A stretch of 64,000 nt of DNA from contig JAHDGJ010000004.1 in the NCBI GenBank assembly GCA_020627705.1, positions 62,001 through 126,000 of the forward strand, written 5' to 3'. The translations under genes were made by a program, and so were the position numbers. The DNA is from Saprospiraceae bacterium. Its GTDB lineage: Bacteria; Bacteroidota; Bacteroidia; Chitinophagales; Saprospiraceae. The stretch's first letter is position 1. Every line of letters starts with the position of its first letter. The notes under the pieces are model-generated. The model ran no database searches. It was not told where the DNA came from and was given only the letters and a program-made list of their open reading frames with translations. Positions 1 through 64,000 of the stretch are shown one piece after another.

Positions 1-2391
1 TAAAGCCAAACCTTCTTCGCTACGAAGCAAAGATGCATTTTCGAAAAAACCATTGGTTAAGATTTCTCCTCCAAGTGACTGAACCACATTATTGGTTGTA
101 CCAATGTTAAAATCTACATTCCATTTAAAAGGACCTTCGGCTTCATTATAACCCAATGTAAATTCAAAACCATCAACTAAAACAGAACCAACGTTTCTTG
201 GCCCAGAACCATTGTGCCCCCCCAAAGAAGGTGTCAATTGGACATTAATTAGGAGATCATCGCTAAGGTTTCGATAATATTCGCCAGATAAAGAAAGTTT
301 ATTGTCAAACATATAAACATCCGCTCCAACATTGGTCATTTTGGTAGTCTCCCATTTGAGCTCAGGTGACGCAACATTTCCAGCAGTCGTTCCCGTACCT
401 AAAATTGCTTCTCCAGATAGAGCATCAACAAATGAAGTAAAATAACTTCCAGTATTTATAGATGCCGAATATCTATAGTCCCCAATTTTGTCGTTTCCAA
501 CTGTTCCATGACTACCTCTTAATTTCATGTAGCTAATTGCTCCATCGGAAGGAAAAAAGTCTTCTTTAGAAATCACCCATCCACCTGCGACAGAATAAAA
601 TCCTGCCCACCTATTATTTGATCCAAATCTTGTTGAAGCATCTCTTCTATAAGAACCTGCCAACAGGTATTTTCCTTGATAATCATAATTTACTCTTCCT
701 AAATATCCTAGTCGAATGTATTCGAAACTAAATGATCCACCTTGAAGATCATTGTTGGTCAAATTATCAATTTCATTAGTTATCGCATTGGTGCTACTAG
801 CGCCTGCACGAGTATCAAAAGAGTTATTTCGTTCACCTAGGAGTAAAAAATCAAAATTGTGATTTCCGAAAGACTTCAGATAATTTAACTGAGCAAATGA
901 AGTTACTTGTCTATGTTTTCCAGTACCAAAACCTATTACGGCAAAAGGCACTGCTGTTGGTTCTCCAGAAAAAGAAGGAGTGAAGTTATTATTCTCAAAA
1001 ATCCAATAATCTAAACCACTTTGTACCTTAAATTTTAACCCTTCTAAGATCTCATATTGAGCATATAAGCTACCTAAAATATTAGTTCGTTGACTTTTGT
1101 TTTGAGGGTGTGCTAAAACTCTCACAGGATTTTCAGCATCTTGGGCATCTAATGCATTGTTGACCCCTTGATAACCACCGATATTACTTGAGTTAAAAAC
1201 ACTAAAATATGGCGGCATTTTAATCGCATGTTCTAAGGCTGAACGTCCACCTGCCGTATTTTCTGGTTTACGATTTACAAGGGAAACGGCTAGGTTTTGA
1301 CCTATTTCAATTTTTTTCTTTTTGAATGAACTGTTCGCTCTGAAGTTATACCTATCAGTACCGGTATTTAATAAAACTCCTTCTTGATTTATATACGCTC
1401 CACTTAATCGATAGTTCGAATTTTCACCTGCTCCCGAAACGGCTAAATTATAGTTTTGAAAAGTACCTGGTTGAAAAATTTCATCTTGCCAATCTGTATC
1501 ATGGCTGATCAAATCCGCATATTGAGGATCGTTTATTCTATCACCAGCAACCCCCCAATTGGCAGCGTGCTGAAGATATTGCTCCCTATTCATGACATCA
1601 AACCTTTCTGTAACTAATTGAGTCCCAACTTGCGTTGAAAGCTCAATGGTTGGTTCTCTGTTTTCGCCTTTTTTAGTGGTTACCATGATCACACCATTCG
1701 AACCTTGGGCACCAAAAATAGCGGTGGTGGAAGCATCTTTTAGCACCGTTACAGATTCGATATCACCTGGACTAAGGTCACCAAGGCCTTGCACTATTAC
1801 ACCGTCAACAACAATTAATGGACTGTTATCGCCCGTAGTACTGAGTCCTCTGATTCGTAAAACCGGATCCGCACCTGGAGATCCGTTGTTCATTACCATT
1901 ACTCCAGTTGCTCTTCCTTGCAAGGCCTGGTCTGCAGTAAAGGTTGCCACTTCAGTAAGCTCATCCCCTTTGACTGTCTCGATAGCTCCTGTGACCTTGG
2001 TTCTTTCTTGATTTCCGTATCCTACAACAACAATTTCATCTATCAATTCTGAATTTAACGTCATATAAACCACAACATCGTTAGAAGACTCATTGACATT
2101 TAGTCTGTAATCACTATAACCCGTATAGGAAAAAATTAATGTGTTTGATTCTGGCGGGACTTTTATTGTGAAAGAACCATCAATATCACTAATGGTGCCT
2201 TGTTCCGAATTTTCTGCTAAGATGTTCACCCCAATTAATGATGAATTATCACCTCTATCCAAAACTTTCCCAGAAATAATTCTACTCTCAGAAGAGTTAC
2301 TTTGGGCTGATAAACTTTGACTCAATAAAGAAAAAATCAAAAGAAGAGAAGCACCCAGAAGGGACTTTGTAATAGTTTTTAGCTTTTTCAT
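1..2391 (-). CDS. SusC/RagA-family TonB-linked outer membrane receptor (partial, C-terminus beyond window)
   Basis: Reading from an ATG at 2391 the frame stays open to base 1, giving 797 codons with no stop; the C-terminal part of the barrel lies outside the window (SusC proteins are usually about 1000 residues). Seen: a signal peptide starting MKKLKTITKSLLGASLL and ending in LSAQ, a carboxypeptidase-like regulatory domain (GKVLDRGDNSSLIGVNI, roughly residues 40-120), the SusC hallmark VVGYG followed by a TonB plug with LRIRG, then alternating beta-barrel sequence. Family knowledge: such receptors import oligosaccharides or peptides across the outer membrane, normally with a SusD lipoprotein, which would lie to the left of the window. 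It is downstream of the sugar kinase-HTH gene on the same strand, 216 bp away, which suggests a carbohydrate substrate. The substrate cannot be told from sequence. Confidence 0.93.
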   Translation of the reverse strand, partial: MKKLKTITKSLLGASLLLIFSLLSQSLSAQSNSSESRIISGKVLDRGDNSSLIGVNILAENSEQGTISDIDGSFTIKVPPESNTLIFSYTGYSDYRLNVNESSNDVVVYMTLNSELIDEIVVVGYGNQERTKVTGAIETVKGDELTEVATFTADQALQGRATGVMVMNNGSPGADPVLRIRGLSTTGDNSPLIVVDGVIVQGLGDLSPGDIESVTVLKDASTTAIFGAQGSNGVIMVTTKKGENREPTIELSTQVGTQLVTERFDVMNREQYLQHAANWGVAGDRINDPQYADLISHDTDWQDEIFQPGTFQNYNLAVSGAGENSNYRLSGAYINQEGVLLNTGTDRYNFRANSSFKKKKIEIGQNLAVSLVNRKPENTAGGRSALEHAIKMPPYFSVFNSSNIGGYQGVNNALDAQDAENPVRVLAHPQNKSQRTNILGSLYAQYEILEGLKFKVQSGLDYWIFENNNFTPSFSGEPTAVPFAVIGFGTGKHRQVTSFAQLNYLKSFGNHNFDFLLLGERNNSFDTRAGASSTNAITNEIDNLTNNDLQGGSFSFEYIRLGYLGRVNYDYQGKYLLAGSYRRDASTRFGSNNRWAGFYSVAGGWVISKEDFFPSDGAISYMKLRGSHGTVGNDKIGDYRYSASINTGSYFTSFVDALSGEAILGTGTTAGNVASPELKWETTKMTNVGADVYMFDNKLSLSGEYYRNLSDDLLINVQLTPSLGGHNGSGPRNVGSVLVDGFEFTLGYNEAEGPFKWNVDFNIGTTNNVVQSLGGEILTNGFFENASLLRSEEGLAL

Positions 2392-2502
2392 TTTTTTTAA
2401 TTACTACAATCCTGAAATCCGAATAAAGAAACAAAATCAAATATTCTTCACTTTCAGGTTTTATTAAGCAATGATTCTATAAGTCGTTAACTTTTAGAAT
2501 TT

Positions 2503-2523
2503 TATTTCGAATACAACGAAATA
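2503..2523. promoter_or_regulatory. Inverted repeat in the susC upstream region, possible operator
   Basis: TATTTCG (2503-2509) and CGAAATA (2517-2523) form a perfect 7-bp inverted repeat with a 7-base spacer, about 110 bp upstream of the SusC start. No T-run follows on the minus strand, so it does not look like a terminator for the kinase gene. Binding by any regulator is inference. Confidence 0.3.
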
Positions 2524-2607
2524 ATTAAAAAATAAAAGGCTTACAAAGGAAAAGCATACTTCATAAATACTACAAAGGTGAAAATTTATTACGCCATGAA
2601 TACGCCA

Positions 2608-4587
2608 TTACAAACTATTGATAAATGTAATTAGGTTTTGCCCTCTTGTTAAGAATAATTTTTTTCTTAAACGATATCGCTTAGTTTCGACCCCTCTTAT
2701 TGATATAGAAAGTCTTTTGGCAATTTCTTTTGTTGAAAGATTTAATCTGAGATAATATATAATCTGAAGGTCTGAATAGCTCAAATGCTTGTAGTTATGT
2801 TTGATCTCTTTCACGAAATCATCATTAAGTATTTCAAAATGCTCCGAAAAATTTTCTGCCTCGTAGGCTGTATATTGACTTTTACGTAGTTCACGGTTTA
2901 GTTTATCTAACAATTGACTCCCATTGACACTTACTCCTTCAAGTTTGTACTCTTTAATTATATTGGAAATGTTGGCCAATAAATCTGAGTTGTTTTCTAA
3001 GTAAATTTTTTGAGCCATCGATAATTTAGACACTTTCTCTAATTCTTTTTTCATCACCAAAAATTTACTTCGGTCTGCTAAGTCTTCGTCACTGCGCTCA
3101 TTTGGCTTGAGCCTTTTGTTGAGTATTGCCCTCCAAAATTCATAGGCTTGATAGCACTTTGCGTAATTCAGCTTAGGCTCATAGTAGAAATTTGGAACCA
3201 CTTTATTCAATGCTTCAGAGACTGATCCGTATATTTTTGATCCTACACCTGAAGCTAATGCTGCTCCTTGGGCGCTAGAGTTTTTTACTACTTCTATTGG
3301 CGTTTGCAAAAGCGTAGCAATAGTTTCTGAGAATATCTTGGACTTAAACATATTATCGTAAGCAACTCTTATGGTATTCACCTTAAGTCCTATTTGCTTC
3401 AGAAGATTAATTCCATATACAAATGAAAAAGCAACGCCCTCCAATGTTGCTCTATACACATGTGCTCTCGAATGTCTATTAAATTGTAGATTATGAATAT
3501 GGGATTCTATATTTCTATTGTTAAACATTCTTTCCGCACCGTTTCCAAATGGCAGTACGCATACGCCTTCAGATCCAATAGGAACACTCAAGGCCATACG
3601 CTCCATATCTTCGTAAGTTCGATTAAGTCTTGCAACATTACTATTCATCCAAGAATATTGAGTTCCTGCACCATTTATACAAAGTAGTATCCCTATGTTT
3701 TTGTAATGGTCCTCATAATTGACATGTGCAAATGAGTTTATTCTTGATTGCTCATCATACATTAAATGGTCAACTATACCATATACCACTCCAGAAGTCC
3801 CGCTCGTTGCAGCCACTTCACCCTTATTTAATATATTCAACGATAATGCATTATTGGGCTGATCCCCAGCTTTATAGCTCACAAGTGTATTCTTAGATAA
3901 TTTAGTTTCTTTAGATGCTGACTTGCATAATTTGCCAACTATATTAAAATTAGAAGCAACTGGTGGAATTAATGATTCCTCAATTCCATAAAAGTCCAGT
4001 ACCTCATGCGCCACTCTTTTCTCCTTAAAATTCCATAAAATCCCTTCAGATAATCCCGAAATGGTAGTTTCTAATTGGCCAGTTAATCTCGCAATGATAT
4101 ATTCACCAGGTAATAATATTTTGAAAATATTATCATACAGTCTCGGCTCGTTGTCTTTTACCCATTTTAATCGAGAATATGTAAAATTACCTGGAGAATT
4201 TAAAAGCGTACTAAGGCAATTATTGACTCCTAATTCTTCGAATGCCTGTCTACCTATTGAGACTGCCCGACTGTCACACCAAATAATACTTGGTCTTAAA
4301 ACTTCCAAATCCTTATCAACACAAACCAACCCATGCATTTGATATGAGATCCCAATAGACTTAATCTCTTTGCTATGAACATCTCCAGCTTTCAAAATTG
4401 CCTTAGAACATTTACAAAAATTATCCCACCAAACCTCTGGATGTTGTTCTGCCCAGCCTGGTTGTCTAGAGATGATTTCCATTTCTGAAGATGGGTAACG
4501 AACGTTTGCTATCTCGATTTGTGTATCCACGTTAACCAAAGATGCTTTTATATGAGAACTGCCGATATCAAATCCAATTAGATACAT
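2608..4587 (-). CDS. FGGY carbohydrate kinase (xylulokinase-like) fused to a C-terminal LuxR-type HTH domain
   Basis: 659 residues, against about 490-500 for xylulokinases. Residues 1 to about 485 are a full FGGY kinase: the first phosphate-binding loop GFDIGSSHIKAS (5-16), the sugar-site region SYQMHGLV with WCDSRA, the likely catalytic Asp242 in AGDQPNNA, and the second FGGY signature (RATLEGVAFSFVYG). The remaining 175 residues are a helical linker and then a winged/LuxR-like helix-turn-helix with LRLNLSTKEIAKRLSIS and VETKRYRLRKKL. That form is typical of the C-termini of Bacteroidota TPR/two-component regulators. The gene lies between a SusC receptor (same strand, downstream) and a divergent Na+/sugar symporter. 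Inference: a cytoplasmic kinase that phosphorylates a ketose or polyol and also senses it, controlling the flanking transport genes. The sugar is unknown; D-xylulose is the best guess from similarity. Confidence 0.9.
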   Translation of the reverse strand: MYLIGFDIGSSHIKASLVNVDTQIEIANVRYPSSEMEIISRQPGWAEQHPEVWWDNFCKCSKAILKAGDVHSKEIKSIGISYQMHGLVCVDKDLEVLRPSIIWCDSRAVSIGRQAFEELGVNNCLSTLLNSPGNFTYSRLKWVKDNEPRLYDNIFKILLPGEYIIARLTGQLETTISGLSEGILWNFKEKRVAHEVLDFYGIEESLIPPVASNFNIVGKLCKSASKETKLSKNTLVSYKAGDQPNNALSLNILNKGEVAATSGTSGVVYGIVDHLMYDEQSRINSFAHVNYEDHYKNIGILLCINGAGTQYSWMNSNVARLNRTYEDMERMALSVPIGSEGVCVLPFGNGAERMFNNRNIESHIHNLQFNRHSRAHVYRATLEGVAFSFVYGINLLKQIGLKVNTIRVAYDNMFKSKIFSETIATLLQTPIEVVKNSSAQGAALASGVGSKIYGSVSEALNKVVPNFYYEPKLNYAKCYQAYEFWRAILNKRLKPNERSDEDLADRSKFLVMKKELEKVSKLSMAQKIYLENNSDLLANISNIIKEYKLEGVSVNGSQLLDKLNRELRKSQYTAYEAENFSEHFEILNDDFVKEIKHNYKHLSYSDLQIIYYLRLNLSTKEIAKRLSISIRGVETKRYRLRKKLFLTRGQNLITFINSL

Positions 4588-4930
4588 ATTTTCGAAGCTA
4601 TCCTATCAAAACTAACACAAAATCAAATGTTGTGAACTGCTAAGGAAAATATAGAACGACAATAGCTAGACTTAAGGTCCTTTTGCACTAAAATAATTTC
4701 TATTAGCTTATCATTTATTTTTCAAGAGTGGCGAAGCAAAACAAAAAAGCTACACATATCTTTAAAACTTAAACGCACCAACTGCATGCTGTAAATTTTA
4801 TAACATTCAACAATCATTAGTAGATTCCACTATTAAAATTTTAAGTTTTAATCAATGATTCAGAATGCGTACTTTTAGCTCGTTTTGGACATAGATTTCA
4901 AAACAATCTACTACATTAAAAGAGAATGAA
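4588..4930. promoter_or_regulatory. Divergent intergenic region between kinase-HTH and symporter
   Basis: 343 bp with no credible ORF, AT-rich, holding the promoters of two divergent genes. An imperfect palindrome, ATTAAAATTTTAAGTTTTAAT, lies near 4833-4853, and a related TTTAAAACTTAAA stretch lies near 4760. Either could be an operator for the HTH domain of the divergent kinase, but AT-rich sequence makes such matches by chance. No convincing Bacteroidota -33/-7 pair could be placed. Confidence 0.35.
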
Positions 4931-6583
4931 ATGGCTATAGCAACTTTTATATTTTTCACGGCACTCGTAGCAGTTGGATCTTATTACTTTACCGGCAAAA
5001 CCGAAAATTCTTCTGAAGGATATTTCTTAGGAGGCAGAAGTCTCACCGCTGGGGTGATCGCAGGTTCATTATTATTGACCAATTTGTCCACAGAACAAAT
5101 AGTAGGTTTAAATGGTCAATCCTACACGGAAGGCATTTTGGTCATGTGTTGGGAAACTTTGGCTGCCATAGCTATGGTCGTTACCGCTTTATTTCTTCTT
5201 CCTAGATATTTGAAAGAAGGAATTACAACTGTTCCACAGTTTCTATCTACGAGATACAACACTACTACTAAAACTATTGCGTCTGCCTTGTTTTTAAGTG
5301 GATACGTGATCGTGTTTTTACCTATTGTATTGTATTCGGGATCTCTAGCCTTGGTAACAATGTTTGATGTACCGGCTGCCTTGGATATTTCATTAAACAC
5401 CGCAGTTTGGATTGGAGTCTGGAGCATCGGTATTATTGGATCCATATATGCCATTTTTGGAGGATTAAGAGCAGTTGCTATCTCAGATACCATCAATGCC
5501 ATTGGATTACTCATTGGAGGATTTGCTTTGACCTTTATGGGTTTAAGCTACATTGGAGATGGGTCGATTGGACAAGGACTAACCAATCTATACAATGATG
5601 CACCTGACCGATTTAATGCCATTGGAGGTCCTACCGCTTCTGTTCCGTTTGCAACGATATTTACAGGAATGATGCTGGTACAGTTGTTCTACTGGGGAAC
5701 AAATCAAGCCATTATCCAAAGGGCATTAGCTGCTAAAAATTTGAAAGAAGGACAAAAAGGCTTATTGCTTGCAGCCTTTTTCAAAATCTTAGGACCACTC
5801 ATTTTGGTCGTCCCTGGGATGATCGCTTACTACATTTTCAAAGGAGAAAATGCCTTGGAAGTGGCAGATCAGGCCTATCCACAATTGGTTAAAACCATTC
5901 TCCCAGTTTCTATGTTGGGCTTTTTTGCTGCGGTTCTTTTTGGAGCTATTTTGAGTTCATTCAATAGTGCTCTAAACAGCTCGGTCACCCTGTTTGGCCT
6001 AGACATTTACAAGCAACATTTCAACCAAGAAGCAAGCGACATGCAAGTTGTAAAGACAGGGAAAATATTTGGTATTGGATTAGCCATTCTAGCCATGTTT
6101 GTTGCTCCTTTTATTGCAAACGCACCAGACGGATTGTTTGGCTATTTACAAGAAGTAAATGGATGTTATAGTATTCCAATTTTGACCATCATTGTGGTGG
6201 GCTATTTAACTAAATACGTACCTGCAATTGCAGCCAATGTGGCTATTGTTTTAGGTTCTTTATTGTATGCTATAAGTCAATTCGTTTTGAAGCCTAACAT
6301 GGTGGGTAAGGCAGTAGATGCTGCGAAAGCTTCAGGCATCACGGACGAAGCTGCCCTCAAAGCAGTAGAAGCTGGAGCATATCCCCATTTCTTACATGTG
6401 ATGGCCATTCTATTTGTTTGTAATGTGTTGATTATGCTCATCATTGGATTGATTAAACCTCGAACAGAAGAATTCAAATTAGAGCATTCTGAAGACGTAG
6501 ACATCACACCTTATCGATTTGTTAAACCTGTTGGATTGGCTATTGTTGTTACCGTAATATTGACTTATGTGATTTTTTCATAA
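4931..6583 (+). CDS. Sodium:solute symporter, SglT-like (sugar/Na+ cotransporter)
   Basis: 550 residues, the usual size for the SSS family (TC 2.A.21). Seen: many hydrophobic membrane segments, the early motif SEGYFLGGRSLTAG followed by NLSTEQ, and a long helix series ending in a C-terminal segment (residues about 505-550) with ITPYRFVKPVG before a last membrane helix. These are typical of the bacterial sugar branch related to Vibrio vSGLT. The role is Na+-driven uptake of a sugar across the inner membrane. ATG at 4931 is chosen because it begins directly with the first membrane helix; an upstream overlapping ATG is out of frame. It is divergent from the kinase-HTH gene and three bases upstream of a truncated MFS sugar porter, so it is probably the working inner-membrane importer of this locus. 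Confidence 0.9.
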   Translation: MAIATFIFFTALVAVGSYYFTGKTENSSEGYFLGGRSLTAGVIAGSLLLTNLSTEQIVGLNGQSYTEGILVMCWETLAAIAMVVTALFLLPRYLKEGITTVPQFLSTRYNTTTKTIASALFLSGYVIVFLPIVLYSGSLALVTMFDVPAALDISLNTAVWIGVWSIGIIGSIYAIFGGLRAVAISDTINAIGLLIGGFALTFMGLSYIGDGSIGQGLTNLYNDAPDRFNAIGGPTASVPFATIFTGMMLVQLFYWGTNQAIIQRALAAKNLKEGQKGLLLAAFFKILGPLILVVPGMIAYYIFKGENALEVADQAYPQLVKTILPVSMLGFFAAVLFGAILSSFNSALNSSVTLFGLDIYKQHFNQEASDMQVVKTGKIFGIGLAILAMFVAPFIANAPDGLFGYLQEVNGCYSIPILTIIVVGYLTKYVPAIAANVAIVLGSLLYAISQFVLKPNMVGKAVDAAKASGITDEAALKAVEAGAYPHFLHVMAILFVCNVLIMLIIGLIKPRTEEFKLEHSEDVDITPYRFVKPVGLAIVVTVILTYVIFS

Positions 6584-6586
6584 GCA

Positions 6587-7196
6587 ATGAATTTGCGGTA
6601 TATCGTTTTTGTTGCGTTTGTTGTTTCCATTGGTGGATTTCTTTTTGGATTTGATGCTGCTGTCATATCAGGTGTTAATGGTTTTATTATCGAAGAATTT
6701 GGTTTGAGTAATCTCCAATTGGGATGGGTAAACTCATCCGTCACTTTTAGTTCGGCCCTAGCCATGTTACTTTCCGGTGCGCTTTCTGATCGCTTTGGGA
6801 GAAAAAAAATATTACTGGCCATTGCTTTTCTTTATACCCTTTCAGCTTTGGCCTCTGCCCTTGCCCCGAGTTATCAAGCCTTAGTGACAGCCAGATTAGT
6901 GCGTGGTTTTGCATTCGGCGCTGCTTTGGTTTTAGTCCCTACGTATATCGCTGAATTGGCACCTACCAAAATCAGAGGATCTTTGGTCTCTATAAATCAG
7001 TTGGCGATAGTACTCGGTTTTTCAGCAGCTTATTTTAGCAATTATTTTTGGTTGAATGCGAGCACCTCTGAAAGCACATTTGCACAAACCTATAATCTAA
7101 GCACCGAAGTATTGGAGATGGATGTTAGGGATTGAGGCAATTCCGGCATTGCTTTATTTTATCCTACTATGGTACTGGGCTCCAATCCTGATGTAG
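6587..7196 (+). pseudogene. MFS sugar porter, frameshifted and truncated remnant
   Basis: The first 175 codons are a good sugar-porter N-terminus: GGFLFGFDAAVISGVNGF in helix 1, SDRFGRKKIL between helices 2 and 3, and PTYIAELAPTKIRGSLVSI at helices 4-5. The frame stops at 7135 after DVRD. Dropping one T at 7112/7113 restores the family motif VWRWMLGIEAIPALLYF in the next frame, so a one-base insertion is the likely cause. The restored frame loses similarity near 7165-7170, where a broken NADH dehydrogenase begins on the other strand, and stops at 7196. Porters of this family are 450-500 residues, so more than half is gone. It starts three bases after the symporter stop, so it was once co-transcribed with it. 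Confidence 0.85.
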
Positions 7197-7365
7197 CGAC
7201 TTGATAGAAAAGAGGATGAAACTGATGGTAATTGTTTTTGTCGATCAAAACAATTTGATACGGGCTTTTTCTAAGAGATTTTGCCATCTGAATCCCAGCA
7301 AAGCCACCCCCAATAATTACAATTCTTTTTTTATCGGTATTTGGAATGCCTGGTATTTCACTCAT
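7159..7365 (-). pseudogene. Type II NADH dehydrogenase, N-terminal remnant
   Basis: From ATG at 7365 about 68 codons match the start of an NDH-2 flavoprotein: KRIVIIGGGFAGIQMAKSL is the FAD-binding dinucleotide fold with GxGxxG-like glycines, followed by VLIDKNNYHQFHPLFYQVAT and SGLEPST, which are conserved in the family. Similarity ends at GLEPST and the frame stops a few codons later, so about 350 residues are missing. Its truncated 3' end meets the truncated 3' end of the MFS remnant, as expected if one deletion removed both tails of two convergent genes. It is very unlikely to make a working enzyme. Confidence 0.85.
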
Positions 7366-7428
7366 CCTATTCAATAAACAAAGCTGTAGGCAAGTAGGTT
7401 CTGATCTCCAGCAGTAATTTGATCCTTT

Positions 7429-7698
7429 CTACTCCTTATTCGACTTGGAGTGATCAAATTTCAATTTGTAAAACAAAATCGTTCCTGACAAAAGCAAGGT
7501 CACCACGTTTGCGGCTATTATTGGATTGGATTGAATCAAAAAACCATAGACCAACCAAGTTGCTATACCCAATACAAACACGACATACATAAGCAAAGAA
7601 ATTCCTGAAGTATCTTTAGTACGTATGGTATGAACAGCTTGCGGAATAAAAGAGACCGTGGTCAGAAAAGCTGCAATGTAGCCTAGAAATTCGATCAT
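7429..7698 (-). CDS. SemiSWEET-type sugar transporter
   Basis: 89 residues from ATG at 7698: three membrane helices with the PQ-loop motif FIPQ in helix 1 (GYIAAFLTTVSFIPQAVHT), the TKDTSGIS turn and LYMVVFVLG-like helix 2. This is the size and layout of bacterial SemiSWEETs, which dimerise to let sugars pass passively through the inner membrane. A longer frame reaching 7848 exists, but its extra 50 residues are basic and non-membrane, and an AGAGAAG-like purine stretch sits just before 7698, so the short start is preferred. It lies next to the broken sugar porter and the GMC oxidoreductase, fitting a sugar theme; the substrate is unknown. Confidence 0.85.
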   Translation of the reverse strand: MIEFLGYIAAFLTTVSFIPQAVHTIRTKDTSGISLLMYVVFVLGIATWLVYGFLIQSNPIIAANVVTLLLSGTILFYKLKFDHSKSNKE

Positions 7699-7863
7699 AA
7701 CTTCTCTACAAAGATATTGATAGAATGGCTGATATTTTCTTTGCCAGTAGATAATCTTCCACCGTAAACGTTTTGGTAAATCGATGGGCTTTGAAATACT
7801 TTCAATACTTACTTTGAGAGTAGCAATTATTCTGTATTTTGACTCCAACTATTGTTAAAAATT

Positions 7864-9585
7864 ATGGGACTATTTGATGAAAACAGCCCGATGGAGTATG
7901 ATGCCATCGTTATTGGGACCGGAATCACCGGTGGTTGGGCTGCCAAGGAATTAACTGAAAAAGGATTAAAGACCTTGGTTTTGGATCGAGGTAGAAATGT
8001 GCAACATGTTGGCGATTATAAAACAGCCAACTTGGATAAATGGGAACTGCCCAATAGAGGGAGTTTTGACGAGGAAGTTTTGGCAAAGGATTATCCAAAA
8101 CAGCGACGCACGGAATATACTGTAAGACCTGAGCATGCCCATTTTTTCGTAAAGGATTCAGAACATCCTTACGAAGAATCTGAAGACACGCGATTTGATT
8201 GGATTAGAGGATATCAAGTAGGAGGAAGATCTCTGGTTTGGGGAAGACAATCTTACAGATGGAGCCCCATGGATTTTGAAGCTAATGCCAAAGACGGTGT
8301 AGGCATTGATTGGCCGATCAGATACAAGGATTTGGAATCATGGTATGGATATGTAGAGAGTTATGTGGGAATTTCTGGTCGTAATGAAGGACTCAAACAA
8401 TTGCCCGATGGGAATTTTCTAGACCCAATGGATTTTACTTGTGTAGAAGAGGATTTGAAAAATTCTATTTCCAAAAATTTCAATGGTCGTGCGATGACCA
8501 TTGGTCGAACGGCACACATAACCAGCAATCAAGAAAAATTTAATGGCAGAGGCTCTTGTCAATTTAGAAACCGCTGTATGCGTGGTTGTCCCTACGGAGG
8601 ATATTTTAGTTCTCAAGCCTCTACCCTTCCAGCTGCTGAAGCTACCGGCAACATGACCCTTCGACCAAATTCAATAGCATACGAAATAATGTATGATGAA
8701 AACAAACAAAGAGCCACTGGAGTAAGAGTCATCGATGCCGAGACAAAAAAAACCTACGATTTCAAATCAAAGATTGTGTTTTGTAATGCCTCGGCTGTAC
8801 CTACCACCTCTATCTTGATGCAAAGTAAATCCAATCGTTTCCCCAATGGCATGGGTAATGATTCAGAGCAATTGGGTCATAATATCATGGACCATCATTT
8901 TCAAGTGGGTGCTTCAGCGGATGTCGAAGGCTTTGAAGACAAATATTATAAAGGAAGAAGACCCAATGGATTCTACATTCCTAGGTTTAGAAATCTTCCT
9001 TGGGATTCTGGTACCAAGAAAAATTACCTCAGAGGTTTTGGCTACCAGGGAGGCGGTTTTAGAAGTAAGTGGTGGAGAGGTGTCGCAGAAATGGGACACG
9101 GCGCAGAGTTTAAAGACGAGCTTTTCAAACCCGGCCCTTGGAATATTGGTATGAATGGCTTTGGAGAAGTATTACCTGACTATGACAACTACATGGAGCA
9201 TACGGATAAAACAGACGAATGGGGGCTGCCTATTGTGAACTTCCATACGAAGCTTAGAGAGAACGAATTAGAGATGCGAAAAGATATGCAAGAGGCCGCA
9301 GTCGAAATGTTGGAGGCCGCAGGATATAAAAACGTGCGTGGCTGGGATAACAGTTATGGTATCGGTTTAGGCATTCACGAAATGGGTATGGCGCGTATGG
9401 GTAGAGATCCAAAAACTTCTGTATTAAATAAATGGAATCAAATCCATAGTGTACCCAATGTGTATGTAACTGATGGAGCCTGTATGACTTCATCTGCATG
9501 TCAAAATCCATCACTAACCTATATGGCACTCACAGCGCGTGCAGCCGATCATGCGGTTAAGCAACTTAAAAAAGGAAATTTGTAA
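7864..9585 (+). CDS. GMC-family FAD oxidoreductase (sugar/alcohol dehydrogenase large subunit)
   Basis: 573 residues from ATG at 7864 (a TTG four codons upstream is possible). Seen: N-terminal FAD-binding fold VIGTGITGGWAAKELTEKG, then GGRSLVWGRQSYRW, a cysteine-rich stretch GSCQFRNRCMRGCPYGG near residue 235-250, and the C-terminal GMC active-site region HEMGMARMG followed by QNPSLTYMALTARAADH. Known relatives are the catalytic subunits of gluconate/sorbitol/glucose-type dehydrogenases that oxidise sugars in the periplasm and pass electrons to the respiratory chain. It has no signal peptide; the next gene, two bases downstream, encodes a Tat-signal small subunit, so the pair is probably exported together. 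The exact substrate is not evident. Confidence 0.9.
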   Translation: MGLFDENSPMEYDAIVIGTGITGGWAAKELTEKGLKTLVLDRGRNVQHVGDYKTANLDKWELPNRGSFDEEVLAKDYPKQRRTEYTVRPEHAHFFVKDSEHPYEESEDTRFDWIRGYQVGGRSLVWGRQSYRWSPMDFEANAKDGVGIDWPIRYKDLESWYGYVESYVGISGRNEGLKQLPDGNFLDPMDFTCVEEDLKNSISKNFNGRAMTIGRTAHITSNQEKFNGRGSCQFRNRCMRGCPYGGYFSSQASTLPAAEATGNMTLRPNSIAYEIMYDENKQRATGVRVIDAETKKTYDFKSKIVFCNASAVPTTSILMQSKSNRFPNGMGNDSEQLGHNIMDHHFQVGASADVEGFEDKYYKGRRPNGFYIPRFRNLPWDSGTKKNYLRGFGYQGGGFRSKWWRGVAEMGHGAEFKDELFKPGPWNIGMNGFGEVLPDYDNYMEHTDKTDEWGLPIVNFHTKLRENELEMRKDMQEAAVEMLEAAGYKNVRGWDNSYGIGLGIHEMGMARMGRDPKTSVLNKWNQIHSVPNVYVTDGACMTSSACQNPSLTYMALTARAADHAVKQLKKGNL

Positions 9586-9587
9586 TT

Positions 9588-10211
9588 ATGAAACGAAGAG
9601 AAGCATTAAGAACCATAAGTATTGGAGCTGGAATTGCGGTAAGTGGAGTAACGTTTTCGGCTTTGGTAAGTTCTTGTCAAAACGAACCAGATTGGCTGCC
9701 AGATTTTTTAAGCCTTGAGGAAAGTCAAGTAGTAGATTTACTCTTAGAATCTATGTTGCCAAAAACCGAAACTCCTGGAGCCAGCGAACTGGGCCTAGTT
9801 CGGATCATAGATAATGCAGTCAATAAGTTATATAAGGCAAAAGATCAAACTGATTTTAAAGGCGGACTGAACGAAATCTTAAAGCGATTTAAATCTGAAA
9901 ATGATTTATCCGAAACAGATACCCTAAAAAAGGAACATATCGACAAAATGACTGCCAAGTATTTTAATCTTCCAGAGATCGAAAGAAAGCGTTTAGGGGA
10001 TTTAATTTATACAGATAGAGAAGAAGTCTCCGACAATGATATGCCCGAGTATTTGTTTGCGAAGGCCATGAATAATTTAAGAGATTTAGGCATAGGGAGT
10101 TATTTCGAACATGAAACGATCCAAACGGAATTTTTAAATTACGATCCTATTCCAACAAGATGGGATGGATGTATCCCTGTGAGTAATGTTGGAAATACTT
10201 GGTCGATTTAA
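9588..10211 (+). CDS. Gluconate 2-dehydrogenase subunit 3-like protein, Tat signal
   Basis: 207 residues. The N-terminus MKRREALRTISIGAG carries twin arginines followed by a hydrophobic stretch and a Cys (residue about 30, SSCQ), so it looks like a Tat-exported lipoprotein. The remainder is helical and fits the small-subunit family of membrane-bound gluconate/GMC dehydrogenases (LSLEESQVVDLLLESMLPKTETPGA near residue 42 is the family's typical opening). It begins two bases after the GMC gene, and the usual role of such subunits is to stabilise and carry the flavoprotein subunit across the inner membrane. No cytochrome subunit is next to it, so the electron acceptor must be encoded elsewhere. 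Confidence 0.85.
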   Translation: MKRREALRTISIGAGIAVSGVTFSALVSSCQNEPDWLPDFLSLEESQVVDLLLESMLPKTETPGASELGLVRIIDNAVNKLYKAKDQTDFKGGLNEILKRFKSENDLSETDTLKKEHIDKMTAKYFNLPEIERKRLGDLIYTDREEVSDNDMPEYLFAKAMNNLRDLGIGSYFEHETIQTEFLNYDPIPTRWDGCIPVSNVGNTWSI

Positions 10212-10212
10212 A

Positions 10213-10252
10213 AATTCTATCGAGTCTTTGCTTTAGCTCATCGAATTTTTTA
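10213..10252 (+). terminator. Probable intrinsic terminator after the GMC operon
   Basis: AAAATTC and a complementary GAATTTT arm bracket an imperfect stem (TATCGAG / CTCATC) and run into TTTTTTATTT just after the stop codon. The stem has mismatches, so this is a moderate call. Confidence 0.45.
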
Positions 10253-10317
10253 TTTCCTTTTTACAATTGAGCTTTATTATGCAAGCGTCAATTAGATTCG
10301 TTGTAAAAAAATAGTGC

Positions 10318-11814
10318 TTGAAATTATTCATTCAAATCTTAGCTCTTATACACCTTACGATTGCTTTAGAGGCTCAATGTGAAATCAATACTGATTTCGG
10401 AGTAAATGGTAAATCCCAAATCTCTCTAGCAAGTGGCAGTAAAACTGAAGTACTTCAAAATTCATTTTTAGATTCTAATGATGGAATTGTGGGTGTAGGT
10501 TATTCTTTTACCAATACTCATGATGCAATGTCAATGTCCTTTCACAATTCTAATGGATCGGCGAACGAGGAAGTTAATGGCAATGGTAAAATAATTATAA
10601 ATGAGACTGAAGACAATTATGGACAGGTAGGTCTATTTACAGCAGAAGGAAAATATCTCTTTGGGGGTCATTGGAATTTTTTCTCTAATGAACAATTTAA
10701 ATTTAGACAATTCCATGCAGATGGATCCCCAGATAGTTCTTTTGGGGTTGAGGGTGAAGTATTCCCTTTTATTCAAGGCAGCGTAATACAAAGAACAACC
10801 GGTATTTCCCAAGATTCTTTTGGGAATATATTAGCCACAGGCTATGCCGATATTTTTAATGAAGAGAGCCTTGTTTTTATGAAATTATCTCAATATGGTA
10901 ATATCATTATTCAACCAGAAAAAATCACATTACCTACGATTACTTCTTTCATATCTGATAGACAAACAAAATATAAAAACAAGATTTTAGTGAGTGGAGA
11001 AGGCTCCAATGGTACCCAATCCAAAGGTGTAGTGGTAAGAATTTCTGAAGATGGTGTTCTTGACCCTAACTTTGGACTTTCAGGAGTTGCCCTCACTCCA
11101 ATCTTAAATGGAACAAATTCCAAAGTCATAAATGCTTTATCAACTGGTGATGAAACAATATTTGTTGTTGGATACCATATCGAAAATGACAGAAACATTT
11201 TATTTCTAAGGTCTCTTAATGATGAAGGAAAATTAACCGAAGATTTTTTTGATGACGGCTATTCATTATACCAAATTCCTACCGAGTCTATTCCGGTAGA
11301 TTTCGCCATTCACAATGATGGTCTGTATGTAGCGATGAACAACCAAAGCAACTCCACTGGTCAAGTGTATAAATTCAACCTTACAGGAGAATTAGATAAT
11401 ACCTTTGGAGTTGAAGGAATTTATTATTTAGAATCAGAGGCCGAAGAAAAACTTACTAGAATCCATTTCAATAGTATGAACGAATTGATACTCACTGGAA
11501 TTTCGGACAATGACTTTACCGTTTGGAATCTAAGTTGTGAGCAAATTTCTTCAAATTCGGAACCTAATACTTTCAAAGTCAATGTATTTCCAAATCCTAC
11601 TAGTGAAAAAATCAATCTTACTTTTGATGACCCTCAAACAATTAATGAAATCCTTGTATTTAACTCTTTAGGGCAAGTAATAATTAAAGAAGTACTAAAT
11701 TCAAACAATATGCTATCGCTTGAGGTTAATCTGCGAGGAATACCCTTGGGTAATTATCATCTACGGATCCAATCAAACAAACAAATTTATATTACCAAAT
11801 TCATAAAGTCTTAA
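10318..11814 (+). CDS. Secreted delta-60-repeat protein with T9SS type A sorting domain
   Basis: 498 residues, starting at a TTG that opens directly into a signal peptide (MKLFIQILALIHLTIALEAQ); no ATG is suitably placed. The body has repeated segments built around a D-x-x-FG-x-x-G motif (NTDFGVNGK, DSSFGVEGE, LDPNFGLSG, LDNTFGVEG), the delta-60 repeat known from many secreted Bacteroidota and delta-proteobacterial proteins, probably a beta-propeller. The last 75 residues are a T9SS sorting domain: VFPNPTSEKINL, then LVFNSLGQ and IPLGNYHLRI, ending KFIKS. It is therefore expected at the cell surface or outside the cell. Its binding partner or substrate is unknown. Confidence 0.85.
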   Translation: MKLFIQILALIHLTIALEAQCEINTDFGVNGKSQISLASGSKTEVLQNSFLDSNDGIVGVGYSFTNTHDAMSMSFHNSNGSANEEVNGNGKIIINETEDNYGQVGLFTAEGKYLFGGHWNFFSNEQFKFRQFHADGSPDSSFGVEGEVFPFIQGSVIQRTTGISQDSFGNILATGYADIFNEESLVFMKLSQYGNIIIQPEKITLPTITSFISDRQTKYKNKILVSGEGSNGTQSKGVVVRISEDGVLDPNFGLSGVALTPILNGTNSKVINALSTGDETIFVVGYHIENDRNILFLRSLNDEGKLTEDFFDDGYSLYQIPTESIPVDFAIHNDGLYVAMNNQSNSTGQVYKFNLTGELDNTFGVEGIYYLESEAEEKLTRIHFNSMNELILTGISDNDFTVWNLSCEQISSNSEPNTFKVNVFPNPTSEKINLTFDDPQTINEILVFNSLGQVIIKEVLNSNNMLSLEVNLRGIPLGNYHLRIQSNKQIYITKFIKS

Positions 11815-11849
11815 GAGTAATACTTATTTCATTGGATTTTCAATTAGGA

Positions 11850-11885
11850 TAAAAAGAAGTTCAGATTTCTTCTTTTCGATTTATT
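11850..11885 (+). terminator. Possible terminator of the delta-60-repeat gene
   Basis: AAAAGAAG at 11852-11859 and CTTCTTTT at 11869-11876 form an 8-bp stem followed by a T-rich stretch. It is A/T-heavy and therefore a weak call. Confidence 0.4.
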
Positions 11886-12048
11886 TTTAATTAAAGCTGA
11901 GCTCACTCAACTGTTTATACCTTTCATTCGGATGCGCCTCAAAAATAAATTAGAGGAATGAGAATGACAATCAACAAAAGCTCAAGCCTTGCATCTTTTT
12001 AACTGGACGACAATGAGTTGGTTTAGAATAAAGAATTCATAAACAACA

Positions 12049-13158
12049 CTAAATTCTAATATATAATTTTCTTCTATCCATCCATAATGCCACTAACCAA
12101 CAAATCATAGTAAATGCCAATGCAAACATCAATGCCCCAAAGTAATCGCCCATCCATCTAAACAAATATTCATATGTAGCTTGATAGTAGCTGCCGAATT
12201 TTTCATGTGGAAACCACCACATCATTTTTGCAAGCAGTCCGGATAAAAGATAAATGAACAAGGGGTTCTTACCCATAGGGCCGAAGAAGGTATACACTAC
12301 CCCTTTGCCTTCATCCCTATCGATATGCCTATGTAAAAGCAACAACAATAAACCGCAAACCCCTGAAGTCAAAAGGACAAAAGAGGAAGTCCAGATCTTT
12401 TTATTTATTGGAAATCCAAAATGCCATAGGTAGCCCAGCAGAAGAAGTGTGAAACTAAACCAAATTACACGCTGAAGTGCTTCCGCATTACCTCGTGCTT
12501 CGACCATACGCTTTGTAATCAGAAAACCTAACAAAGCATTTACAACCGCAGGCATCGTACTTAATAATCCCTCTGGGTCAAAAGGTACTCCCTCTCCACC
12601 ATATAACCTATCAGCTCCAAAAAGATACATATCCAATTTATGAGCAGCATTCCCAGTCATCGTTAGATCACCAAAGCCGATCATAATTCCCCAATATCCT
12701 ACTAAAATTGCGATGGATGTCAACAGTACATTTTTATAGGACAAATTATACACCACTAGACTAGCAATTAAAAACACCAAGCCAATACGCTGAAGTACTC
12801 CAAAAATTCGAGTTTGATTGTAGGGTTTTATTTCTGTTGTGCCATCCAAGTTCAAATTGAAAAATGGAAACCAATAAAGCATAAACCCAATACCAAATAT
12901 GAGCACAGACCTTTTGAATATTTTTAGATAAACCTCTGCTTTCGTTTTGGATTGCCACTTCTTTTGAACGAGATATAAGGAGGATCCGACAACAAAAAGG
13001 AAGGAAGGAAAGACAAGGTCTGTGGGTGTAAAACCATGCCATTTGGCATGCAATAAGGGGGTATATGTAGCACCCCAATTACCCGTTGTATTGACCACAA
13101 TCATAAAAAACACAGTCATCCCTCTCCATACATCTAATGATTTTAACCTTGACTTCAT
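12049..13158 (-). CDS. HGSNAT/NagX-like membrane acyltransferase family protein
   Basis: 369 residues from ATG at 13158. An upstream extension to 13212 adds 18 residues unlike the family, whose members open with the pattern seen here, RLKSLDVWRGMTVFFMIVVN. Next comes the conserved loop WHGFTPTDLVFPSFLFVVG, then about nine further membrane helices and a short basic tail. Relatives include the human lysosomal heparan-alpha-glucosaminide N-acetyltransferase and bacterial NagX-type proteins (DUF5009 group), which move acetyl groups across a membrane onto amino sugars. The function here is inferred from family only. The gene is separate from its neighbours: 96 bp divide it from the CAT-like gene upstream. 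Confidence 0.85.
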   Translation of the reverse strand: MKSRLKSLDVWRGMTVFFMIVVNTTGNWGATYTPLLHAKWHGFTPTDLVFPSFLFVVGSSLYLVQKKWQSKTKAEVYLKIFKRSVLIFGIGFMLYWFPFFNLNLDGTTEIKPYNQTRIFGVLQRIGLVFLIASLVVYNLSYKNVLLTSIAILVGYWGIMIGFGDLTMTGNAAHKLDMYLFGADRLYGGEGVPFDPEGLLSTMPAVVNALLGFLITKRMVEARGNAEALQRVIWFSFTLLLLGYLWHFGFPINKKIWTSSFVLLTSGVCGLLLLLLHRHIDRDEGKGVVYTFFGPMGKNPLFIYLLSGLLAKMMWWFPHEKFGSYYQATYEYLFRWMGDYFGALMFALAFTMICWLVALWMDRRKLYIRI

Positions 13159-13254
13159 TGTGTTTAATTTTATGGATTCACTTTTATGACCTATTTTCAT
13201 AAACCTACACAAATTTTCAAGTTTCTAATAAAAGACAACATACGGAGTGATGTC

Positions 13255-13899
13255 CTACGACAAAAAAGCCAAATCAGGATTGCGAAAATATGCCTCTACT
13301 TTTTGATAAAACCGTCCAACATGACGGCCATCCACCACCGCATGATGTACTTGCACAGACAAAGGCATGAGTGTTACCTTGTTAGTTGTCTCAATCTTAC
13401 CCCAACTTATTCTGGGAACACTATCCGTTGGGTGATACATCATAGCATGTTGCAAACTTGTAAACTTAACCCAAGGAAGGGAAGACAAAAACAAAAAATC
13501 GTCTCTCCCCTCTTCATCCTCAAAGGATGGTTGCTCCATCATCTTTTCCGCAGTAGTTTTGGCATTTTTCAAAAACAAGTCAGAGTCGGAAGAATACGCT
13601 ACGGTACAAAAACTAAAAACATCTGCAGCATTGGTTTTGACGGCAAACGAAGGATGTACCTCAGGATGTTCATAAACTTTTTGATCCCTTATGCGCCATC
13701 TAAATTCCTCAATCTCATTTGCAGATCGACTGACCACATAAACAAGTGCATGATACAACGACATGTTCTTGTATTTGCAATAATTCAAAAAGTCATGTAA
13801 CTGAACGTCTGCACAAAGGCAAAAATGTGGATGGTTCATATGATTGAAAAAATCAAAATGTTTTTTTCGATGCGGATGTTTGAACTCAATTTCTTTCAC
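13255..13899 (-). CDS. Chloramphenicol acetyltransferase-like (CAT) protein
   Basis: 214 residues, the usual length for type A CATs, with a GTG start. Seen: the catalytic signature VQVHHAVVDGRHVGRF near residue 190, in which the second His of HHAVxDG is the general base, and the N-terminal CAT pattern (HFDFFNHMNHPHFCLCADV). CATs transfer acetyl from acetyl-CoA; many chromosomal Bacteroidota members have no proven antibiotic role. The start overlaps the end of the TrpF-like gene by 14 bp, so the two are translated from one message. Whether it acetylates chloramphenicol or a native metabolite is unknown. Confidence 0.85.
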   Translation of the reverse strand: MKEIEFKHPHRKKHFDFFNHMNHPHFCLCADVQLHDFLNYCKYKNMSLYHALVYVVSRSANEIEEFRWRIRDQKVYEHPEVHPSFAVKTNAADVFSFCTVAYSSDSDLFLKNAKTTAEKMMEQPSFEDEEGRDDFLFLSSLPWVKFTSLQHAMMYHPTDSVPRISWGKIETTNKVTLMPLSVQVHHAVVDGRHVGRFYQKVEAYFRNPDLAFLS

Positions 13900-14545
13900 A
13901 GGCCCTGACGTTTTCGATAAAGGATTTTAATTTAACAACATCTAACTTTCCATTTGTTCGAACCCCACTGCATAAATCTACGCCAAAAGGCTTCACTTGA
14001 CTTATGGCATCTTTGACATTTTCGGAATTGAGCCCTCCTGCCAAAAACACGGGAAGATTTGATTGTTCGACAATTTTCTTAGAAATACTCCAATCGTGTT
14101 TCTTTCCTGTTCCTCCAAGTACTTTGGTTTTCTTATTCGGATTTCCACTATCCAGTAATATGGCATCGACTAGATCATCCAAAACTTTGGCCTCTTCAAT
14201 GCTGTTTTCATCCAACACGTGTATCACTTGAACCAATTCTAGTTTTGGGAAGCGCTCTTTTAATATGGCATAAGTTGCGACATCAACTTTATCCACTAAC
14301 TGCAATGCATCGGGTTTGACCTGTTCAACTTCTTTTATCAAATCGTCAGGTTGTATAGCACTGGTCAACAAAAAACTTTTCGTGAGGTGATTCAGCGTAC
14401 CTGATATTTCTTCTATTTCATCCAAACTTAAAACACCAGGCCCGCTGGGCATAGGGCCTACTAGTCCTAGGATGTCTGCTCCATGCTTGATGGCAAGGAT
14501 TCCCTCATCAATGGATTGTATGCAGCATATTTTGATTTGCACCAC
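13886..14545 (-). CDS. TrpF-like (phosphoribosylanthranilate isomerase family) protein
   Basis: 219 residues; GTG start at 14545 (another GTG one codon on gives MQIKICC, equally possible). The TIM-barrel features of PRA isomerase are present: KIC with Cys7, the position of the catalytic acid/base Cys; LLDSG with Asp132, matching the catalytic Asp; GGTGKKHDW for phosphate binding; and FLAGGLNSENV and GVDLCSGVRTNGKLD at the C-terminus. Departures: KICGIT is KICCIQS, and the usual QLHG is QLVD. The gene is not in a trp operon but is coupled to a CAT-like acetyltransferase, so it may be a paralogue with another substrate. Family assignment is firm; the reaction is not. Confidence 0.8.
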   Translation of the reverse strand: MVQIKICCIQSIDEGILAIKHGADILGLVGPMPSGPGVLSLDEIEEISGTLNHLTKSFLLTSAIQPDDLIKEVEQVKPDALQLVDKVDVATYAILKERFPKLELVQVIHVLDENSIEEAKVLDDLVDAILLDSGNPNKKTKVLGGTGKKHDWSISKKIVEQSNLPVFLAGGLNSENVKDAISQVKPFGVDLCSGVRTNGKLDVVKLKSFIENVRACERN

Positions 14546-14554
14546 AAGAAACAG

Positions 14555-15598
14555 TTAGGCTTCTTGATCAAAATAAATTTTATAGAATTTTCGGCCATCA
14601 TCATCTACCCCACGAAGTATCTTCGACCGATCACCGTGGATATAAACATGGAAGTTTTTGTCCAATTTGAGAACAGAACGATAAATCTTAGATTGACTTT
14701 TTACGGCCTTGTCGGAGATATCAAAGTTGTCGTTATACAAAGCCCTGCTCTTTATAGAAGCATCATAGTCTTCGAAGCTTTCTATTATTTCTGGCTTAGC
14801 TAAAACCTCGGCTGTATATTCCTTCTTATCAAAATGATCTCTGCTTTTGAAATAATCCATCGTCTTACCCAAAAGATCTATTTGGTCTGTTTTGCTTACC
14901 CTGTGGTCAGCCGCTAGATTTTGGGTTACAAATTGCTGTGTCGCCTCCAAAAACGACCGTGTATTGTTGTAATCATCATCCAAGGGCGCCAACTTTAAAA
15001 ACTTGTCCGTCCAAAATTGTGCTTCGGAATTCCCGTTGGTCCGGTCAAAGGATAGTACAGAATATCCTTCGTCGTCAAATTGATTCAAAATCAAGCAGGC
15101 TTTATCTAATCCTTTCAAATCAAAACCAAAGTCATGATGTATGGAAAACTGTTTCTGGTTTTCTATCATTTGAATGAATGGAACAATCGATTCAGATTTA
15201 AAAATCCCAAGCGCATCAAATAACTCTCCGTTGTAATTAATGTCATTAAAATAAACGAGGTTCATTTCACCCTCTTTGATATTGGCATGATCCGAAGTGT
15301 CAAAAAGTAGTCCTGCTAAATGCTTGGAGTTTTCAATAAACTTAGATTGATCCTCAAAAATAGCCTTGATCATTACATAACATTCGTTTAATTCTAAATC
15401 CGAACTATGATAAAATTGTTGGAATCCAAAAGGCTTGAACTTGTCTAGAAAATATGAACGCAATAAAGTATGGGTCAATTCCTCATCCACCGTTGTGAGC
15501 TGATCCGAAAGAATTAATTCTCCTTCCTTCAATTTGTTCCCAACATGGTGTGTAATCAATAAATGTATATGGGCATCATTAAAATGTAAGCCTTGCAT
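14555..15598 (-). CDS. Nucleoid-associated protein, NdpA/YejK family
   Basis: 347 residues, matching the family's usual 335-350. Seen: an N-terminal region with DAHIHLLITHHVGNK, the middle block around NLVYFNDINYNG, and a C-terminal region with KSRALYNDNFDISDKA and FHVYIHGDRSKILRG, all characteristic of the NdpA family as I know it. The E. coli relative YejK is a nucleoid-associated protein of unclear role; Bacteroidota copies are common and not well characterised. It lies 9 bp upstream of the TrpF-like gene on the same strand, so the three genes (NdpA, TrpF-like, CAT-like) probably form one transcription unit. Confidence 0.8.
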   Translation of the reverse strand: MQGLHFNDAHIHLLITHHVGNKLKEGELILSDQLTTVDEELTHTLLRSYFLDKFKPFGFQQFYHSSDLELNECYVMIKAIFEDQSKFIENSKHLAGLLFDTSDHANIKEGEMNLVYFNDINYNGELFDALGIFKSESIVPFIQMIENQKQFSIHHDFGFDLKGLDKACLILNQFDDEGYSVLSFDRTNGNSEAQFWTDKFLKLAPLDDDYNNTRSFLEATQQFVTQNLAADHRVSKTDQIDLLGKTMDYFKSRDHFDKKEYTAEVLAKPEIIESFEDYDASIKSRALYNDNFDISDKAVKSQSKIYRSVLKLDKNFHVYIHGDRSKILRGVDDDGRKFYKIYFDQEA

Positions 15599-15660
15599 AT
15601 CGTTCAGGTTTAGGTAGGGGCAAAGCTAATTAAACACTAATAGTATTAAATAAAAAATTT

Positions 15661-15730
15661 GCACTTTCCCATTGCGGCAAAGTGCAGAAAGCGCTAGTCA
15701 AAACATAGGCAATTCTTCCTATCGTCAGAA
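15661..15730 (+). repeat. Left arm of a 70-bp inverted repeat flanking the CDGSH gene
   Basis: Aligned without gaps to the reverse complement of 16241-16310, 56 of 70 bases agree (80%, counted by hand), with solid blocks CACTTTCCCAT, GCGGCAAAGTG, AAAGCGCTAGTC and AATTCT. The tip can itself fold (CACTTT/AAAGTG). An outer AGTATTAAAT at 15642-15651 also recurs inverted at 16323-16332. Confidence 0.85.
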
Positions 15731-15812
15731 CATCAAATTTTGGTCTCCATGCCCAACCATCTTTCGATGGTGCATTTCCAACCAAAATTTGATTATTGCT
15801 GAAGTTTTGACT
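15696..15812 (+). other. Three-level nested hairpin upstream of the CDGSH gene
   Basis: Three nested perfect stems: AGTCAAAAC (15696-15704) with GTTTTGACT (15804-15812); a 13-bp stem 15732-15744 with 15781-15793 (core CAAATTTTGGT); and ACCATC (15756-15761) with GATGGT (15766-15771) closed by a 4-base loop. It starts inside the left inverted-repeat arm. It resembles a folded recombination site or a MITE-like end; no integron attC core (GTTRRRY) was found. Confidence 0.7.
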
Positions 15813-15895
15813 TTAATGTTTGTATACGTTCCAACAAGTTCTAATGTTCGATCGAAAAACGGTATATTGATATTTTATATGGAATAAAAAGTATT

Positions 15896-16141
15896 ATGGA
15901 TAAACCAAAAATAGCAGGACTGAATCCGATTAAGGTAGCACTTACTGAAGGAGAAAAAAAATCTTGGTGTGCCTGCGGCTTAAACGAAGAAGGTGCATTT
16001 TGTAATGGTTCTCATAAACCAACAGATCTTACACCCTTGAGATTTGAAGCAAAAAAAACAGGCGATGTTTATTTGTGCATGTGCAAACAAACTAAAAATC
16101 CTCCATATTGTGATGGAGCGCATAAGAGCCTAATGGTGTAA
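15896..16141 (+). CDS. Dual CDGSH iron-sulfur domain protein
   Basis: 81 residues with two CDGSH-type 2Fe-2S sites. The first is CACGLNEEGAFCNGSH (Cys25, Cys27, Cys36, His40) and the second CMCKQTKNPPYCDGAH (Cys61, Cys63, Cys72, His76). Both keep the three-Cys, one-His ligand set; the first has CNGSH in place of CDGSH. The size and double domain match the small bacterial/CISD3-like group of soluble cytoplasmic proteins, thought to act in electron or cluster transfer. It stands alone on the plus strand among minus-strand genes, inside a pair of inverted repeats and hairpins, which may mean it moved as a unit. No partner can be named from context. Confidence 0.93.
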   Translation: MDKPKIAGLNPIKVALTEGEKKSWCACGLNEEGAFCNGSHKPTDLTPLRFEAKKTGDVYLCMCKQTKNPPYCDGAHKSLMV

Positions 16142-16145
16142 AAGT

Positions 16146-16246
16146 TGAGACCTCCCTAAACCGTCCATAATACAGCAATAATTTGAGATAATCGGAATTG
16201 CTTCCGTTTACGGAAAAAGCATTGAGATTAATCTCAAATGGTCTCA
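16146..16246 (+). other. Three-level nested hairpin downstream of the CDGSH gene
   Basis: Stems TGAGACC (16146-16152) with GGTCTCA (16240-16246), ATTTGAGAT (16181-16189) with ATCTCAAAT (16231-16239), and TTCCG (16202-16206) with CGGAA (16211-16215). The layout mirrors the hairpin upstream of the gene. It could also serve as the transcription end of the CDGSH gene, but no T-run follows. Confidence 0.7.
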
Positions 16247-16310
16247 CGAAAGGGAGAATTGCCTTATTATGGACTAGCGCTTTGAACACTTTGCCGCGAT
16301 GGGAAAGTGT
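16241..16310 (-). repeat. Right arm of the 70-bp inverted repeat flanking the CDGSH gene
   Basis: Reverse complement of 15661-15730 at 56/70 positions. It ends in the foldable ACACTTTGCCGCGATGGGAA tip, 14 bases before the stop codon of the DUF1080 gene on the opposite strand. Confidence 0.85.
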
Positions 16311-16324
16311 TAGTTGTTTTTAAT

Positions 16325-17179
16325 TTAATACTTACACATACTATTATCAGCTTTGACAAAATAGCTTTTGTAATTTTTGGCTTTGGGATCCATACAGCCG
16401 CACAACTCCAACACTTCAATCGATTTGAAATCAATAGGATGACTTTCGGCCTGAATTGAAAAAAATCCTTTCGTCAAGGGTGTTCCGGTGACAAACTTTA
16501 CCGTATCGAGCCCTGGACACCACCCTCCTATGGTTGGTTTTGAATAGGTCATCACTGTATCTTGGTTTATCACATGATGAATTATTGAATCACCATAAAC
16601 GATGGCCTCAGCCATTATCCATTGATCACCATGATAAGTTTTACTATTTGATTCAATGCAATGCGTCTCAGTAAATTCTCCATCAATAATAACATCGCAT
16701 CCTGGGGTACAAAGATTTCCATTTGGACGTTCGTCCTTTCCATTTCCTCCTAACAGTTGATATTCAATAGACATTGGAAAACCTTGCTCCAAGGTCATTG
16801 TTTCTGGATGTTGACAATGAAGCATCAACCCATTGTTTCTAAATGCCCAAGCCTCACCGCCAGGTGGTTGTGAACCTACAAAACGATATTCTGCTTTGAG
16901 CTTATAAAAGGACAATTCCTTTTCATGAAATAAATGTCCAAACTGATCTGTGAATGTATCATACTCAGAATAATTTGCTTGCAAATACCCCTCAGGGCTT
17001 ACTCGAAAAGTGTTTAAATAGTTTTCGCCAACTGGCAAATCTTTAAAGTTGGCTGTCCAACCAGAGAGATCTTTTCCATTAAACAAAGGCTCCCATACTT
17101 CATCATGAACATCAGGATTTTCCATATTGCAACCGACGCTTATAAGAACCAACGATAGATAAGAAATAAAAAAACGCAT
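16325..17179 (-). CDS. DUF1080 / 3-keto-disaccharide hydrolase-like lipoprotein
   Basis: 284 residues from ATG at 17179, chosen because it opens into a lipoprotein signal (MRFFISYLSLVLISVGCN, lipobox Cys about residue 17); an upstream frame to 17203 only adds eight residues. The mature part has the family hallmark WEPLFNGKDLSGW, AEYRFVG with a run of glycine-rich beta strands, and FFSIQAESHPIDFKSIEV near the end, a concanavalin/LamG-like jelly roll. Some family members hydrolyse 3-keto-glycosides; others are only known as DUF1080. A short Cys-containing C-terminal tail (CGCMDPKAKNY) is extra. It is expected on the outer membrane or in the periplasm. Its downstream end abuts the CDGSH inverted repeat. 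Confidence 0.85.
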   Translation of the reverse strand: MRFFISYLSLVLISVGCNMENPDVHDEVWEPLFNGKDLSGWTANFKDLPVGENYLNTFRVSPEGYLQANYSEYDTFTDQFGHLFHEKELSFYKLKAEYRFVGSQPPGGEAWAFRNNGLMLHCQHPETMTLEQGFPMSIEYQLLGGNGKDERPNGNLCTPGCDVIIDGEFTETHCIESNSKTYHGDQWIMAEAIVYGDSIIHHVINQDTVMTYSKPTIGGWCPGLDTVKFVTGTPLTKGFFSIQAESHPIDFKSIEVLELCGCMDPKAKNYKSYFVKADNSMCKY

Positions 17180-17229
17180 AATAGAATTTTGTCTAAAATA
17201 CAAAGCTTATGCTAAGTCCTTGCAATACT

Positions 17230-18123
17230 TTAAGCTAGCACTTTCTTCACCGCCTGAATCAAGGCTTTTTGATTAGCAGGGTCAAAAGCGAAGTGACCGC
17301 CTTCGGTTAATATTAATTCACACGAGGAGATTTGTAGTGTCATCAATTCGGCAAAATTCTGGTAGGTTATTCGATCCTTTGCTCCATGTATGAGCATAAT
17401 CTTTTTGCCTTGGAGAATGTTCAAATTTTCCCACAAAAAATTATCCGGTAAAAAGAAATTATGATGGGTATAATGAGCCATTATCTCTGCTTTTTTACAC
17501 AACAACTCTTTATCACCATTCTTCCACCATTCCTCTTCATCAAACGGCAAATAGGACAAATTGCGACCATAAGCCAAAAATGCTTTTACGTAAGGCTTTT
17601 TGTCTCCCCCTTGAAGTAGACGCTGTACATAGGCATCAAAAACTTCTTCTTTCTTAAGCCTCGGAAATAATGAATGAAATAAGGACCACGCTTCGGGATA
17701 CTTATTTGCCAAAGAACCTTTTTCAAATCCCCTTCTTTCCATTTTTGAGCCTAAAAACAAACCTCGTAATATAAGTGCGTCTGTTCTCTCCGGAAAATTT
17801 AGTGCAAATAACACAGCCAAACAACTTCCCCATGACCCCCCGAATACATGGGCTTTTTCTATTTCGAAATAATCAAGGACGGCCTTACAATCCATCATTA
17901 AATCCATGGCGGTGTTGGCAAGTAAGGGCGCTTTTGACTTGCTTCTCCCGCATCCCCTTTGATCCATAAGCACGACATTACAATGGTCAAGATCAAAAAA
18001 CTTGAGGTCATTTTCTGTACAAGCTAAACCTGGACCACCATGCAAAAACAAAAAACTCGGTTTCTGAAGATTTCCATGTTGCTCGATGTACAACTGATGA
18101 TTGGGATCTACTTCTAAATACAT
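17230..18123 (-). CDS. Alpha/beta hydrolase, S33 prolyl aminopeptidase-like
   Basis: 297 residues, close to the 310 of proline iminopeptidases. Seen: the oxyanion region FLHGGPG (residues about 26-32), the S33 motif DQRGCGRS, the nucleophile elbow GGSWGS with its Ser, an Asp in HGAKDRITY and a His in GGHFAFDPA near the C-terminus. No signal peptide, so cytoplasmic. Proline iminopeptidases remove N-terminal proline from peptides; the helical cap here is divergent, so other small substrates are possible. It is in line with the type B T9SS gene upstream (16 bp gap) and the DUF1080 gene downstream, on the same strand. Confidence 0.85.
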   Translation of the reverse strand: MYLEVDPNHQLYIEQHGNLQKPSFLFLHGGPGLACTENDLKFFDLDHCNVVLMDQRGCGRSKSKAPLLANTAMDLMMDCKAVLDYFEIEKAHVFGGSWGSCLAVLFALNFPERTDALILRGLFLGSKMERRGFEKGSLANKYPEAWSLFHSLFPRLKKEEVFDAYVQRLLQGGDKKPYVKAFLAYGRNLSYLPFDEEEWWKNGDKELLCKKAEIMAHYTHHNFFLPDNFLWENLNILQGKKIMLIHGAKDRITYQNFAELMTLQISSCELILTEGGHFAFDPANQKALIQAVKKVLA

Positions 18124-18139
18124 TTTTAATTAAGTAGAC

Positions 18140-20644
18140 TTAACGCATTAATAGTACGGTACCAGATAAATTTTCGGTCAGCCCATCCAAAAAAGTAATT
18201 CGAGCATTCCATATATATGCACCAGGATTCAAGCTTTTGGATTTGAATTTTCCATTCCATCCATCTTCAGGATTATTTTCCTTTGGATTATCTATTCGGA
18301 AAACTCGATTACCCCACCGATCGTACACTTCAAAATAAATTACTTGAACCCACTCTGGGGTTTGCAAATAAAGCATATCGTTTGCACCATCACCATTCGG
18401 AGAAAAAGCGTTGCCGACATAGACACGTCTAGTATTGTCTACGATCACACCAAATTGAAACGAATCTTGGCATTCTTCATTATTCACATTTATCTGGTAG
18501 GTGATGTCCCGTAAGGGTCTCGCCCAAGTTTGTAAATTTTGTGGCGAATAAAGCGTGGTGTCTTGAGGGTCATTCCAGCTGAAATTTAGACTGTCTCCTT
18601 CATTCAAAATCAAAGGCTCTAAAAATAAGCTATCGCTCAAAAACAATTGATAAAGCACGCTATCCATAGTTACATCAATATCCAAAGCATCCACGACATC
18701 AAAAAACACATAGGATTCCTCGCAACCACTAAATACAATTAATTCGTATAAGCCTTTCTCCCCCACTACGACTGAAGAATCTACTGATCCATTAAACCAT
18801 AAAAAATCTTCTCCATAAGGTGTTCCATTTAAAACCAATGCTTCGCCTTCACACAAAGGGATTGTGATAATAGACGAATCACTCACTGTCCCTTTAATCA
18901 AAATAAACGTCGAATCAATAAGTTGGGTATCCGGATCATCACTTTCTCTAAAAGCTCCAATCTCTGGTGGCAAGCCGGTAAGCCTTGCTCGATTTCCCAA
19001 CAGCGCAGGATCAATATCTCCTACTTCGACCAATACTTGCAAGGTGTCAAAGTCGTTAATCAAATCAAATCCTTCTAAATGCAGAATCTCAGGGGCCAAA
19101 GCTTCATTCCAAGAATTTTCAAAAGGGTTCTTTATTACATCCAGTATCGAGAATCCTTCTGGAATGGTATCAAAAAACTGAAGGTCCGGTTGGGGCACTC
19201 CAGAGTCATTTATAAAAATGTATTCAAAAACAACCTCACTGCATGGAAGGGTTTCATTGGGCCGTATAGAATGATCCACTGCAATAGTAAATGGACAAGA
19301 TGCTACGACCACATTGTATCGTATGACAAAACTAAAACAATCGCTAATCGCCTCGAATATATAAACACCTGAAGCATCAACTTCGTACTTTAATTGATTT
19401 GGGCCATTTTTCCATTGGCCAGTTGAGGTATATATACTGGGGTCCAAAACCAAGGTCTCTCCCAAACAAATAAAACGTTCTTCAAAAATGCTGTCTTCGG
19501 CAAAGGTGTTAATGGTTACCAAATTGGGATCGTCTAATATCCTCGTGTTGCGGTTGTCAGTAAGTAACGAAGTCCCTATGTTATCAGGTAAATTGGATAA
19601 GGTCCCTTGATACAAATAATCGCCTCCTAAGATGTCACCTGCTTCAAAAGTAAAAAGGATGCTGTCTACTTTTCTTGGCAATACCATATCTTCAAATCTC
19701 AGTGTAGAATTAGTACTGTTGTCATCCACATTAAAAGGATTGGATTGAATATCTGTAATGTCAAAACCATTGGGCATATCCATTTCTAAATTCGCAGCAC
19801 TCAACATATTGCCTCCATTGCCTATATAAATTTTAGATTGGATTTCAGTACAAGGCAAGGCGATAACAGGATTGTTTCTTTGTTCGATGATGACACCAAA
19901 AGGACAGGCTGTAACATCGGAGAGGTAATTTTCAGGCCCTGTGACATAATAACTATAAGCTCCATTGTTTTTGTTTATCTGGAATAAACCACTTGCCACG
20001 TTGTTTTCTATATTGCCCAATCCCCAAAGCCGATCTAAGGCATCTGTGTACAAGGCTTGAAAATCATCTTTGGCCTCAACGGGATTAAGGGCAAAGAAAT
20101 TGGTAGCTGTCAAAGTCATTCGTACAATGCGGTTGTCCAAAAGATTGTAGCCATATAACATGTTTTCGTGAGGAGTGATGGCTATATCTGTAAAAAAATG
20201 GCCTGCTGGAATCGCATATTCTTCAATACTCATTGTATTTAAATCAATGGCCAATAATTGCTGAGTAACCGAATCTTGGGAAGACATGAGGTAATAAATA
20301 CCTTGTCTGTTCATTTCTCCAGCTAAATAGTTTCGGCCGGGGTCTAAGGGGATATCCTGTGGTGCTGAGAGTATTCCATTTGAATCTATGAAGTATAGTC
20401 TTTTGTCCTGTCTGCCAATTCCAATGACCAATCCTGTACTTCTTTGAAAAGCTAAAGCATCCAATTCGATAGGCAAAATAGATATGGGTTCATGCACCAA
20501 AAATCCAGAACCTATATAGACGCGATTAAAGCTATTATCTACTTCACTAATTGCATAGCTTGTGCGACTGCACTCAAAGGATTGCGCCTTAAGGTTGAGG
20601 CACAAAAAAACCAGCAACAACAATGTGAGTAGAATACGGTGCAT
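18140..20644 (-). CDS. Large secreted protein with T9SS type B (CHU_C) C-terminal domain
   Basis: 834 residues: a signal peptide ending LNLKAQ (about residue 20), an N-terminal propeller-like region (residues about 25-260) with alternating YFIDSNG / GEMNRQG / YGYNLLDNRIV blades, two long beta-sandwich segments of the kind found in surface proteins (around TIPEGFSILDV), and at the end the gliding-type C-terminal domain: FSPNGDGANDML, then YDRWGNRVF, DGWNGK and PGAYIWNARI. That domain directs export by the type IX system and anchoring by the type B route. Cell-surface location is therefore well supported; ligand or activity is not visible. Confidence 0.85.
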   Translation of the reverse strand: MHRILLTLLLLVFLCLNLKAQSFECSRTSYAISEVDNSFNRVYIGSGFLVHEPISILPIELDALAFQRSTGLVIGIGRQDKRLYFIDSNGILSAPQDIPLDPGRNYLAGEMNRQGIYYLMSSQDSVTQQLLAIDLNTMSIEEYAIPAGHFFTDIAITPHENMLYGYNLLDNRIVRMTLTATNFFALNPVEAKDDFQALYTDALDRLWGLGNIENNVASGLFQINKNNGAYSYYVTGPENYLSDVTACPFGVIIEQRNNPVIALPCTEIQSKIYIGNGGNMLSAANLEMDMPNGFDITDIQSNPFNVDDNSTNSTLRFEDMVLPRKVDSILFTFEAGDILGGDYLYQGTLSNLPDNIGTSLLTDNRNTRILDDPNLVTINTFAEDSIFEERFICLGETLVLDPSIYTSTGQWKNGPNQLKYEVDASGVYIFEAISDCFSFVIRYNVVVASCPFTIAVDHSIRPNETLPCSEVVFEYIFINDSGVPQPDLQFFDTIPEGFSILDVIKNPFENSWNEALAPEILHLEGFDLINDFDTLQVLVEVGDIDPALLGNRARLTGLPPEIGAFRESDDPDTQLIDSTFILIKGTVSDSSIITIPLCEGEALVLNGTPYGEDFLWFNGSVDSSVVVGEKGLYELIVFSGCEESYVFFDVVDALDIDVTMDSVLYQLFLSDSLFLEPLILNEGDSLNFSWNDPQDTTLYSPQNLQTWARPLRDITYQINVNNEECQDSFQFGVIVDNTRRVYVGNAFSPNGDGANDMLYLQTPEWVQVIYFEVYDRWGNRVFRIDNPKENNPEDGWNGKFKSKSLNPGAYIWNARITFLDGLTENLSGTVLLMR

Positions 20645-20727
20645 AGTTAAAAATAATTGCTTTAGTCTATTAAAAGCAATATTCCTAGACTTAACTACTA
20701 CAAAAAGAAGTGGATATATTTTAAATA

Positions 20728-20762
20728 AAAAAAGGCTCCCTGTATTCCAGAAAGCCTTTATA
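20728..20762 (-). terminator. Intrinsic terminator of the SCP2/acyl-CoA dehydrogenase operon
   Basis: On the minus strand AAAGGCT pairs with AGCCTTT across a 15-17-base loop and is followed by a run of T, 22-55 bp after the SCP2 stop codon. Confidence 0.75.
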
Positions 20763-20783
20763 TTCTTGTGCTATTTTTTTAGA

Positions 20784-21077
20784 CTAAGAAAGCAGAGATT
20801 GCAGTTTCATTGCTACACCCATATCTCCCTTAATTTTCACTTTTCCACTCATCACCGCCATCATAGGATTCAGATCACCACTGCGCAAAGCCATGAGGTT
20901 TTCTAACGATGTACTAATCGTGCAATCCGCATCGTTATCGTCAGAACTTACCTTATTTTCATCTCCATTCCCATCAATAAAAACTATTGTTTCATCTACC
21001 ACAAATTTAATTGTTGCACCAATGGGATCAGCTGCTTGAGCTGCTTTATTAAATTGATCTAATACTGCTTCATTCAT
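20784..21077 (-). CDS. SCP2 sterol-binding domain protein
   Basis: 97 residues, a stand-alone SCP2 domain: IGATIKFVVDETIVFIDG, then DADCTISTSLENLMALRSGDLNPMMAVMSGKVKIKGD, the lipid-binding core and the conserved G-K-V/I-K-I/V-x-G-D strand near the C-terminus. Such proteins bind fatty acyl-CoAs or other lipids in the cytoplasm. It begins 12 bp after the acyl-CoA dehydrogenase gene, so it is very likely in its operon and may present acyl-CoA to that enzyme. Confidence 0.9.
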   Translation of the reverse strand: MNEAVLDQFNKAAQAADPIGATIKFVVDETIVFIDGNGDENKVSSDDNDADCTISTSLENLMALRSGDLNPMMAVMSGKVKIKGDMGVAMKLQSLLS

Positions 21078-21089
21078 GTTTTATAGTTT

Positions 21090-22898
21090 TTAAGCCAATA
21101 TAGTTTTATTTTCTTCTAATATAGTTAAGGAATCTGAATGCATTAAAGTTTCCTTTAAACCATAAATTTTAGTCAATTCATATTTAAAGTAAAATTTCAT
21201 GGTGTGCAGTTTATTTTCATAAAACTCCATAGACTCTGCTCCATTTCCTGTGAGCTGTTTTTGATGTGCCGAAACGCCCATTTTCAACCATTGCCATGCT
21301 ATCACTACTGTACTCATCATTTCCATAAAAATGGTGGCGTCAGCAATAAAGCGCTCGTGCTGCCCAGACATCGCAAACTGCAACAAATGCAAGAGCGTGC
21401 TTTCTAATGCCTTCGAAGCATCTTTAAGGTTTTCGGCATATGGCTTCAATGCATCATAAGTACCTGCCTCTTTTATGGTCTCAATCATCTCTTTGGTTAG
21501 GGCTCTCATGGCTTGACCATTTTTCATCACAATTTTTCGACCCAACAAATCCAATGATTGTATCCCAGTAGTCCCCTCGTACAAAGAGGTAATTCTTATG
21601 TCTCGATAGTACTGTTGCAGTACGAATTCTGAACAAAAACCATAGCCACCTAAAATTTGTAAGCCATTGCTGATAGCGACTTGCCCCATCTCGGAAGGAT
21701 ATGTCTTAGCAATAGGTGTCAAAATTTCTAAGAGATCGTGGTAATTTTCTCTACTTTCTTCAGGACCAAACTCTGCCATATCCTGATATTTTGCCGCCTG
21801 CAATAAAAGTGAAAGACATCCTTCGATCACCGATTTTTGTAAAAGCAACATTCGTCGTACATCTGGATGCTCGATAATAAGCGCTTGCTCCGCATTAATA
21901 TTTTTCTTTCCTCCATCCAAAATTCTTCTTCCCTGTGGTCGTTCTTTAGCGTATTGCAAACTTGCATAATATGCTGCCGTTGCAATTGACGCGGCGGTCA
22001 TTCCGACATCAATTCTGGCCCCATTCATCATTTGGAACATGCACTTAAGTCCTTGATTTTCTGGCCCAATCAACCATCCTTTACATGAATTATTCTCTCC
22101 AAATGCAAGGTGTGTTGTACAATATCCTTTTTGACCCATTTTCTGAAAATCACCAGCAGTCTCCACATCATTGCCAACCAATCCTCCATCCTCAGGCCTC
22201 ATTTTCGGAACTACAAAAAGTGAAATCCCTTTAGTACCCGCAGGGGCACCATCAATTCGCGCTAAAACCAAATGAACAAAATTCTCGCAGTACTCATGAT
22301 CTCCACCTGAAATAAAAATCTTTTGTCCCTTGATTATATAAGATCCGTCATCCTGAGGTGTCGCCGATGTAGTGATATCCGACAACGAGCTTCCCGCTTG
22401 AGGTTCGGTTAAGCACATAGTGCCACCCCATTCTCCAGAAAGCATTTTTGGAACATATTTTTCTTTCAAACCATCATCTCCAAAATTTATAATCAAATGT
22501 GCTGCTCCACCAGTCAACCCGGGATATCCAGTCATATGGTTGTTTCCCGATTCCAAAATGTGCGCAAACGCATTGTGAAATACGAAAGGCAATTGCATTC
22601 CTCCATCGTCATAATCAAAATGAGCACCTATCCAACCATTCTCTCCAGCATATCGCATATAATCTCCAATAGCTGGATGAACAATCACTTTCCCGTCTTC
22701 ATATACCGCAGGATTTTCGTCCATTTCTCTCAAATGAGGATGCATATGTTGTTTGGCGTAATCCAAAGTGGAGTTCATCATCATGATCAACCCTTCTTTA
22801 TCATAATCTTGAAAACGCTCTAATTTGAGCAAATCTTCAATATCATGAACTTCAAATAAATTGAATTTTAGGTTTTCTAAGGAGCAAAATTGACTCAT
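21090..22898 (-). CDS. Acyl-CoA dehydrogenase, long DmdC-like type
   Basis: 602 residues, about 200 more than ordinary acyl-CoA dehydrogenases and the size of the DmdC-like subfamily. Seen: FAD-binding MCLTEPQAGSSLSDI and KGQKIFISGGDHEY in the middle domain, then AISNGLQILGGYGFCSEF and YYRDIRITSLYEGTTGIQSLDLLGRKI in the C-terminal helical domain; the last 130 residues are the extra helical C-terminal domain of this subfamily. It oxidises an acyl-CoA thioester to the enoyl-CoA in the cytoplasm, passing electrons to ETF. DmdC itself acts on 3-methylmercaptopropionyl-CoA, but most Bacteroidota homologues are assumed to act on fatty acids. Together with the SCP2 protein it forms a two-gene operon. 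Confidence 0.9.
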   Translation of the reverse strand: MSQFCSLENLKFNLFEVHDIEDLLKLERFQDYDKEGLIMMMNSTLDYAKQHMHPHLREMDENPAVYEDGKVIVHPAIGDYMRYAGENGWIGAHFDYDDGGMQLPFVFHNAFAHILESGNNHMTGYPGLTGGAAHLIINFGDDGLKEKYVPKMLSGEWGGTMCLTEPQAGSSLSDITTSATPQDDGSYIIKGQKIFISGGDHEYCENFVHLVLARIDGAPAGTKGISLFVVPKMRPEDGGLVGNDVETAGDFQKMGQKGYCTTHLAFGENNSCKGWLIGPENQGLKCMFQMMNGARIDVGMTAASIATAAYYASLQYAKERPQGRRILDGGKKNINAEQALIIEHPDVRRMLLLQKSVIEGCLSLLLQAAKYQDMAEFGPEESRENYHDLLEILTPIAKTYPSEMGQVAISNGLQILGGYGFCSEFVLQQYYRDIRITSLYEGTTGIQSLDLLGRKIVMKNGQAMRALTKEMIETIKEAGTYDALKPYAENLKDASKALESTLLHLLQFAMSGQHERFIADATIFMEMMSTVVIAWQWLKMGVSAHQKQLTGNGAESMEFYENKLHTMKFYFKYELTKIYGLKETLMHSDSLTILEENKTILA

Positions 22899-23003
22899 GT
22901 GGTTATTTTTTTAACTCTAAGTTAAATTTTTGATTTGACAATTACAACGCTAAATGCAAAGCTTTGTTTTGATCTATAACAGATCATTAACACGACTTGC
23001 TCA

Positions 23004-23050
23004 CTTCTCGAGAAGATTATTTCCTATTTTAGGTTTTTTTCCACCTAAAA
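23004..23050 (+). promoter_or_regulatory. Palindrome and leader hairpin before the S9 peptidase gene
   Basis: A perfect 12-bp palindrome CTTCTCGAGAAG (23004-23015) is followed by a stem TTTTAGGT (23027-23034) / ACCTAAAA (23043-23050) ending seven bases before the ATG. The hairpin would sit over the ribosome-loading region; a role is inference. Confidence 0.4.
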
Positions 23051-23057
23051 CAATCTG

Positions 23058-25496
23058 ATGAAAAAACTTCAATATTCCTTATTCCTAGCATTTATTTGCT
23101 TGTTCTCAACTCTTCAGGCTCAAGAAAATTTGAGTTATCAATCTCCGCCTCAAAGCATATTGGATTTAGTAGATGTTGATTTGCCCCCGAATACTTATAT
23201 GGATTCGAAGAAAAACTACATGCTGCTTTTGTCCAGAGCACAATATAAGAGCATCGAAGAGCTGTCTCAAGAAGAAATGAGATTAGCGGGATTAAGGATT
23301 GACCCCAAAACAAATATTGGAAGCAGAACAAATTATTTTAATAATATCCAAATCAAAAACCTTAGAAAGAAAAAAGCGAAAGTTCAACAAATTGAAGGCT
23401 TGCCGCAAAAGCCAAGATTGAGCAATTTTAGTTGGTCTCCTGATCAATCCAAAATGGCGTTTACCCATACGGCCTCTCAAGGTGTAGAACTTTGGGTTAT
23501 GGATATGAAAACCTCCAAAGCCAAGAAACTTACCGAGGCTTCAATAAATGCCAATTTGAGATATACAGTAAATTGGTTTGAGGATGGTAAGGCGCTACTT
23601 GTAAAAATGCTTCCTGAAAAAAGAAAAGAATTAATAGATGCTAGTGCTAGCATTCCGAAGGGACCAACAATATCTGTTAATGAAGGTAAAAAAGCACAAA
23701 ATCGTACCTATCAAGACTTATTAAAAAACCCGAATGACGAATATAATTTTGAAGCTTTGGCCACGTCTCAATTAGTTAAGATTGGGATTGACGGAACGCA
23801 ACAAGTTTGGAAAGAAGCAGCGATGTTTAATATGGTTGAGTTTTCTCCAGATGGCAATTATGTTATGGTAAGCACCGTTCAAAAGCCATTCTCCTATCTG
23901 GTGCCATATAGAAGATTTCCTTCTAAAACCGAGGTTTACTCGAAAGAAGGGAAGTTGGTTAAAGTGTTGAATGAAGTTCCATTAATCGAAGACCTACCTA
24001 AAGGGTTCATGTCTGTGCGAACGGGTCCTAGAAGCATGGATTGGAGAGACGACAAACCAGCCTCTATAACATTTGCCCAAGCCCTTGATGGAGGAGATGC
24101 TAATGTCGAATCCGAATACAGAGACGAAGTTTTTCAATGGGATGCTCCTTTTGCCACCGAGCCTGTATCACTTCTGAAGATTAAAAACCGATACAGCTAT
24201 ATCGATTGGGGCAATGACAATATTGCAATAGCTCATGATTACTGGTGGAACACAAGAAATACAAAGTCTTATATATTTAATCCCAGCGATAATACCCAAG
24301 CACCTTCTACTTTGGTAGACAGAAGCTATCAAGATCGATACAGCGATCCTGGAAACTTTGTTTCAGAACGAAACGAATTTGGTTCTTATGTCCTTTCTAT
24401 GAAAGATGGCTATGCCTTTTTGTTAGGAGCAGGATACACCGAAAAAGGACAATTCCCATTTTTAAACAAGTTGCATTTAGCAACCAATAAAACGGAGACT
24501 GTTTACCGCTCCGCATATGACGACCGCGTCGAAAGATTGAGCGATTATGATTTGGCGGAAAACAGATTGCTTGTGAGGATTCAGTCACCTAGTCAATATC
24601 CAAATTATTCCTTCCGAAATTTGGACAACAATACTCTAACCGCAATCACCAAATACAAAAATCCTTATACGAGCATTCAAAACGTCAAAAAAGAATTATT
24701 AGAATATAAACGAGATGATGACATTTCGCTTACGGGTACGTTATACTATCCTCTCGATTACAAAGAAGGAGAAAAGTATCCCATGATTTTATGGGCCTAC
24801 CCTAGAGAATTTAAGGACAAATCAAGTGCAAGCCAAAATACACAAAATCCAAACGAATTCACTTTTCCGTATTGGGGTTCTCCGATCTATTGGGTGACCC
24901 GCGGCTATGTTGTGTTGGATGATGCCTCTTTCCCAATTATTGGAGAGGGAGACGAAGAGCCTAATGACAGTTTTAGATCTCAGTTGGTGGCCAATGCCAA
25001 AGCCGCTATTGATGCAGTGGATAAAAAAGGCATCATTGATCGCAACCGAGTAGCTGTTGGTGGTCACAGCTACGGCGCCTTTATGGTAGCCAACCTACTT
25101 TCTCATTCTGACTTGTTTGCGGCAGGAATTGCAAGAAGCGGAGCTTACAATCGGACCTTGACTCCTTTTGGATTCCAAAGCGAAGAACGCAATTATTGGG
25201 AAGCTCCAGAAGTATATTATACGATGTCGCCTTTTATGCATGCAGAAAAAATGAAAACCCCACTGCTACTCATACATGGAGAAGCAGACAACAATTCAGG
25301 GACATACCCAATGCAAAGCGAAAGGTATTTTAATGCTTTAAAAGGATTGGGAGCCAATGTTCGCTTGGTTATGCTCCCAAAAGAAAGTCATGGCTATAGA
25401 GCCAAAGAATCAATATTCCATATGCTTTGGGAACAAGATCAATGGTTGGAAAAGCATTGCAAAAATCGAAAAGCACAAACAGAAGACAAACCCTAA
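23058..25496 (+). CDS. Secreted prolyl oligopeptidase-family (S9) serine peptidase
   Basis: 812 residues with a signal peptide (MKKLQYSLFLAFICLFSTLQAQ). Residues about 100-540 form a propeller-like region with WSPDQSKMAFTHT and FSPDGNYVMVSTV blades; the C-terminal alpha/beta hydrolase domain has YPREFKDKSSAS, the nucleophile elbow VGGHSYGAFM, Asp in HGEADNNSGTYP and His in PKESHGYRAKES. This layout fits the S9D glutamyl-endopeptidase-like group of exported Bacteroidota peptidases, which degrade peptides in the periplasm. No T9SS domain, so periplasmic rather than secreted. A GNAT gene follows within a few bases. Confidence 0.92.
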   Translation: MKKLQYSLFLAFICLFSTLQAQENLSYQSPPQSILDLVDVDLPPNTYMDSKKNYMLLLSRAQYKSIEELSQEEMRLAGLRIDPKTNIGSRTNYFNNIQIKNLRKKKAKVQQIEGLPQKPRLSNFSWSPDQSKMAFTHTASQGVELWVMDMKTSKAKKLTEASINANLRYTVNWFEDGKALLVKMLPEKRKELIDASASIPKGPTISVNEGKKAQNRTYQDLLKNPNDEYNFEALATSQLVKIGIDGTQQVWKEAAMFNMVEFSPDGNYVMVSTVQKPFSYLVPYRRFPSKTEVYSKEGKLVKVLNEVPLIEDLPKGFMSVRTGPRSMDWRDDKPASITFAQALDGGDANVESEYRDEVFQWDAPFATEPVSLLKIKNRYSYIDWGNDNIAIAHDYWWNTRNTKSYIFNPSDNTQAPSTLVDRSYQDRYSDPGNFVSERNEFGSYVLSMKDGYAFLLGAGYTEKGQFPFLNKLHLATNKTETVYRSAYDDRVERLSDYDLAENRLLVRIQSPSQYPNYSFRNLDNNTLTAITKYKNPYTSIQNVKKELLEYKRDDDISLTGTLYYPLDYKEGEKYPMILWAYPREFKDKSSASQNTQNPNEFTFPYWGSPIYWVTRGYVVLDDASFPIIGEGDEEPNDSFRSQLVANAKAAIDAVDKKGIIDRNRVAVGGHSYGAFMVANLLSHSDLFAAGIARSGAYNRTLTPFGFQSEERNYWEAPEVYYTMSPFMHAEKMKTPLLLIHGEADNNSGTYPMQSERYFNALKGLGANVRLVMLPKESHGYRAKESIFHMLWEQDQWLEKHCKNRKAQTEDKP

Positions 25497-25501
25497 AACC
25501 A

Positions 25502-26035
25502 TTGAGTGAAATTATAGCAGAAACAGAAAGACTCCTTATTCGCAAATTCAATCTTGATGATGCGGAAGGAGTCTTTTATTTTAATTCGTTAAAAGAAGTT
25601 GTACAGTTTACAGGCGAATCACCCATCACCAATATAGAGCAAGCGAAAAACATTATCCAAAATATCTGGTTAAAAGAATACGACCAAAATGGCTTCGCTC
25701 GATGGGCAGTAATTTACAAGCCCGATAACAAATTGATTGGGTTTTCAGGATTAAAATGGGAGCCCGAAATAAGCGAAGTGGATTTGGGCTATCGTTTTCA
25801 TCCATCCTATTGGAGCAAAGGCATAGCGACAGAGTCTTCGATGAAGGTGTTACATTTTGGCTTTGAGCAATTAAACTTATCTCGGATAGTTGGTTTAGTG
25901 ATGAAACAAAACCCGGCCTCAGCCCATGTCTTGAAAAAAGTAGGAATGCAGCATTACAAAGTTGCCGAGTGGCCAAGCGAACCTATACTGTTGGACTGGT
26001 ATAAAATCGAAAAAGGCCAGTGGGCTCAGCGATGA
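25502..26035 (+). CDS. GNAT-family N-acetyltransferase (RimJ/RimL type)
   Basis: About 177 residues. The frame is open upstream inside the peptidase gene to 25427; I choose the TTG at 25502, five bases after the peptidase stop, because it gives MSEIIAETERLLIRKF, the usual spacing to the family's ETERLxxR opening (the ATG at 25442 is the alternative). Seen: RWAVIYKPDNKLIGFSGL, YRFHPSYWSKGIATES (acetyl-CoA-binding region) and KQNPASAHVLKKVGM. Such enzymes acetylate protein N-termini or small amines using acetyl-CoA. Likely co-transcribed with the peptidase. Substrate not evident. Confidence 0.85.
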   Translation: MSEIIAETERLLIRKFNLDDAEGVFYFNSLKEVVQFTGESPITNIEQAKNIIQNIWLKEYDQNGFARWAVIYKPDNKLIGFSGLKWEPEISEVDLGYRFHPSYWSKGIATESSMKVLHFGFEQLNLSRIVGLVMKQNPASAHVLKKVGMQHYKVAEWPSEPILLDWYKIEKGQWAQR

Positions 26036-26121
26036 TATCAATAATTAAATTTTGAGTAAGACAGAAAAATTCGCGTAAATTCATTTTTCATACGTCTTTT
26101 AGCTGCATGAAATATTTACAC

Positions 26122-27342
26122 ATGAAAAACTACTTCACACTTTTATGTCTTTTGGTCACCTTATGCCTTAACGCCCAAGATCATCCAGGTTGTAATGGCT
26201 CAAGATTCGTTGAAGATGTTTTTACAGATGTTGACTCGACCTTTGCAGTTTATTATGGTTCAGGCTATACTATCGGTGGAGATAGTTTGGGTCTTTATAT
26301 GGATGTCTTTGAACCTCAAAATGATCCTTTGGCAGAAAGACCTGTACTTATTTTTGCCTACGGAGGATCTTACATCGGGGGCGAACGAAGTGATGTGCAT
26401 TGGATCGCGCGGAGATATGCACGAAAAGGATTCGTCGTGGCCTGTATTGATTACCGCTTGTATGATTTACCACTTTTTCCATTGCCTACTGCTGAAGAAA
26501 TGATGGATGTCGTAACACGCTCAGTTCATGATATGAGAGGAGCCGTAAGATTTTTGAGGGCCGACGCTGATACTAACAATCTTTTTAACGTTGACCCAAA
26601 TTGGGTTTTTGTAGGCGGAATTTCTGCTGGAGCAATTACTGCCATGCATACCGCGCATATAGACGATGAAGATGAATACTCTCAAACCCTTATTGATATT
26701 TTCGACAATTTAGGTGGACTAGAAGGCACGGTAAATACCCTAGACTACAGTTCTGATGTACAAGGTGCGGTTAGTCTTTCTGGTGGACTAAATATGTCTC
26801 AATGGATAGATGATAATGACCCTCCATTTATCAGCGTACATGAAGACGGAGACGGGACCGTACCTTATGGACCTGGATTTGCAAATATTTTTGGGTTCGA
26901 TATTATTGCCATGGATGGTTCGTTTACTTGTCATCAAGTGGCGGAATCTGTTGGAATAAAAAATAGGCTTAAGACATACGTCTCCTCACAACATGTAGGA
27001 TACTTATTTAGTGAAACTCAAACTAATGAAGTTGTAAATCTAAGTGCTGCCTTTCTACATGATTTGATGTGTGAAGATCAAGTGCTGAGTACCTCCAATA
27101 TAAGTACAGAAAACATTAGTATTTCGCCAAATCCTTTCGAAGAAAAACTAATCATTGCGCTTGATGGCATTCAGAATGCAAGCCTTGAAGTGTTTACTGT
27201 TATGGGAAGACTAGTAAGCACAAAGACTCTTGAGAGCCCTGAGTCTACACTTAAAACCGATGATTTGGAAGAAGGAGTCTATTTCTTCGTAGTTAAATCA
27301 GAGGGCAAACTTTTACATACGCAAAAGCTGATAAAGTTCTAA
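26122..27342 (+). CDS. Secreted carboxylesterase-like alpha/beta hydrolase with T9SS sorting domain
   Basis: 406 residues from ATG at 26122 (MKNYFTLLCLLVTLCLNAQ signal; an in-frame ATG at 26107 would add five residues). The catalytic domain has an oxyanion-type loop FAYGGSYIGGERSDV, nucleophile elbow GGISAGAITA, an acid in HEDGDGTVPYG and a His in SSQHVGYLF, in the order expected for esterases. A T9SS type A domain follows: SISPNPFEEKLIIAL, VFTVMGRLV, LEEGVYFFVVKS, ending KLIKF. It should be an extracellular or surface esterase. The native ester is unknown. Confidence 0.85.
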   Translation: MKNYFTLLCLLVTLCLNAQDHPGCNGSRFVEDVFTDVDSTFAVYYGSGYTIGGDSLGLYMDVFEPQNDPLAERPVLIFAYGGSYIGGERSDVHWIARRYARKGFVVACIDYRLYDLPLFPLPTAEEMMDVVTRSVHDMRGAVRFLRADADTNNLFNVDPNWVFVGGISAGAITAMHTAHIDDEDEYSQTLIDIFDNLGGLEGTVNTLDYSSDVQGAVSLSGGLNMSQWIDDNDPPFISVHEDGDGTVPYGPGFANIFGFDIIAMDGSFTCHQVAESVGIKNRLKTYVSSQHVGYLFSETQTNEVVNLSAAFLHDLMCEDQVLSTSNISTENISISPNPFEEKLIIALDGIQNASLEVFTVMGRLVSTKTLESPESTLKTDDLEEGVYFFVVKSEGKLLHTQKLIKF

Positions 27343-27383
27343 AAAAATCCCGAGAGCAGAAAGGCTTTTTCCATCCCTCGGGG
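27342..27383 (-). terminator. Intrinsic terminator of the small minus-strand gene at 27.4 kb
   Basis: CCCGAG (27349-27354) and CTCGGG (27377-27382) form the stem; on the minus strand a run of seven T follows. On the plus strand there is no T-run. Confidence 0.65.
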
Positions 27384-27427
27384 GCTTGAAAATTGTGACT
27401 TTATTTTAGAACGTATAATATTTAAAG

Positions 27428-27754
27428 TCATTCGTCAAGGGTGCCATAGGCATAGGAAGTCTCTAACAATGACAATACTTCTATACTATTTTGATTTTTG
27501 TTGTATAGTCCATGTACTTCTACATGAACCATTCCCCTAAAGTCCAAATCTTCGTTTTTTTCGTTTTCGAAAACCAATAAAATATCTGTCCCGGATTCGA
27601 TATCTTCTATGTAATACTCTTTGGTTTCCAAATTGTAAAACATAAGTCCTTCGTAAGATTTAAACTTCAAGTTGCTGTTTACCGTACAAAATTGGAATGC
27701 CAATAAAAAAGAAATGGACATCAATCCAAACGCGAATAATATTCTGTTTTTCAT
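27428..27754 (-). CDS. Small hypothetical exported protein
   Basis: 108 residues starting MKNRILFAFGLMSISFLLAFQFCT, a hydrophobic N-terminal segment that reads as a signal or lipoprotein-like anchor (Cys at about residue 23). The rest is acidic and beta-rich (YYIEDIESGTDILLVFENE). No family recognised. ATG start and a clear downstream terminator support it as a real gene, divergent from the M28 peptidase gene. Confidence 0.65.
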   Translation of the reverse strand: MKNRILFAFGLMSISFLLAFQFCTVNSNLKFKSYEGLMFYNLETKEYYIEDIESGTDILLVFENEKNEDLDFRGMVHVEVHGLYNKNQNSIEVLSLLETSYAYGTLDE

Positions 27755-27878
27755 AAGTATATATTTTGGAGATTATATGCTCCAATGTAAAGTGAATACA
27801 AGCTCAAAAGCTTAGGGCAAACCCTGCATTTTATAATTAGTTGTTTTCCCTTAGTATTTTCGATACAAATAAGAACTG

Positions 27879-29243
27879 ATGAGAATTTCACTTTTTCTAT
27901 TCCTTGTATTGAGCTGTAGCCATTTGACTGGACAATCCAATCATCCTTCTTCGGTAAATCCAATGATGTATGATATTATTAATGAGGTATCGGCAGAAAG
28001 AATAGAAAAGGACATAAAAAAACTTGTTTCTTTCGAAACACGGCATACCCTATCTGATACTGTTTCTAATACAAAAGGCATTGGCGCTGCAAGGAGGTGG
28101 ATAAAATCTGAATTTGATCAGATTTCTAGTGCGTGCAATGATTGCCTAGAAGTCAAATATCACAGAGGTTTGGTAAAAAAAGACGAATCAAGAAGAATTC
28201 CAGAAGATACTTGGATCGTAAATGTGATGGCTATTAAACGTGGCACGCAATTTCCTGATCGATATGTTATTATGTCTGGCGATATTGATTGCAGAGTAAG
28301 TGATCCATTAAACCCAAACGGCCCCAATCCTGGAGCCAACGACAACGCTTCGGGAATGGCTGGTGTGTTGGAGGCAGCGAGAGTATTAAGCAAATATGAT
28401 TTTTCTTGCAGTATTGTTTTTCTTGGTTTATCCGGAGAAGAACAAGGCTTGTTTGGAGGTAAATTTTTAGCCAAAGATGCTAAAGAACAACAATGGGATA
28501 TTATCGGCGTCTTAAACAATGACATGATTGGAAACATTTCCGGAGTAGATGGTGTGATAGACAATTTGAGCTTTAGGATATTTTCGGAGGCTACCCCACC
28601 TAATCCTACAGAACAGGATTTAATTTGGAATCGATTCTATGGAGGAGAAGTGGACGGACCTTCTCGGCAACTCGCCCGCTACATAAAGAAAACCATCAAC
28701 CAATACCTTCCAAAACTCAAACCTCTTCTTATTTATAGATTAGATCGATTTGGAAGAGGAGGTCACCACAAACCATTTAATGACCAGGGCTTTGCCGCGG
28801 TAAGAATTATGGAAACACATGAAAATTATAACCGCCAACATCAAGACGTTCGGGAAGAAAATGGAATTAAATATGGCGATGTCATCGAGGGAGTAAATTT
28901 TGATTATGCCAAAGATCTTACTACGGTAAATGCCTTAAGTTTGGCCTCTCTTGCTTGGGCGCCAAAACAAATCGAATTTGTAATGATAGGAGGTGCAGTT
29001 AAGCCTTCGACTCGCTTAAAATGGGACCCCGTAGAAGATCGTAGTATTGCTGGGTACAAGGTGTATTGGAGAGAAACCAGTAATTCGGAATGGACCTATT
29101 CCAAATGGGTTGGCACCAAAACAGATGTTACCCTGGAAGGGGTGGTTATTGACAATTATCTCTTTGGTGTTTCTAGCGTGGCCAAGAACGGTCACGAAAG
29201 TCTTGTAGTTTATCCCAAAACATTGATCCCCCGTCGAAATTAA
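27879..29243 (+). CDS. Secreted M28-family metallopeptidase with fibronectin III-like C-terminus
   Basis: 454 residues with a signal peptide (MRISLFLFLVLSCSHLTGQ). M28 features: GANDNASGM (metal ligand Asp155), LSGEEQGLFGG (catalytic Glu187, ligand Glu188), LNNDMIGN, and a late NRQHQD His. The first metal ligand of the family, His in the SGHxDS motif, is replaced: the sequence reads SGDIDC with Asp135. The C-terminal about 90 residues (LKWDPVEDRSIAGYKVYWR onward) look like a fibronectin type III domain. Family members are zinc aminopeptidases; the odd ligand could change the metal or weaken activity. Periplasmic or extracellular; no T9SS domain seen. Confidence 0.85.
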   Translation: MRISLFLFLVLSCSHLTGQSNHPSSVNPMMYDIINEVSAERIEKDIKKLVSFETRHTLSDTVSNTKGIGAARRWIKSEFDQISSACNDCLEVKYHRGLVKKDESRRIPEDTWIVNVMAIKRGTQFPDRYVIMSGDIDCRVSDPLNPNGPNPGANDNASGMAGVLEAARVLSKYDFSCSIVFLGLSGEEQGLFGGKFLAKDAKEQQWDIIGVLNNDMIGNISGVDGVIDNLSFRIFSEATPPNPTEQDLIWNRFYGGEVDGPSRQLARYIKKTINQYLPKLKPLLIYRLDRFGRGGHHKPFNDQGFAAVRIMETHENYNRQHQDVREENGIKYGDVIEGVNFDYAKDLTTVNALSLASLAWAPKQIEFVMIGGAVKPSTRLKWDPVEDRSIAGYKVYWRETSNSEWTYSKWVGTKTDVTLEGVVIDNYLFGVSSVAKNGHESLVVYPKTLIPRRN

Positions 29244-29301
29244 AGCGCATTTCGTTAATCCTTTTTGACTTTTTTGCGTTTTGAGTACATAAGTGACCGC
29301 C

Positions 29302-29326
29302 ACATATATAAATTTATTATATATGT
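29302..29326. promoter_or_regulatory. Perfect inverted repeat upstream of the TonB receptor gene
   Basis: ACATATATAA (29302-29311) and TTATATATGT (29317-29326), a 10-bp perfect repeat with a 5-base spacer, lie 13 bp before the ATG at 29340. It could be an operator or an RNA hairpin next to the start; AT-rich composition lowers the weight. Confidence 0.4.
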
Positions 29327-29339
29327 TTAATTTTGCTAT

Positions 29340-31709
29340 ATGAGAAAAACGCTACTTACCTTTTGCCTGATGGCCGTGTTCTATTTTGCCCATGCCCAGG
29401 AATATTCAGTAAACGGATATATTAAAGACGGAAACAATGGAGAAACCTTAATTGGGGCCACTGCATTTATTCCTAGCCTTGGCAAAGGGGTAACAAGTAA
29501 TGAATATGGCTTTTATTCGCTTACCTTACCTCAGGGAGAATATATCATCGAATTTAGTTATCTCGGTTTCGAAACGTTAAGTAAGACAGTAAGCCTCACC
29601 CAAAACACCAAACTTGATATAGAGATGGGACTAGATGCCAATGAACTTCAAGAAATTGTAGTTACGGCTGAAGCAGAGGACAATAACGTGACAGATATCC
29701 AAATGAGTGTCGAAAAATTGGATATTCAAACCATAAAAAGTATGCCGGCATTACTCGGTGAAGTCGAGATAATACGTAGCCTTCAATTGCTACCCGGAGT
29801 CACAAGTGTAGGAGAAGGAGCCACCGGTTTTAATGTTAGAGGAGGCAGTATTGATCAGAATCTAGTATTACTCGATGAAGCTCCCGTGTATAATTCTTCA
29901 CATCTATTTGGTTTCTTTTCTGTTTTTAATCCTGATGCTGTTAAAGATGTTAAATTGTATAAAGGAGGTATTCCTTCAAGATATGGTGGTAGGTTGTCTT
30001 CCATACTTGACGTTCGGATGAAAGAAGGCAACAGTAAGAATTTGGAAATCAATGGAGGTATTGGCCTTATTTTTAGCCGCCTTTCTGTAGAAGCACCAAT
30101 CATAAAAGACAAAGCCTCGTTTATAGTAGCTGGAAGAAGATCTTATATAGATATTTTGGCAGGGCCTTTTTTAAACGAAGATTTTGAAGATACCGTTCTA
30201 AATTTTTATGACCTTACCGCTAAAGCAAATTACAATATCAATGATAAAAACCGACTCTTTGTCTCGGGCTATTTTGGAAGAGATAATTTTGGTTTTGGAA
30301 ACGCAGCTGGGTTTAATTGGGGAAATACTACCATAAGCACAAGATGGAACCATCTATTTAGTGAAAAACTCTTTAGTAACATAACTTTTTACTACAGCGA
30401 TTATGATTACCAATTAAAGTTTGGAGAGGATTCTTTTAATCGATTTGATTGGAATGCAAACATTCAAAACTGGAGCATAAAGCCAGAGTTAAGTTATTTC
30501 CTAAATCCAAATAATCTCATACGATTTGGAGGACAATCTATTGTCTACAAATTTGAACCTGGATCAGCAGTAGGAATAAGCGAAGGGGAATCTCAAGACA
30601 TTAGTTTGGATGATCAATATGCCCTAGAAAATGCCTTGTATTTAGAAAACGAGCAAAATTTGGACAATGGCATTAAGCTAAATTATGGGATACGGTATTC
30701 ACACTTTAATTATACTGGAGAGGGCACTGTGTATGAATATGCTGAAGGGATTCCTGGAGAAGCCAAATTTCCTATTTCTTCAGAATCCTTTGATCAATGG
30801 GAATCCATAAAAGAATATGGTCGTTTCGAACCACGTTTTTCTATTACCTACCCCCTCACAGCCTCGAGCAGTTTAAAAGCCAGTTACAACCGAACGGCAC
30901 AATACATCCACCTGTTATCCAATACCACTGCCTCTACACCCGTTGATGTTTGGACACCAAGTACACGCAACATCAGACCTTCGATGGCCGACCAGGTCGC
31001 CTTGGGTTATTTCCAAAATTTCAAGGACAATACTTACGAGTTCTCTACAGAGGTGTATTATAAAAAAATGGAAGACCTTATCGATTATATAGATGGTGCG
31101 GATTTACTTTTAAATCCGTTTTTGGAAGGAGCAATTTTGAGCGGTAAAGGAAGAGCTTATGGTTGGGAATTGCAATTAAAAAAGAACAAAGGAAAATTTA
31201 GCGGATGGTTAAGTTATACTCTTGCCCGATCAGAAAGGCAAGTTATAGGAATCAATAACGACCAATGGTACCCTTCTCGATTTGATCAAAAACACAATTT
31301 GAGTATCACTGGGTTTTATGAAATCAATGATCGTTGGTCTTTAAGTGCCAATTTTGTATATCTCAGCGGTACGCCTGCCACTTTTCCAAATGAGCGCTAT
31401 GAAATTGGCGGTTATATTGTTCCACACAATTCTGATCGATCTAGAAATAGCTTTAGAATTCCTGATTATCATCGTTTAGATCTTTCTGCTACTTGGAAAG
31501 GCAAAAAGAAATCTGAATCAGATCGATGGGACGGAGAATGGGTATTTTCTGTGTATAATGTGTACAGCAAGAAAAATCCTTTTGCTATTTATTTCCGTCA
31601 AGGAGACACGGTGCCGTTTGGTGAGGTGCAAAATACGGAGGCTGCTCAACTTTCGGTTATCGGCAATTTTATTCCTTCAGTTTCATACAATTTCAAATTC
31701 AATAAATGA
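29340..31709 (+). CDS. TonB-dependent outer membrane receptor with carboxypeptidase-like domain
   Basis: 789 residues: signal peptide ending HAQ, a carboxypeptidase-regulatory-like domain (VNGYIKDGNNGETLIGATA to about residue 95), a plug with LLPGVTSVGEGATGFNVRGGS and SRYGGRLSSILDVRMKEGN, and a beta-barrel ending in a hydrophobic-aromatic C-terminus (SYNFKFNK). It is shorter than SusC proteins and lacks the VVGYG hallmark. It overlaps the DUF4249 gene by four bases (ATGA), the common Bacteroidota pairing of receptor plus DUF4249 lipoprotein, likely a surface partner. TonB-driven import of an unknown ligand. Confidence 0.92.
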   Translation: MRKTLLTFCLMAVFYFAHAQEYSVNGYIKDGNNGETLIGATAFIPSLGKGVTSNEYGFYSLTLPQGEYIIEFSYLGFETLSKTVSLTQNTKLDIEMGLDANELQEIVVTAEAEDNNVTDIQMSVEKLDIQTIKSMPALLGEVEIIRSLQLLPGVTSVGEGATGFNVRGGSIDQNLVLLDEAPVYNSSHLFGFFSVFNPDAVKDVKLYKGGIPSRYGGRLSSILDVRMKEGNSKNLEINGGIGLIFSRLSVEAPIIKDKASFIVAGRRSYIDILAGPFLNEDFEDTVLNFYDLTAKANYNINDKNRLFVSGYFGRDNFGFGNAAGFNWGNTTISTRWNHLFSEKLFSNITFYYSDYDYQLKFGEDSFNRFDWNANIQNWSIKPELSYFLNPNNLIRFGGQSIVYKFEPGSAVGISEGESQDISLDDQYALENALYLENEQNLDNGIKLNYGIRYSHFNYTGEGTVYEYAEGIPGEAKFPISSESFDQWESIKEYGRFEPRFSITYPLTASSSLKASYNRTAQYIHLLSNTTASTPVDVWTPSTRNIRPSMADQVALGYFQNFKDNTYEFSTEVYYKKMEDLIDYIDGADLLLNPFLEGAILSGKGRAYGWELQLKKNKGKFSGWLSYTLARSERQVIGINNDQWYPSRFDQKHNLSITGFYEINDRWSLSANFVYLSGTPATFPNERYEIGGYIVPHNSDRSRNSFRIPDYHRLDLSATWKGKKKSESDRWDGEWVFSVYNVYSKKNPFAIYFRQGDTVPFGEVQNTEAAQLSVIGNFIPSVSYNFKFNK

Positions 31710-32581
31710 AAAAACTAATCAATATAACTCTGGGCTTTAGTCTTTTATTCTTACTCACTGCTTGTGAGGATGTGATTGAGGTTGACGTCCCTACAGCTGA
31801 ATCTAAAATTGTGGTAGAGGCATGGTTGGATAATACCAATCCAGAACAAAATATTCGAATTAGCCGTACTCAACCCTACTTCCAAAATGAAGCTTCTGTG
31901 GGCGTCACTGGGGCTGAGGTTACCTTAGAGTCTGATGCAGGCAACAGTTTTCAGTTTGTCGATCAAGGAAACGGTAATTATCAATTAGCCTCACCTACTC
32001 CGATTGGAACAGTAGGTGATCAATTTGAGCTGACCATTTTGGTTGAAGGAAAAACGATCAAAGGGAATGCAGGAATGAATCCGACGCCTGTTATTGATAG
32101 CATAACTTATGAATTAAGGGACGACAGCTTTTTTGATGGCGTATTTTGCAATTTCTTTTCACGAGATATTCCTGGTGTAGGTAATACCTATTGGATTAAG
32201 ACTTATCGAAATGATACCTTGCTCCACAAACCTACAGAGATAAATATTGCTTTCGATGCCGGCCCTTCCCCAGGTGCGGAAGTGGATGGATTAATTTTTA
32301 TTCCTCCCATTCGAGACGCTATGAATCCGTTAGACGATGACTTTAGTTTTGTGCCCTGGGAAGTTGGGGACAAAGCAAGAGTGGAGATCCATTCACTAAA
32401 CCTTGAATCTTGGTTTATAATGGAAAGAATTCGAGATCAACTTTTAAACAGCTTCAATACTATATTCGCCGAACCAGTGGTAAATACCCCCACGAATCTG
32501 AGAAATGAAACCGATGATGAAGATGTTTTGGGCGTTTTTAATGTAGCCACTATATCCAGTTTGGAAATTGAAATTGAATAA
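31706..32581 (+). CDS. DUF4249 lipoprotein, partner of the TonB receptor
   Basis: 291 residues. Lipoprotein signal MKKLINITLGFSLLFLLTAC with the lipobox Cys at 20, then EDVIEVDVPTAESKIVVEA, the usual DUF4249 opening, followed by Ig-like beta segments with RISRTQPYF. It overlaps the receptor stop by four bases, so translation is coupled. The family is known only as accessory lipoproteins next to TonB receptors; surface ligand binding is inference. Confidence 0.9.
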   Translation: MKKLINITLGFSLLFLLTACEDVIEVDVPTAESKIVVEAWLDNTNPEQNIRISRTQPYFQNEASVGVTGAEVTLESDAGNSFQFVDQGNGNYQLASPTPIGTVGDQFELTILVEGKTIKGNAGMNPTPVIDSITYELRDDSFFDGVFCNFFSRDIPGVGNTYWIKTYRNDTLLHKPTEINIAFDAGPSPGAEVDGLIFIPPIRDAMNPLDDDFSFVPWEVGDKARVEIHSLNLESWFIMERIRDQLLNSFNTIFAEPVVNTPTNLRNETDDEDVLGVFNVATISSLEIEIE

Positions 32582-32595
32582 AAGTAAATATTCAG

Positions 32596-32637
32596 ATAAA
32601 AAAGGGGATGCGTATTTTACACATCCCCTTTTTTCAT
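32596..32637. terminator. Bidirectional terminator between the DUF4249 gene and pckA
   Basis: AAAAGGGGATG and CATCCCCTTTT form a GC-rich stem flanked by A on the left and T on the right, placed between two convergent stop codons; it can serve both strands. Confidence 0.85.
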
Positions 32638-32654
32638 CCATCAATGACTATATT

Positions 32655-34235
32655 TCACTGTGTTTTAGGACCAGCTGCAACAATGTCTTCCGCCGTTCCT
32701 GCTTTGTATTTCTCGAAATTTGCTTCAAACAATTGAGCCAAATCAGCTGCTTTGTTATCGTAATCTTGTTCGTTTGGCCAAGTTTGCCTTGGATTTAATA
32801 AGGCATTTGGTACGTCAGGACAAGACGTTGGGTATTCTAATCCAAAAACTGGAAGCTTCGCACATTCGACGGTATCGAGTTTTCCTAAAATTGCTGCTTT
32901 TATCATCGCTCGGGTAAAAGCCAATTCTACTCGAGACCCAATGCCGTAAGGGCCACCTGTCCAACCTGTATTCACCAACCAAACATTAATCTTTCCAGAG
33001 CCAACACCAGATCCTGCCTCGATCTTTTCACCTAGAAGTTCGGCATATTTAGAAGGATGAAGAGGTAAAAATGGTGCGCCAAAACCAGCCGAAAAGGTCG
33101 CTTGAGGTTCATTAATGCCGTCTTCAGTCCCAGCAATTTTTGCTGTATAACCACTCATAAAATGATACATCGCTTGCTCCTTTGAAAGCTTACTTATTGG
33201 AGGCAAAACGCCAAATGCATCACAGGTCAAAAAGAATACATTTTGAGGAAGGTCTCCTCTAGATTTATACATGATGTTATCAATATGATAGATCGGATAG
33301 CTCACTCTTGTATTTTGGGTGATGCTCGTGTCCGAATAATCGGGAGTACATCCGTCTTCCTGAAATCCAATGTTTTCTAACATTGCACCAAACTTAATCG
33401 CCTTATAAATTTGAGGTTCTTTGGTAGGAGATAAATCAATGGTTTTGGCATAACAACCACCCTCAAAATTAAAGACACTACTCGTTGCCCAACCGTGCTC
33501 ATCATCACCAATTAAACGACGATCGGGATCATTTGACAAGGTTGTTTTCCCGGTTCCTGATAATCCAAAAAACAAGGCGGTGTCTGCATTTTCTCCCACA
33601 TTCGCAGAGCAATGCATTGGGAAAACACCTCTTTCGGTAGGCAGCGTAAAGTTTAAAACAGAAAATATTCCTTTCTTAATTTCTCCGGTGTACGCCGTCC
33701 CTCCTATTATTATTTTCTTTTGAGAGAAATTAATGATAGCAAAATTTTCTTGCCTTACCTTATGCAAATTGGCATCAGCTTTTACACTCGGGAAAGAATA
33801 CACCTCCCATTCGTGTGTAAAAGTTCTTAATTCTTTTTCTGTAGGACGCAAAAACATATTGTACGCAAACAAACTTTGCCATGGATGCTCAGTGTAGACT
33901 TTTACAGGAAGCCTATATTTATTACTTGCGCAGGCATACACATCTCGGACGTAATATTCTTCTAATTCGTCCTGGAAATACTTGATTTGCGCGAACAAGG
34001 CATCAAAAGTTTTTTGATCTGTCGAGATATTAATATCTCCCCAATCTACCGCATCTCTGGTAATGTCATCCTCAACAATAAATCTATCCTTCGGCGATCG
34101 ACCAGTAAACCGACCAGTATTAATCACGAGCGCTCCGCTATTACTTAACTTGCCCTTGCCTTGAGTAATTGTATGCTCTACCAAGACCGCAGGTTGTAGA
34201 TTATGATGTACTTTTTGTTTGGTTAATGTTGTCAT
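32655..34235 (-). CDS. pckA: Phosphoenolpyruvate carboxykinase (ATP)
   Basis: 526 residues, the normal length. Seen: NTGRFTGRSPKDRF near the N-terminus, the kinase-1a P-loop GLSGTGKTTLS, the kinase-2 metal site GDDEHGW, and NVWLVNTGWTGGPYG plus RISLPAT-region equivalents near the C-terminus. It converts oxaloacetate and ATP to phosphoenolpyruvate and CO2 in the cytoplasm, the entry step of gluconeogenesis (or the reverse in fermenting species). It is a single-gene unit with its own terminator at the 3' end. ATG at 34235 gives the family's usual N-terminus length. Confidence 0.97.
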   Translation of the reverse strand: MTTLTKQKVHHNLQPAVLVEHTITQGKGKLSNSGALVINTGRFTGRSPKDRFIVEDDITRDAVDWGDINISTDQKTFDALFAQIKYFQDELEEYYVRDVYACASNKYRLPVKVYTEHPWQSLFAYNMFLRPTEKELRTFTHEWEVYSFPSVKADANLHKVRQENFAIINFSQKKIIIGGTAYTGEIKKGIFSVLNFTLPTERGVFPMHCSANVGENADTALFFGLSGTGKTTLSNDPDRRLIGDDEHGWATSSVFNFEGGCYAKTIDLSPTKEPQIYKAIKFGAMLENIGFQEDGCTPDYSDTSITQNTRVSYPIYHIDNIMYKSRGDLPQNVFFLTCDAFGVLPPISKLSKEQAMYHFMSGYTAKIAGTEDGINEPQATFSAGFGAPFLPLHPSKYAELLGEKIEAGSGVGSGKINVWLVNTGWTGGPYGIGSRVELAFTRAMIKAAILGKLDTVECAKLPVFGLEYPTSCPDVPNALLNPRQTWPNEQDYDNKAADLAQLFEANFEKYKAGTAEDIVAAGPKTQ

Positions 34236-34427
34236 TTATTATTAGTTATGAGGTGGTTTTTTTATGACGTTAATTTTCCGCAAAAATAACATTCTGCAAT
34301 ACATTTGAAAACGTTTACGGCATCTGTTCGAATGGCTTAGTTTGGAGGTGATCTTGCGATTACTTTTTATTTTTGACTATATTCGCCGTGTATTGCGTCA
34401 ATTTTTTTGACGAACAAACAACTATGC

Positions 34428-35345
34428 ATGAAACTTACGAGGCTGATAGGCAACACCCCTTTGGTGCGCATTAGAAAGCTGAACCCCAATCCAAACGTCA
34501 CTTTGTTGGTTAAAATGGAATCCCATAATCCAGCTGGAAGTGTCAAAGACCGTGCGGCTTTAGGAATGATAAGGGCAGCTTTAAAAAGAGGAACCATCTC
34601 TTTAGGCGATAAATTAGTAGAACCTACAAGCGGCAATACTGGAATAGCTTTATCCATGATCGCCAACGAATTAGGCTTTGACTTAACGCTCATAATGCCC
34701 GAAAACTCTACAAGCGAACGTATTCAAACGGTAGAAGCATTAGGCGCAAAAGTTATTTTAGAAGGCACTACTTCAGAATTCTGTAGGAAATTGGCCAATA
34801 AAATGGTGGCTACTGGTGAATACAAAAGCCTAAATCAGTATGATAATCCAGATAATCTAAATTGTCATTACGAAAACACTGGACCTGAAATCTGGAATGA
34901 TACCAATCAAAATATAACGCATTTTGTTTCTGCTATGGGTACCAGCGGTACCATAATGGGTATATCGAAGTATCTCAAAGAAAAGAACGAAAATGTTAAA
35001 GTTATTGGTACCAGACCTCTGGATGGAGGACCAAAAATACCAGGGATGAGCAGATGGTCCCCAGGATTCGTTCCTAAAATATTTAATCCAAGTTTGTTAG
35101 ACGGTATTATAAACATTGGGTATGAAGAATCCATCGAAACCATGAAAAGATTGGCAAAAGAAGAAGCCATTTTCTCAGGTCCAAGTTCTGGAGGTAATGT
35201 GGCAGGCGCCATTCGATTAGCAAATCAAATTGAGTCTGGCCTCATTGTTACTATAGTTTGTGATCGTGGAGATCGATATTTAAGCTCAAATCTATTTTCG
35301 CGGGCGACAGAAAGTGAAGTTAAGGCCGTAACAAGTCGTAGATAA
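34428..35345 (+). CDS. cysM: Cysteine synthase (O-acetylserine sulfhydrylase B type)
   Basis: 305 residues from ATG at 34428; a TTG at 34407 would add seven residues with no family support. PLP features: SHNPAGSVKDRAA with the Schiff-base Lys, EPTSGNTGIALS (substrate loop), GTSGTIMGISKYL (phosphate-binding glycine loop) and GPSSGGNVAGA near the C-terminus. It makes cysteine from O-acetylserine and sulfide; the sequence after PRTD-equivalent positions (VIGTRPLDGGPKIPGM) is closer to the CysM branch, which can also use thiosulfate. Monocistronic, in the cytoplasm. Confidence 0.92.
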   Translation: MKLTRLIGNTPLVRIRKLNPNPNVTLLVKMESHNPAGSVKDRAALGMIRAALKRGTISLGDKLVEPTSGNTGIALSMIANELGFDLTLIMPENSTSERIQTVEALGAKVILEGTTSEFCRKLANKMVATGEYKSLNQYDNPDNLNCHYENTGPEIWNDTNQNITHFVSAMGTSGTIMGISKYLKEKNENVKVIGTRPLDGGPKIPGMSRWSPGFVPKIFNPSLLDGIINIGYEESIETMKRLAKEEAIFSGPSSGGNVAGAIRLANQIESGLIVTIVCDRGDRYLSSNLFSRATESEVKAVTSRR

Positions 35346-35386
35346 ATACTCAGATTTATATCTTTAATAGAAATAATGACATTTCT

Positions 35387-36829
35387 ATGAAAAAGATATT
35401 TTACATATTAACCCTTTGTTTTTTCTCCATGCACCTTTCTGCACAACTTCCTGATGGAAGTATCGCACCAAATTTTGAAGTGACCGATCTCGAAGGCAAC
35501 AGCTACGAGCTTTATGAATTGCTAGACCAAGGTCAAAGTGTCATCTTGGACATTTTTGCCACTTGGTGTCCTCCTTGTTGGAATTACCATACTTCAAACG
35601 CTTTAAAAGATGCTTTTGAAGCATACGGACCCAATGGTACAAATGAATTGTTTGTATTTGGTGTGGAAGGCGATGGATCCACCAATATTGATTGCCTTTA
35701 TGGTCCAACAGACTGTAATGACTCGACGTTCGGAGATTGGGTTACTGGAGTGCCATACCCTATTGTAAATGACAACAGCATAGCAGGCCTTTATAATCTT
35801 CCTTATTGGCCTGTAATTTATGTCATATACCCAAACAGACAGGTTTATGAAATAGGACAAGCGCCTGTATCGGAAATAGAATCTTGGTTAGCTAACAAAC
35901 CTTCTTTAACGAGTGGTCCTTCTCCAACTCTTATAAACACTAAAGTTGTAGACGCTCAGCAAGATTATTGTACTGATTTAGTCGTTACTGCTCCGTATTA
36001 TATGGTGAGTAACATGGGAGATGAAGAGGTTACTAGTGTGGATATATCAGTAACAAATAACGGTCAGGTTATTTATGAAGAAATATGGACTGGAAATGCT
36101 GGACCTTATCAATTGATTTCTGAAATTCAATTGCCTAGTGAAGTCGTTTTTGGCAATGCCGTAATCGAACTTACTTTATCTAACATTAATGGCAGTGGAT
36201 CTTCAAAGAGTTATCCTACGCATATTACGCTTGAAGCGAAAAACTCTATCACCGTCAATACTTCATCTGATGACAATGTAGCAAATGATAATACGAGGTA
36301 TGAAATTCAAAATGAAGACGGAGAGGTTGTAGCCTCTCAATCAATCGCTGCTGGAATGGCAAATCAAAGCTATACACATTTCTTAGCGAACACGGGTTGT
36401 TATTCGATCTGGGTATATGACAGTGGTGGCAATGGATTGGACGCAGAACTTACCGCAATGGATCAAGATGGCAATGTGGTTTATTATAACGATTATGAAA
36501 ACGACCCATTTGAAGCTTTAGATATTAAAAATTTCAACGTTGCCAGTCTTAGTAATACTGATGAGCTTGCCTCAGATTTGAAATGGTCTGTTTCTCCAAA
36601 CCCTGTACAAAATCAACTTGATCTGAATCTTACTGCTTTTGATGATAAGGAAGTTCAAGTTTCTATTCTGAGTGTAAATGGCCTAAAATTATTTCAGCGT
36701 ATATCTCTTGATTTAAGAAAAGGATCAAATACAAAATCCATCAATACTTCAGAGCTTTCTAATGGATTATATTTTATAAACATTGAAAGCAAAGGAAAGG
36801 TTAGTACGAAAAGATTTGTAAAAATCTAA
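35387..36829 (+). CDS. Secreted thioredoxin-fold (TlpA-like) protein with T9SS sorting domain
   Basis: 480 residues: signal peptide ending LSAQ, a thioredoxin/AhpC-TSA domain (residues about 25-180) with the redox motif FATWCPPCWNYHT (CPPC), a middle beta-rich region containing IWVYDSGGNGLDAE (residues about 190-390), and a C-terminal T9SS type A domain: SVSPNPVQNQLDL, VNGLKLF, LSNGLYFINI, ending RFVKI. The CPPC motif suggests disulfide exchange or reduction outside the outer membrane, an unusual place for it but common in this group's annotations. Followed by a strong terminator. Confidence 0.88.
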   Translation: MKKIFYILTLCFFSMHLSAQLPDGSIAPNFEVTDLEGNSYELYELLDQGQSVILDIFATWCPPCWNYHTSNALKDAFEAYGPNGTNELFVFGVEGDGSTNIDCLYGPTDCNDSTFGDWVTGVPYPIVNDNSIAGLYNLPYWPVIYVIYPNRQVYEIGQAPVSEIESWLANKPSLTSGPSPTLINTKVVDAQQDYCTDLVVTAPYYMVSNMGDEEVTSVDISVTNNGQVIYEEIWTGNAGPYQLISEIQLPSEVVFGNAVIELTLSNINGSGSSKSYPTHITLEAKNSITVNTSSDDNVANDNTRYEIQNEDGEVVASQSIAAGMANQSYTHFLANTGCYSIWVYDSGGNGLDAELTAMDQDGNVVYYNDYENDPFEALDIKNFNVASLSNTDELASDLKWSVSPNPVQNQLDLNLTAFDDKEVQVSILSVNGLKLFQRISLDLRKGSNTKSINTSELSNGLYFINIESKGKVSTKRFVKI

Positions 36830-36851
36830 AATGAATATTTCGTTTGGACAT

Positions 36852-36888
36852 AAAAAAAGCCTTTCTAAAGTAGAAAGGCTTTTTTTAT
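36852..36888. terminator. Strong bidirectional intrinsic terminator
   Basis: AGCCTTTCT and AGAAAGGCT form a perfect 9-bp stem with A-run before and T-run after, between the convergent thioredoxin-fold and ribBA genes. Confidence 0.93.
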
Positions 36889-36902
36889 TCTATCCGAGCA
36901 GA

Positions 36903-38054
36903 CTATATTTTTACATAATCCACAATATTTAAATCGTAAGCATTCAAGGCATACCTTCTTTCTACATTAGAGGTAAGAAGTTTCATGTTTCGAATGTTGA
37001 GGTCTTTTAATATTTGAGCGCCTATTCCAATATTTCTTTGAATCGTACTTTTAGAATTTTTAGGATGAGGATTCTCAAACTCTCCCCTTTCTTGATGTTT
37101 TAGAAGTTTTTCTATAGTTAGCAAAAGTTCATCTTTGTGATCTTCTTGTCTTATCAATAAAAACACTCCTTTTTGTTCTTCCTCGAGTTTTTTCAAGGTT
37201 TGTGAAAACATTTTACCATGATCCTTCATAATTGATGCAATCAAATCGCTGGTATTCGTTGACGCATGCACCCGTGTTAAAATGGCGTCGTTATCTTCCC
37301 ATTCTCCTTTTACAATTGCCAAATGAACCAATTCAGAATCTTGCTCGATGTAAGAGATCAAATTGAATTTTCCATATTCAGTATCGACCAAAACTTCCTT
37401 TGATCTAGATATGAGACTCTCTGTTCTCATCCTATAGCTTACCAAATCTTTAATGGTAATTAATTTGAGGTCCAACGCTTTGGCCAAAATCTTCAACTGA
37501 GGTAATCGAGCCATGGTGCCATCAGCATTTAGAATCTCAACCAATACACCAACAGGTTGAAATCCAGCCAATTTGGCCAAATCTACAGCCGCTTCCGTAT
37601 GTCCGGATCTTCGCAAGACACCTCCTTCTACCGCCACCAAAGGAAAAATATGTCCTGGTCTAGCAAAATCGTCGGCCACCGTTTCTCCTTCACAGATAGC
37701 TTTTATTCCTGTGGCCCTATCATATGCAGATATCCCTGTAGTGCATCCTTTTTTTCGATAGTCAATGGAAACCGTGAAGGCAGTACGATGCAGATCAGTA
37801 TTACTCGAGACCATTGGATTGAGATCCAATTTTGTTGCCTTATCTTGACAAAGAGGAGTACAAATCAGGCCCCTTCCATGCGTGGCCATAAAGTTTATCA
37901 TTTCAGGATTAACCATTTCGGCAGCTCCAATGAAATCCCCTTCGTTTTCTCTATCCTCGTCATCTACAACGATCACTAATTTACCCTGCCGAATATCCGC
38001 TATGGCTTCTTCAATGGTATTGATTTGTATCTCAGATTTTACTTCTACGCTCAT
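36903..38054 (-). CDS. ribB: RibBA-type protein: DHBP synthase with a degenerate GTP cyclohydrolase II domain
   Basis: 383 residues. Residues 1 to about 205 are an intact 3,4-dihydroxy-2-butanone-4-phosphate synthase: VDDEDRENEGDF (about 30-41), CTTGISAYDRA, FARPGHIFPLVA and RRSGHTEAAVDLA, the metal and substrate sites. Residues about 208-383 align with GTP cyclohydrolase II, but the zinc site HSECLTGD...CDCG is HASTNTSDLIASIMKDHG (263-280) with no cysteine, and the active-site LRQEGRGIG is IRQEDHKDELL. Later family pieces remain (NIGIGAQILKDL). So the first riboflavin-branch activity is expected and the second is very doubtful; another GTP cyclohydrolase II should exist elsewhere. No FMN riboswitch was seen upstream. 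Confidence 0.88.
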   Translation of the reverse strand: MSVEVKSEIQINTIEEAIADIRQGKLVIVVDDEDRENEGDFIGAAEMVNPEMINFMATHGRGLICTPLCQDKATKLDLNPMVSSNTDLHRTAFTVSIDYRKKGCTTGISAYDRATGIKAICEGETVADDFARPGHIFPLVAVEGGVLRRSGHTEAAVDLAKLAGFQPVGVLVEILNADGTMARLPQLKILAKALDLKLITIKDLVSYRMRTESLISRSKEVLVDTEYGKFNLISYIEQDSELVHLAIVKGEWEDNDAILTRVHASTNTSDLIASIMKDHGKMFSQTLKKLEEEQKGVFLLIRQEDHKDELLLTIEKLLKHQERGEFENPHPKNSKSTIQRNIGIGAQILKDLNIRNMKLLTSNVERRYALNAYDLNIVDYVKI

Positions 38055-38234
38055 ATATATCTATTAATGGTAGGCTAAGAATAAAGTTCAAATATCCAAC
38101 TCTCAAAAACAAAATTCACCCTTATTTCATTTTTTATATCACTTATTGAAGAGTATGTGACATAAGTCAAAAGAAGCCTACAAAAAAGCTGCCTTTCGTT
38201 TCAATGAACCGTCTCAAAAGAAACATTCATATCA

Positions 38235-38738
38235 ATGAAACGATTTTTATTCAGTTTAAGCCTCTTGCTCTGTATACAATTTAAAAGTAGTGCCCAAAAT
38301 GTAAAATTCCCGTTGTTGGAATTTACAAACGCAGAAAACCTTGTGATTACAGAAATATCTACACCTAAGGGCGAAAATTTTACAAAAATTGATTTCGAAC
38401 TTTTCTCGGATCAAAATCAGCACTTAAGTATTCCTAAAGGCATGTATTTAAACAATGCAGAAGATCAAAGACTGCGATATGAACTAATTGGAGTTGAAAA
38501 CAATCAATTTATACCTGGGGAATGGTATCCCTTAGAAGCAAACAAAGAGTATAGCTATGCTTTATTGTTTGAAGCGATTGACGAATCCACTAAGTATATC
38601 AATATTTATGAACCTAAAATTCCAAATGTAGAACCTTGGTCTTGGAGAAAAGTACATGTCAAAAAAGTGGAATCTAAAGCCGATTTGTCCGTACCCGTAT
38701 CTGCTCCTAAAGACAAGAAGAAAATTATCGGCTACTAA
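38235..38738 (+). CDS. Hypothetical exported protein
   Basis: 167 residues with a clear signal peptide (MKRFLFSLSLLLCIQFKSSAQ). The mature part is beta-rich with conserved-looking aromatic patches (FELFSDQNQHLSIPKG, WYPLEANKEYSYALLF, EPWSWRKVHVKK) and a basic tail ending KKIIGY. No family recognised. It stands alone, two bases from the convergent cyclophilin stop. Confidence 0.7.
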   Translation: MKRFLFSLSLLLCIQFKSSAQNVKFPLLEFTNAENLVITEISTPKGENFTKIDFELFSDQNQHLSIPKGMYLNNAEDQRLRYELIGVENNQFIPGEWYPLEANKEYSYALLFEAIDESTKYINIYEPKIPNVEPWSWRKVHVKKVESKADLSVPVSAPKDKKKIIGY

Positions 38739-38739
38739 T

Positions 38740-39243
38740 CTATGACTTAATTTCTATGGATAGGATTTGATCGCCTTGTCGAATGTCATTTACCGTGCTC
38801 TGATCTTCATCGCCCACTACCTTTCCAAAAACAGTATGATTTCCATCCAACCAATCCGTAGCAATGTGCGTTATAAAAAATTGGCTACCATTGGTGCCTG
38901 GACCGGCATTTGCCATAGATAAAATCCCAGGAGCATCATGACGAAGTTCTGAATTAAATTCATCTTCAAAATTATAACCTGGTCCGCCAGTACCAGTGGA
39001 TAATGGGCATCCTCCCTGAATCATAAAGTCAGAAATCACTCGATGAAAGGTCAATCCATCATAATAACCGGCTTTTGACAGTTCAATAAAATTGCAGACC
39101 GTTTTTGGGCAAAGCTTCGCATACAATTCAATATTAATGTCTCCCTTTTCGGTATGTATACATGCAAAAACATTGGAGTCATAAGAGGCTTGACTCATAC
39201 TCAATTGGATAAGTGCTGGATCAATTTTATCTAAAGCTGACAT
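38740..39243 (-). CDS. Cyclophilin-type peptidyl-prolyl isomerase
   Basis: 167 residues. Cyclophilin core: [37 protein letters not shown] (catalytic Arg in FHRVI and the QGG motif), [20 protein letters not shown] and [10 protein letters not shown]. It lacks a signal peptide, so it is cytoplasmic. It catalyses cis-trans isomerisation of X-Pro bonds in protein folding. It is convergent with the hypothetical exported gene, one base apart, with no separating terminator seen. Confidence 0.95.
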
Positions 39244-39327
39244 ATGCTAATTTTTTGCGCGAAGCTATTGTTTTAGTAAAGAAGTATGAAATATCTGTAC
39301 ACCTTTCTTGATAAAATAATGGTAGAA

Positions 39328-39690
39328 TTATGTCCTAGGTATAAATTTTATTGAAATAGAATTTACACAGTGCCTCGTATTTTTATCCGTAAACCTTTCC
39401 CCTTCGAATACGTGTCCTAAATGGCCTTTACAGTTTCGACAGACTATTTCAACCCTACGTCCATCAGCATCAGGTACACGTTCTACCTTCTCAGAAATGT
39501 CATCGTCAAAAGATGGCCAACCACAGCCAGAATCAAACTTGGCAGTCGAATCATACAGTTCTTCTTCGCATTGCTTACAGACATATATGCCATCAGCATA
39601 AAACTTATCATACTCCCCAGTAAAGGGCCGCTCTGTCCCTTTCTTGATAATGACATACTCTTCTTCTGGAGTTAATTTATTTCTTTTCAT
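39328..39690 (-). CDS. msrB: Peptide-methionine (R)-S-oxide reductase
   Basis: 120 residues, stand-alone MsrB. Two zinc CxxC pairs (YVCKQCEEELY and VCRNCKGHLGH), SGCGWPSF, and the catalytic Cys in RHCVNSISIKF at the C-terminus. It reduces the R form of methionine sulfoxide in proteins. Its start codon shares one base with the msrA stop (overlap at 39690), so the two are translationally coupled. ATG start at 39690. Confidence 0.96.
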   Translation of the reverse strand: MKRNKLTPEEEYVIIKKGTERPFTGEYDKFYADGIYVCKQCEEELYDSTAKFDSGCGWPSFDDDISEKVERVPDADGRRVEIVCRNCKGHLGHVFEGERFTDKNTRHCVNSISIKFIPRT

Positions 39691-40229
39691 TATTCTTCTT
39701 TAAGTAGTGATGAATGAAGCCTCTTCAACTTTTTAACTTTTGGGTTTATAACTACCATGCAATATCCATGAAAACCATTTCGATTGTAAAAATTTTGATG
39801 ATTTTGTTCGGCTGGATAAAAAGCTTTGAGTGGACTAATCTCCGTTACAATTGGATCACTGTAAAGCAACTTCGCCACCTCCGAAATCGAACGTTCTGCT
39901 GATTCTTTCTCGGACTCTTTGGTGTAATAAATTACAGATCTATACTGGGTACCTCTATCATTGCCCTGACGATTTAGCGTGGTAGGATCATGTGCCGTCC
40001 AAAACACTTCTAATAATGTTTTGAAATCAATTTGCGAAGAATCGTACGTTATCTCCACAACCTCCGCATGTCCCGATAGACCCGTACATATTTCTTTGTA
40101 TGTCGGATTTGTAGAAGCTCCTCCAGAATATCCCGAAACAACCTCTTTTACACCTTTTAAACGTTGAAAAACTGCCTCTGTACACCAAAAACACCCACCT
40201 CCGAAATATGCTTTTGCTAATTCTGCCAT
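39690..40229 (-). CDS. msrA: Peptide-methionine (S)-S-oxide reductase
   Basis: 179 residues. Seen: the catalytic motif GGGCFWCTEAVF at residues 10-21, GVKEVVSGYSGG, HAEVVEITYD and FWTAHDPTTLNRQGNDRGTQYRS, all diagnostic of MsrA. It reduces the S form of methionine sulfoxide; no signal peptide, so cytoplasmic. First gene of the msrA-msrB operon, divergent from the small membrane protein gene at 40.3 kb. Confidence 0.97.
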   Translation of the reverse strand: MAELAKAYFGGGCFWCTEAVFQRLKGVKEVVSGYSGGASTNPTYKEICTGLSGHAEVVEITYDSSQIDFKTLLEVFWTAHDPTTLNRQGNDRGTQYRSVIYYTKESEKESAERSISEVAKLLYSDPIVTEISPLKAFYPAEQNHQNFYNRNGFHGYCMVVINPKVKKLKRLHSSLLKEE

Positions 40230-40278
40230 AATTATTGAGTTAATTTTGTCAACAGCTAAAGGATTAAATAAGTTTACA

Positions 40279-40560
40279 ATGCCGAGGATATCCTACTTAG
40301 AATCAATATTAATACAATTAGTACTTTATTCTATTGTTTGGTTGATTGATGAATTTGTGGGTTCTCTTTTATGCATATTAATCCCCCCTATTGCTTTGGT
40401 AACGCTCATAATCTCGGGCATAATCGAACGCATTGAAAAATCCAATATTCCTAAAAGTTATTATATCCACATGTTGTTAATTATGATTTGCCCCTTGGTT
40501 GTAGGCGTGGCATTTTTCGTACTTTATAAGGGTCAACTAGAATGGATCATAACAAAATAG
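40279..40560 (+). CDS. Small membrane protein
   Basis: 93 residues from ATG at 40279 (an in-frame TTG at 40246 adds eleven polar residues). Three hydrophobic segments at about residues 8-28, 31-50 and 65-85, with a charged loop ERIEKSNIPKSYY between the second and third. No family recognised. It ends four bases before the M43 protease gene, so may be co-transcribed with it. Confidence 0.65.
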   Translation: MPRISYLESILIQLVLYSIVWLIDEFVGSLLCILIPPIALVTLIISGIIERIEKSNIPKSYYIHMLLIMICPLVVGVAFFVLYKGQLEWIITK

Positions 40561-40564
40561 ATAA

Positions 40565-42088
40565 ATGATGAAAAGAACCAAGTTAGTCTATACTTTAGTG
40601 CTTTTATTGCCTTTCCTCATTACCTACGAAAGCCAAGCCCAAAGAACATGTGGGACAGATATCTACCATGCAAAATGTATGGAAGATGAAAGATTTGCCA
40701 AGCAATTTGATACGGCTCAAAAAGTATTACATGCCAACATTGACTTTTTAAAAAAATCAGCATGCAACGACCCCATTTTAATACCAGTGGCAGTACATTT
40801 TAATGGTAATATTGATGACAGCGATCCTACTTGCCTCATCAATAAGAGCTTTCAGCAAATCGAAGTTATGAATGCTGATTTTGGGGCATACAATTTTGAA
40901 ATCATTAGTTTTCTCGAACTTGCTAATGCATGCCCAGACACTTACGCTGCTGAGGTCCTTTCCCAAGGCAGCTGCATACAGTTTTATCTCGCATCAAAAA
41001 ATCATCCGGATTGCCAAGCTGCATCGGATCTAATTGGAGGATTTGCCATCACTGTAGGCAAACATTCTTGGCCAAACGCAAGCGATTGCTGGTCTGGCTA
41101 TTTAAATATTTTTGTTGAAAATGATTTAGATCATTTGGGCTTGGCCCCATTGTTTGGAGGACTAAACCCTAATGGCAATGGTATCCAAATCGCAGCAGGC
41201 GCATTTGGAGGTATTGGATCTTCTTGTACCTCAGGAGTACCTTTAGATTCTAATGTCCCCTTCCATTTAGGAAGAACAGGAACACATGAAGCAGGACATT
41301 ATTTTGGATTGCGGCATGTTTTTGAAGGATGTGGCAATGCAGATCAAATTGAAGACACCCCAGATCAAGAAGAATCTAATACAGGGAGTCCATTGGTGGA
41401 TTTTTCTGATTGCATTTCGGATGCCATAAATTCTTGCGGCAGTCAAGACTTCTTTTTTAGTTTTTTGGATTATGTTGATGATGCCAGCATGTGGATCTTT
41501 ACGGATGATCAATGTCAAGTTATGGAACAGACTGCAATGATGGGGGCCTTCCTGTCTGACAAAGGCAGCCCTATTGTTCGCAGCAAATACCAATTTGAGT
41601 TTGTTGACATCAACAATAATCCCATCACTTTGCCGGAAGAAACCAAGATCATTTTTCATGTTAACACACAAACTGATACCCTTTCACCCGTAGATCTTTT
41701 TTTGGAAAACAGCCTAGTTTATCCTTCTCCATATATCCCACCTTTGCAAGATCTAAAAATTTCATTTTACAATGACACCAATGTTACGCACTCCTTATCT
41801 GCTTTGGATCTTTTGGCTATACAAAAACACATCTTAAATATTCAACCTTTTACCAATCCTTTTCAAAGCTTGGCGGCGGATACAAACAACTCGGGAAGCC
41901 TCTCTGCGCTAGATCTTTTGGACGTTCAAAAAGTACTGTTGGCCATTAATCCTGCATTTGCTGGAAAGGCGTCTTACTCTTTTTATTTTGAAAATTGCTC
42001 AAATTGCCAAATATTGACTTTGCCTGCACCCGACGGATCGGTACAAAATATTAAGGTAACTGTAGTGAAAAACGGAAACGTCAATTAA
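40565..42088 (+). CDS. Secreted M43-like zinc metalloprotease with dockerin-like C-terminal repeats
   Basis: 507 residues: signal peptide ending SQAQ, then a pappalysin-type (M43) domain with zinc motif HEAGHYFGLRH (241-251). The Met-turn position reads SFLDY (Leu301), where Met is normal and where the downstream paralogue has NYMDY. The C-terminus carries two dockerin-like repeats, SLSALDLLAIQKHIL and DTNNSGSLSALDLLDVQK, the second with a full calcium-loop pattern D-x-N-x-S-G. No T9SS sorting domain is visible. Residues 70-310 are closely similar to the next gene, indicating tandem duplication. Expected to cleave proteins outside the cytoplasm; the dockerin-like part may mediate attachment. 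Confidence 0.87.
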   Translation: MMKRTKLVYTLVLLLPFLITYESQAQRTCGTDIYHAKCMEDERFAKQFDTAQKVLHANIDFLKKSACNDPILIPVAVHFNGNIDDSDPTCLINKSFQQIEVMNADFGAYNFEIISFLELANACPDTYAAEVLSQGSCIQFYLASKNHPDCQAASDLIGGFAITVGKHSWPNASDCWSGYLNIFVENDLDHLGLAPLFGGLNPNGNGIQIAAGAFGGIGSSCTSGVPLDSNVPFHLGRTGTHEAGHYFGLRHVFEGCGNADQIEDTPDQEESNTGSPLVDFSDCISDAINSCGSQDFFFSFLDYVDDASMWIFTDDQCQVMEQTAMMGAFLSDKGSPIVRSKYQFEFVDINNNPITLPEETKIIFHVNTQTDTLSPVDLFLENSLVYPSPYIPPLQDLKISFYNDTNVTHSLSALDLLAIQKHILNIQPFTNPFQSLAADTNNSGSLSALDLLDVQKVLLAINPAFAGKASYSFYFENCSNCQILTLPAPDGSVQNIKVTVVKNGNVN

Positions 42089-42111
42089 ATTTGTGCGCTT
42101 AAGCTGATCAT

Positions 42112-45100
42112 GTGAAAAATATAGGACTCCTTTTTGTTTTTAGTATTCTTGGATTTAATCTTTTCTCTCAGTCTAACCACAACAGATGTGGTGCAGATCA
42201 TCATCATGAGCTTCAGATGGAAGACCCAGATTTTGCTCAGTCTTTCAACAAATTTCAAAAAGAAATTTACGATGCTGTTGATCACGAACAAAGAATACCT
42301 TGTGGTGCGCCGCTCTTAATACCTGTGGCCGTTCATTTCAATGGCAATATTGATGCTTCAAATCCACAATGTTTGATAGATAAATGTTTAGAGCAGATTG
42401 CTGTTTTAAACGAGGACTTTGGAGGGTATAACGCAGATATTACCAACTATTGCGATCTTTCGGACGCATGTCCTACAGATTATCCTGCTGATGTAGTCAC
42501 AGGTGGAGCTTGCATGCAATTTTGCTTGGGTAGTACCAATCATCCGGCTTGTGAGCCTGCAGCAAACTTGATTGGTGGATTTGCCATTACCGTAGGTCAA
42601 TACAGCTGGACAGGCGGTGAAGATGCACCTTGTTGGTCAGGATACATGAATATATTCGTTGAAGACAATACCGGCTTTTTAGGAATTGCTCCTCTTTTTG
42701 GCGGTGCGGATCCAGATGGAAATGGTTTCCAAGTGGATGCTGGGGCTTTTGGAGGTAATCTAGCTGCACCTTGTACTTCTGGAACATCCTTGGATAATTT
42801 CGGATCGTATAACCTTGGTCGAACAGCTACACACGAAGCGGGCCACTATTTTGGATTACAACATACTTTTGCTGGTTGTGGAGGAGGAGATGGCATATCC
42901 GATACGCCGCCTCAAAATTCATCCAACTTTGGATGTCCTTCAGTAAATACAAACAACTGCAACAGTACAGCAAATTCTTGCGGCACCATAGATTTTTGGT
43001 TTAACTATATGGATTACGTTAATGATGCCTGTATGTGGATGTTTACTGAAGAACAATCACAAGTGATGTTTAATGTAGCCAATGGTGCTTCTTGGAACTC
43101 TGGTAAATGCTCTTCTACCCAATTCTATAATCCAACATTCCCTAATGGTTGTTTGAGCAGCACTATTCCAGTGGACCTAAATCTTATTTCTCAAGCTGAT
43201 CCATTGTGTGCAGGGGAAAGTACAGGATCCATTGAAGTTGAAGCAATTGGAGGGACTCCTCCCTTTACGTTTTTAATTAACGGGACAAGCAATGGTTCTA
43301 ATCCAGTCTTCAACTTATTAAATGGCGGGTTTTATACCATAGAAGTTCAAGACGCTGCTGGACAATCTGATATTTTGAATGTCACCCTTAATGAACCGGA
43401 TGCGTTTTCAGCAGAAGCCGTCAATATCGAACAAGTCAATTGCAACGGTTTAAGTTCAGGCTATTTTGATGTTTTCATAACGGGAGGCACCTCGCCGTAT
43501 GACGTGACAATAAATGGCAATGCATTTGGTGATCAAACAAGTTTCGATAATCTTCCAGCTGACACTTATGATGTAACAGTCGAGGACAATAACAATTGTC
43601 TTACTCAATTTCAGTTGGAAATTACAGAACCAAACGAATTAAATGCAGAGGCTTTTTCTATTACCAATGTAGATTGTTTTGGTGCTGACAATGGTACCGC
43701 TGATATCAGTATAGTCGGTGGTACTGGCCCTTATGATTTAACCATGAATGGATTTTTCTTGGGTGACCAAACCAGTTTTATAAATCTTGGTCCTGACTTT
43801 TATTTTGTCAATATCATTGATGCTAACAACTGTGCGTTTGATTTAGAGTTTGAGATAACTGAACCACCTCAAATGAATGAAGAAGTAACGGTACAAGATG
43901 CAAGTTGCTTCAATACCCAGGACGGTTCGTTTCAATTAAGCATCGATGGCGGAGAAGCACCTTACAACCTTAACTTTGATGGACAAGATTATGGTTCTCA
44001 GCTTATCTTAAATAATTTAGAAGCTGGTACATACCCAAGTGTAATAACTGATAATAACGACTGTTCAATAAATTTTTCGATTGAGATTTCTGCTCCTCCA
44101 GAAATAGAAATAAGTCTAGATGATAGTGGTCCAAAAACCTGTTATGAAGACAGTGATGCATTTATGAATTTTACTGCCTCTGGTGGCAGCGCTGGGTTTA
44201 CATATACCATAAATAACAGCACCACAAATACTACTGGATTATTCGAAAATATATCTGGAGATAGTCTATTCATACTCGTGGAAGATCAAAATGAATGTTT
44301 GTTTTTAGACACTTTTTTGGTGCCTGGTCCTGCTCTTTTAGAATTAAATACCAGCGATTTGGTAAATAACAGTTGTTTTGGAGAATCAATGGGAAGCCTG
44401 GACCTTGTGGCCTTAGGTGGAAATGGGAACAACACTTTTGAACTTGAAGGATATGGTATAAATACTACTGGGCGATTTGAAAACCTACCTTCTGATATTC
44501 CTCTGTACGCCACAGTAACCGACGCCAATAATTGCATCGCATATGACACAATAGAGCTCTCCCAACCAGAGGAGATTGAAGTAAGTTTACTAAATCTAAA
44601 TGAGGTAAGTTGCGGCGGCAATAACGATGGGTTGATAGAAGTGGTAGCTGAAGGAGGCAGTGGAACTTTTATGTATAGTTTGGATAATGGCACCCCTCAA
44701 ACTTCAGGATTGTTTAGTGATTTAAGTGGAGGAAATTACATTATAAATGTTCAAGATAATTCGGGCTGTAGTGTTGATTATCCTGTCGAATTGTCTGAAG
44801 ATTCTCCTTTAGCACTAAGTCTAAATAGCGTTGTAGATGCGCAATGCGAAGGTGATTTTTCTGGAAGTATTTCTGTAACCGCATCTGGTGGTGCCGGAAT
44901 GATCGTATATACTCTGGATGCGGTAACAAACGATACAGGAGTTTTCAACGGACTTACTGTTGGCAATTATACGGTAACGGCCACTGATGAGATGGATTGC
45001 ACAGACTTTTACAATTTCGAAATCTTAGCAACAAGTACATTGGCTTTGCAAACCCTTATGTCAAATGATCCGTCCTGCTTCGGTGAAAATGATGGGCAAA

Positions 45101-47154
45101 TTGAAGTTGTTGGGAACAATGGTCAAGGGACCAATTATATGTATTCTATGGATGGGGTAAACTTTTCAGCAGATGGAATTTTTTCTAATTTGTCTATAGG
45201 CAATTATACAGTTTGGGTACAGGACGATTCAGGTTGTACCTCAATGGAAATGTATACCCTTTCAGAACCAAACGAGTTGATTCAAGACGATTTAAATTTC
45301 ACAGATCTATCTTGCTTTGATGCAAACGATGGTAACATTCAAATTGACTATAGTGGTGGTTCTGGTTCTTTAACATACTCCATTCCTGAATTATCTCTAA
45401 GCAACAATACTGGATTGTTTGAGAACCTGCCTCAAGGAACCTTTATGGTTGAAATTATGGATGAAAATGCATGTCAAAAATCTGTTTCAGTAATGATTTC
45501 TGGTCCAGCAGAGATAACTTATGATATCCTTAATACTGTTGATTCTAATTGCGATGGCGATCCAATTGGGTCTTTCCAAATTGAAGCGGCCGGTGGTTCA
45601 GGAGGTTTTTCTTATGAAATAGATGGATCTAATAATAGCAATGGAAACTTTGAATTGCTTAGTGCTGGAATTTATAACGTCAGTATTACTGATAATAATG
45701 ATTGTCAAATCATTGTACCAGTCAATGTGGGATCTGGAAGTGATATTTTGACAGATCAAGTGATGTTTACCCCTCCCTCTTGTGCAAATGAAAGCGACGG
45801 GTCAATCGTAATAAATGCAAGCGGTGGAACAGGTACACTTACTTATGAACTAGATGGAGAAACAAATACCACTGGGATGTTCAACAATCTTCCGGAAGGA
45901 AATTACACAGTAGTAATTTCTGACGAAGCGGACTGTGAATTGTTTGAAAACTTTGTTTTAAACGACCCAGAGGAGCTCATGGCCTCTGTGCTTAACACGA
46001 CCCCTTCTTCCTGTGATGGCGGTGGTTCAGGAACCGTAGAATTGAATGTGATTGGAGGAAATGGAGGCTATCAATTTATGGTGGATGGAATGAGTAACAC
46101 TACAGGAAATTTTTCTGGCTTATCAGCTGGTGATTATACTGCGACAATAACAGACCTTGAAAACTGCATGGTATCAGTGAACTTTAGTATTGATGGCCCT
46201 CCTGCAATAAATGGATTCATAACCAATCAAGGCAATGTTTCTTGTTTTGGAGGCAATGATGGTTTTGTTCTAATTGGTTCTGACCTTGACGTGGATATTT
46301 TGGTGGATGGTGTGGTGTTTGACGGAGCGGCGCTTTCAAGCTTAGAGGCAGGTACTTATAGTTTTGTATTGGTCACTGCGGACAACTGTACTGAAACTTT
46401 GACTGCAGAAATTTCCCAACCCGAAGAAATAACTACAGATATCGTAGCATTAACGGATAATACCTGTTTGGGATTAAATGATGGAAGTGTTACTATCAAT
46501 TCGAATGGTGGAAATGGTTCGTTCCAATACGAATTGAATGGAGCAACCAATACATCCGGGACGTTCGAAGACTTAGCCTCCGGAAATTATAACATTAACA
46601 TTTTAGATGCCTTAGGCTGCGAAGCTCAACAGCTAATAAACATAAATGCGGGCGCTCAAATAAATGCTAGCATTTCTAGCTCGGGAGCCGACACTGGAGA
46701 CGAAAATGGATTTATAGATATCGCAGTAAATGGAGGAACAGCTCCTTATAACTTTGAGCTTGATGGAGAAACTTTCACTACTTCCAATATTCAAAATTTG
46801 GCCGCTGGTTCGTATTCGGTTATTATTATTGATCAAGAGGGATGCCAGACGACTTTAAATTTTGAAATTGAATTAATGGCTCGGCTAGATGATAAGAATA
46901 TCTTAAATGTAACTTGTCGACCGAATCCGACCAAACGAGATTTCTTACTTGGCTATGAAAGCAATGGCGATCAATTGGTCGACTTTTACATTTTTGACGC
47001 TAGAGGACAGTTTGTAAAAAAAGAATCGCAAAACGCGCTCAGTGGAGTAAATCAAAAAGAATTTGTTTTTGAAGATCTTGCACATGGTGTATACCTCATT
47101 CAAATTCAAGGAGAAAAACTAAGCATAACAAAAAAGGTAATTATTATAGACTAA
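42112..47154 (+). CDS. Giant secreted M43 metalloprotease with about 16 SprB repeats and T9SS sorting domain
   Basis: 1680 residues, GTG start opening into a signal peptide (MKNIGLLFVFSILGFNLFSQ). The M43 domain has HEAGHYFGLQH (241-251) and Met-turn NYMDY. From about residue 365 to 1595 it has about 16 repeats of 75-80 residues, each with a Cys, a D/N-G motif, a GG-x-x-P/G-Y/F core and a LEAGxY-like end; for example SCFGENDGQIEVVGNNGQG. These match SprB repeats, known from the Flavobacterium gliding adhesin. It ends in a T9SS type A domain (CRPNPTKRDFLLGYESNG, HGVYLIQIQ, KKVIIID). Likely a long surface fibre carrying a protease head. Its stop overlaps the convergent gene's stop by four bases. 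Confidence 0.93.
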   Translation: MKNIGLLFVFSILGFNLFSQSNHNRCGADHHHELQMEDPDFAQSFNKFQKEIYDAVDHEQRIPCGAPLLIPVAVHFNGNIDASNPQCLIDKCLEQIAVLNEDFGGYNADITNYCDLSDACPTDYPADVVTGGACMQFCLGSTNHPACEPAANLIGGFAITVGQYSWTGGEDAPCWSGYMNIFVEDNTGFLGIAPLFGGADPDGNGFQVDAGAFGGNLAAPCTSGTSLDNFGSYNLGRTATHEAGHYFGLQHTFAGCGGGDGISDTPPQNSSNFGCPSVNTNNCNSTANSCGTIDFWFNYMDYVNDACMWMFTEEQSQVMFNVANGASWNSGKCSSTQFYNPTFPNGCLSSTIPVDLNLISQADPLCAGESTGSIEVEAIGGTPPFTFLINGTSNGSNPVFNLLNGGFYTIEVQDAAGQSDILNVTLNEPDAFSAEAVNIEQVNCNGLSSGYFDVFITGGTSPYDVTINGNAFGDQTSFDNLPADTYDVTVEDNNNCLTQFQLEITEPNELNAEAFSITNVDCFGADNGTADISIVGGTGPYDLTMNGFFLGDQTSFINLGPDFYFVNIIDANNCAFDLEFEITEPPQMNEEVTVQDASCFNTQDGSFQLSIDGGEAPYNLNFDGQDYGSQLILNNLEAGTYPSVITDNNDCSINFSIEISAPPEIEISLDDSGPKTCYEDSDAFMNFTASGGSAGFTYTINNSTTNTTGLFENISGDSLFILVEDQNECLFLDTFLVPGPALLELNTSDLVNNSCFGESMGSLDLVALGGNGNNTFELEGYGINTTGRFENLPSDIPLYATVTDANNCIAYDTIELSQPEEIEVSLLNLNEVSCGGNNDGLIEVVAEGGSGTFMYSLDNGTPQTSGLFSDLSGGNYIINVQDNSGCSVDYPVELSEDSPLALSLNSVVDAQCEGDFSGSISVTASGGAGMIVYTLDAVTNDTGVFNGLTVGNYTVTATDEMDCTDFYNFEILATSTLALQTLMSNDPSCFGENDGQIEVVGNNGQGTNYMYSMDGVNFSADGIFSNLSIGNYTVWVQDDSGCTSMEMYTLSEPNELIQDDLNFTDLSCFDANDGNIQIDYSGGSGSLTYSIPELSLSNNTGLFENLPQGTFMVEIMDENACQKSVSVMISGPAEITYDILNTVDSNCDGDPIGSFQIEAAGGSGGFSYEIDGSNNSNGNFELLSAGIYNVSITDNNDCQIIVPVNVGSGSDILTDQVMFTPPSCANESDGSIVINASGGTGTLTYELDGETNTTGMFNNLPEGNYTVVISDEADCELFENFVLNDPEELMASVLNTTPSSCDGGGSGTVELNVIGGNGGYQFMVDGMSNTTGNFSGLSAGDYTATITDLENCMVSVNFSIDGPPAINGFITNQGNVSCFGGNDGFVLIGSDLDVDILVDGVVFDGAALSSLEAGTYSFVLVTADNCTETLTAEISQPEEITTDIVALTDNTCLGLNDGSVTINSNGGNGSFQYELNGATNTSGTFEDLASGNYNINILDALGCEAQQLININAGAQINASISSSGADTGDENGFIDIAVNGGTAPYNFELDGETFTTSNIQNLAAGSYSVIIIDQEGCQTTLNFEIELMARLDDKNILNVTCRPNPTKRDFLLGYESNGDQLVDFYIFDARGQFVKKESQNALSGVNQKEFVFEDLAHGVYLIQIQGEKLSITKKVIIID

Positions 47155-48428
47155 GTCTTTCTTTTCTTTTTTCTAGCTGCTGGAAAAAGAACATTGTTTA
47201 AGATCAAGCGATAGCCTGGTGAATTTGGATGGAGTTCGAGATCTGTTTCGGGATCTCCTACAAAATGTCTATAGTCTTCAGGATCATGGCCGCCATAAAA
47301 AGTCCATTGTCCGAAACCATATTCTCCATGAATGTATCGGACCTCATTGATGGGTTTGGTCTCCCCCATGATCAAAACATCGGATTTTATGTAATCTCTG
47401 TTATAGGCGGTAGTTTGACCCATAAATCCCTTTATGGTAGTGGTGTGATTTTGAGTGAGCATCGCAGGCACTGGATCCCATTTGGCAGAAAATTCGAAAA
47501 GGGTAAAATAATCTTGATCAGTCTGAATCTTTCTTTTCCTGTGATCAATTTCTGAAAATTCATACTCCATAGGGTTTTTGACCAACTTAAAATCCTTAAA
47601 TGCAAATGTTTTGGAGTAGTCCAATTTAGAATCAATATCTTGATCCATCCCATCCTTATCAAAAACTTCATGACATATATCCACTCCTTCGGAAGCCAAA
47701 CAAATATCATAAGTATCAGTAGCAGAACACATAGCAAACATAAAGCCTCCTCCAGAAACATATTCCTTGATCCGTTTTGCAACAGCCAATTTCAATTCTG
47801 AAACCTTATCAAATCCGAGTCCATTGGCCATGGCCTCCATTTTTTGTTGATTTACTTTGTACCATTTGGCGGTACTATAGCCTGCATAAAACTTTCCATA
47901 TTGACCAGTAAAATCCTCATGATGGAGGTGCAACCAATCATATTCTGCCAATTTATCCTCTAAAACATCTCTGTCGTATACTACATCATAAGGAATTTCG
48001 GCATAAGTCAAAACCAAGGTTACCGCATCATCCCAAGGTTGGATTTTCTCTCCTTTGGCATTGAAATCAGGAGTGTAGACAGCTATCTTAGGCGCTTTCT
48101 CTAGCTTAATAACTTCCATATTGACTTCTGGATTACTGATTTCTTCTCTGATTTTTAGAAATTGAGCATCGGCTATAATTTCGAATTTAACGCCTCTTAT
48201 TTTTAATTCGTCTTCGATCGGTTTGGCATATTGAACTGCAAAACTACCGCCTCGATAATTGAGCAACCAGTATGCCTCCACCCCATTCTCAAGTACCCAA
48301 TAAGCTACACCATAAGCCTTGAGGTGATCGCTCTGGACTTTATGGTCCATAGGGATTAACAAATAACTTGCCTTGGCAATAGTTCCAATAAATAGACATA
48401 CGAATAATGCCAAAATAAATTTCTTCAT
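47151..48428 (-). CDS. Conserved exported Bacteroidota protein (often labelled asparagine synthetase B)
   Basis: 425 residues with a signal peptide (MKKFILALFVCLFIGTIAKA). The mature part begins SYLLIPMDHKVQSDHLKAYG, followed by VAYWVLENGVEAYWLLNYRGG, and has a Rossmann-like middle with HLHHEDFTGQYGKFYAGY, a glycine-rich GGGFMFAMCSATDTYD and FYGGHDPEDYRHFVGDP near the end. From memory, proteins of this pattern in Bacteroidota databases carry the name asparagine synthetase B, but none of the glutaminase or synthetase motifs is visible here, so that name looks wrong. The middle resembles a class I glutamine amidotransferase-like fold. Function unknown; periplasmic. Confidence 0.75.
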   Translation of the reverse strand: MKKFILALFVCLFIGTIAKASYLLIPMDHKVQSDHLKAYGVAYWVLENGVEAYWLLNYRGGSFAVQYAKPIEDELKIRGVKFEIIADAQFLKIREEISNPEVNMEVIKLEKAPKIAVYTPDFNAKGEKIQPWDDAVTLVLTYAEIPYDVVYDRDVLEDKLAEYDWLHLHHEDFTGQYGKFYAGYSTAKWYKVNQQKMEAMANGLGFDKVSELKLAVAKRIKEYVSGGGFMFAMCSATDTYDICLASEGVDICHEVFDKDGMDQDIDSKLDYSKTFAFKDFKLVKNPMEYEFSEIDHRKRKIQTDQDYFTLFEFSAKWDPVPAMLTQNHTTTIKGFMGQTTAYNRDYIKSDVLIMGETKPINEVRYIHGEYGFGQWTFYGGHDPEDYRHFVGDPETDLELHPNSPGYRLILNNVLFPAARKKKRKT

Positions 48429-48441
48429 AACTACAACTATA

Positions 48442-48453
48442 ACGTTTAAACGT
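48442..48453. promoter_or_regulatory. 12-bp perfect palindrome in a divergent promoter region
   Basis: ACGTTTAAACGT lies 14 bp upstream of the conserved exported protein gene and 130 bp upstream of the VWA-like gene, between the two divergent starts. A regulator site is possible; no more can be said. Confidence 0.3.
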
Positions 48454-48582
48454 ACAATATTGAGCGAAGTTGCACCCAGTACAAAGTCAAAGATATATCC
48501 AATGAAATAAATAAAGGTTTGAATCGTCTTAGACTTAATTGAAATAGAAATAATTGCATCTTTGCGATTGACTTATTGAACA

Positions 48583-50676
48583 GTGGAGAATATAATTTTT
48601 CAATATCCTAGTTGGTACCTTATTCTATGTCTTTTGTTGGGCATAGCCTATGCCTCCATACTCTATTTTAAAGAAAACAGATTTGATGAAAACAGTAAAA
48701 TCATCAAATGGATTTTGGCATTACTTCGTATGTTAAGCGTAACATTACTCGCCATTCTTTTATTATCTCCACTAATTAAAACCTTGATCGAAAACCAAAA
48801 AGATCCAATTATATTATCCTTAATTGACAGTTCAGAATCTATTAAACTCGGCTCTAAAAAAGAGGAAAATCCCGATACTGCCATCGACAACTTGCTTACC
48901 AAGCTGGAAGAAAAGTATAATGTTCAAAAGTTTTATTTCGGCGAATCGGTTCATGCTCAATCGAAGGATAGTGTTGGAAACAAAACAACCAATTTATCAA
49001 GGGCTATCAAATTTGCCTCAGAAAATTACGGAGACCAAAATGTAGGAGCCGTCATTTTATCAAGTGATGGGATTTACAACGAGGGGCTAGACCCTATTTA
49101 TCAGGACAACGAATTGAATGCGCCATTTTATACCTTGGCCTTAGGAGATACCACGAAGAGAAAAGATTTGTTGATTAAAGATGTCTTTTACAACAAGATC
49201 GTTTACTTGGGTGATCAGTTTAATGTCCAAGTAGATGTGGCCGCTGACAATTGTTCTAGACAAAGAACAACACTTAGGGTCAATGAGATTCAAGAGGATA
49301 ACTCCATCGGGCTAAAAGAGCAAAGAATTAATATTGATTCGGATAATTTTTTCACCACAGAAGAAGTCACTTTAACTGCAAACAAAGCAGGGATTATTAA
49401 ATACCGTGTGGCTGTTAATTCCATTGATGGTGAGGAAATTAGATCAAATAACGTAAAGGAGATTTATGTTGAAGTGCTGGACGCTCGACAAAAAATATTG
49501 CTCTATGCTGATGCACCGCACCCTGACATTTCTGCCATTCGTTCGGCTCTATCCTATAATAAAAACTATGAACTGGATTTGAAGTATGCCGGAAGAGATG
49601 GATTTAATCCTGCCGAATACGACATGGTTATTTTTCATAATCTGCCCAGCAAAAACAACAAAATCCTTTCTGTTTTAGACCAACTCAATTCAAGAAAGAC
49701 GTCAAGGCTGTTTGTTGTGGGAAAACAGACGATACTTTCAGAGTTGAACGAAATTCAAGATGTCGTTAAAATAAGTGGAAACAATTCACAATCAGACTTG
49801 GTGCAAGCAATTTACAATGGAGGCTTTAGTTCCTTTTTATTGGACGAGTCCATAAAAAACAGGCTTAGCAATTTTCCTCCAATGATTGCTCCATTTGGGA
49901 AATATGAAAAAGGTGCGGATGCCAAAATTATGCTGTACCAAAAGATTGGGCGTGTGGCTACAGAGTATCCTTTGATTGGATTCAATGAAAGGAATAACAT
50001 CAGAACCGCAGTAATTGCCTCTGAGGGATTGTGGAAATGGAAATTAGCGGATTTTCAACTGCATCAAAACCATCAGACTTTTAATGATTTGATAGGCAAA
50101 ATCATTCAATTTACTTCGGTAAAAAAGGATACAAGAAAATTTAGGACCAATACCTCTAAAAACTTGTTTAAAGAAAACGAGTCGATTCAAATTGAAGCAC
50201 AACTTTTTAACGAAAACTTTGAATCTATAAATGCTCCTGATGTAAATCTTGTATTAAAAGACGGACAAGGCAAAACATACAAGTATAACTTTTCGAGAAA
50301 AGACAATTTCTATTCGCTAGATCTAGGTTATTTAAAGCAAGGAAATTACAGTTATAGCGCTGAATGCACCTCAAGTGGCAAACTCCTAAAAGACAAGGGA
50401 TCTTTTACGGTCAAGCAAATAGCGCTCGAACAATTTGATCTAACAGCAAGACATCAAGTCTTGCACAGATTGAGCGAAAAAACAGGTGGCAAAATGTTTT
50501 ATTTGGAAGGTTTAGAATCTTTACAAACACAACTTTTACAAAGCGATACCATGAAGCCGATACTCTATACGAGCAACAAAACGCAGTCGGTCTTAAATAT
50601 TCGATGGATTCTAGGCCTGCTTATGCTTCTCCTCTGTTTAGAATGGTTTGTGAGGCGATATTTTGGCTCCTACTAA
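48583..50676 (+). CDS. VWA-like membrane protein (BatA-type topology)
   Basis: 697 residues with a GTG start. Two N-terminal membrane helices (residues about 10-28 and 40-65), a large exported middle, and a C-terminal helix (about 673-690, NIRWILGLLMLLLCLEWFV) followed by a basic tail. The middle starts with a von Willebrand A-like strand carrying a MIDAS-type DSSESI motif (LIDSSESIKLGS), then Ig-like beta segments and a Rossmann-like region with YDMVIFHNLPSKNNK. This layout is common in Bacteroidota proteins related to BatA/BatB, but the function is unknown. Monocistronic; divergent from the neighbouring exported protein. Confidence 0.75.
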   Translation: MENIIFQYPSWYLILCLLLGIAYASILYFKENRFDENSKIIKWILALLRMLSVTLLAILLLSPLIKTLIENQKDPIILSLIDSSESIKLGSKKEENPDTAIDNLLTKLEEKYNVQKFYFGESVHAQSKDSVGNKTTNLSRAIKFASENYGDQNVGAVILSSDGIYNEGLDPIYQDNELNAPFYTLALGDTTKRKDLLIKDVFYNKIVYLGDQFNVQVDVAADNCSRQRTTLRVNEIQEDNSIGLKEQRINIDSDNFFTTEEVTLTANKAGIIKYRVAVNSIDGEEIRSNNVKEIYVEVLDARQKILLYADAPHPDISAIRSALSYNKNYELDLKYAGRDGFNPAEYDMVIFHNLPSKNNKILSVLDQLNSRKTSRLFVVGKQTILSELNEIQDVVKISGNNSQSDLVQAIYNGGFSSFLLDESIKNRLSNFPPMIAPFGKYEKGADAKIMLYQKIGRVATEYPLIGFNERNNIRTAVIASEGLWKWKLADFQLHQNHQTFNDLIGKIIQFTSVKKDTRKFRTNTSKNLFKENESIQIEAQLFNENFESINAPDVNLVLKDGQGKTYKYNFSRKDNFYSLDLGYLKQGNYSYSAECTSSGKLLKDKGSFTVKQIALEQFDLTARHQVLHRLSEKTGGKMFYLEGLESLQTQLLQSDTMKPILYTSNKTQSVLNIRWILGLLMLLLCLEWFVRRYFGSY

Positions 50677-50767
50677 TTTCAAAGAACATTTTCTTCTCCT
50701 TTTCATCTTTGACCTACACAGTTTATTAATAGTTCAGGGTATTTTTAAGTAAGATCAATAATAAATA

Positions 50768-52483
50768 ATGAAATACATACTTTCCATATGTGGACTTTGC
50801 CTGCTTTTGGTTTCATGTAAAAAAGAGCTGCCTGTTGCTGATTCAATCTTTCATAATGCGACCATCTACACTGTTGAAGATTCGTTGCCCTTTGCAGAGG
50901 CACTCGCTGTCCAAGGTGGTAAAGTAATATTTGTTGGTACCAATGAGGAGGCGCAAAACTATTCAGGTACTAAAACCTCCTGGATCGACTGCAAAGCGAA
51001 CTTCTTAATGCCCGGTTTTATTGAAGGTCATGGTCATTTTGCTGGTATGGGAGAATTATTACTCAATGTCAATTTGATGCGTACAAATTCTTGGGAAGAC
51101 ATTATTAGCGAAGTGAAAAAGAAAGTGGACCAATCGAAGCCAGGAGAATGGATTGAAGGAAGGGGGTGGCATCAAGAGAAGTGGAACGCCACACCAAAAC
51201 AAAATGTGCATGGATATCCATATCATGATGATTTGAGTAAAATCTCGCCAAACAATCCAGTAATTCTCAAGCATGCCAGTGGGCACAGCTTACTTGCAAA
51301 CGAAGCCGCCATGGCGGATGCTGGCATCAGTCGTGAAACAAAATCACCCAAAGGAGGAGAAATAATTCGAGGCGAAGATGGCCAAGCCATCGGCGTATTT
51401 GAAGAACGCGCTATGGGCTTTATAAATCGAGCACATAAGCGATATGAAGCCAAACTTGGTGATGACAGACTACAAGACAAATGGTTGCAGGGCATTCATT
51501 TGGCTCAAGAGGAATGTCTACGCAAGGGCATAACGTCCTTTCAAGACGCGGGAAGCAGCATTAAAGAAATTCAAGACTACGCTACCCTTGCAAACGACCA
51601 AAATCTAAACATTAGGCTTTGGGCAATGCTTCGAACTTCCTCTGGCAAAATGGAGGGCAAAATTGAAGACTTACGCCAAATTGGAACAGGAAACAACTAC
51701 TTTACTTGTAGGGCCATTAAATCTGAATTGGACGGGGCCCTAGGCTCATTTGGGGCTTGGCTTTTGGAAGATTATGCTGATAAACCAGGCTTTGTGGGTC
51801 AAAATACCACAGAGATTGAGGAACTAAAAGAAATTGCTCAACTCGCTAAGAACAATCAAATGCAACTCTGTATACATGCCATCGGTGATAAAGCAAACCG
51901 TAAATCATTGGATGTAATCGAAGAGTTTACTTCCGACACTAAAGACGCAAGGTGGCGAATCGAACACGCCCAACATCTATCTACTTCTGATATTAAAAGA
52001 TTCAAAGAATTAAACTGTATCGCTTCTATGCAAGGTATTCATTGTACCTCCGATGCTCCATTTGTAGAGAAAAGACTTGGCAAACAGCGAGCTAAGGAAG
52101 GAGCTTATCCATGGCGTTCGTTGATTGATGCTGGAGCAGTGGTTACCAATGGTACAGATGCTCCTGTAGAGGACGTAAATCCTATCCAGTGTTTTTATGC
52201 TACAGTAACTAGAAAAAGAATAGATAGCGGCTTCGAGTTTTTCCCAGAACAAGCCATGACACGGGAAGAAGCGATCAAATCATATACGATCAACAATGCA
52301 TATGCTGCCTTTGAAGAGGATGTAAAGGGCTCGATTCGGCAAGGAAAATTTGCTGATTTGGTGCTCTTATCCAAAAATCTAATGACTTGCTCGGATGAAG
52401 AAATTTTAGAAACCCAAGTTTTGTTGACAGTGGTTGGAGGTGAAATAAAGTATCAAAACGATCGATTTTTGTCAGATGACTAA
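50768..52483 (+). CDS. Amidohydrolase family lipoprotein (YtcJ-like)
   Basis: 571 residues. Lipoprotein signal MKYILSICGLCLLLVSC with Cys at 17. The amidohydrolase-3 (YtcJ-type) domain: FHNATIYTVEDSLP and GGKVIFVGT at the composite beta domain, FLMPGFIEGHGHFAGMG with the HxH metal pair, a later His in LCIHAIGDKANR, IEHAQH, and the metal Asp region NGTDAPVEDVNP. It would hydrolyse an amide or similar C-N bond in the periplasm; relatives include N-substituted formamide deformylase. Substrate unknown. Confidence 0.9.
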   Translation: MKYILSICGLCLLLVSCKKELPVADSIFHNATIYTVEDSLPFAEALAVQGGKVIFVGTNEEAQNYSGTKTSWIDCKANFLMPGFIEGHGHFAGMGELLLNVNLMRTNSWEDIISEVKKKVDQSKPGEWIEGRGWHQEKWNATPKQNVHGYPYHDDLSKISPNNPVILKHASGHSLLANEAAMADAGISRETKSPKGGEIIRGEDGQAIGVFEERAMGFINRAHKRYEAKLGDDRLQDKWLQGIHLAQEECLRKGITSFQDAGSSIKEIQDYATLANDQNLNIRLWAMLRTSSGKMEGKIEDLRQIGTGNNYFTCRAIKSELDGALGSFGAWLLEDYADKPGFVGQNTTEIEELKEIAQLAKNNQMQLCIHAIGDKANRKSLDVIEEFTSDTKDARWRIEHAQHLSTSDIKRFKELNCIASMQGIHCTSDAPFVEKRLGKQRAKEGAYPWRSLIDAGAVVTNGTDAPVEDVNPIQCFYATVTRKRIDSGFEFFPEQAMTREEAIKSYTINNAYAAFEEDVKGSIRQGKFADLVLLSKNLMTCSDEEILETQVLLTVVGGEIKYQNDRFLSDD

Positions 52484-52621
52484 AAAAGTAAGCTATTTTA
52501 CACAAAAGATGTCGGGTTAATTACTTTTCTTTATCCCGTCATTCGTAATCATGTGACATTTAAAATCGTTAAAGTCTTAATCAGAATTACACATTATTGA
52601 GCAATTTAGTTGATCCAGAAC

Positions 52622-53491
52622 ATGCTTACTCCTAACATTCTTACAAAGGAGGCAAAAGCCCCTAAAATTCTTATTGTTGATGATCGTGAATACGATCGTA
52701 TTCTGTACAAAGAATATTTAGATGGCTGTAATTATGTTTTTGATGAATTGGATGACGGTGATCTAGTAATGAACTATCTGACCTCTTCGATTCCTGATGT
52801 AATAATTCTCGATTGGCAAATGTCTCGAATGGATGGAGTGGAAGTCCTCAAATTACTCCGATATCATAGAAATTACAAGCATATTCCAATTGTGGTAATC
52901 ACTGGTCAAGAAAGCATAGAAGTTCTTGAAACAGCCTTTGATTACGGATGCTCGGACTTTTTGATCAAACCTGTGAATCAAAAAGAACTTAAAGTAAGAA
53001 TTCAAAATGCCCTCAGGCAGAAAGACAAATTGACTAATATTCTAAGCCAAAACTCAAACTTAGAAGAATTGAATCAACTTCTGCAAAAAAATCAAGATCC
53101 TGTCGAACACCGAAGTGTTGTAGAGCTTAATAAAGCAAAGTCTCTTTTACTTGATTTGAAAGAGAAAATGAAAGTATTTAGTGCTTCAAATGGTCAAAAA
53201 AATATATCTGGGGCGATAAACGAAATCGATCAATTTCTTTTGGTAGAATCCGAACGTCCAGCAATTAATGCAGATCAAGCGTTTAATAAAAAGCTATTAA
53301 GTATTTGCCCTTCGCTAACAACCTTGGACCTCCAACATTGCAATCTTATCAGAAACAATCTAAGTAATCAAGAAATTGCAGAATTGCTTTTCGTCGAAAT
53401 AAAAAGTCTTCAAACGACACGATACAGAATCAAAAAGAAAATAGGCTTAGAAAAAAACATCAATCTTAAAAGCTACCTTCTTACACTTTAG
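52622..53491 (+). CDS. Response regulator with CheY-like receiver and LuxR-type HTH
   Basis: 289 residues from ATG at 52622 (a TTG four codons upstream is possible). Receiver domain: KILIVDDREYDR (acidic pocket), phosphoacceptor Asp in VIILDWQMSRMDG, Thr in VVITGQ, Lys in FLIKPVN. A helical linker of about 90 residues with coiled-coil character follows, and then a C-terminal helix-turn-helix: NNLSNQEIAELLFVEI and LQTTRYRIKKKIGLEKN. The HTH is of the same kind as the one on the sugar kinase at 2.6 kb. No histidine kinase is adjacent, so it is an orphan in this window. DNA targets unknown. Confidence 0.88.
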   Translation: MLTPNILTKEAKAPKILIVDDREYDRILYKEYLDGCNYVFDELDDGDLVMNYLTSSIPDVIILDWQMSRMDGVEVLKLLRYHRNYKHIPIVVITGQESIEVLETAFDYGCSDFLIKPVNQKELKVRIQNALRQKDKLTNILSQNSNLEELNQLLQKNQDPVEHRSVVELNKAKSLLLDLKEKMKVFSASNGQKNISGAINEIDQFLLVESERPAINADQAFNKKLLSICPSLTTLDLQHCNLIRNNLSNQEIAELLFVEIKSLQTTRYRIKKKIGLEKNINLKSYLLTL

Positions 53492-53500
53492 CAACATTAA

Positions 53501-53553
53501 AAAAGGCCAGAAAAACGAATTTTTCTAGCCTAATTTTAACACCCTTAATGTTA
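53501..53553 (-). repeat. 53-bp direct repeat, copy 1 (terminator-like)
   Basis: Differs from copy 2 at one position of 53 (TTTTCT here, TTTCCT there). It contains a hairpin GGC-AGAAAAA / TTTTTCT-GCC with a T-run on the minus strand (CTGGCCTTTTTT), and TAACA/TGTTA. It lies nine bases after the response regulator stop. Confidence 0.85.
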
Positions 53554-53710
53554 TATCAAATTTAAGGGCTTACACATTCCTTTAAAACTTTTACTAACCT
53601 CAATTAGCTTACGAGTCGTATACATTTCGTGTACAATTATTGAGATTTACGAACTAAGTTGATTTGAGAAGTAATAGGGGAATGTTTTTTATGAGATAGC
53701 TTTAAAAATA

Positions 53711-53763
53711 AAAAGGCCAGAAAAACGAATTTTCCTAGCCTAATTTTAACACCCTTAATGTTA
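53711..53763 (-). repeat. 53-bp direct repeat, copy 2 (terminator-like)
   Basis: Same orientation as copy 1, start-to-start distance 210 bp. On the minus strand the hairpin is followed by CTTTTTATTTTT, placed 88-140 bp downstream of the PLP-lyase stop, so this copy probably terminates that operon. Confidence 0.85.
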
Positions 53764-53850
53764 ACGCAAACATATTAGTGAATTCTATAGTTTCGTAAGT
53801 TTTTTCAATACAATTACTGTACAACACCTATACAAATAGTTTACAAAGCC

Positions 53851-55023
53851 CTATTTTATGGCTGAAAACGCATCATTTAAGTCATTTTTTAAATCTGTAA
53901 CATGCTCTAAACCAATACTTAAGCGTATTACGGAAGGGCTAATCCCCATTTCTTCAAACCTTTCTTTTGGAAGTTCTTTGAGATAACTAATCACTGGTGC
54001 ATATACTAAACTATCATGCCCTCCCCAACTAACTCCGAGGGAAAACAATTTCAATGCATTTACAAATGCTTTTATAGAATCTAAGTTTGAAGTAACCAAT
54101 TCAAAGCTCAACAAACATCCATAACCGGTCATTTGTCGCTTACCAAGCTCATATTGGTCAAACGATTTTAAGCCGGGATAGTGCACCTTTTTGACCCGAT
54201 CATGAGCCTCAAGAAATTGGGCTATCTCAATCGTGGTTTCCATCATTGCTTTCATTCGCAAAGGCAATGTCCGAAGGCTTCTCAAAATCAACCAGCCCTC
54301 TATCGGAGCCATTTTAGCTCCCAACAATTCGTGCTCTGCAGAGATAATCTGATCCACAATTTGTTTGGAAGAAACAATAACCCCTGCAACCAAATCACTG
54401 TGCCCTCCTAAGTATTTGGAGGCCGAGTGCACCTCTATGTCAATTCCCATCTCCAAAGGTTTTTGAAAAATAGGTGAAGCCCATGTATTATCAATGACTG
54501 TTTTAATCCCCTTTTGTTTTGCAAGATTCGCCACTGCCTGAACATCTTGTAATTCCATGGTTAACGAAGCTGGGCTTTCTAGGTAAATCAATTGTGTATT
54601 TGGTCGAATGGCATTTTGAAAGTCTTCAATTTTCTTACCCTCTACATAGCTAGTCTCTATGTTGAATTTTTGCTTTAGATATTTATTGAAAAAATTATTG
54701 CTAGGACCATAAACATTTTTGACCGTCACAATGTGTCCATTGGCCTTCACGCAGTGCAACACTGCGCTGCTTATTGCAGCCATTCCGGAGCCACACAATT
54801 TCGCTTTTTCCCCTCGACAGATCGCTGCGATTTTATCCTCAGCTTCACGTACTGTGGGGTTCATCAACCGGGAATATATATAATCTTCGGTTTTGTGATC
54901 GAATGCCTTGTCTATACTGTCCCAATCTTTAAATCTAAAAAGCGAATTTTGGTATATGGGTGCTACAATAGCTCCATATTGATCCTTTGCTTCATCATGA
55001 TTTAAAATCGTTTCATCTTTCAT
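53851..55023 (-). CDS. Cys/Met-metabolism PLP-dependent lyase (methionine gamma-lyase/cystathionine lyase type)
   Basis: 390 residues. Seen: YSRLMNPTVREAEDKIA, LCGSGMAAISSAVLH, the cofactor motif VIDNTWASPIFQKPLEMGID, the PLP Lys in HSASKYLGGHSD, LRSLRTLPLRMKAM and the C-terminal IRLSIGLEHVTDLKNDL. These are features of the gamma-family that cleaves or exchanges at C-S bonds of cystathionine, methionine or homocysteine. The exact member (cystathionine beta- or gamma-lyase, or methionine gamma-lyase) cannot be fixed by eye. It starts 10 bp after the NhaC-family gene, so the pair forms an operon. Confidence 0.88.
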   Translation of the reverse strand: MKDETILNHDEAKDQYGAIVAPIYQNSLFRFKDWDSIDKAFDHKTEDYIYSRLMNPTVREAEDKIAAICRGEKAKLCGSGMAAISSAVLHCVKANGHIVTVKNVYGPSNNFFNKYLKQKFNIETSYVEGKKIEDFQNAIRPNTQLIYLESPASLTMELQDVQAVANLAKQKGIKTVIDNTWASPIFQKPLEMGIDIEVHSASKYLGGHSDLVAGVIVSSKQIVDQIISAEHELLGAKMAPIEGWLILRSLRTLPLRMKAMMETTIEIAQFLEAHDRVKKVHYPGLKSFDQYELGKRQMTGYGCLLSFELVTSNLDSIKAFVNALKLFSLGVSWGGHDSLVYAPVISYLKELPKERFEEMGISPSVIRLSIGLEHVTDLKNDLNDAFSAIK

Positions 55024-55033
55024 ACGTGTAGGC

Positions 55034-56458
55034 TTATTTAGTATTAGTAAAGCATGCTATACCGGTAATAGCGAAGAAATAGGCAATCAAAATATTTACC
55101 AGCGATAAGAATTGATATGGGGCGTATTCCAATGCCGAAATTCCCAATGTGGAAGCCATAAAAATCCCAGAAGGTGTCCACGGAGCTAAATTTTCCATCA
55201 TTGTCCCCGCATCCTCAATTGATCGAGATAATACTTTTCTTGGAACTTTGAGCTGATCATATTTTCGCCGAAAGGCCTCAGCAATAATAAAACTTGTAGC
55301 ATATTGATTGGAGGTTGTCAAGTTGGTTATCCATGTACTGCTCAGTGCTGTTAGCATTAATTGCCGACGTGTTTTCAACCGTTCCATTAGTTTCTTCAAT
55401 ACGATATCCATTGCTCCGATAACCTCTAAGGTTCCTATGAAGGCGAATATCAAAAAACAACTTGTTATGCCTTCAATAAGATTATATAATCCTCCCCTAT
55501 TTAAAATATTCAATGCTTCCAAATTACCTTCAAAAGATTCGGCCATAGATACCTGAAAACCTGATTTGAAAGTGGTCATTACGTTAGAAAAACTAAAATC
55601 CTGAAAGAGCACCCCTAATAACATGGCAGTCCAAGCCGAACCCAATAGAGTTAGAACAATGGATTTTTTACGAATCGATCCCCAAATTACAATGAGCAAT
55701 GGCAACAATAAAATCAAATTGAAATTGAAGATGCCTTCAAGTGCTTGAAGGGTTTGTACAATATTTTTGGGTTGGGATTCTATGGTGGCTTCAAGTGAAG
55801 AGCCAAATCCATAAGAGAGAAAAAGATAAATTATCGTAGCCACAATGGCAGAAGGCAAAGTTGTAAACAGCATGGATCTAATGTGATCAAATAACTTAAC
55901 ATCGGTCGCTAAAGAAGCCACATTGGTTGTATCAGAAAGTGGAGATAATTTATCCCCAAAAAATGACCCGCCAACAACCGCTCCGGCTGTAATACACAAA
56001 TCAGCTCCATAGACATCAGCGATGCCCATCATTACAATTCCTATAGTCCCCGCAGACCCCCAAGAGGTGCCTGTAAGTAAGGAAAAAATAATACACATTA
56101 AAAAAGCAAAAAAGTAAATCCAATAAGGGCTGATGATAGAGATGCCATAATAGATCAACATAGGAATTGTGCCGCTTACAATCCAACTCCCAATCAATAC
56201 GCCGATGGCAAATAGAATCAATATCACATTTACGGATTCAGAAACCTTTTTGACAATGTGTTTTTGAATGGTTTCCCAAGAATATCCAAGATACATGATA
56301 TACAAAGAGCTGAAACTAAACGCTATGAGAATTAATACCTCGAGTGGCAACATCTCAAGACCTAGAAAAACTGGGCATAAAAACAAGCCAAAAATCAAAA
56401 CAACCAAAAAAAACAGGATTGGAATTATTGCTTGTGTAAAACGAATCTCTTTGCTCAT
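55034..56458 (-). CDS. NhaC-family Na+/H+ antiporter-type carrier
   Basis: 474 residues from ATG at 56458 (the frame runs to 56485, but the extra nine residues are not needed). About eleven or twelve membrane helices; conserved NhaC motifs are TGTSWGSAGTIGIVMMG, AGAVVGGSFFGDKLSPLSDTTN, and LTTSNQYATSFI with a late ENLAPWTPSG. The family includes Na+/H+ antiporters, malate/lactate antiporters and proposed methionine carriers. Because a methionine/cystathionine-type lyase follows in the operon, an amino-acid or keto-acid substrate is as likely as plain Na+/H+ exchange. Confidence 0.88.
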   Translation of the reverse strand: MSKEIRFTQAIIPILFFLVVLIFGLFLCPVFLGLEMLPLEVLILIAFSFSSLYIMYLGYSWETIQKHIVKKVSESVNVILILFAIGVLIGSWIVSGTIPMLIYYGISIISPYWIYFFAFLMCIIFSLLTGTSWGSAGTIGIVMMGIADVYGADLCITAGAVVGGSFFGDKLSPLSDTTNVASLATDVKLFDHIRSMLFTTLPSAIVATIIYLFLSYGFGSSLEATIESQPKNIVQTLQALEGIFNFNLILLLPLLIVIWGSIRKKSIVLTLLGSAWTAMLLGVLFQDFSFSNVMTTFKSGFQVSMAESFEGNLEALNILNRGGLYNLIEGITSCFLIFAFIGTLEVIGAMDIVLKKLMERLKTRRQLMLTALSSTWITNLTTSNQYATSFIIAEAFRRKYDQLKVPRKVLSRSIEDAGTMMENLAPWTPSGIFMASTLGISALEYAPYQFLSLVNILIAYFFAITGIACFTNTK

Positions 56459-56591
56459 AGGATCAAGATAATAAGAACCCCACAATTATTTATTTGTCCA
56501 AATATTCCAAAAAACGTGAATCCATACCCAAAAATCGATAAGTTACTCTTCCAGATGTGGTTCTATGGAATATTTGTGTAAAAAAGAAATC

Positions 56592-59339
56592 ATGAGAAAT
56601 ATTTTTACCCTTGCATTACTCACCATATTCACTCTAAGCGCATTTGGGCAAACCGAAATCTGCTTCAATCGTATTGACGATGATGGCGATGGCGATATTG
56701 ACTGCTTAGATCAAGATTGTTACAGCAGTGAAAATTGCTGGGAGTGTCTCACCGAGTTTTATCAGGTCCACAGCAATTCACAACTGGTGGCTTTAGAGCC
56801 TGCTACAGGTATTTATACAACTTTAGGTACTATTTCTGGTGCCGAGCAAATAAACGGGCTTCAATTCAACCATTTGGATGGTCATGTTTACGCCCCATGT
56901 ATTATAAACGGACAGCATACTTTAGGCATGCTCAACAGGGATGGTAGTGTGATCGATCTTAATCTAAACTTACCAGGATCAAGTATCTTTTATGTAGGAG
57001 GAATTGATGCATACGGCAAACTATACCTAAGTAATCCAGGACAAGGCATCAATTACATAGATTTAACGCAATCGGTGCTGTCAGTGCAATCCACAGGAGT
57101 AGCTCATCCGGGAGTGGCGGATTTCTCTTTGGACAATACCAATGGCTTGTTTTATGGCATAAATGGAGCGGCCGATTTGGTAGTTTATGATCCTATAGGA
57201 GGGAATGTCAATACTTTTCCACTCGCAGGATCAATAAATAATGATGCAGGAGGATATGGTGCCGCTTGGTCCTGTGTGGATGGATCATTTTTCGCATACA
57301 ACAATTCTTCAGGAAAAATATATACGATCAACGTCAATGACTTCACAGCAACAGAAGTATTAAATGCGACTGGAAACTTGTCGATAAACGATGGTTTTAA
57401 TTGTTTGTTGGCTCCTCCACCTTTTGAATCTAATTGTGGAAACGGTATTGATGACGATGGCGATGGTTTCGCAGATTGTGAAGACAACGATTGCTTTAAC
57501 TCTAACCAGTGTCTCATAGAAATATGCAATAATGGAATTGATGACGATGGTGATGGATGGGTAGACTGCAGCGATACAGAATGTTTTTCTGTGAGCTATT
57601 GTATTGAGGATTGTACCAACGGAATTGATGACAATGGCAATGGTTTGGTAGATGAAGATGATCCTCAATGTGGCACGGGTTCTGGAAATACAGGAGGACT
57701 AGAGTCCAACGGTGCTTTAGCTCAAAAGCTAACTTCAAGACATCTAAAGCGCAAAATGTTTCCATCTCAAGAACAAATAAATAAAATTGAAGGCATCATC
57801 CCGTTTGAAAAAGATTTATCCAGAAGTGCAGGGCATATTTCACAATTTATTCCTTCTCAATGGAATGATTGCTTTGTTGCCCAATCCACGCCTGAAGATC
57901 TTATTGGAATTACCAATGCTACAGAAATAGCTTCTGCAGATTACTATCAAGAAAACATTAGAATAGCAACAGTCCTTGGTCTTAGCTCAGAAAACGGCGT
58001 GTACGAACACAGCAAATACATTTGTGATCGACTTGAAGGAGCGAGACTTATGGATCTTTCGTTGTTGTTTGTTGACGGCATGTATTTTACCAGTTACGAA
58101 TTGCAAAACAGATACGGACAAGTGGAATATGCTGTGAGTTTTTCTGTTCGAAATAATCAGCAAAACAATTTCACTTTAGAAAGCCACTGGAATTTATACA
58201 AATATCAAGAGGATGCTGATTTCTTAAATTTTCAAATTTGGACCAGCAACTATGAGCAACTTATAGAATTATTGACATTAACTCTTAGCGAAATAAATGA
58301 ATACAAAACAATTTCAGACAACAACTATTCTAATTTGCCTCCTGTTTTTGTTGTCAATGGAGAGTACACGAATGGCAAACTTAATTTGACCATAAGAAAT
58401 AAAATAAAAACTACTCAAATTGCATTACAAGCAGGAATAAGAAGGACTGAAAACGGAACATTAGAAGAACTAGATCAAGATCTTGTTTTGACAGGTTCTC
58501 CATTAGAATCAATTAGTATTGATTTAGGTAGTATTTATGATATTGGTCTTTCATTGGGCACTTCAAACTACACCAAGGACAACCTATACATGGCAGATGG
58601 AAGTTGGGTGGTAGAGCCAAGTGCACTAACTCAAATTGAAAATGTAAATTATGTGGAACAATCTCTTATTAATACTCAAGATGATTATCATATCGAAAGG
58701 AGTATAGAAATTGAAGCCAATACTGAGGACTATTTCAACATTTTCAGAAGCTTAAGCGCAAAGCTTTTACCCAAAGACTTAAATGAATTTGATCTGCTGC
58801 AGTTTACAGCAACGGGTAATGTTCAATTAGAGGTGAGAATACTAAAAGGAGAAATCACCTCTTGGGAGGCCCAACCAGTACAATCTCTTCAGCTCACAGG
58901 TGAAAACCAAGAATATATGTTGACCTTAGAACACTTTAGTTCTAGTCTTGGATCTTTTGATTTATCTGATGTTCACAGTCTTGCCTTTAGTGTGGTAAAC
59001 AACGGGGCTGCTAATGCGGATGTGCACATAGAATTAGGAAATCTTCGATTCGCTAAACAAACAAGCAGCATTCAAGAACAAAATACTTTGGAGATTGATC
59101 TAAATATTTTCCCGAATCCAACGCAAGACCAAATACATTTGAGCTGGAACCAAGAAGAGGTCACTGCTAAGCACATTCGAATCATCGATGCCTTAGGGCA
59201 AACCATACTTTTTGAAGACGTAAAGCACACCAATGGAGCTTGGCAAAAAAGTTTAGCAAATATTCCCAATGGATCTTATACCATAGAACTCATTGACGCC
59301 CAAGCGAAACAATACACTAATCGTTTTGTAAAAATATAA
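56592..59339 (+). CDS. Secreted protein with calcium-loop repeats and T9SS sorting domain
   Basis: 915 residues from ATG at 56592 (signal peptide MRNIFTLALLTIFTLSAFGQ; an upstream ATG at 56565 adds nine residues). Four copies of a metal-binding-like motif NGIDDDGDGxxDCxDxxC: one straight after the signal, three between residues about 290 and 365. Between them is a propeller-like domain (VALEPATGIYTTLGTISG, LNRDGSVID). A large beta-rich middle follows (residues about 370-840) and a T9SS type A domain: NIFPNPTQDQIHL, IDALGQTIL, IPNGSYTIEL, ending RFVKI. Surface or extracellular; ligand unknown. Confidence 0.85.
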   Translation: MRNIFTLALLTIFTLSAFGQTEICFNRIDDDGDGDIDCLDQDCYSSENCWECLTEFYQVHSNSQLVALEPATGIYTTLGTISGAEQINGLQFNHLDGHVYAPCIINGQHTLGMLNRDGSVIDLNLNLPGSSIFYVGGIDAYGKLYLSNPGQGINYIDLTQSVLSVQSTGVAHPGVADFSLDNTNGLFYGINGAADLVVYDPIGGNVNTFPLAGSINNDAGGYGAAWSCVDGSFFAYNNSSGKIYTINVNDFTATEVLNATGNLSINDGFNCLLAPPPFESNCGNGIDDDGDGFADCEDNDCFNSNQCLIEICNNGIDDDGDGWVDCSDTECFSVSYCIEDCTNGIDDNGNGLVDEDDPQCGTGSGNTGGLESNGALAQKLTSRHLKRKMFPSQEQINKIEGIIPFEKDLSRSAGHISQFIPSQWNDCFVAQSTPEDLIGITNATEIASADYYQENIRIATVLGLSSENGVYEHSKYICDRLEGARLMDLSLLFVDGMYFTSYELQNRYGQVEYAVSFSVRNNQQNNFTLESHWNLYKYQEDADFLNFQIWTSNYEQLIELLTLTLSEINEYKTISDNNYSNLPPVFVVNGEYTNGKLNLTIRNKIKTTQIALQAGIRRTENGTLEELDQDLVLTGSPLESISIDLGSIYDIGLSLGTSNYTKDNLYMADGSWVVEPSALTQIENVNYVEQSLINTQDDYHIERSIEIEANTEDYFNIFRSLSAKLLPKDLNEFDLLQFTATGNVQLEVRILKGEITSWEAQPVQSLQLTGENQEYMLTLEHFSSSLGSFDLSDVHSLAFSVVNNGAANADVHIELGNLRFAKQTSSIQEQNTLEIDLNIFPNPTQDQIHLSWNQEEVTAKHIRIIDALGQTILFEDVKHTNGAWQKSLANIPNGSYTIELIDAQAKQYTNRFVKI

Positions 59340-59385
59340 CACACAGTTTGGAAATATTCGGAAGCATTTTGCTTATGTTTAATTC

Positions 59386-59922
59386 ATGAGCAAAATGTTT
59401 CCTATTCCACAGTATTTAGAGAATGATAAAGTCTTAATGCGTCTTTTTACCGCAGATGACTTTGAACCCTTACATCAGGTTGCAAGTGATCCGCAAATTT
59501 GGGAGCAACACAAACAACAGGATCGATATAAAAAAGAAGTTTTTAGATCTTACTTTGACCCCGGACTTGCAGATGGCATGGCGTTCGTCATCATCGATAA
59601 AACGACCAACCAAATAATAGGAAGCTCCAGATTCGAGCGCATAAAAGGTGTAGAAAACGCCATAGAAATTGGATGGACTTTTTTGGCTAGAACATATTGG
59701 GGAGGAGAATACAATAGGTCCTTCAAAACCTTAATGCTTGACCATGCCTTTCAACATTTTGATGCTGTTGCCTTTTATGTAGCGGGCAACAATCAACGAT
59801 CAAAAAAGGCTGTGGCCAAATTGGGAGGAGAACAAATCTTTGATCCGCATGATCCACTTTACAATACCAAACCAAACTACTCAAGCTTTGTAATCTGGAA
59901 AAGAAATTGGACCAGTAAATAA
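59386..59922 (+). CDS. GNAT-family N-acetyltransferase
   Basis: 178 residues. RimJ-like GNAT features: VLMRLFTADDFEPLHQVA, DKTTNQIIGSSRF, EIGWTFLARTYWGGEYNRS (the V/I-x-x-x-x-Q/R-x-x-G/A acetyl-CoA region in modified form) and FYVAGNNQRSKKAVAKLGG. Cytoplasmic acetyl transfer to an amine or protein N-terminus; substrate unknown. It is convergent with the TRAP permease gene, nine bases apart. Confidence 0.87.
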   Translation: MSKMFPIPQYLENDKVLMRLFTADDFEPLHQVASDPQIWEQHKQQDRYKKEVFRSYFDPGLADGMAFVIIDKTTNQIIGSSRFERIKGVENAIEIGWTFLARTYWGGEYNRSFKTLMLDHAFQHFDAVAFYVAGNNQRSKKAVAKLGGEQIFDPHDPLYNTKPNYSSFVIWKRNWTSK

Positions 59923-59930
59923 AATCCTGC

Positions 59931-61277
59931 CTAGAAAAAGATTCGAATAGAATCAGGAAAGAAGAACACCAAGAGCATGACCAAAAGCTGAATGCAGATA
60001 AACGGTACAATCCCTCTGTACAGTTGTTTCGTCGTGATTTGTGGAGGTGCCACTCCCTTTAAATAAAACAAAGAAAATCCGAAAGGAGGAGTTAAGAAGG
60101 AGGTCTGTAAATTCAATGCCATCAAAATACCTACCCAGAGCATGTCAATTTCGTACACGTTGAAAATTGGCGTTACTACAGGAACAAAAATGAATACGAT
60201 TTCGATAAAGTCGATAAAAAAACCTGCCACAAATATGACCACCATCACAATGAATAAAAAAGTCATGGCAGAAAGATCGGCGGCATTAATCAACTCGATC
60301 AAATAATCATCCCCACCCAATGTTCGGAAAAGCAAAGTAAAAGTCGTTGCACCCAAAAGTATAAAGAAGACCATCGCTGTTAAATGGACGGTCTGTTGCA
60401 TGACTGATTTTAGTACAGCAAGAGAAAACTTATTTTCTATTACGGTTAATATGATCGCGCCCAATGCTCCAATTGCCGCCGCTTCCGTAGGTGAGGCGAT
60501 ACCTTTGAATATAGAACCCAAAACAGATACAATTAGTAGCAAAGGCAAAACAAATGCTTTCACTACCCTTTTTCCAAAACCCTTACTTTTTCTAGATTGT
60601 AATTCTTCTGCAGGTAATTGTGGCGCCCATTCTGGCTTCATCTGAGCAACAATCAAAACATATAGAATGTAGCAAACAACCAACAAAATTCCAGGTAAAA
60701 AGGCCGCTTTAAACATCATGCCCACATCTACCGAGGCTCCTGCTCTAGAACTTGCCGAGATTTGGTCTGCAAGTAATATAAGCACTATTGAAGGTGGTAT
60801 TATCTGTCCCAGTGTTCCTGATGAAGCAATGACTCCTGTAGCTAATTCCGCTCGATAATTGTGTTTTAACATAACAGGCAAACTTATAATCCCCATGGTT
60901 ACCACTGTCGCTCCTACTATCCCTGTAGATGCTGCCAAAAGAGCCCCAACCAGTATGACCGAAATGGCCAATCCTCCTTTTATCGAACCAAACAACAGAG
61001 ACATCGTTTCTAGAAGGCTCTCTGCCAATCCTGATTTCTCCAACATGATACCCATAAATATAAAAAGCGGAACAGCCATCAGCATACCATTGGTGATGGT
61101 ACCCATAAATCGAGAAGGCAAAAGCAAAAAGTCAGCAAACCGAAAAACATCCGGGGCAAAAATCATCAAGGCCAGACCAAAAAGAACAGAAACTCCACCT
61201 AAGGTAAATGCCACAGGAAAACCTCTCAGGATGAGGACGAAAATGATTAGAAATAGAAGTATTGCAAGCCCTCCCAT
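59931..61277 (-). CDS. dctM: TRAP transporter large permease (DctM)
   Basis: 448 residues, usual size, with about twelve membrane helices. Motifs: VAFTLGGVSVLFGLALM near the N-terminus, MGTITNGMLMAVPLFIFMGIML, ASTGIVGATVVTMGII, and the C-terminal GILMALNLQTSFLTPPFGFSLFYLKGVAPP, typical of DctM. It is the ion-coupled channel subunit of a tripartite transporter in the inner membrane. It overlaps the small subunit gene by one base (TAATG). No periplasmic binding protein (DctP) gene is in the window. Confidence 0.93.
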   Translation of the reverse strand: MGGLAILLFLIIFVLILRGFPVAFTLGGVSVLFGLALMIFAPDVFRFADFLLLPSRFMGTITNGMLMAVPLFIFMGIMLEKSGLAESLLETMSLLFGSIKGGLAISVILVGALLAASTGIVGATVVTMGIISLPVMLKHNYRAELATGVIASSGTLGQIIPPSIVLILLADQISASSRAGASVDVGMMFKAAFLPGILLVVCYILYVLIVAQMKPEWAPQLPAEELQSRKSKGFGKRVVKAFVLPLLLIVSVLGSIFKGIASPTEAAAIGALGAIILTVIENKFSLAVLKSVMQQTVHLTAMVFFILLGATTFTLLFRTLGGDDYLIELINAADLSAMTFLFIVMVVIFVAGFFIDFIEIVFIFVPVVTPIFNVYEIDMLWVGILMALNLQTSFLTPPFGFSLFYLKGVAPPQITTKQLYRGIVPFICIQLLVMLLVFFFPDSIRIFF

Positions 61278-61789
61278 TATTCTTCTGTTGCACTATTTTG
61301 AGCAAGCACAGTTAGGCATCGACTAATCTCAACAATAGACTGAAGACACAATAAAACAAAGCCCAAAACAATACTAAATTTTAAAATATACAGTGCCGGT
61401 AACCCTCCTGCTTGTGCAGAACTTTCTCCTAACTTAAATGAAGTCATGGCATATCTAAAGCAGACCATCATCGACACCACACACCAGGGCAAGAGCAAAA
61501 ACAGATTCCCAATTAAATCATTCCAAGCCTTCTTTTTCTCGGTCCAATTGGAATAAAACAAATCTACCCTTACATGTTTGTCATGCTTGAAGGCATACGC
61601 ACCTGTCAGTATAAATGAAAAGGCAAAAAAGTAGGTTTCGAGTTCGACGAGCCAAATGATGGACCGCCCAAATATGTATCTCATTAATACATCAAAACAA
61701 ATTATAACAATCAAAAGAAAAGAAGACCAAGAGAAGACTTTGCCAAGTAGCTCTGAACATCTATCGAGTATGCTAAAAATTTTGATCAA
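61277..61789 (-). CDS. dctQ: TRAP transporter small permease (DctQ)
   Basis: 170 residues with four membrane helices and the DctQ-type motif DVLMRYIFGRSIIWLVELETY in the first half, then AYAFKHDKHVRVDLFYSNW. TTG start at 61789; no ATG is placed before the first helix. It pairs with DctM in one operon and starts 44 bp after the end of the gene encoding the sigma-factor partner, so all four genes may be co-transcribed. Confidence 0.88.
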   Translation of the reverse strand: MIKIFSILDRCSELLGKVFSWSSFLLIVIICFDVLMRYIFGRSIIWLVELETYFFAFSFILTGAYAFKHDKHVRVDLFYSNWTEKKKAWNDLIGNLFLLLPWCVVSMMVCFRYAMTSFKLGESSAQAGGLPALYILKFSIVLGFVLLCLQSIVEISRCLTVLAQNSATEE

Positions 61790-61833
61790 TTCAATTCAAA
61801 TTCTTAGCTACTAATATATTCAAGAATTTTAGA

Positions 61834-63333
61834 TTATTTCTTTTTAAACCTATACCGCAGACCAATATCAAAGGTCCAAAACGAACCGTTGGAATAAAGT
61901 TCGTAATTGCCTGGTATCCCTTCGCCAACCAAATAATTGATATCTGCTCTCATAATTTCTTTATGACCAATATTCCAATTACCAGCAAAAACAAGTTCCA
62001 TCCTGCGTTTCATTTTAAAATTTAATGAAGCCCCTAAATGCCAGTTTTGATAAAATCGTGTAGAATTAAATCCAGAAAACTGGGAGGTATATTGAAAGGA
62101 TTGATTCTCGACGCCCACAGTAATATCTGATCCTACAGAATTTACAGAGGCATCAATTTGATTAGAATCCGAAATTCCTAAAGCATAACCTACACTACCA
62201 GTAAAACTTATTCTGTTTTTGAGAAGAAATACTCGGTTTACCATTCTAAGCGTAATCAAGCTAGCTCCAACACCATAGCTTCCAGTATAATTGTTTTCAA
62301 CACTCCATTTGAGCAGGTTCGTGTATTTACTGTACGACAATTCAAAAGCAGTATTCTTTAACCATTGGTATCCAGCGGTAACTTTAAAAAAGCCCTCTAA
62401 ATAAATTGACTCGGCCAAGGTAGAAACTGAAACGTAAGGATCGAAAAAACCATAGTTTATATCGTGTTTTGCGCTAATATCTAGCCCGACATAAAAATGC
62501 GAAGCATACTTTTCTACTGGCAGCACCAGGTCTATAGGGGACAATGCTCTTTGGGTAGAAAAATCCAAGGCACTAATCTTTAAGCCTTGTACCCCTGGAA
62601 CTTTTTCAAGCACATCTCTTTGCTCTAGCGCATCGTCGACAATCAATGGCGCCTCATCCAATTTTAATTTGAATCCGTCCACCTGGTTTAACTCCTCTTC
62701 ATCTTTCTTATTTAGCAACCCTTCAAGCTCATTCTGTTCTTGTAGAGCCAACTCTTTAGATCCAACATTTAAGCCTATACTTTTTGCTGCATTTGCGTCA
62801 TCACCCAATAAGAAATTGTCTTGACTTTCGTCAGTGGTAATGTTCTCTAGAAAATTATTACGAACTAACTTTTCATTCGATTCTTTATTCAACGACTTCA
62901 GCTCCGATACAGACCATTTTCGGTTTTGCTGCACTTCATTAGTATTTGGCCACGTATTAGGCCTTGTGTTTTTTTGTTGTACTAACTTCTTGTTATTCAC
63001 TAGACTTGTGCTTGGCTGCGTTTCCTTTTGTGTTACTTTTTGTTCTGGGTTTTGGATTTGTGTTTGAGATTGTCTTAGGCCTTGATTAGAGGTCATAGAC
63101 TTATTATCCAAGTGGTCTGGTGTCCTTAAAATCCAATACCCACAAGCCAAACCAATGATAAACATCGACAAGACTAGAAAATTAACGTGCTTATACCATG
63201 CATTTTTAGGTTTAGAATCTGAGAGACTTTTCTTAAATCCTTCAAAGGCCTTCGGATCAAAATCAACCTCGTATTTTTCGAAGGATTTTTTAAACGCCTT
63301 TTCGGACTGGAGTATTTTGTTTTCCTTATCCAT
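61834..63333 (-). CDS. Anti-sigma-like membrane protein with C-terminal outer-membrane beta-barrel
   Basis: 499 residues. A short cytoplasmic N-terminus (FKKSFEKYEVDFDPKAFEGFKKSL, residues about 13-40), one membrane helix (residues about 48-67, NFLVLSMFIIGLACGYWIL), a long Gln/Asn/Lys-rich linker (about 75-260), and then a barrel-like domain (about 270-499) with FYVGLDISAKHDINYGF, alternating strands and an aromatic C-terminus (FDIGLRYRFKKK). The start overlaps the sigma-factor gene by eight bases. That position and the N-terminus suggest an anti-sigma role. A beta-barrel would need the outer membrane, so the protein may bridge both membranes; this is inference. Confidence 0.75.
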   Translation of the reverse strand: MDKENKILQSEKAFKKSFEKYEVDFDPKAFEGFKKSLSDSKPKNAWYKHVNFLVLSMFIIGLACGYWILRTPDHLDNKSMTSNQGLRQSQTQIQNPEQKVTQKETQPSTSLVNNKKLVQQKNTRPNTWPNTNEVQQNRKWSVSELKSLNKESNEKLVRNNFLENITTDESQDNFLLGDDANAAKSIGLNVGSKELALQEQNELEGLLNKKDEEELNQVDGFKLKLDEAPLIVDDALEQRDVLEKVPGVQGLKISALDFSTQRALSPIDLVLPVEKYASHFYVGLDISAKHDINYGFFDPYVSVSTLAESIYLEGFFKVTAGYQWLKNTAFELSYSKYTNLLKWSVENNYTGSYGVGASLITLRMVNRVFLLKNRISFTGSVGYALGISDSNQIDASVNSVGSDITVGVENQSFQYTSQFSGFNSTRFYQNWHLGASLNFKMKRRMELVFAGNWNIGHKEIMRADINYLVGEGIPGNYELYSNGSFWTFDIGLRYRFKKK

Positions 63334-63889
63334 AGTGTTCTTTAATTAAATCCATCAATAATTTTCTTGCATTGGCAACATGCCATTTGGACGTCCCCTT
63401 AGAGATTCCTAATTTCTCTGCTATTTCATCATGCTTTAATTCTTCCATTACAAACAAATTAAAAACCGTTCGAGTGGAATCAGGTAATTTTTGAAATAAC
63501 AGTAATATTTCTTCAACCTGAAGATTTGAAAGTGCTTGGTTATAAGTCTTTTCGTCAATCTCAAGTATTTCTACCGTCTGTACACCTTCTTTTACATATT
63601 TACGACAATGATCGATTGCTGTACGCTGTACAATAGTTCTGACCCATCCTCCAAAATTTTGACTTTTATAGTTTGAAATAGAATTAATCACTTTTAAAAA
63701 AGCGGTATTGATAATCTCATTGGCGTCTTCCCTTGACTTAGAATACCTTAATGCCGTAGGCATCATTTGACCATAAAACTCTTTATAAAAAGCTTCTTGT
63801 GCTCTGCGGTCCGAATTTTTTAACCCTTCTACAAGCGAATCATATTCCGCATGTACATTAGTTTTTTCAACTACTTTTAATTGGGTCAT
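63326..63889 (-). CDS. ECF-type RNA polymerase sigma factor
   Basis: 187 residues from ATG at 63889 (the frame runs back to a TTG at 63946, adding 19 basic residues not needed by the family). Region 2: RAQEAFYKEFYGQMMPTALRY, REDANEIINTAFLKVI, NFGGWVRTIVQRTAIDH; region 4: LPDSTRTVFNLFVMEELKHDEIAEKLGISKGTSKWHVANARKLL. It directs RNA polymerase to a regulon in response to an envelope or other signal, under the partner encoded just downstream. Regulon unknown. Confidence 0.93.
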   Translation of the reverse strand: MTQLKVVEKTNVHAEYDSLVEGLKNSDRRAQEAFYKEFYGQMMPTALRYSKSREDANEIINTAFLKVINSISNYKSQNFGGWVRTIVQRTAIDHCRKYVKEGVQTVEILEIDEKTYNQALSNLQVEEILLLFQKLPDSTRTVFNLFVMEELKHDEIAEKLGISKGTSKWHVANARKLLMDLIKEHYG

Positions 63890-64000
63890 CAGTCTTAAAT
63901 CTGATCTTAAATTTCGTGCTTTTATATGAGATGTATACCCCGTCAACTTACTCTATTTCAATTTATATTTAAAGTTTAAGCTTACGATATGAGCACTTGC

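Follow-up and report, generated by a model that had tools for sequence, protein, structure and literature searches.

The window, by which we mean the whole 64-kb stretch of DNA that was analyzed (G000:C8:62001-126000, from a genome of 3.7 Mb), carries on its minus strand an open reading frame encoding one protein of 659 amino acids, with an ATG start and no internal stop codon. The gene is separated by 216 bp from a susC-like receptor gene on the same strand, and its other neighbor is a divergent sodium:solute symporter gene, which is the setting that the first-pass annotation of this DNA had described (Table 1). Beyond the window, the minus strand continues with susD, an FG-GAP/ASPIC protein, further proteins, two GH10 xylanases, GH3, xylB, xylA and a second symporter, of which xylA and the symporter were labeled by similarity. 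A stand-alone XylB-like kinase that shares 54% identity with the kinase of the fusion is found 16.6 kb downstream of the fusion gene, and xylA ends 19.4 kb from it. The fusion heads a xylan locus in this genome. Directly behind the divergent symporter lies a sugar-porter gene of which only the N-terminal third is left (6587-7135, plus strand; 182 amino acids, covering 1-163 of the 452 positions of the Sugar_tr profile), which is probably a remnant.

Table 1. Features of the fusion gene and its surroundings in the window
Feature	Position	Strand	Basis
Fusion gene, 659 aa: xylulokinase-like FGGY kinase, helical linker and HTH	2608..4587	-	ORF, Pfam, end-to-end homologues
FGGY_N, residues 2-245, with phosphate loop and QMHG sugar motif	3853..4584	-	Pfam E 3.6e-46; active-site residues invariant in 30/30
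D242 codon	3862-3864	-	Inside FGGY_N
FGGY_C, residues 259-447	3247..3813	-	Pfam E 3e-11
Helical linker, about residues 490-600	2788..3120	-	AlphaFold2 models; low confidence near 497-503 in the full-length model
NarL/LuxR-type HTH (as modeled), residues 601-659	2611..2787	-	Sub-cut-off Pfam matches, conservation, tail model
susC-like TonB-dependent receptor, first gene past the array, runs off the window	1..2391	-	CarbopepD_reg_2 and Plug
Divergent sodium:solute symporter	4931..6583	+	SSF; no site pair in front
Predicted operator heptamer 1, TGGCGTA	2601..2607	-	Strict pair with heptamer 2
Predicted operator heptamer 2, TGGCGTA	2590..2596	-	11 bp from heptamer 1
Predicted operator heptamer 3, TGTAGTA	2568..2574	-	33 bp from heptamer 1
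Predicted operator heptamer 4, TGAAGTA	2557..2563	-	44 bp from heptamer 1
Degenerate promoter element TTTC	2518..2521	-	35 nt past the array

By Pfam the protein belongs to the FGGY family, with FGGY_N scoring 158.2 bits (cut-off 28.8) and FGGY_C 43.9 bits (cut-off 27). Its best NCBIfam model was the xylulokinase model TIGR01312, where the score of 283.6 bits lies under the cut-off of 380.25, and the protein was therefore filed as FGGY, xylulokinase-like, and not as a TIGR01312 equivalog. The ROK family was absent from the Pfam matches up to E 1, and the same searches gave neither a Reg_prop nor a Y_Y_Y domain in the fusion. In the tail, both GerE (PF00196; residues 602-653, 20.0 bits, cut-off 23.5) and Sigma70_r4_2 (residues 610-644, 23.9 bits, cut-off 25.7) fell below threshold. 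The Pfam search proposed in the first-pass annotation thus recovered both kinase domains above their cut-offs, but GerE stayed beneath its own.

An AlphaFold2 model of the fusion, built with 30 aligned fusions, had a mean pLDDT of 82, and its kinase part matched the xylulose-bound structure of E. coli xylulose kinase (2itm) with a TM of 0.85 on the target. D242 of the fusion was aligned with D233, a catalytic residue of E. coli XylB. The tail was modeled separately (pLDDT 86), and the best alignments were with NarL-family HTHs, namely the DosR C-terminal domain (Z 8.5, rmsd 2.3, 63 residues) and NarL (Z 7.4); Z values around 8 can reflect a widespread arrangement, and it is the NarL/LuxR family that heads the match list. 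Foldseek with the tail model returned nothing with E below 0.001, with response-regulator HTHs at the top of its list, and the best match of the tail sequence to a solved structure had only E 0.27. As modeled, the tail is a NarL/LuxR-type HTH fold despite the Pfam scores below cut-off, and within it R631, G632, E634, T635, R637, Y638 and R639 are invariant in 30 fusions. Residues 488-657 share 38% identity with the C-terminus of a protein that the genome also encodes and in which Pfam finds Reg_prop and Y_Y_Y, so that the fusion looks like the output module of such a propeller/Y_Y_Y protein placed on a xylulokinase. The single open reading frame, Pfam and the tail model bear out the earlier proposal of one gene joining a full FGGY kinase to a C-terminal HTH. 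That proposal had likened the HTH to those of Bacteroidota TPR regulators; its LuxR type agrees with the tail model, but the protein that the tail resembles is a propeller/Y_Y_Y regulator.

Distribution of the fusion and conservation of its kinase

Homologues were gathered from a scan of GTDB genomes, from searches of related genomes and from a later genome check. This gave 38 distinct full-length fusion genes and one partial gene (L142), and two more were found later (G472, G679). A full-length fusion was present in at least 31 of the 398 genomes of the window's family, where at least 228 genomes had any match at E 1e-60 or better; in this survey the fusion of G325 was partial, and G170 probably has one truncated where its contig stops. 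A search of the class with L041, itself a fusion, at the strict threshold of 1e-195 found the fusion in 2 of 395 genomes, the window's own included. An assembly artefact, or two genes run together, was rejected as the origin of the reading frame, and we give such a reading practically no weight, because the same end-to-end fusion recurs in 38 distinct genes and named strains are among the carriers (Fulvivirga kasyanovii, Marinigracilibium pacificum and Flavilitoribacter nigricans). The first-pass annotation had held that its idea would fall if no other genome shared the fusion, and instead end-to-end homologues were found in dozens of genomes.

A quick kinase tree was constructed from 30 fusions and 90 stand-alone kinases with a single outgroup. 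All 30 fusions grouped with L056 in one clade (SH-aLRT 99), and the simplest reading of this tree is that the fusion arose once. L056 (8001-9530, and about 400 bp beyond) is a fusion of Roseivirga FE80 in which the tail has decayed after the kinase, with a degenerate pair of the sites described below before the gene; judged by these remains, it is a natural loss of the regulatory half. In the neighborhood tally, xylA or a stand-alone xylB stood within 8 kb of the fusion in 22 of 40 entries, and any tallied xylose or xylan gene in 27 of the 40, entries that include short contigs, the partial fusion L142 and L133, a duplicate of L145.

The phosphate loop, sugar site and Asp242, reported as intact by the first-pass annotation, proved to be intact throughout the aligned family, since D7, G9, S10, K14, Q83, M84, H85, D105, R107, D242 and G263-G266 are invariant in 30/30 fusions. 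Divergence was measured over 139 columns conserved among the stand-alone kinases. Departures at these columns numbered 2 to 10 in the fusions, and the stand-alone kinases had a mean of 1.5 and a maximum of 10; among the 30 fusions the window copy departs most often, at 10 columns including G409A and G438S in FGGY_C. Residue 262 (window 3802-3804), beside the GTS loop, is S or C in all 30 fusions, and the same position is G or A in 88 of the 90 stand-alone kinases, L056 being among the two exceptions; the S or C of the fusions might tune turnover. Leaving the decayed fusion L056 aside, the closest relatives of the kinase are stand-alone Bacteroidota XylB proteins with up to 58% identity. A kinase dead across the whole family was considered and rejected on the invariant active site, though the window copy diverges most.

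In six related genomes (G267, G407, G385, G294, G240 and G368, with loci L044, L049, L052, L053, L134 and L136, respectively) the gene order is GH3, fusion and xylA with gaps of 3-94 bp, each genome has a single xylA, and the searches turned up no further XylB-like kinase in them. The fusion is the only FGGY_N match in G240 (100% complete), G294 (96%) and G407 (86%), and G267, G368 and G385 have another FGGY protein which is not XylB-like. In G267 a fragment of 45 residues from the start of an FGGY protein stands at another contig end, which makes its sole-kinase status uncertain. The four of these fusions placed on the tree show 3 to 5 departures at the 139 columns and form one nested clade with support 100, which indicates that xylB was probably lost once and not six times. 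Two further candidates were set aside: G173 was left out of the sole-kinase count as its second kinase begins at a contig end, and G219 was dropped as a genome combining the operator with a sole kinase, as its xylA begins at a contig end and xylB may be missing from the assembly. The simplest reading of these genomes is that the fusion is their working xylulokinase, occupying the slot of xylB. Because the fusion stands there in the place of xylB, kinase activity is very probably retained in the family, and the fused kinase may still be a working enzyme, a point absent from the first-pass annotation.

Heptamer arrays and their association with the fusion

A heptamer was first seen as a repeat in the stretches upstream of fusion genes. 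Its consensus is TGRCGTA in direct repeat with a spacing of 11 bp, and a typical array has four heptamers at 0, 11, 32/33 and 43/44; a strict pair was defined as TGRMGTA-N4-TGRMGTA. Such arrays stand after the fusion gene or before xylB, susC and GH26-GH3. In the window, the array between the fusion and susC (2557-2607) scores 35.4, against a best score of 21.9 in 60 shuffled 64-kb windows. The only pairs scoring at least 14 in the 64-kb window are the two of this array, and the strict pair occurs once in the 3.7-Mb genome, at window positions 2590-2607 within the array. Two stretches had been named earlier as places to look for DNA binding. The one between the fusion and susC (2392-2607) holds this fusion-linked array, but the one before the symporter (4588-4930) has no site pair, so nothing ties the symporter to the predicted operator.

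The arrays are also placed at a regular distance from a promoter-like element. The Bacteroidota -7 promoter consensus is TAnnTTTG, and a TTTG, which played no part in finding the arrays, lies 35-37 nt beyond the array in 26 of the 28 distinct arrays scoring at least 24 and exactly 36 nt beyond it in 20; the 28 are 29 minus L133 (the duplicate of L145), and some come from close relatives, so they are not independent. This TTTG is lacking in L138 and in the window, where TTTC stands at 35. Pairs also occur at the fusion gene itself. Within 300 bp upstream of it a pair is present in 23 of 38 genes, 21 of these pairs starting 18-42 nt before the start codon, and the window is one of the 15 genes without a pair upstream of its own start. 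In several genes (noted among L118, L120, L122, L135, L138 and L139) the pair reaches to 0-2 nt from the start codon, and the fusion mRNA there may be nearly leaderless, or the true start may lie elsewhere.

The strict pairs were counted in loci with and without the fusion. We obtained 39 strict pairs in 39 fusion loci (the partial fusion L142 among them), where 0.2 were expected, and 26 of the 39 loci had a site. The 53 xylB loci that do not themselves contain a fusion (712 kb in all; this set includes L061 and L077, with a fusion elsewhere in the genome, and the decayed fusion L056) had no strict pair, and a looser pattern gave 1 site over the same loci, in L061. The array as a general feature of xylB promoters was rejected on this zero, and the array as mere conserved flanking DNA was rejected because arrays precede different genes at other genomic places. 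Among 90 stand-alone xylB genes, each with at least 120 bp of upstream DNA, an array score of at least 20 was reached by 14, all of them in fusion genomes: 11 have the fusion in the locus, L058 has it on another contig, and for L061 and L077 it was found by genome search. That search covered 18 genomes, of which L061 was added because of its site and the other 17 were picked before the scores were seen; two had the fusion, one had a decayed copy (G463, L056) and 15 had none, and none of these 15 appears among the xylB rows scoring at least 20. The two fusions found later carry sites as well: G472 has a pair in front of the fusion and another in front of xylB, and in G679 an array lies between the fusion and susC.

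Counted over whole genomes, strict sites numbered 68 in 30 of 38 fusion genomes (backwards control pattern, 21) and 28 in 19 of 38 genomes taken as fusion-free (control, 13). Site presence alone separates the two groups poorly, and it is the position that tells. One of the genomes taken as fusion-free, G128, has two of those 28 sites 2.1 kb apart, flanking a frame-broken fusion which is followed by xylB and xylA. At L177 (1379-5663) a frame-broken fusion lies between two sites, followed by xylB and xylA and with a divergent sugar porter, the outcome of decay or of an assembly error. No strict pair was found in 8 of the 38 fusion genomes (G035, G045, G127 and five of the sole-kinase group), and the best array in the sole-kinase group is a weak one (16.1), upstream of susC in G240. 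Of ten out-of-locus strict sites in fusion genomes, picked by eye, four precede xylB (L180, L184), GH26-GH3 (L179) and susC (L181), and the other six (L178, L182, L183, L185, L192, L193) are not before xylose or xylan genes. None of the four sites inspected in fusion-free genomes (L188-L191) lies beside xylose genes. At L182 the strict pair (1963-1980) is next to another regulator with a tail resembling the fused one, either by chance or since a related regulator shares the site. A lone degenerate pair, CGACGTA-N4-TGACGTA, stands near -67 of xylB in Lewinella cohaerens (L065), whose genome lacks the fusion. What can be read directly in the DNA is the fusion with its conservation, the sites with their geometry and their link to it, and the xylan and xylose genes behind them.

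A candidate trigger enzyme and its alternatives

With a probability of roughly 0.7, we propose that a xylulokinase has here been turned into a one-component transcription regulator operating via TGRCGTA arrays at xylan and xylose promoters. An enzyme that also controls transcription is known as a trigger enzyme, and on the sequence evidence a xylulose-sensing trigger enzyme is the best reading. We infer binding of the protein to the sites, activation, the xylulose signal and retained catalysis. Xylulose made by XylA would be bound by the kinase part, closure of the kinase lobes would read it, and the state would be passed via the helical linker to the HTH. The HTHs of a multimer would then recognize the heptamers, which as a direct repeat one helical turn apart would lie on one helix face. 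The targets would be susC, and hence the xylan locus, in this genome, and the xylB-xylA, susC-susD, GH3 and GH26-GH3 operons elsewhere. The distance of 35-37 nt from the end of the four-heptamer array to the promoter TTTG downstream of it would suit an activator, and the single pair at the likely own promoter or start of many relatives (not of the window) suits autorepression. Where XylB is also present, the fusion would act chiefly as a sensor, and in the clade of G240 it would be the enzyme too. The first-pass annotation had suggested a one-protein sensor and regulator beside transport genes, which fits the conserved fusion and the linked array between it and susC; its choice of transport expression as the target looks too narrow, the likely targets being genes of the xylan and xylose pathway and not transport alone.

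The main weakness of this proposal is that the signs of regulation and those of sole catalysis come from different genomes. In the window copy itself, the lack of a pair at its own promoter, the degenerate TTTC and the most divergent kinase speak against it. So do the eight fusion genomes with no strict pair, the poor separation by genome-wide counts, the six inspected out-of-locus sites that lie away from xylose and xylan genes, and the lone pair of L065. The further claim, that the transcription factor is itself the working kinase of the pathway, its signal being consumed by its own sensor and the stand-alone xylulokinase being displaced in one clade, is one to which we would give even odds.

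The kinase of the window might be a receptor only, binding the sugar without useful turnover as a pseudo-enzyme regulator like BzdR while a separate XylB does the chemistry. A separate XylB-like kinase in the same locus, the 10 departures of the window copy with G409A and G438S among them, and S or C at residue 262 in every fusion against G or A in nearly all stand-alone enzymes would agree with this. We consider it unlikely, yet deserving of serious attention, as all 30 fusions keep D242 and the rest of the active-site residues unchanged, and the genomes with a sole kinase point to activity in some of the family. That the array belongs to another regulator traveling with the fusion, the fused HTH acting elsewhere or only on its own gene, appears very improbable: fusion genomes without strict pairs and the lone pair kept by fusion-free L065 would be accommodated, but the sites follow the fusion and not xylB, more than half of the fusion genes have a pair upstream of their own start, and an unsystematic look noticed no other regulator recurring at the loci. 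We give still less credence to a second xylulokinase that merely autoregulates, with the HTH controlling only its own expression and no sugar sensing. The pairs before the fusion's own gene and the intact kinase residues would be explained by it, whereas the arrays before susC, xylB and GH26-GH3 elsewhere in the genome would not, nor would the window, which lacks a pair at its own promoter yet has an array before susC.

Known regulators and the meaning of the fusion

On a common view, regulators originate from enzymes that acquire a DNA-binding domain, and the proposed xylulose-responsive regulator can be compared with known proteins on both sides. Stand-alone Bacteroidota XylB proteins (FGGY) share the active-site residues and are the nearest kinase relatives, but they have no HTH, carry G or A at position 262 (88/90) and are without strict pairs in the 53 loci. 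The Bacteroidota propeller/Y_Y_Y regulators resemble the fusion in their C-terminal linker and HTH (38% identity over 488-657), but carry a propeller and Y_Y_Y part where the fusion has a cytoplasmic-type kinase. The ROK-family repressors, such as XylR of Bacillus, NagC and Mlc, have their HTH at the N-terminus. They are like the fusion in outline, as a sugar-kinase fold and an HTH are combined in one sugar-responsive protein, and they differ in belonging to another kinase family with an N-terminal HTH, whereas the fusion joins an FGGY kinase to a C-terminal HTH of predicted NarL/LuxR type. ROK proteins are described as acting as kinases or regulators (PMC4856308). BzdR is described as an HTH joined to a shikimate-kinase-like domain, a kinase turned regulator by gaining a DNA-binding domain, and its authors call the loss of enzyme activity essential (PMC3602430). 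The fusion derives from another kinase, has its HTH at the opposite end and keeps the catalytic residues. In the XylR activators of LacI/AraC type, intracellular sugar is reported to control xylan and xylose genes (PMC12125979), and their LacI ligand domain with AraC DNA-binding domain is an architecture unrelated to the fusion. Our literature search found no regulator combining an FGGY kinase or xylulokinase with an HTH; it covered open-licence papers only and is weak evidence of absence. Enzyme-derived regulators are already known from ROK proteins and BzdR, and the FGGY-HTH design appears to be new within that open-licence literature.

The family seems to show the step before loss of activity, with an intact catalytic site, dozens of genomes and a predicted operator. 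Most fusion genomes have a second such kinase and some do not, and an old question of evolution can thereby be put to a direct test. The fusion is seemingly the only enzyme for the sugar step in a few genomes, and there one protein may be sensor, switch and enzyme together. If true, this would be a natural enzyme-regulator intermediate that keeps both functions, with a decoded tandem-repeat operator. The family also suggests how some Bacteroidota tie the expression of a xylan locus to a cytoplasmic sugar of the pentose pathway.
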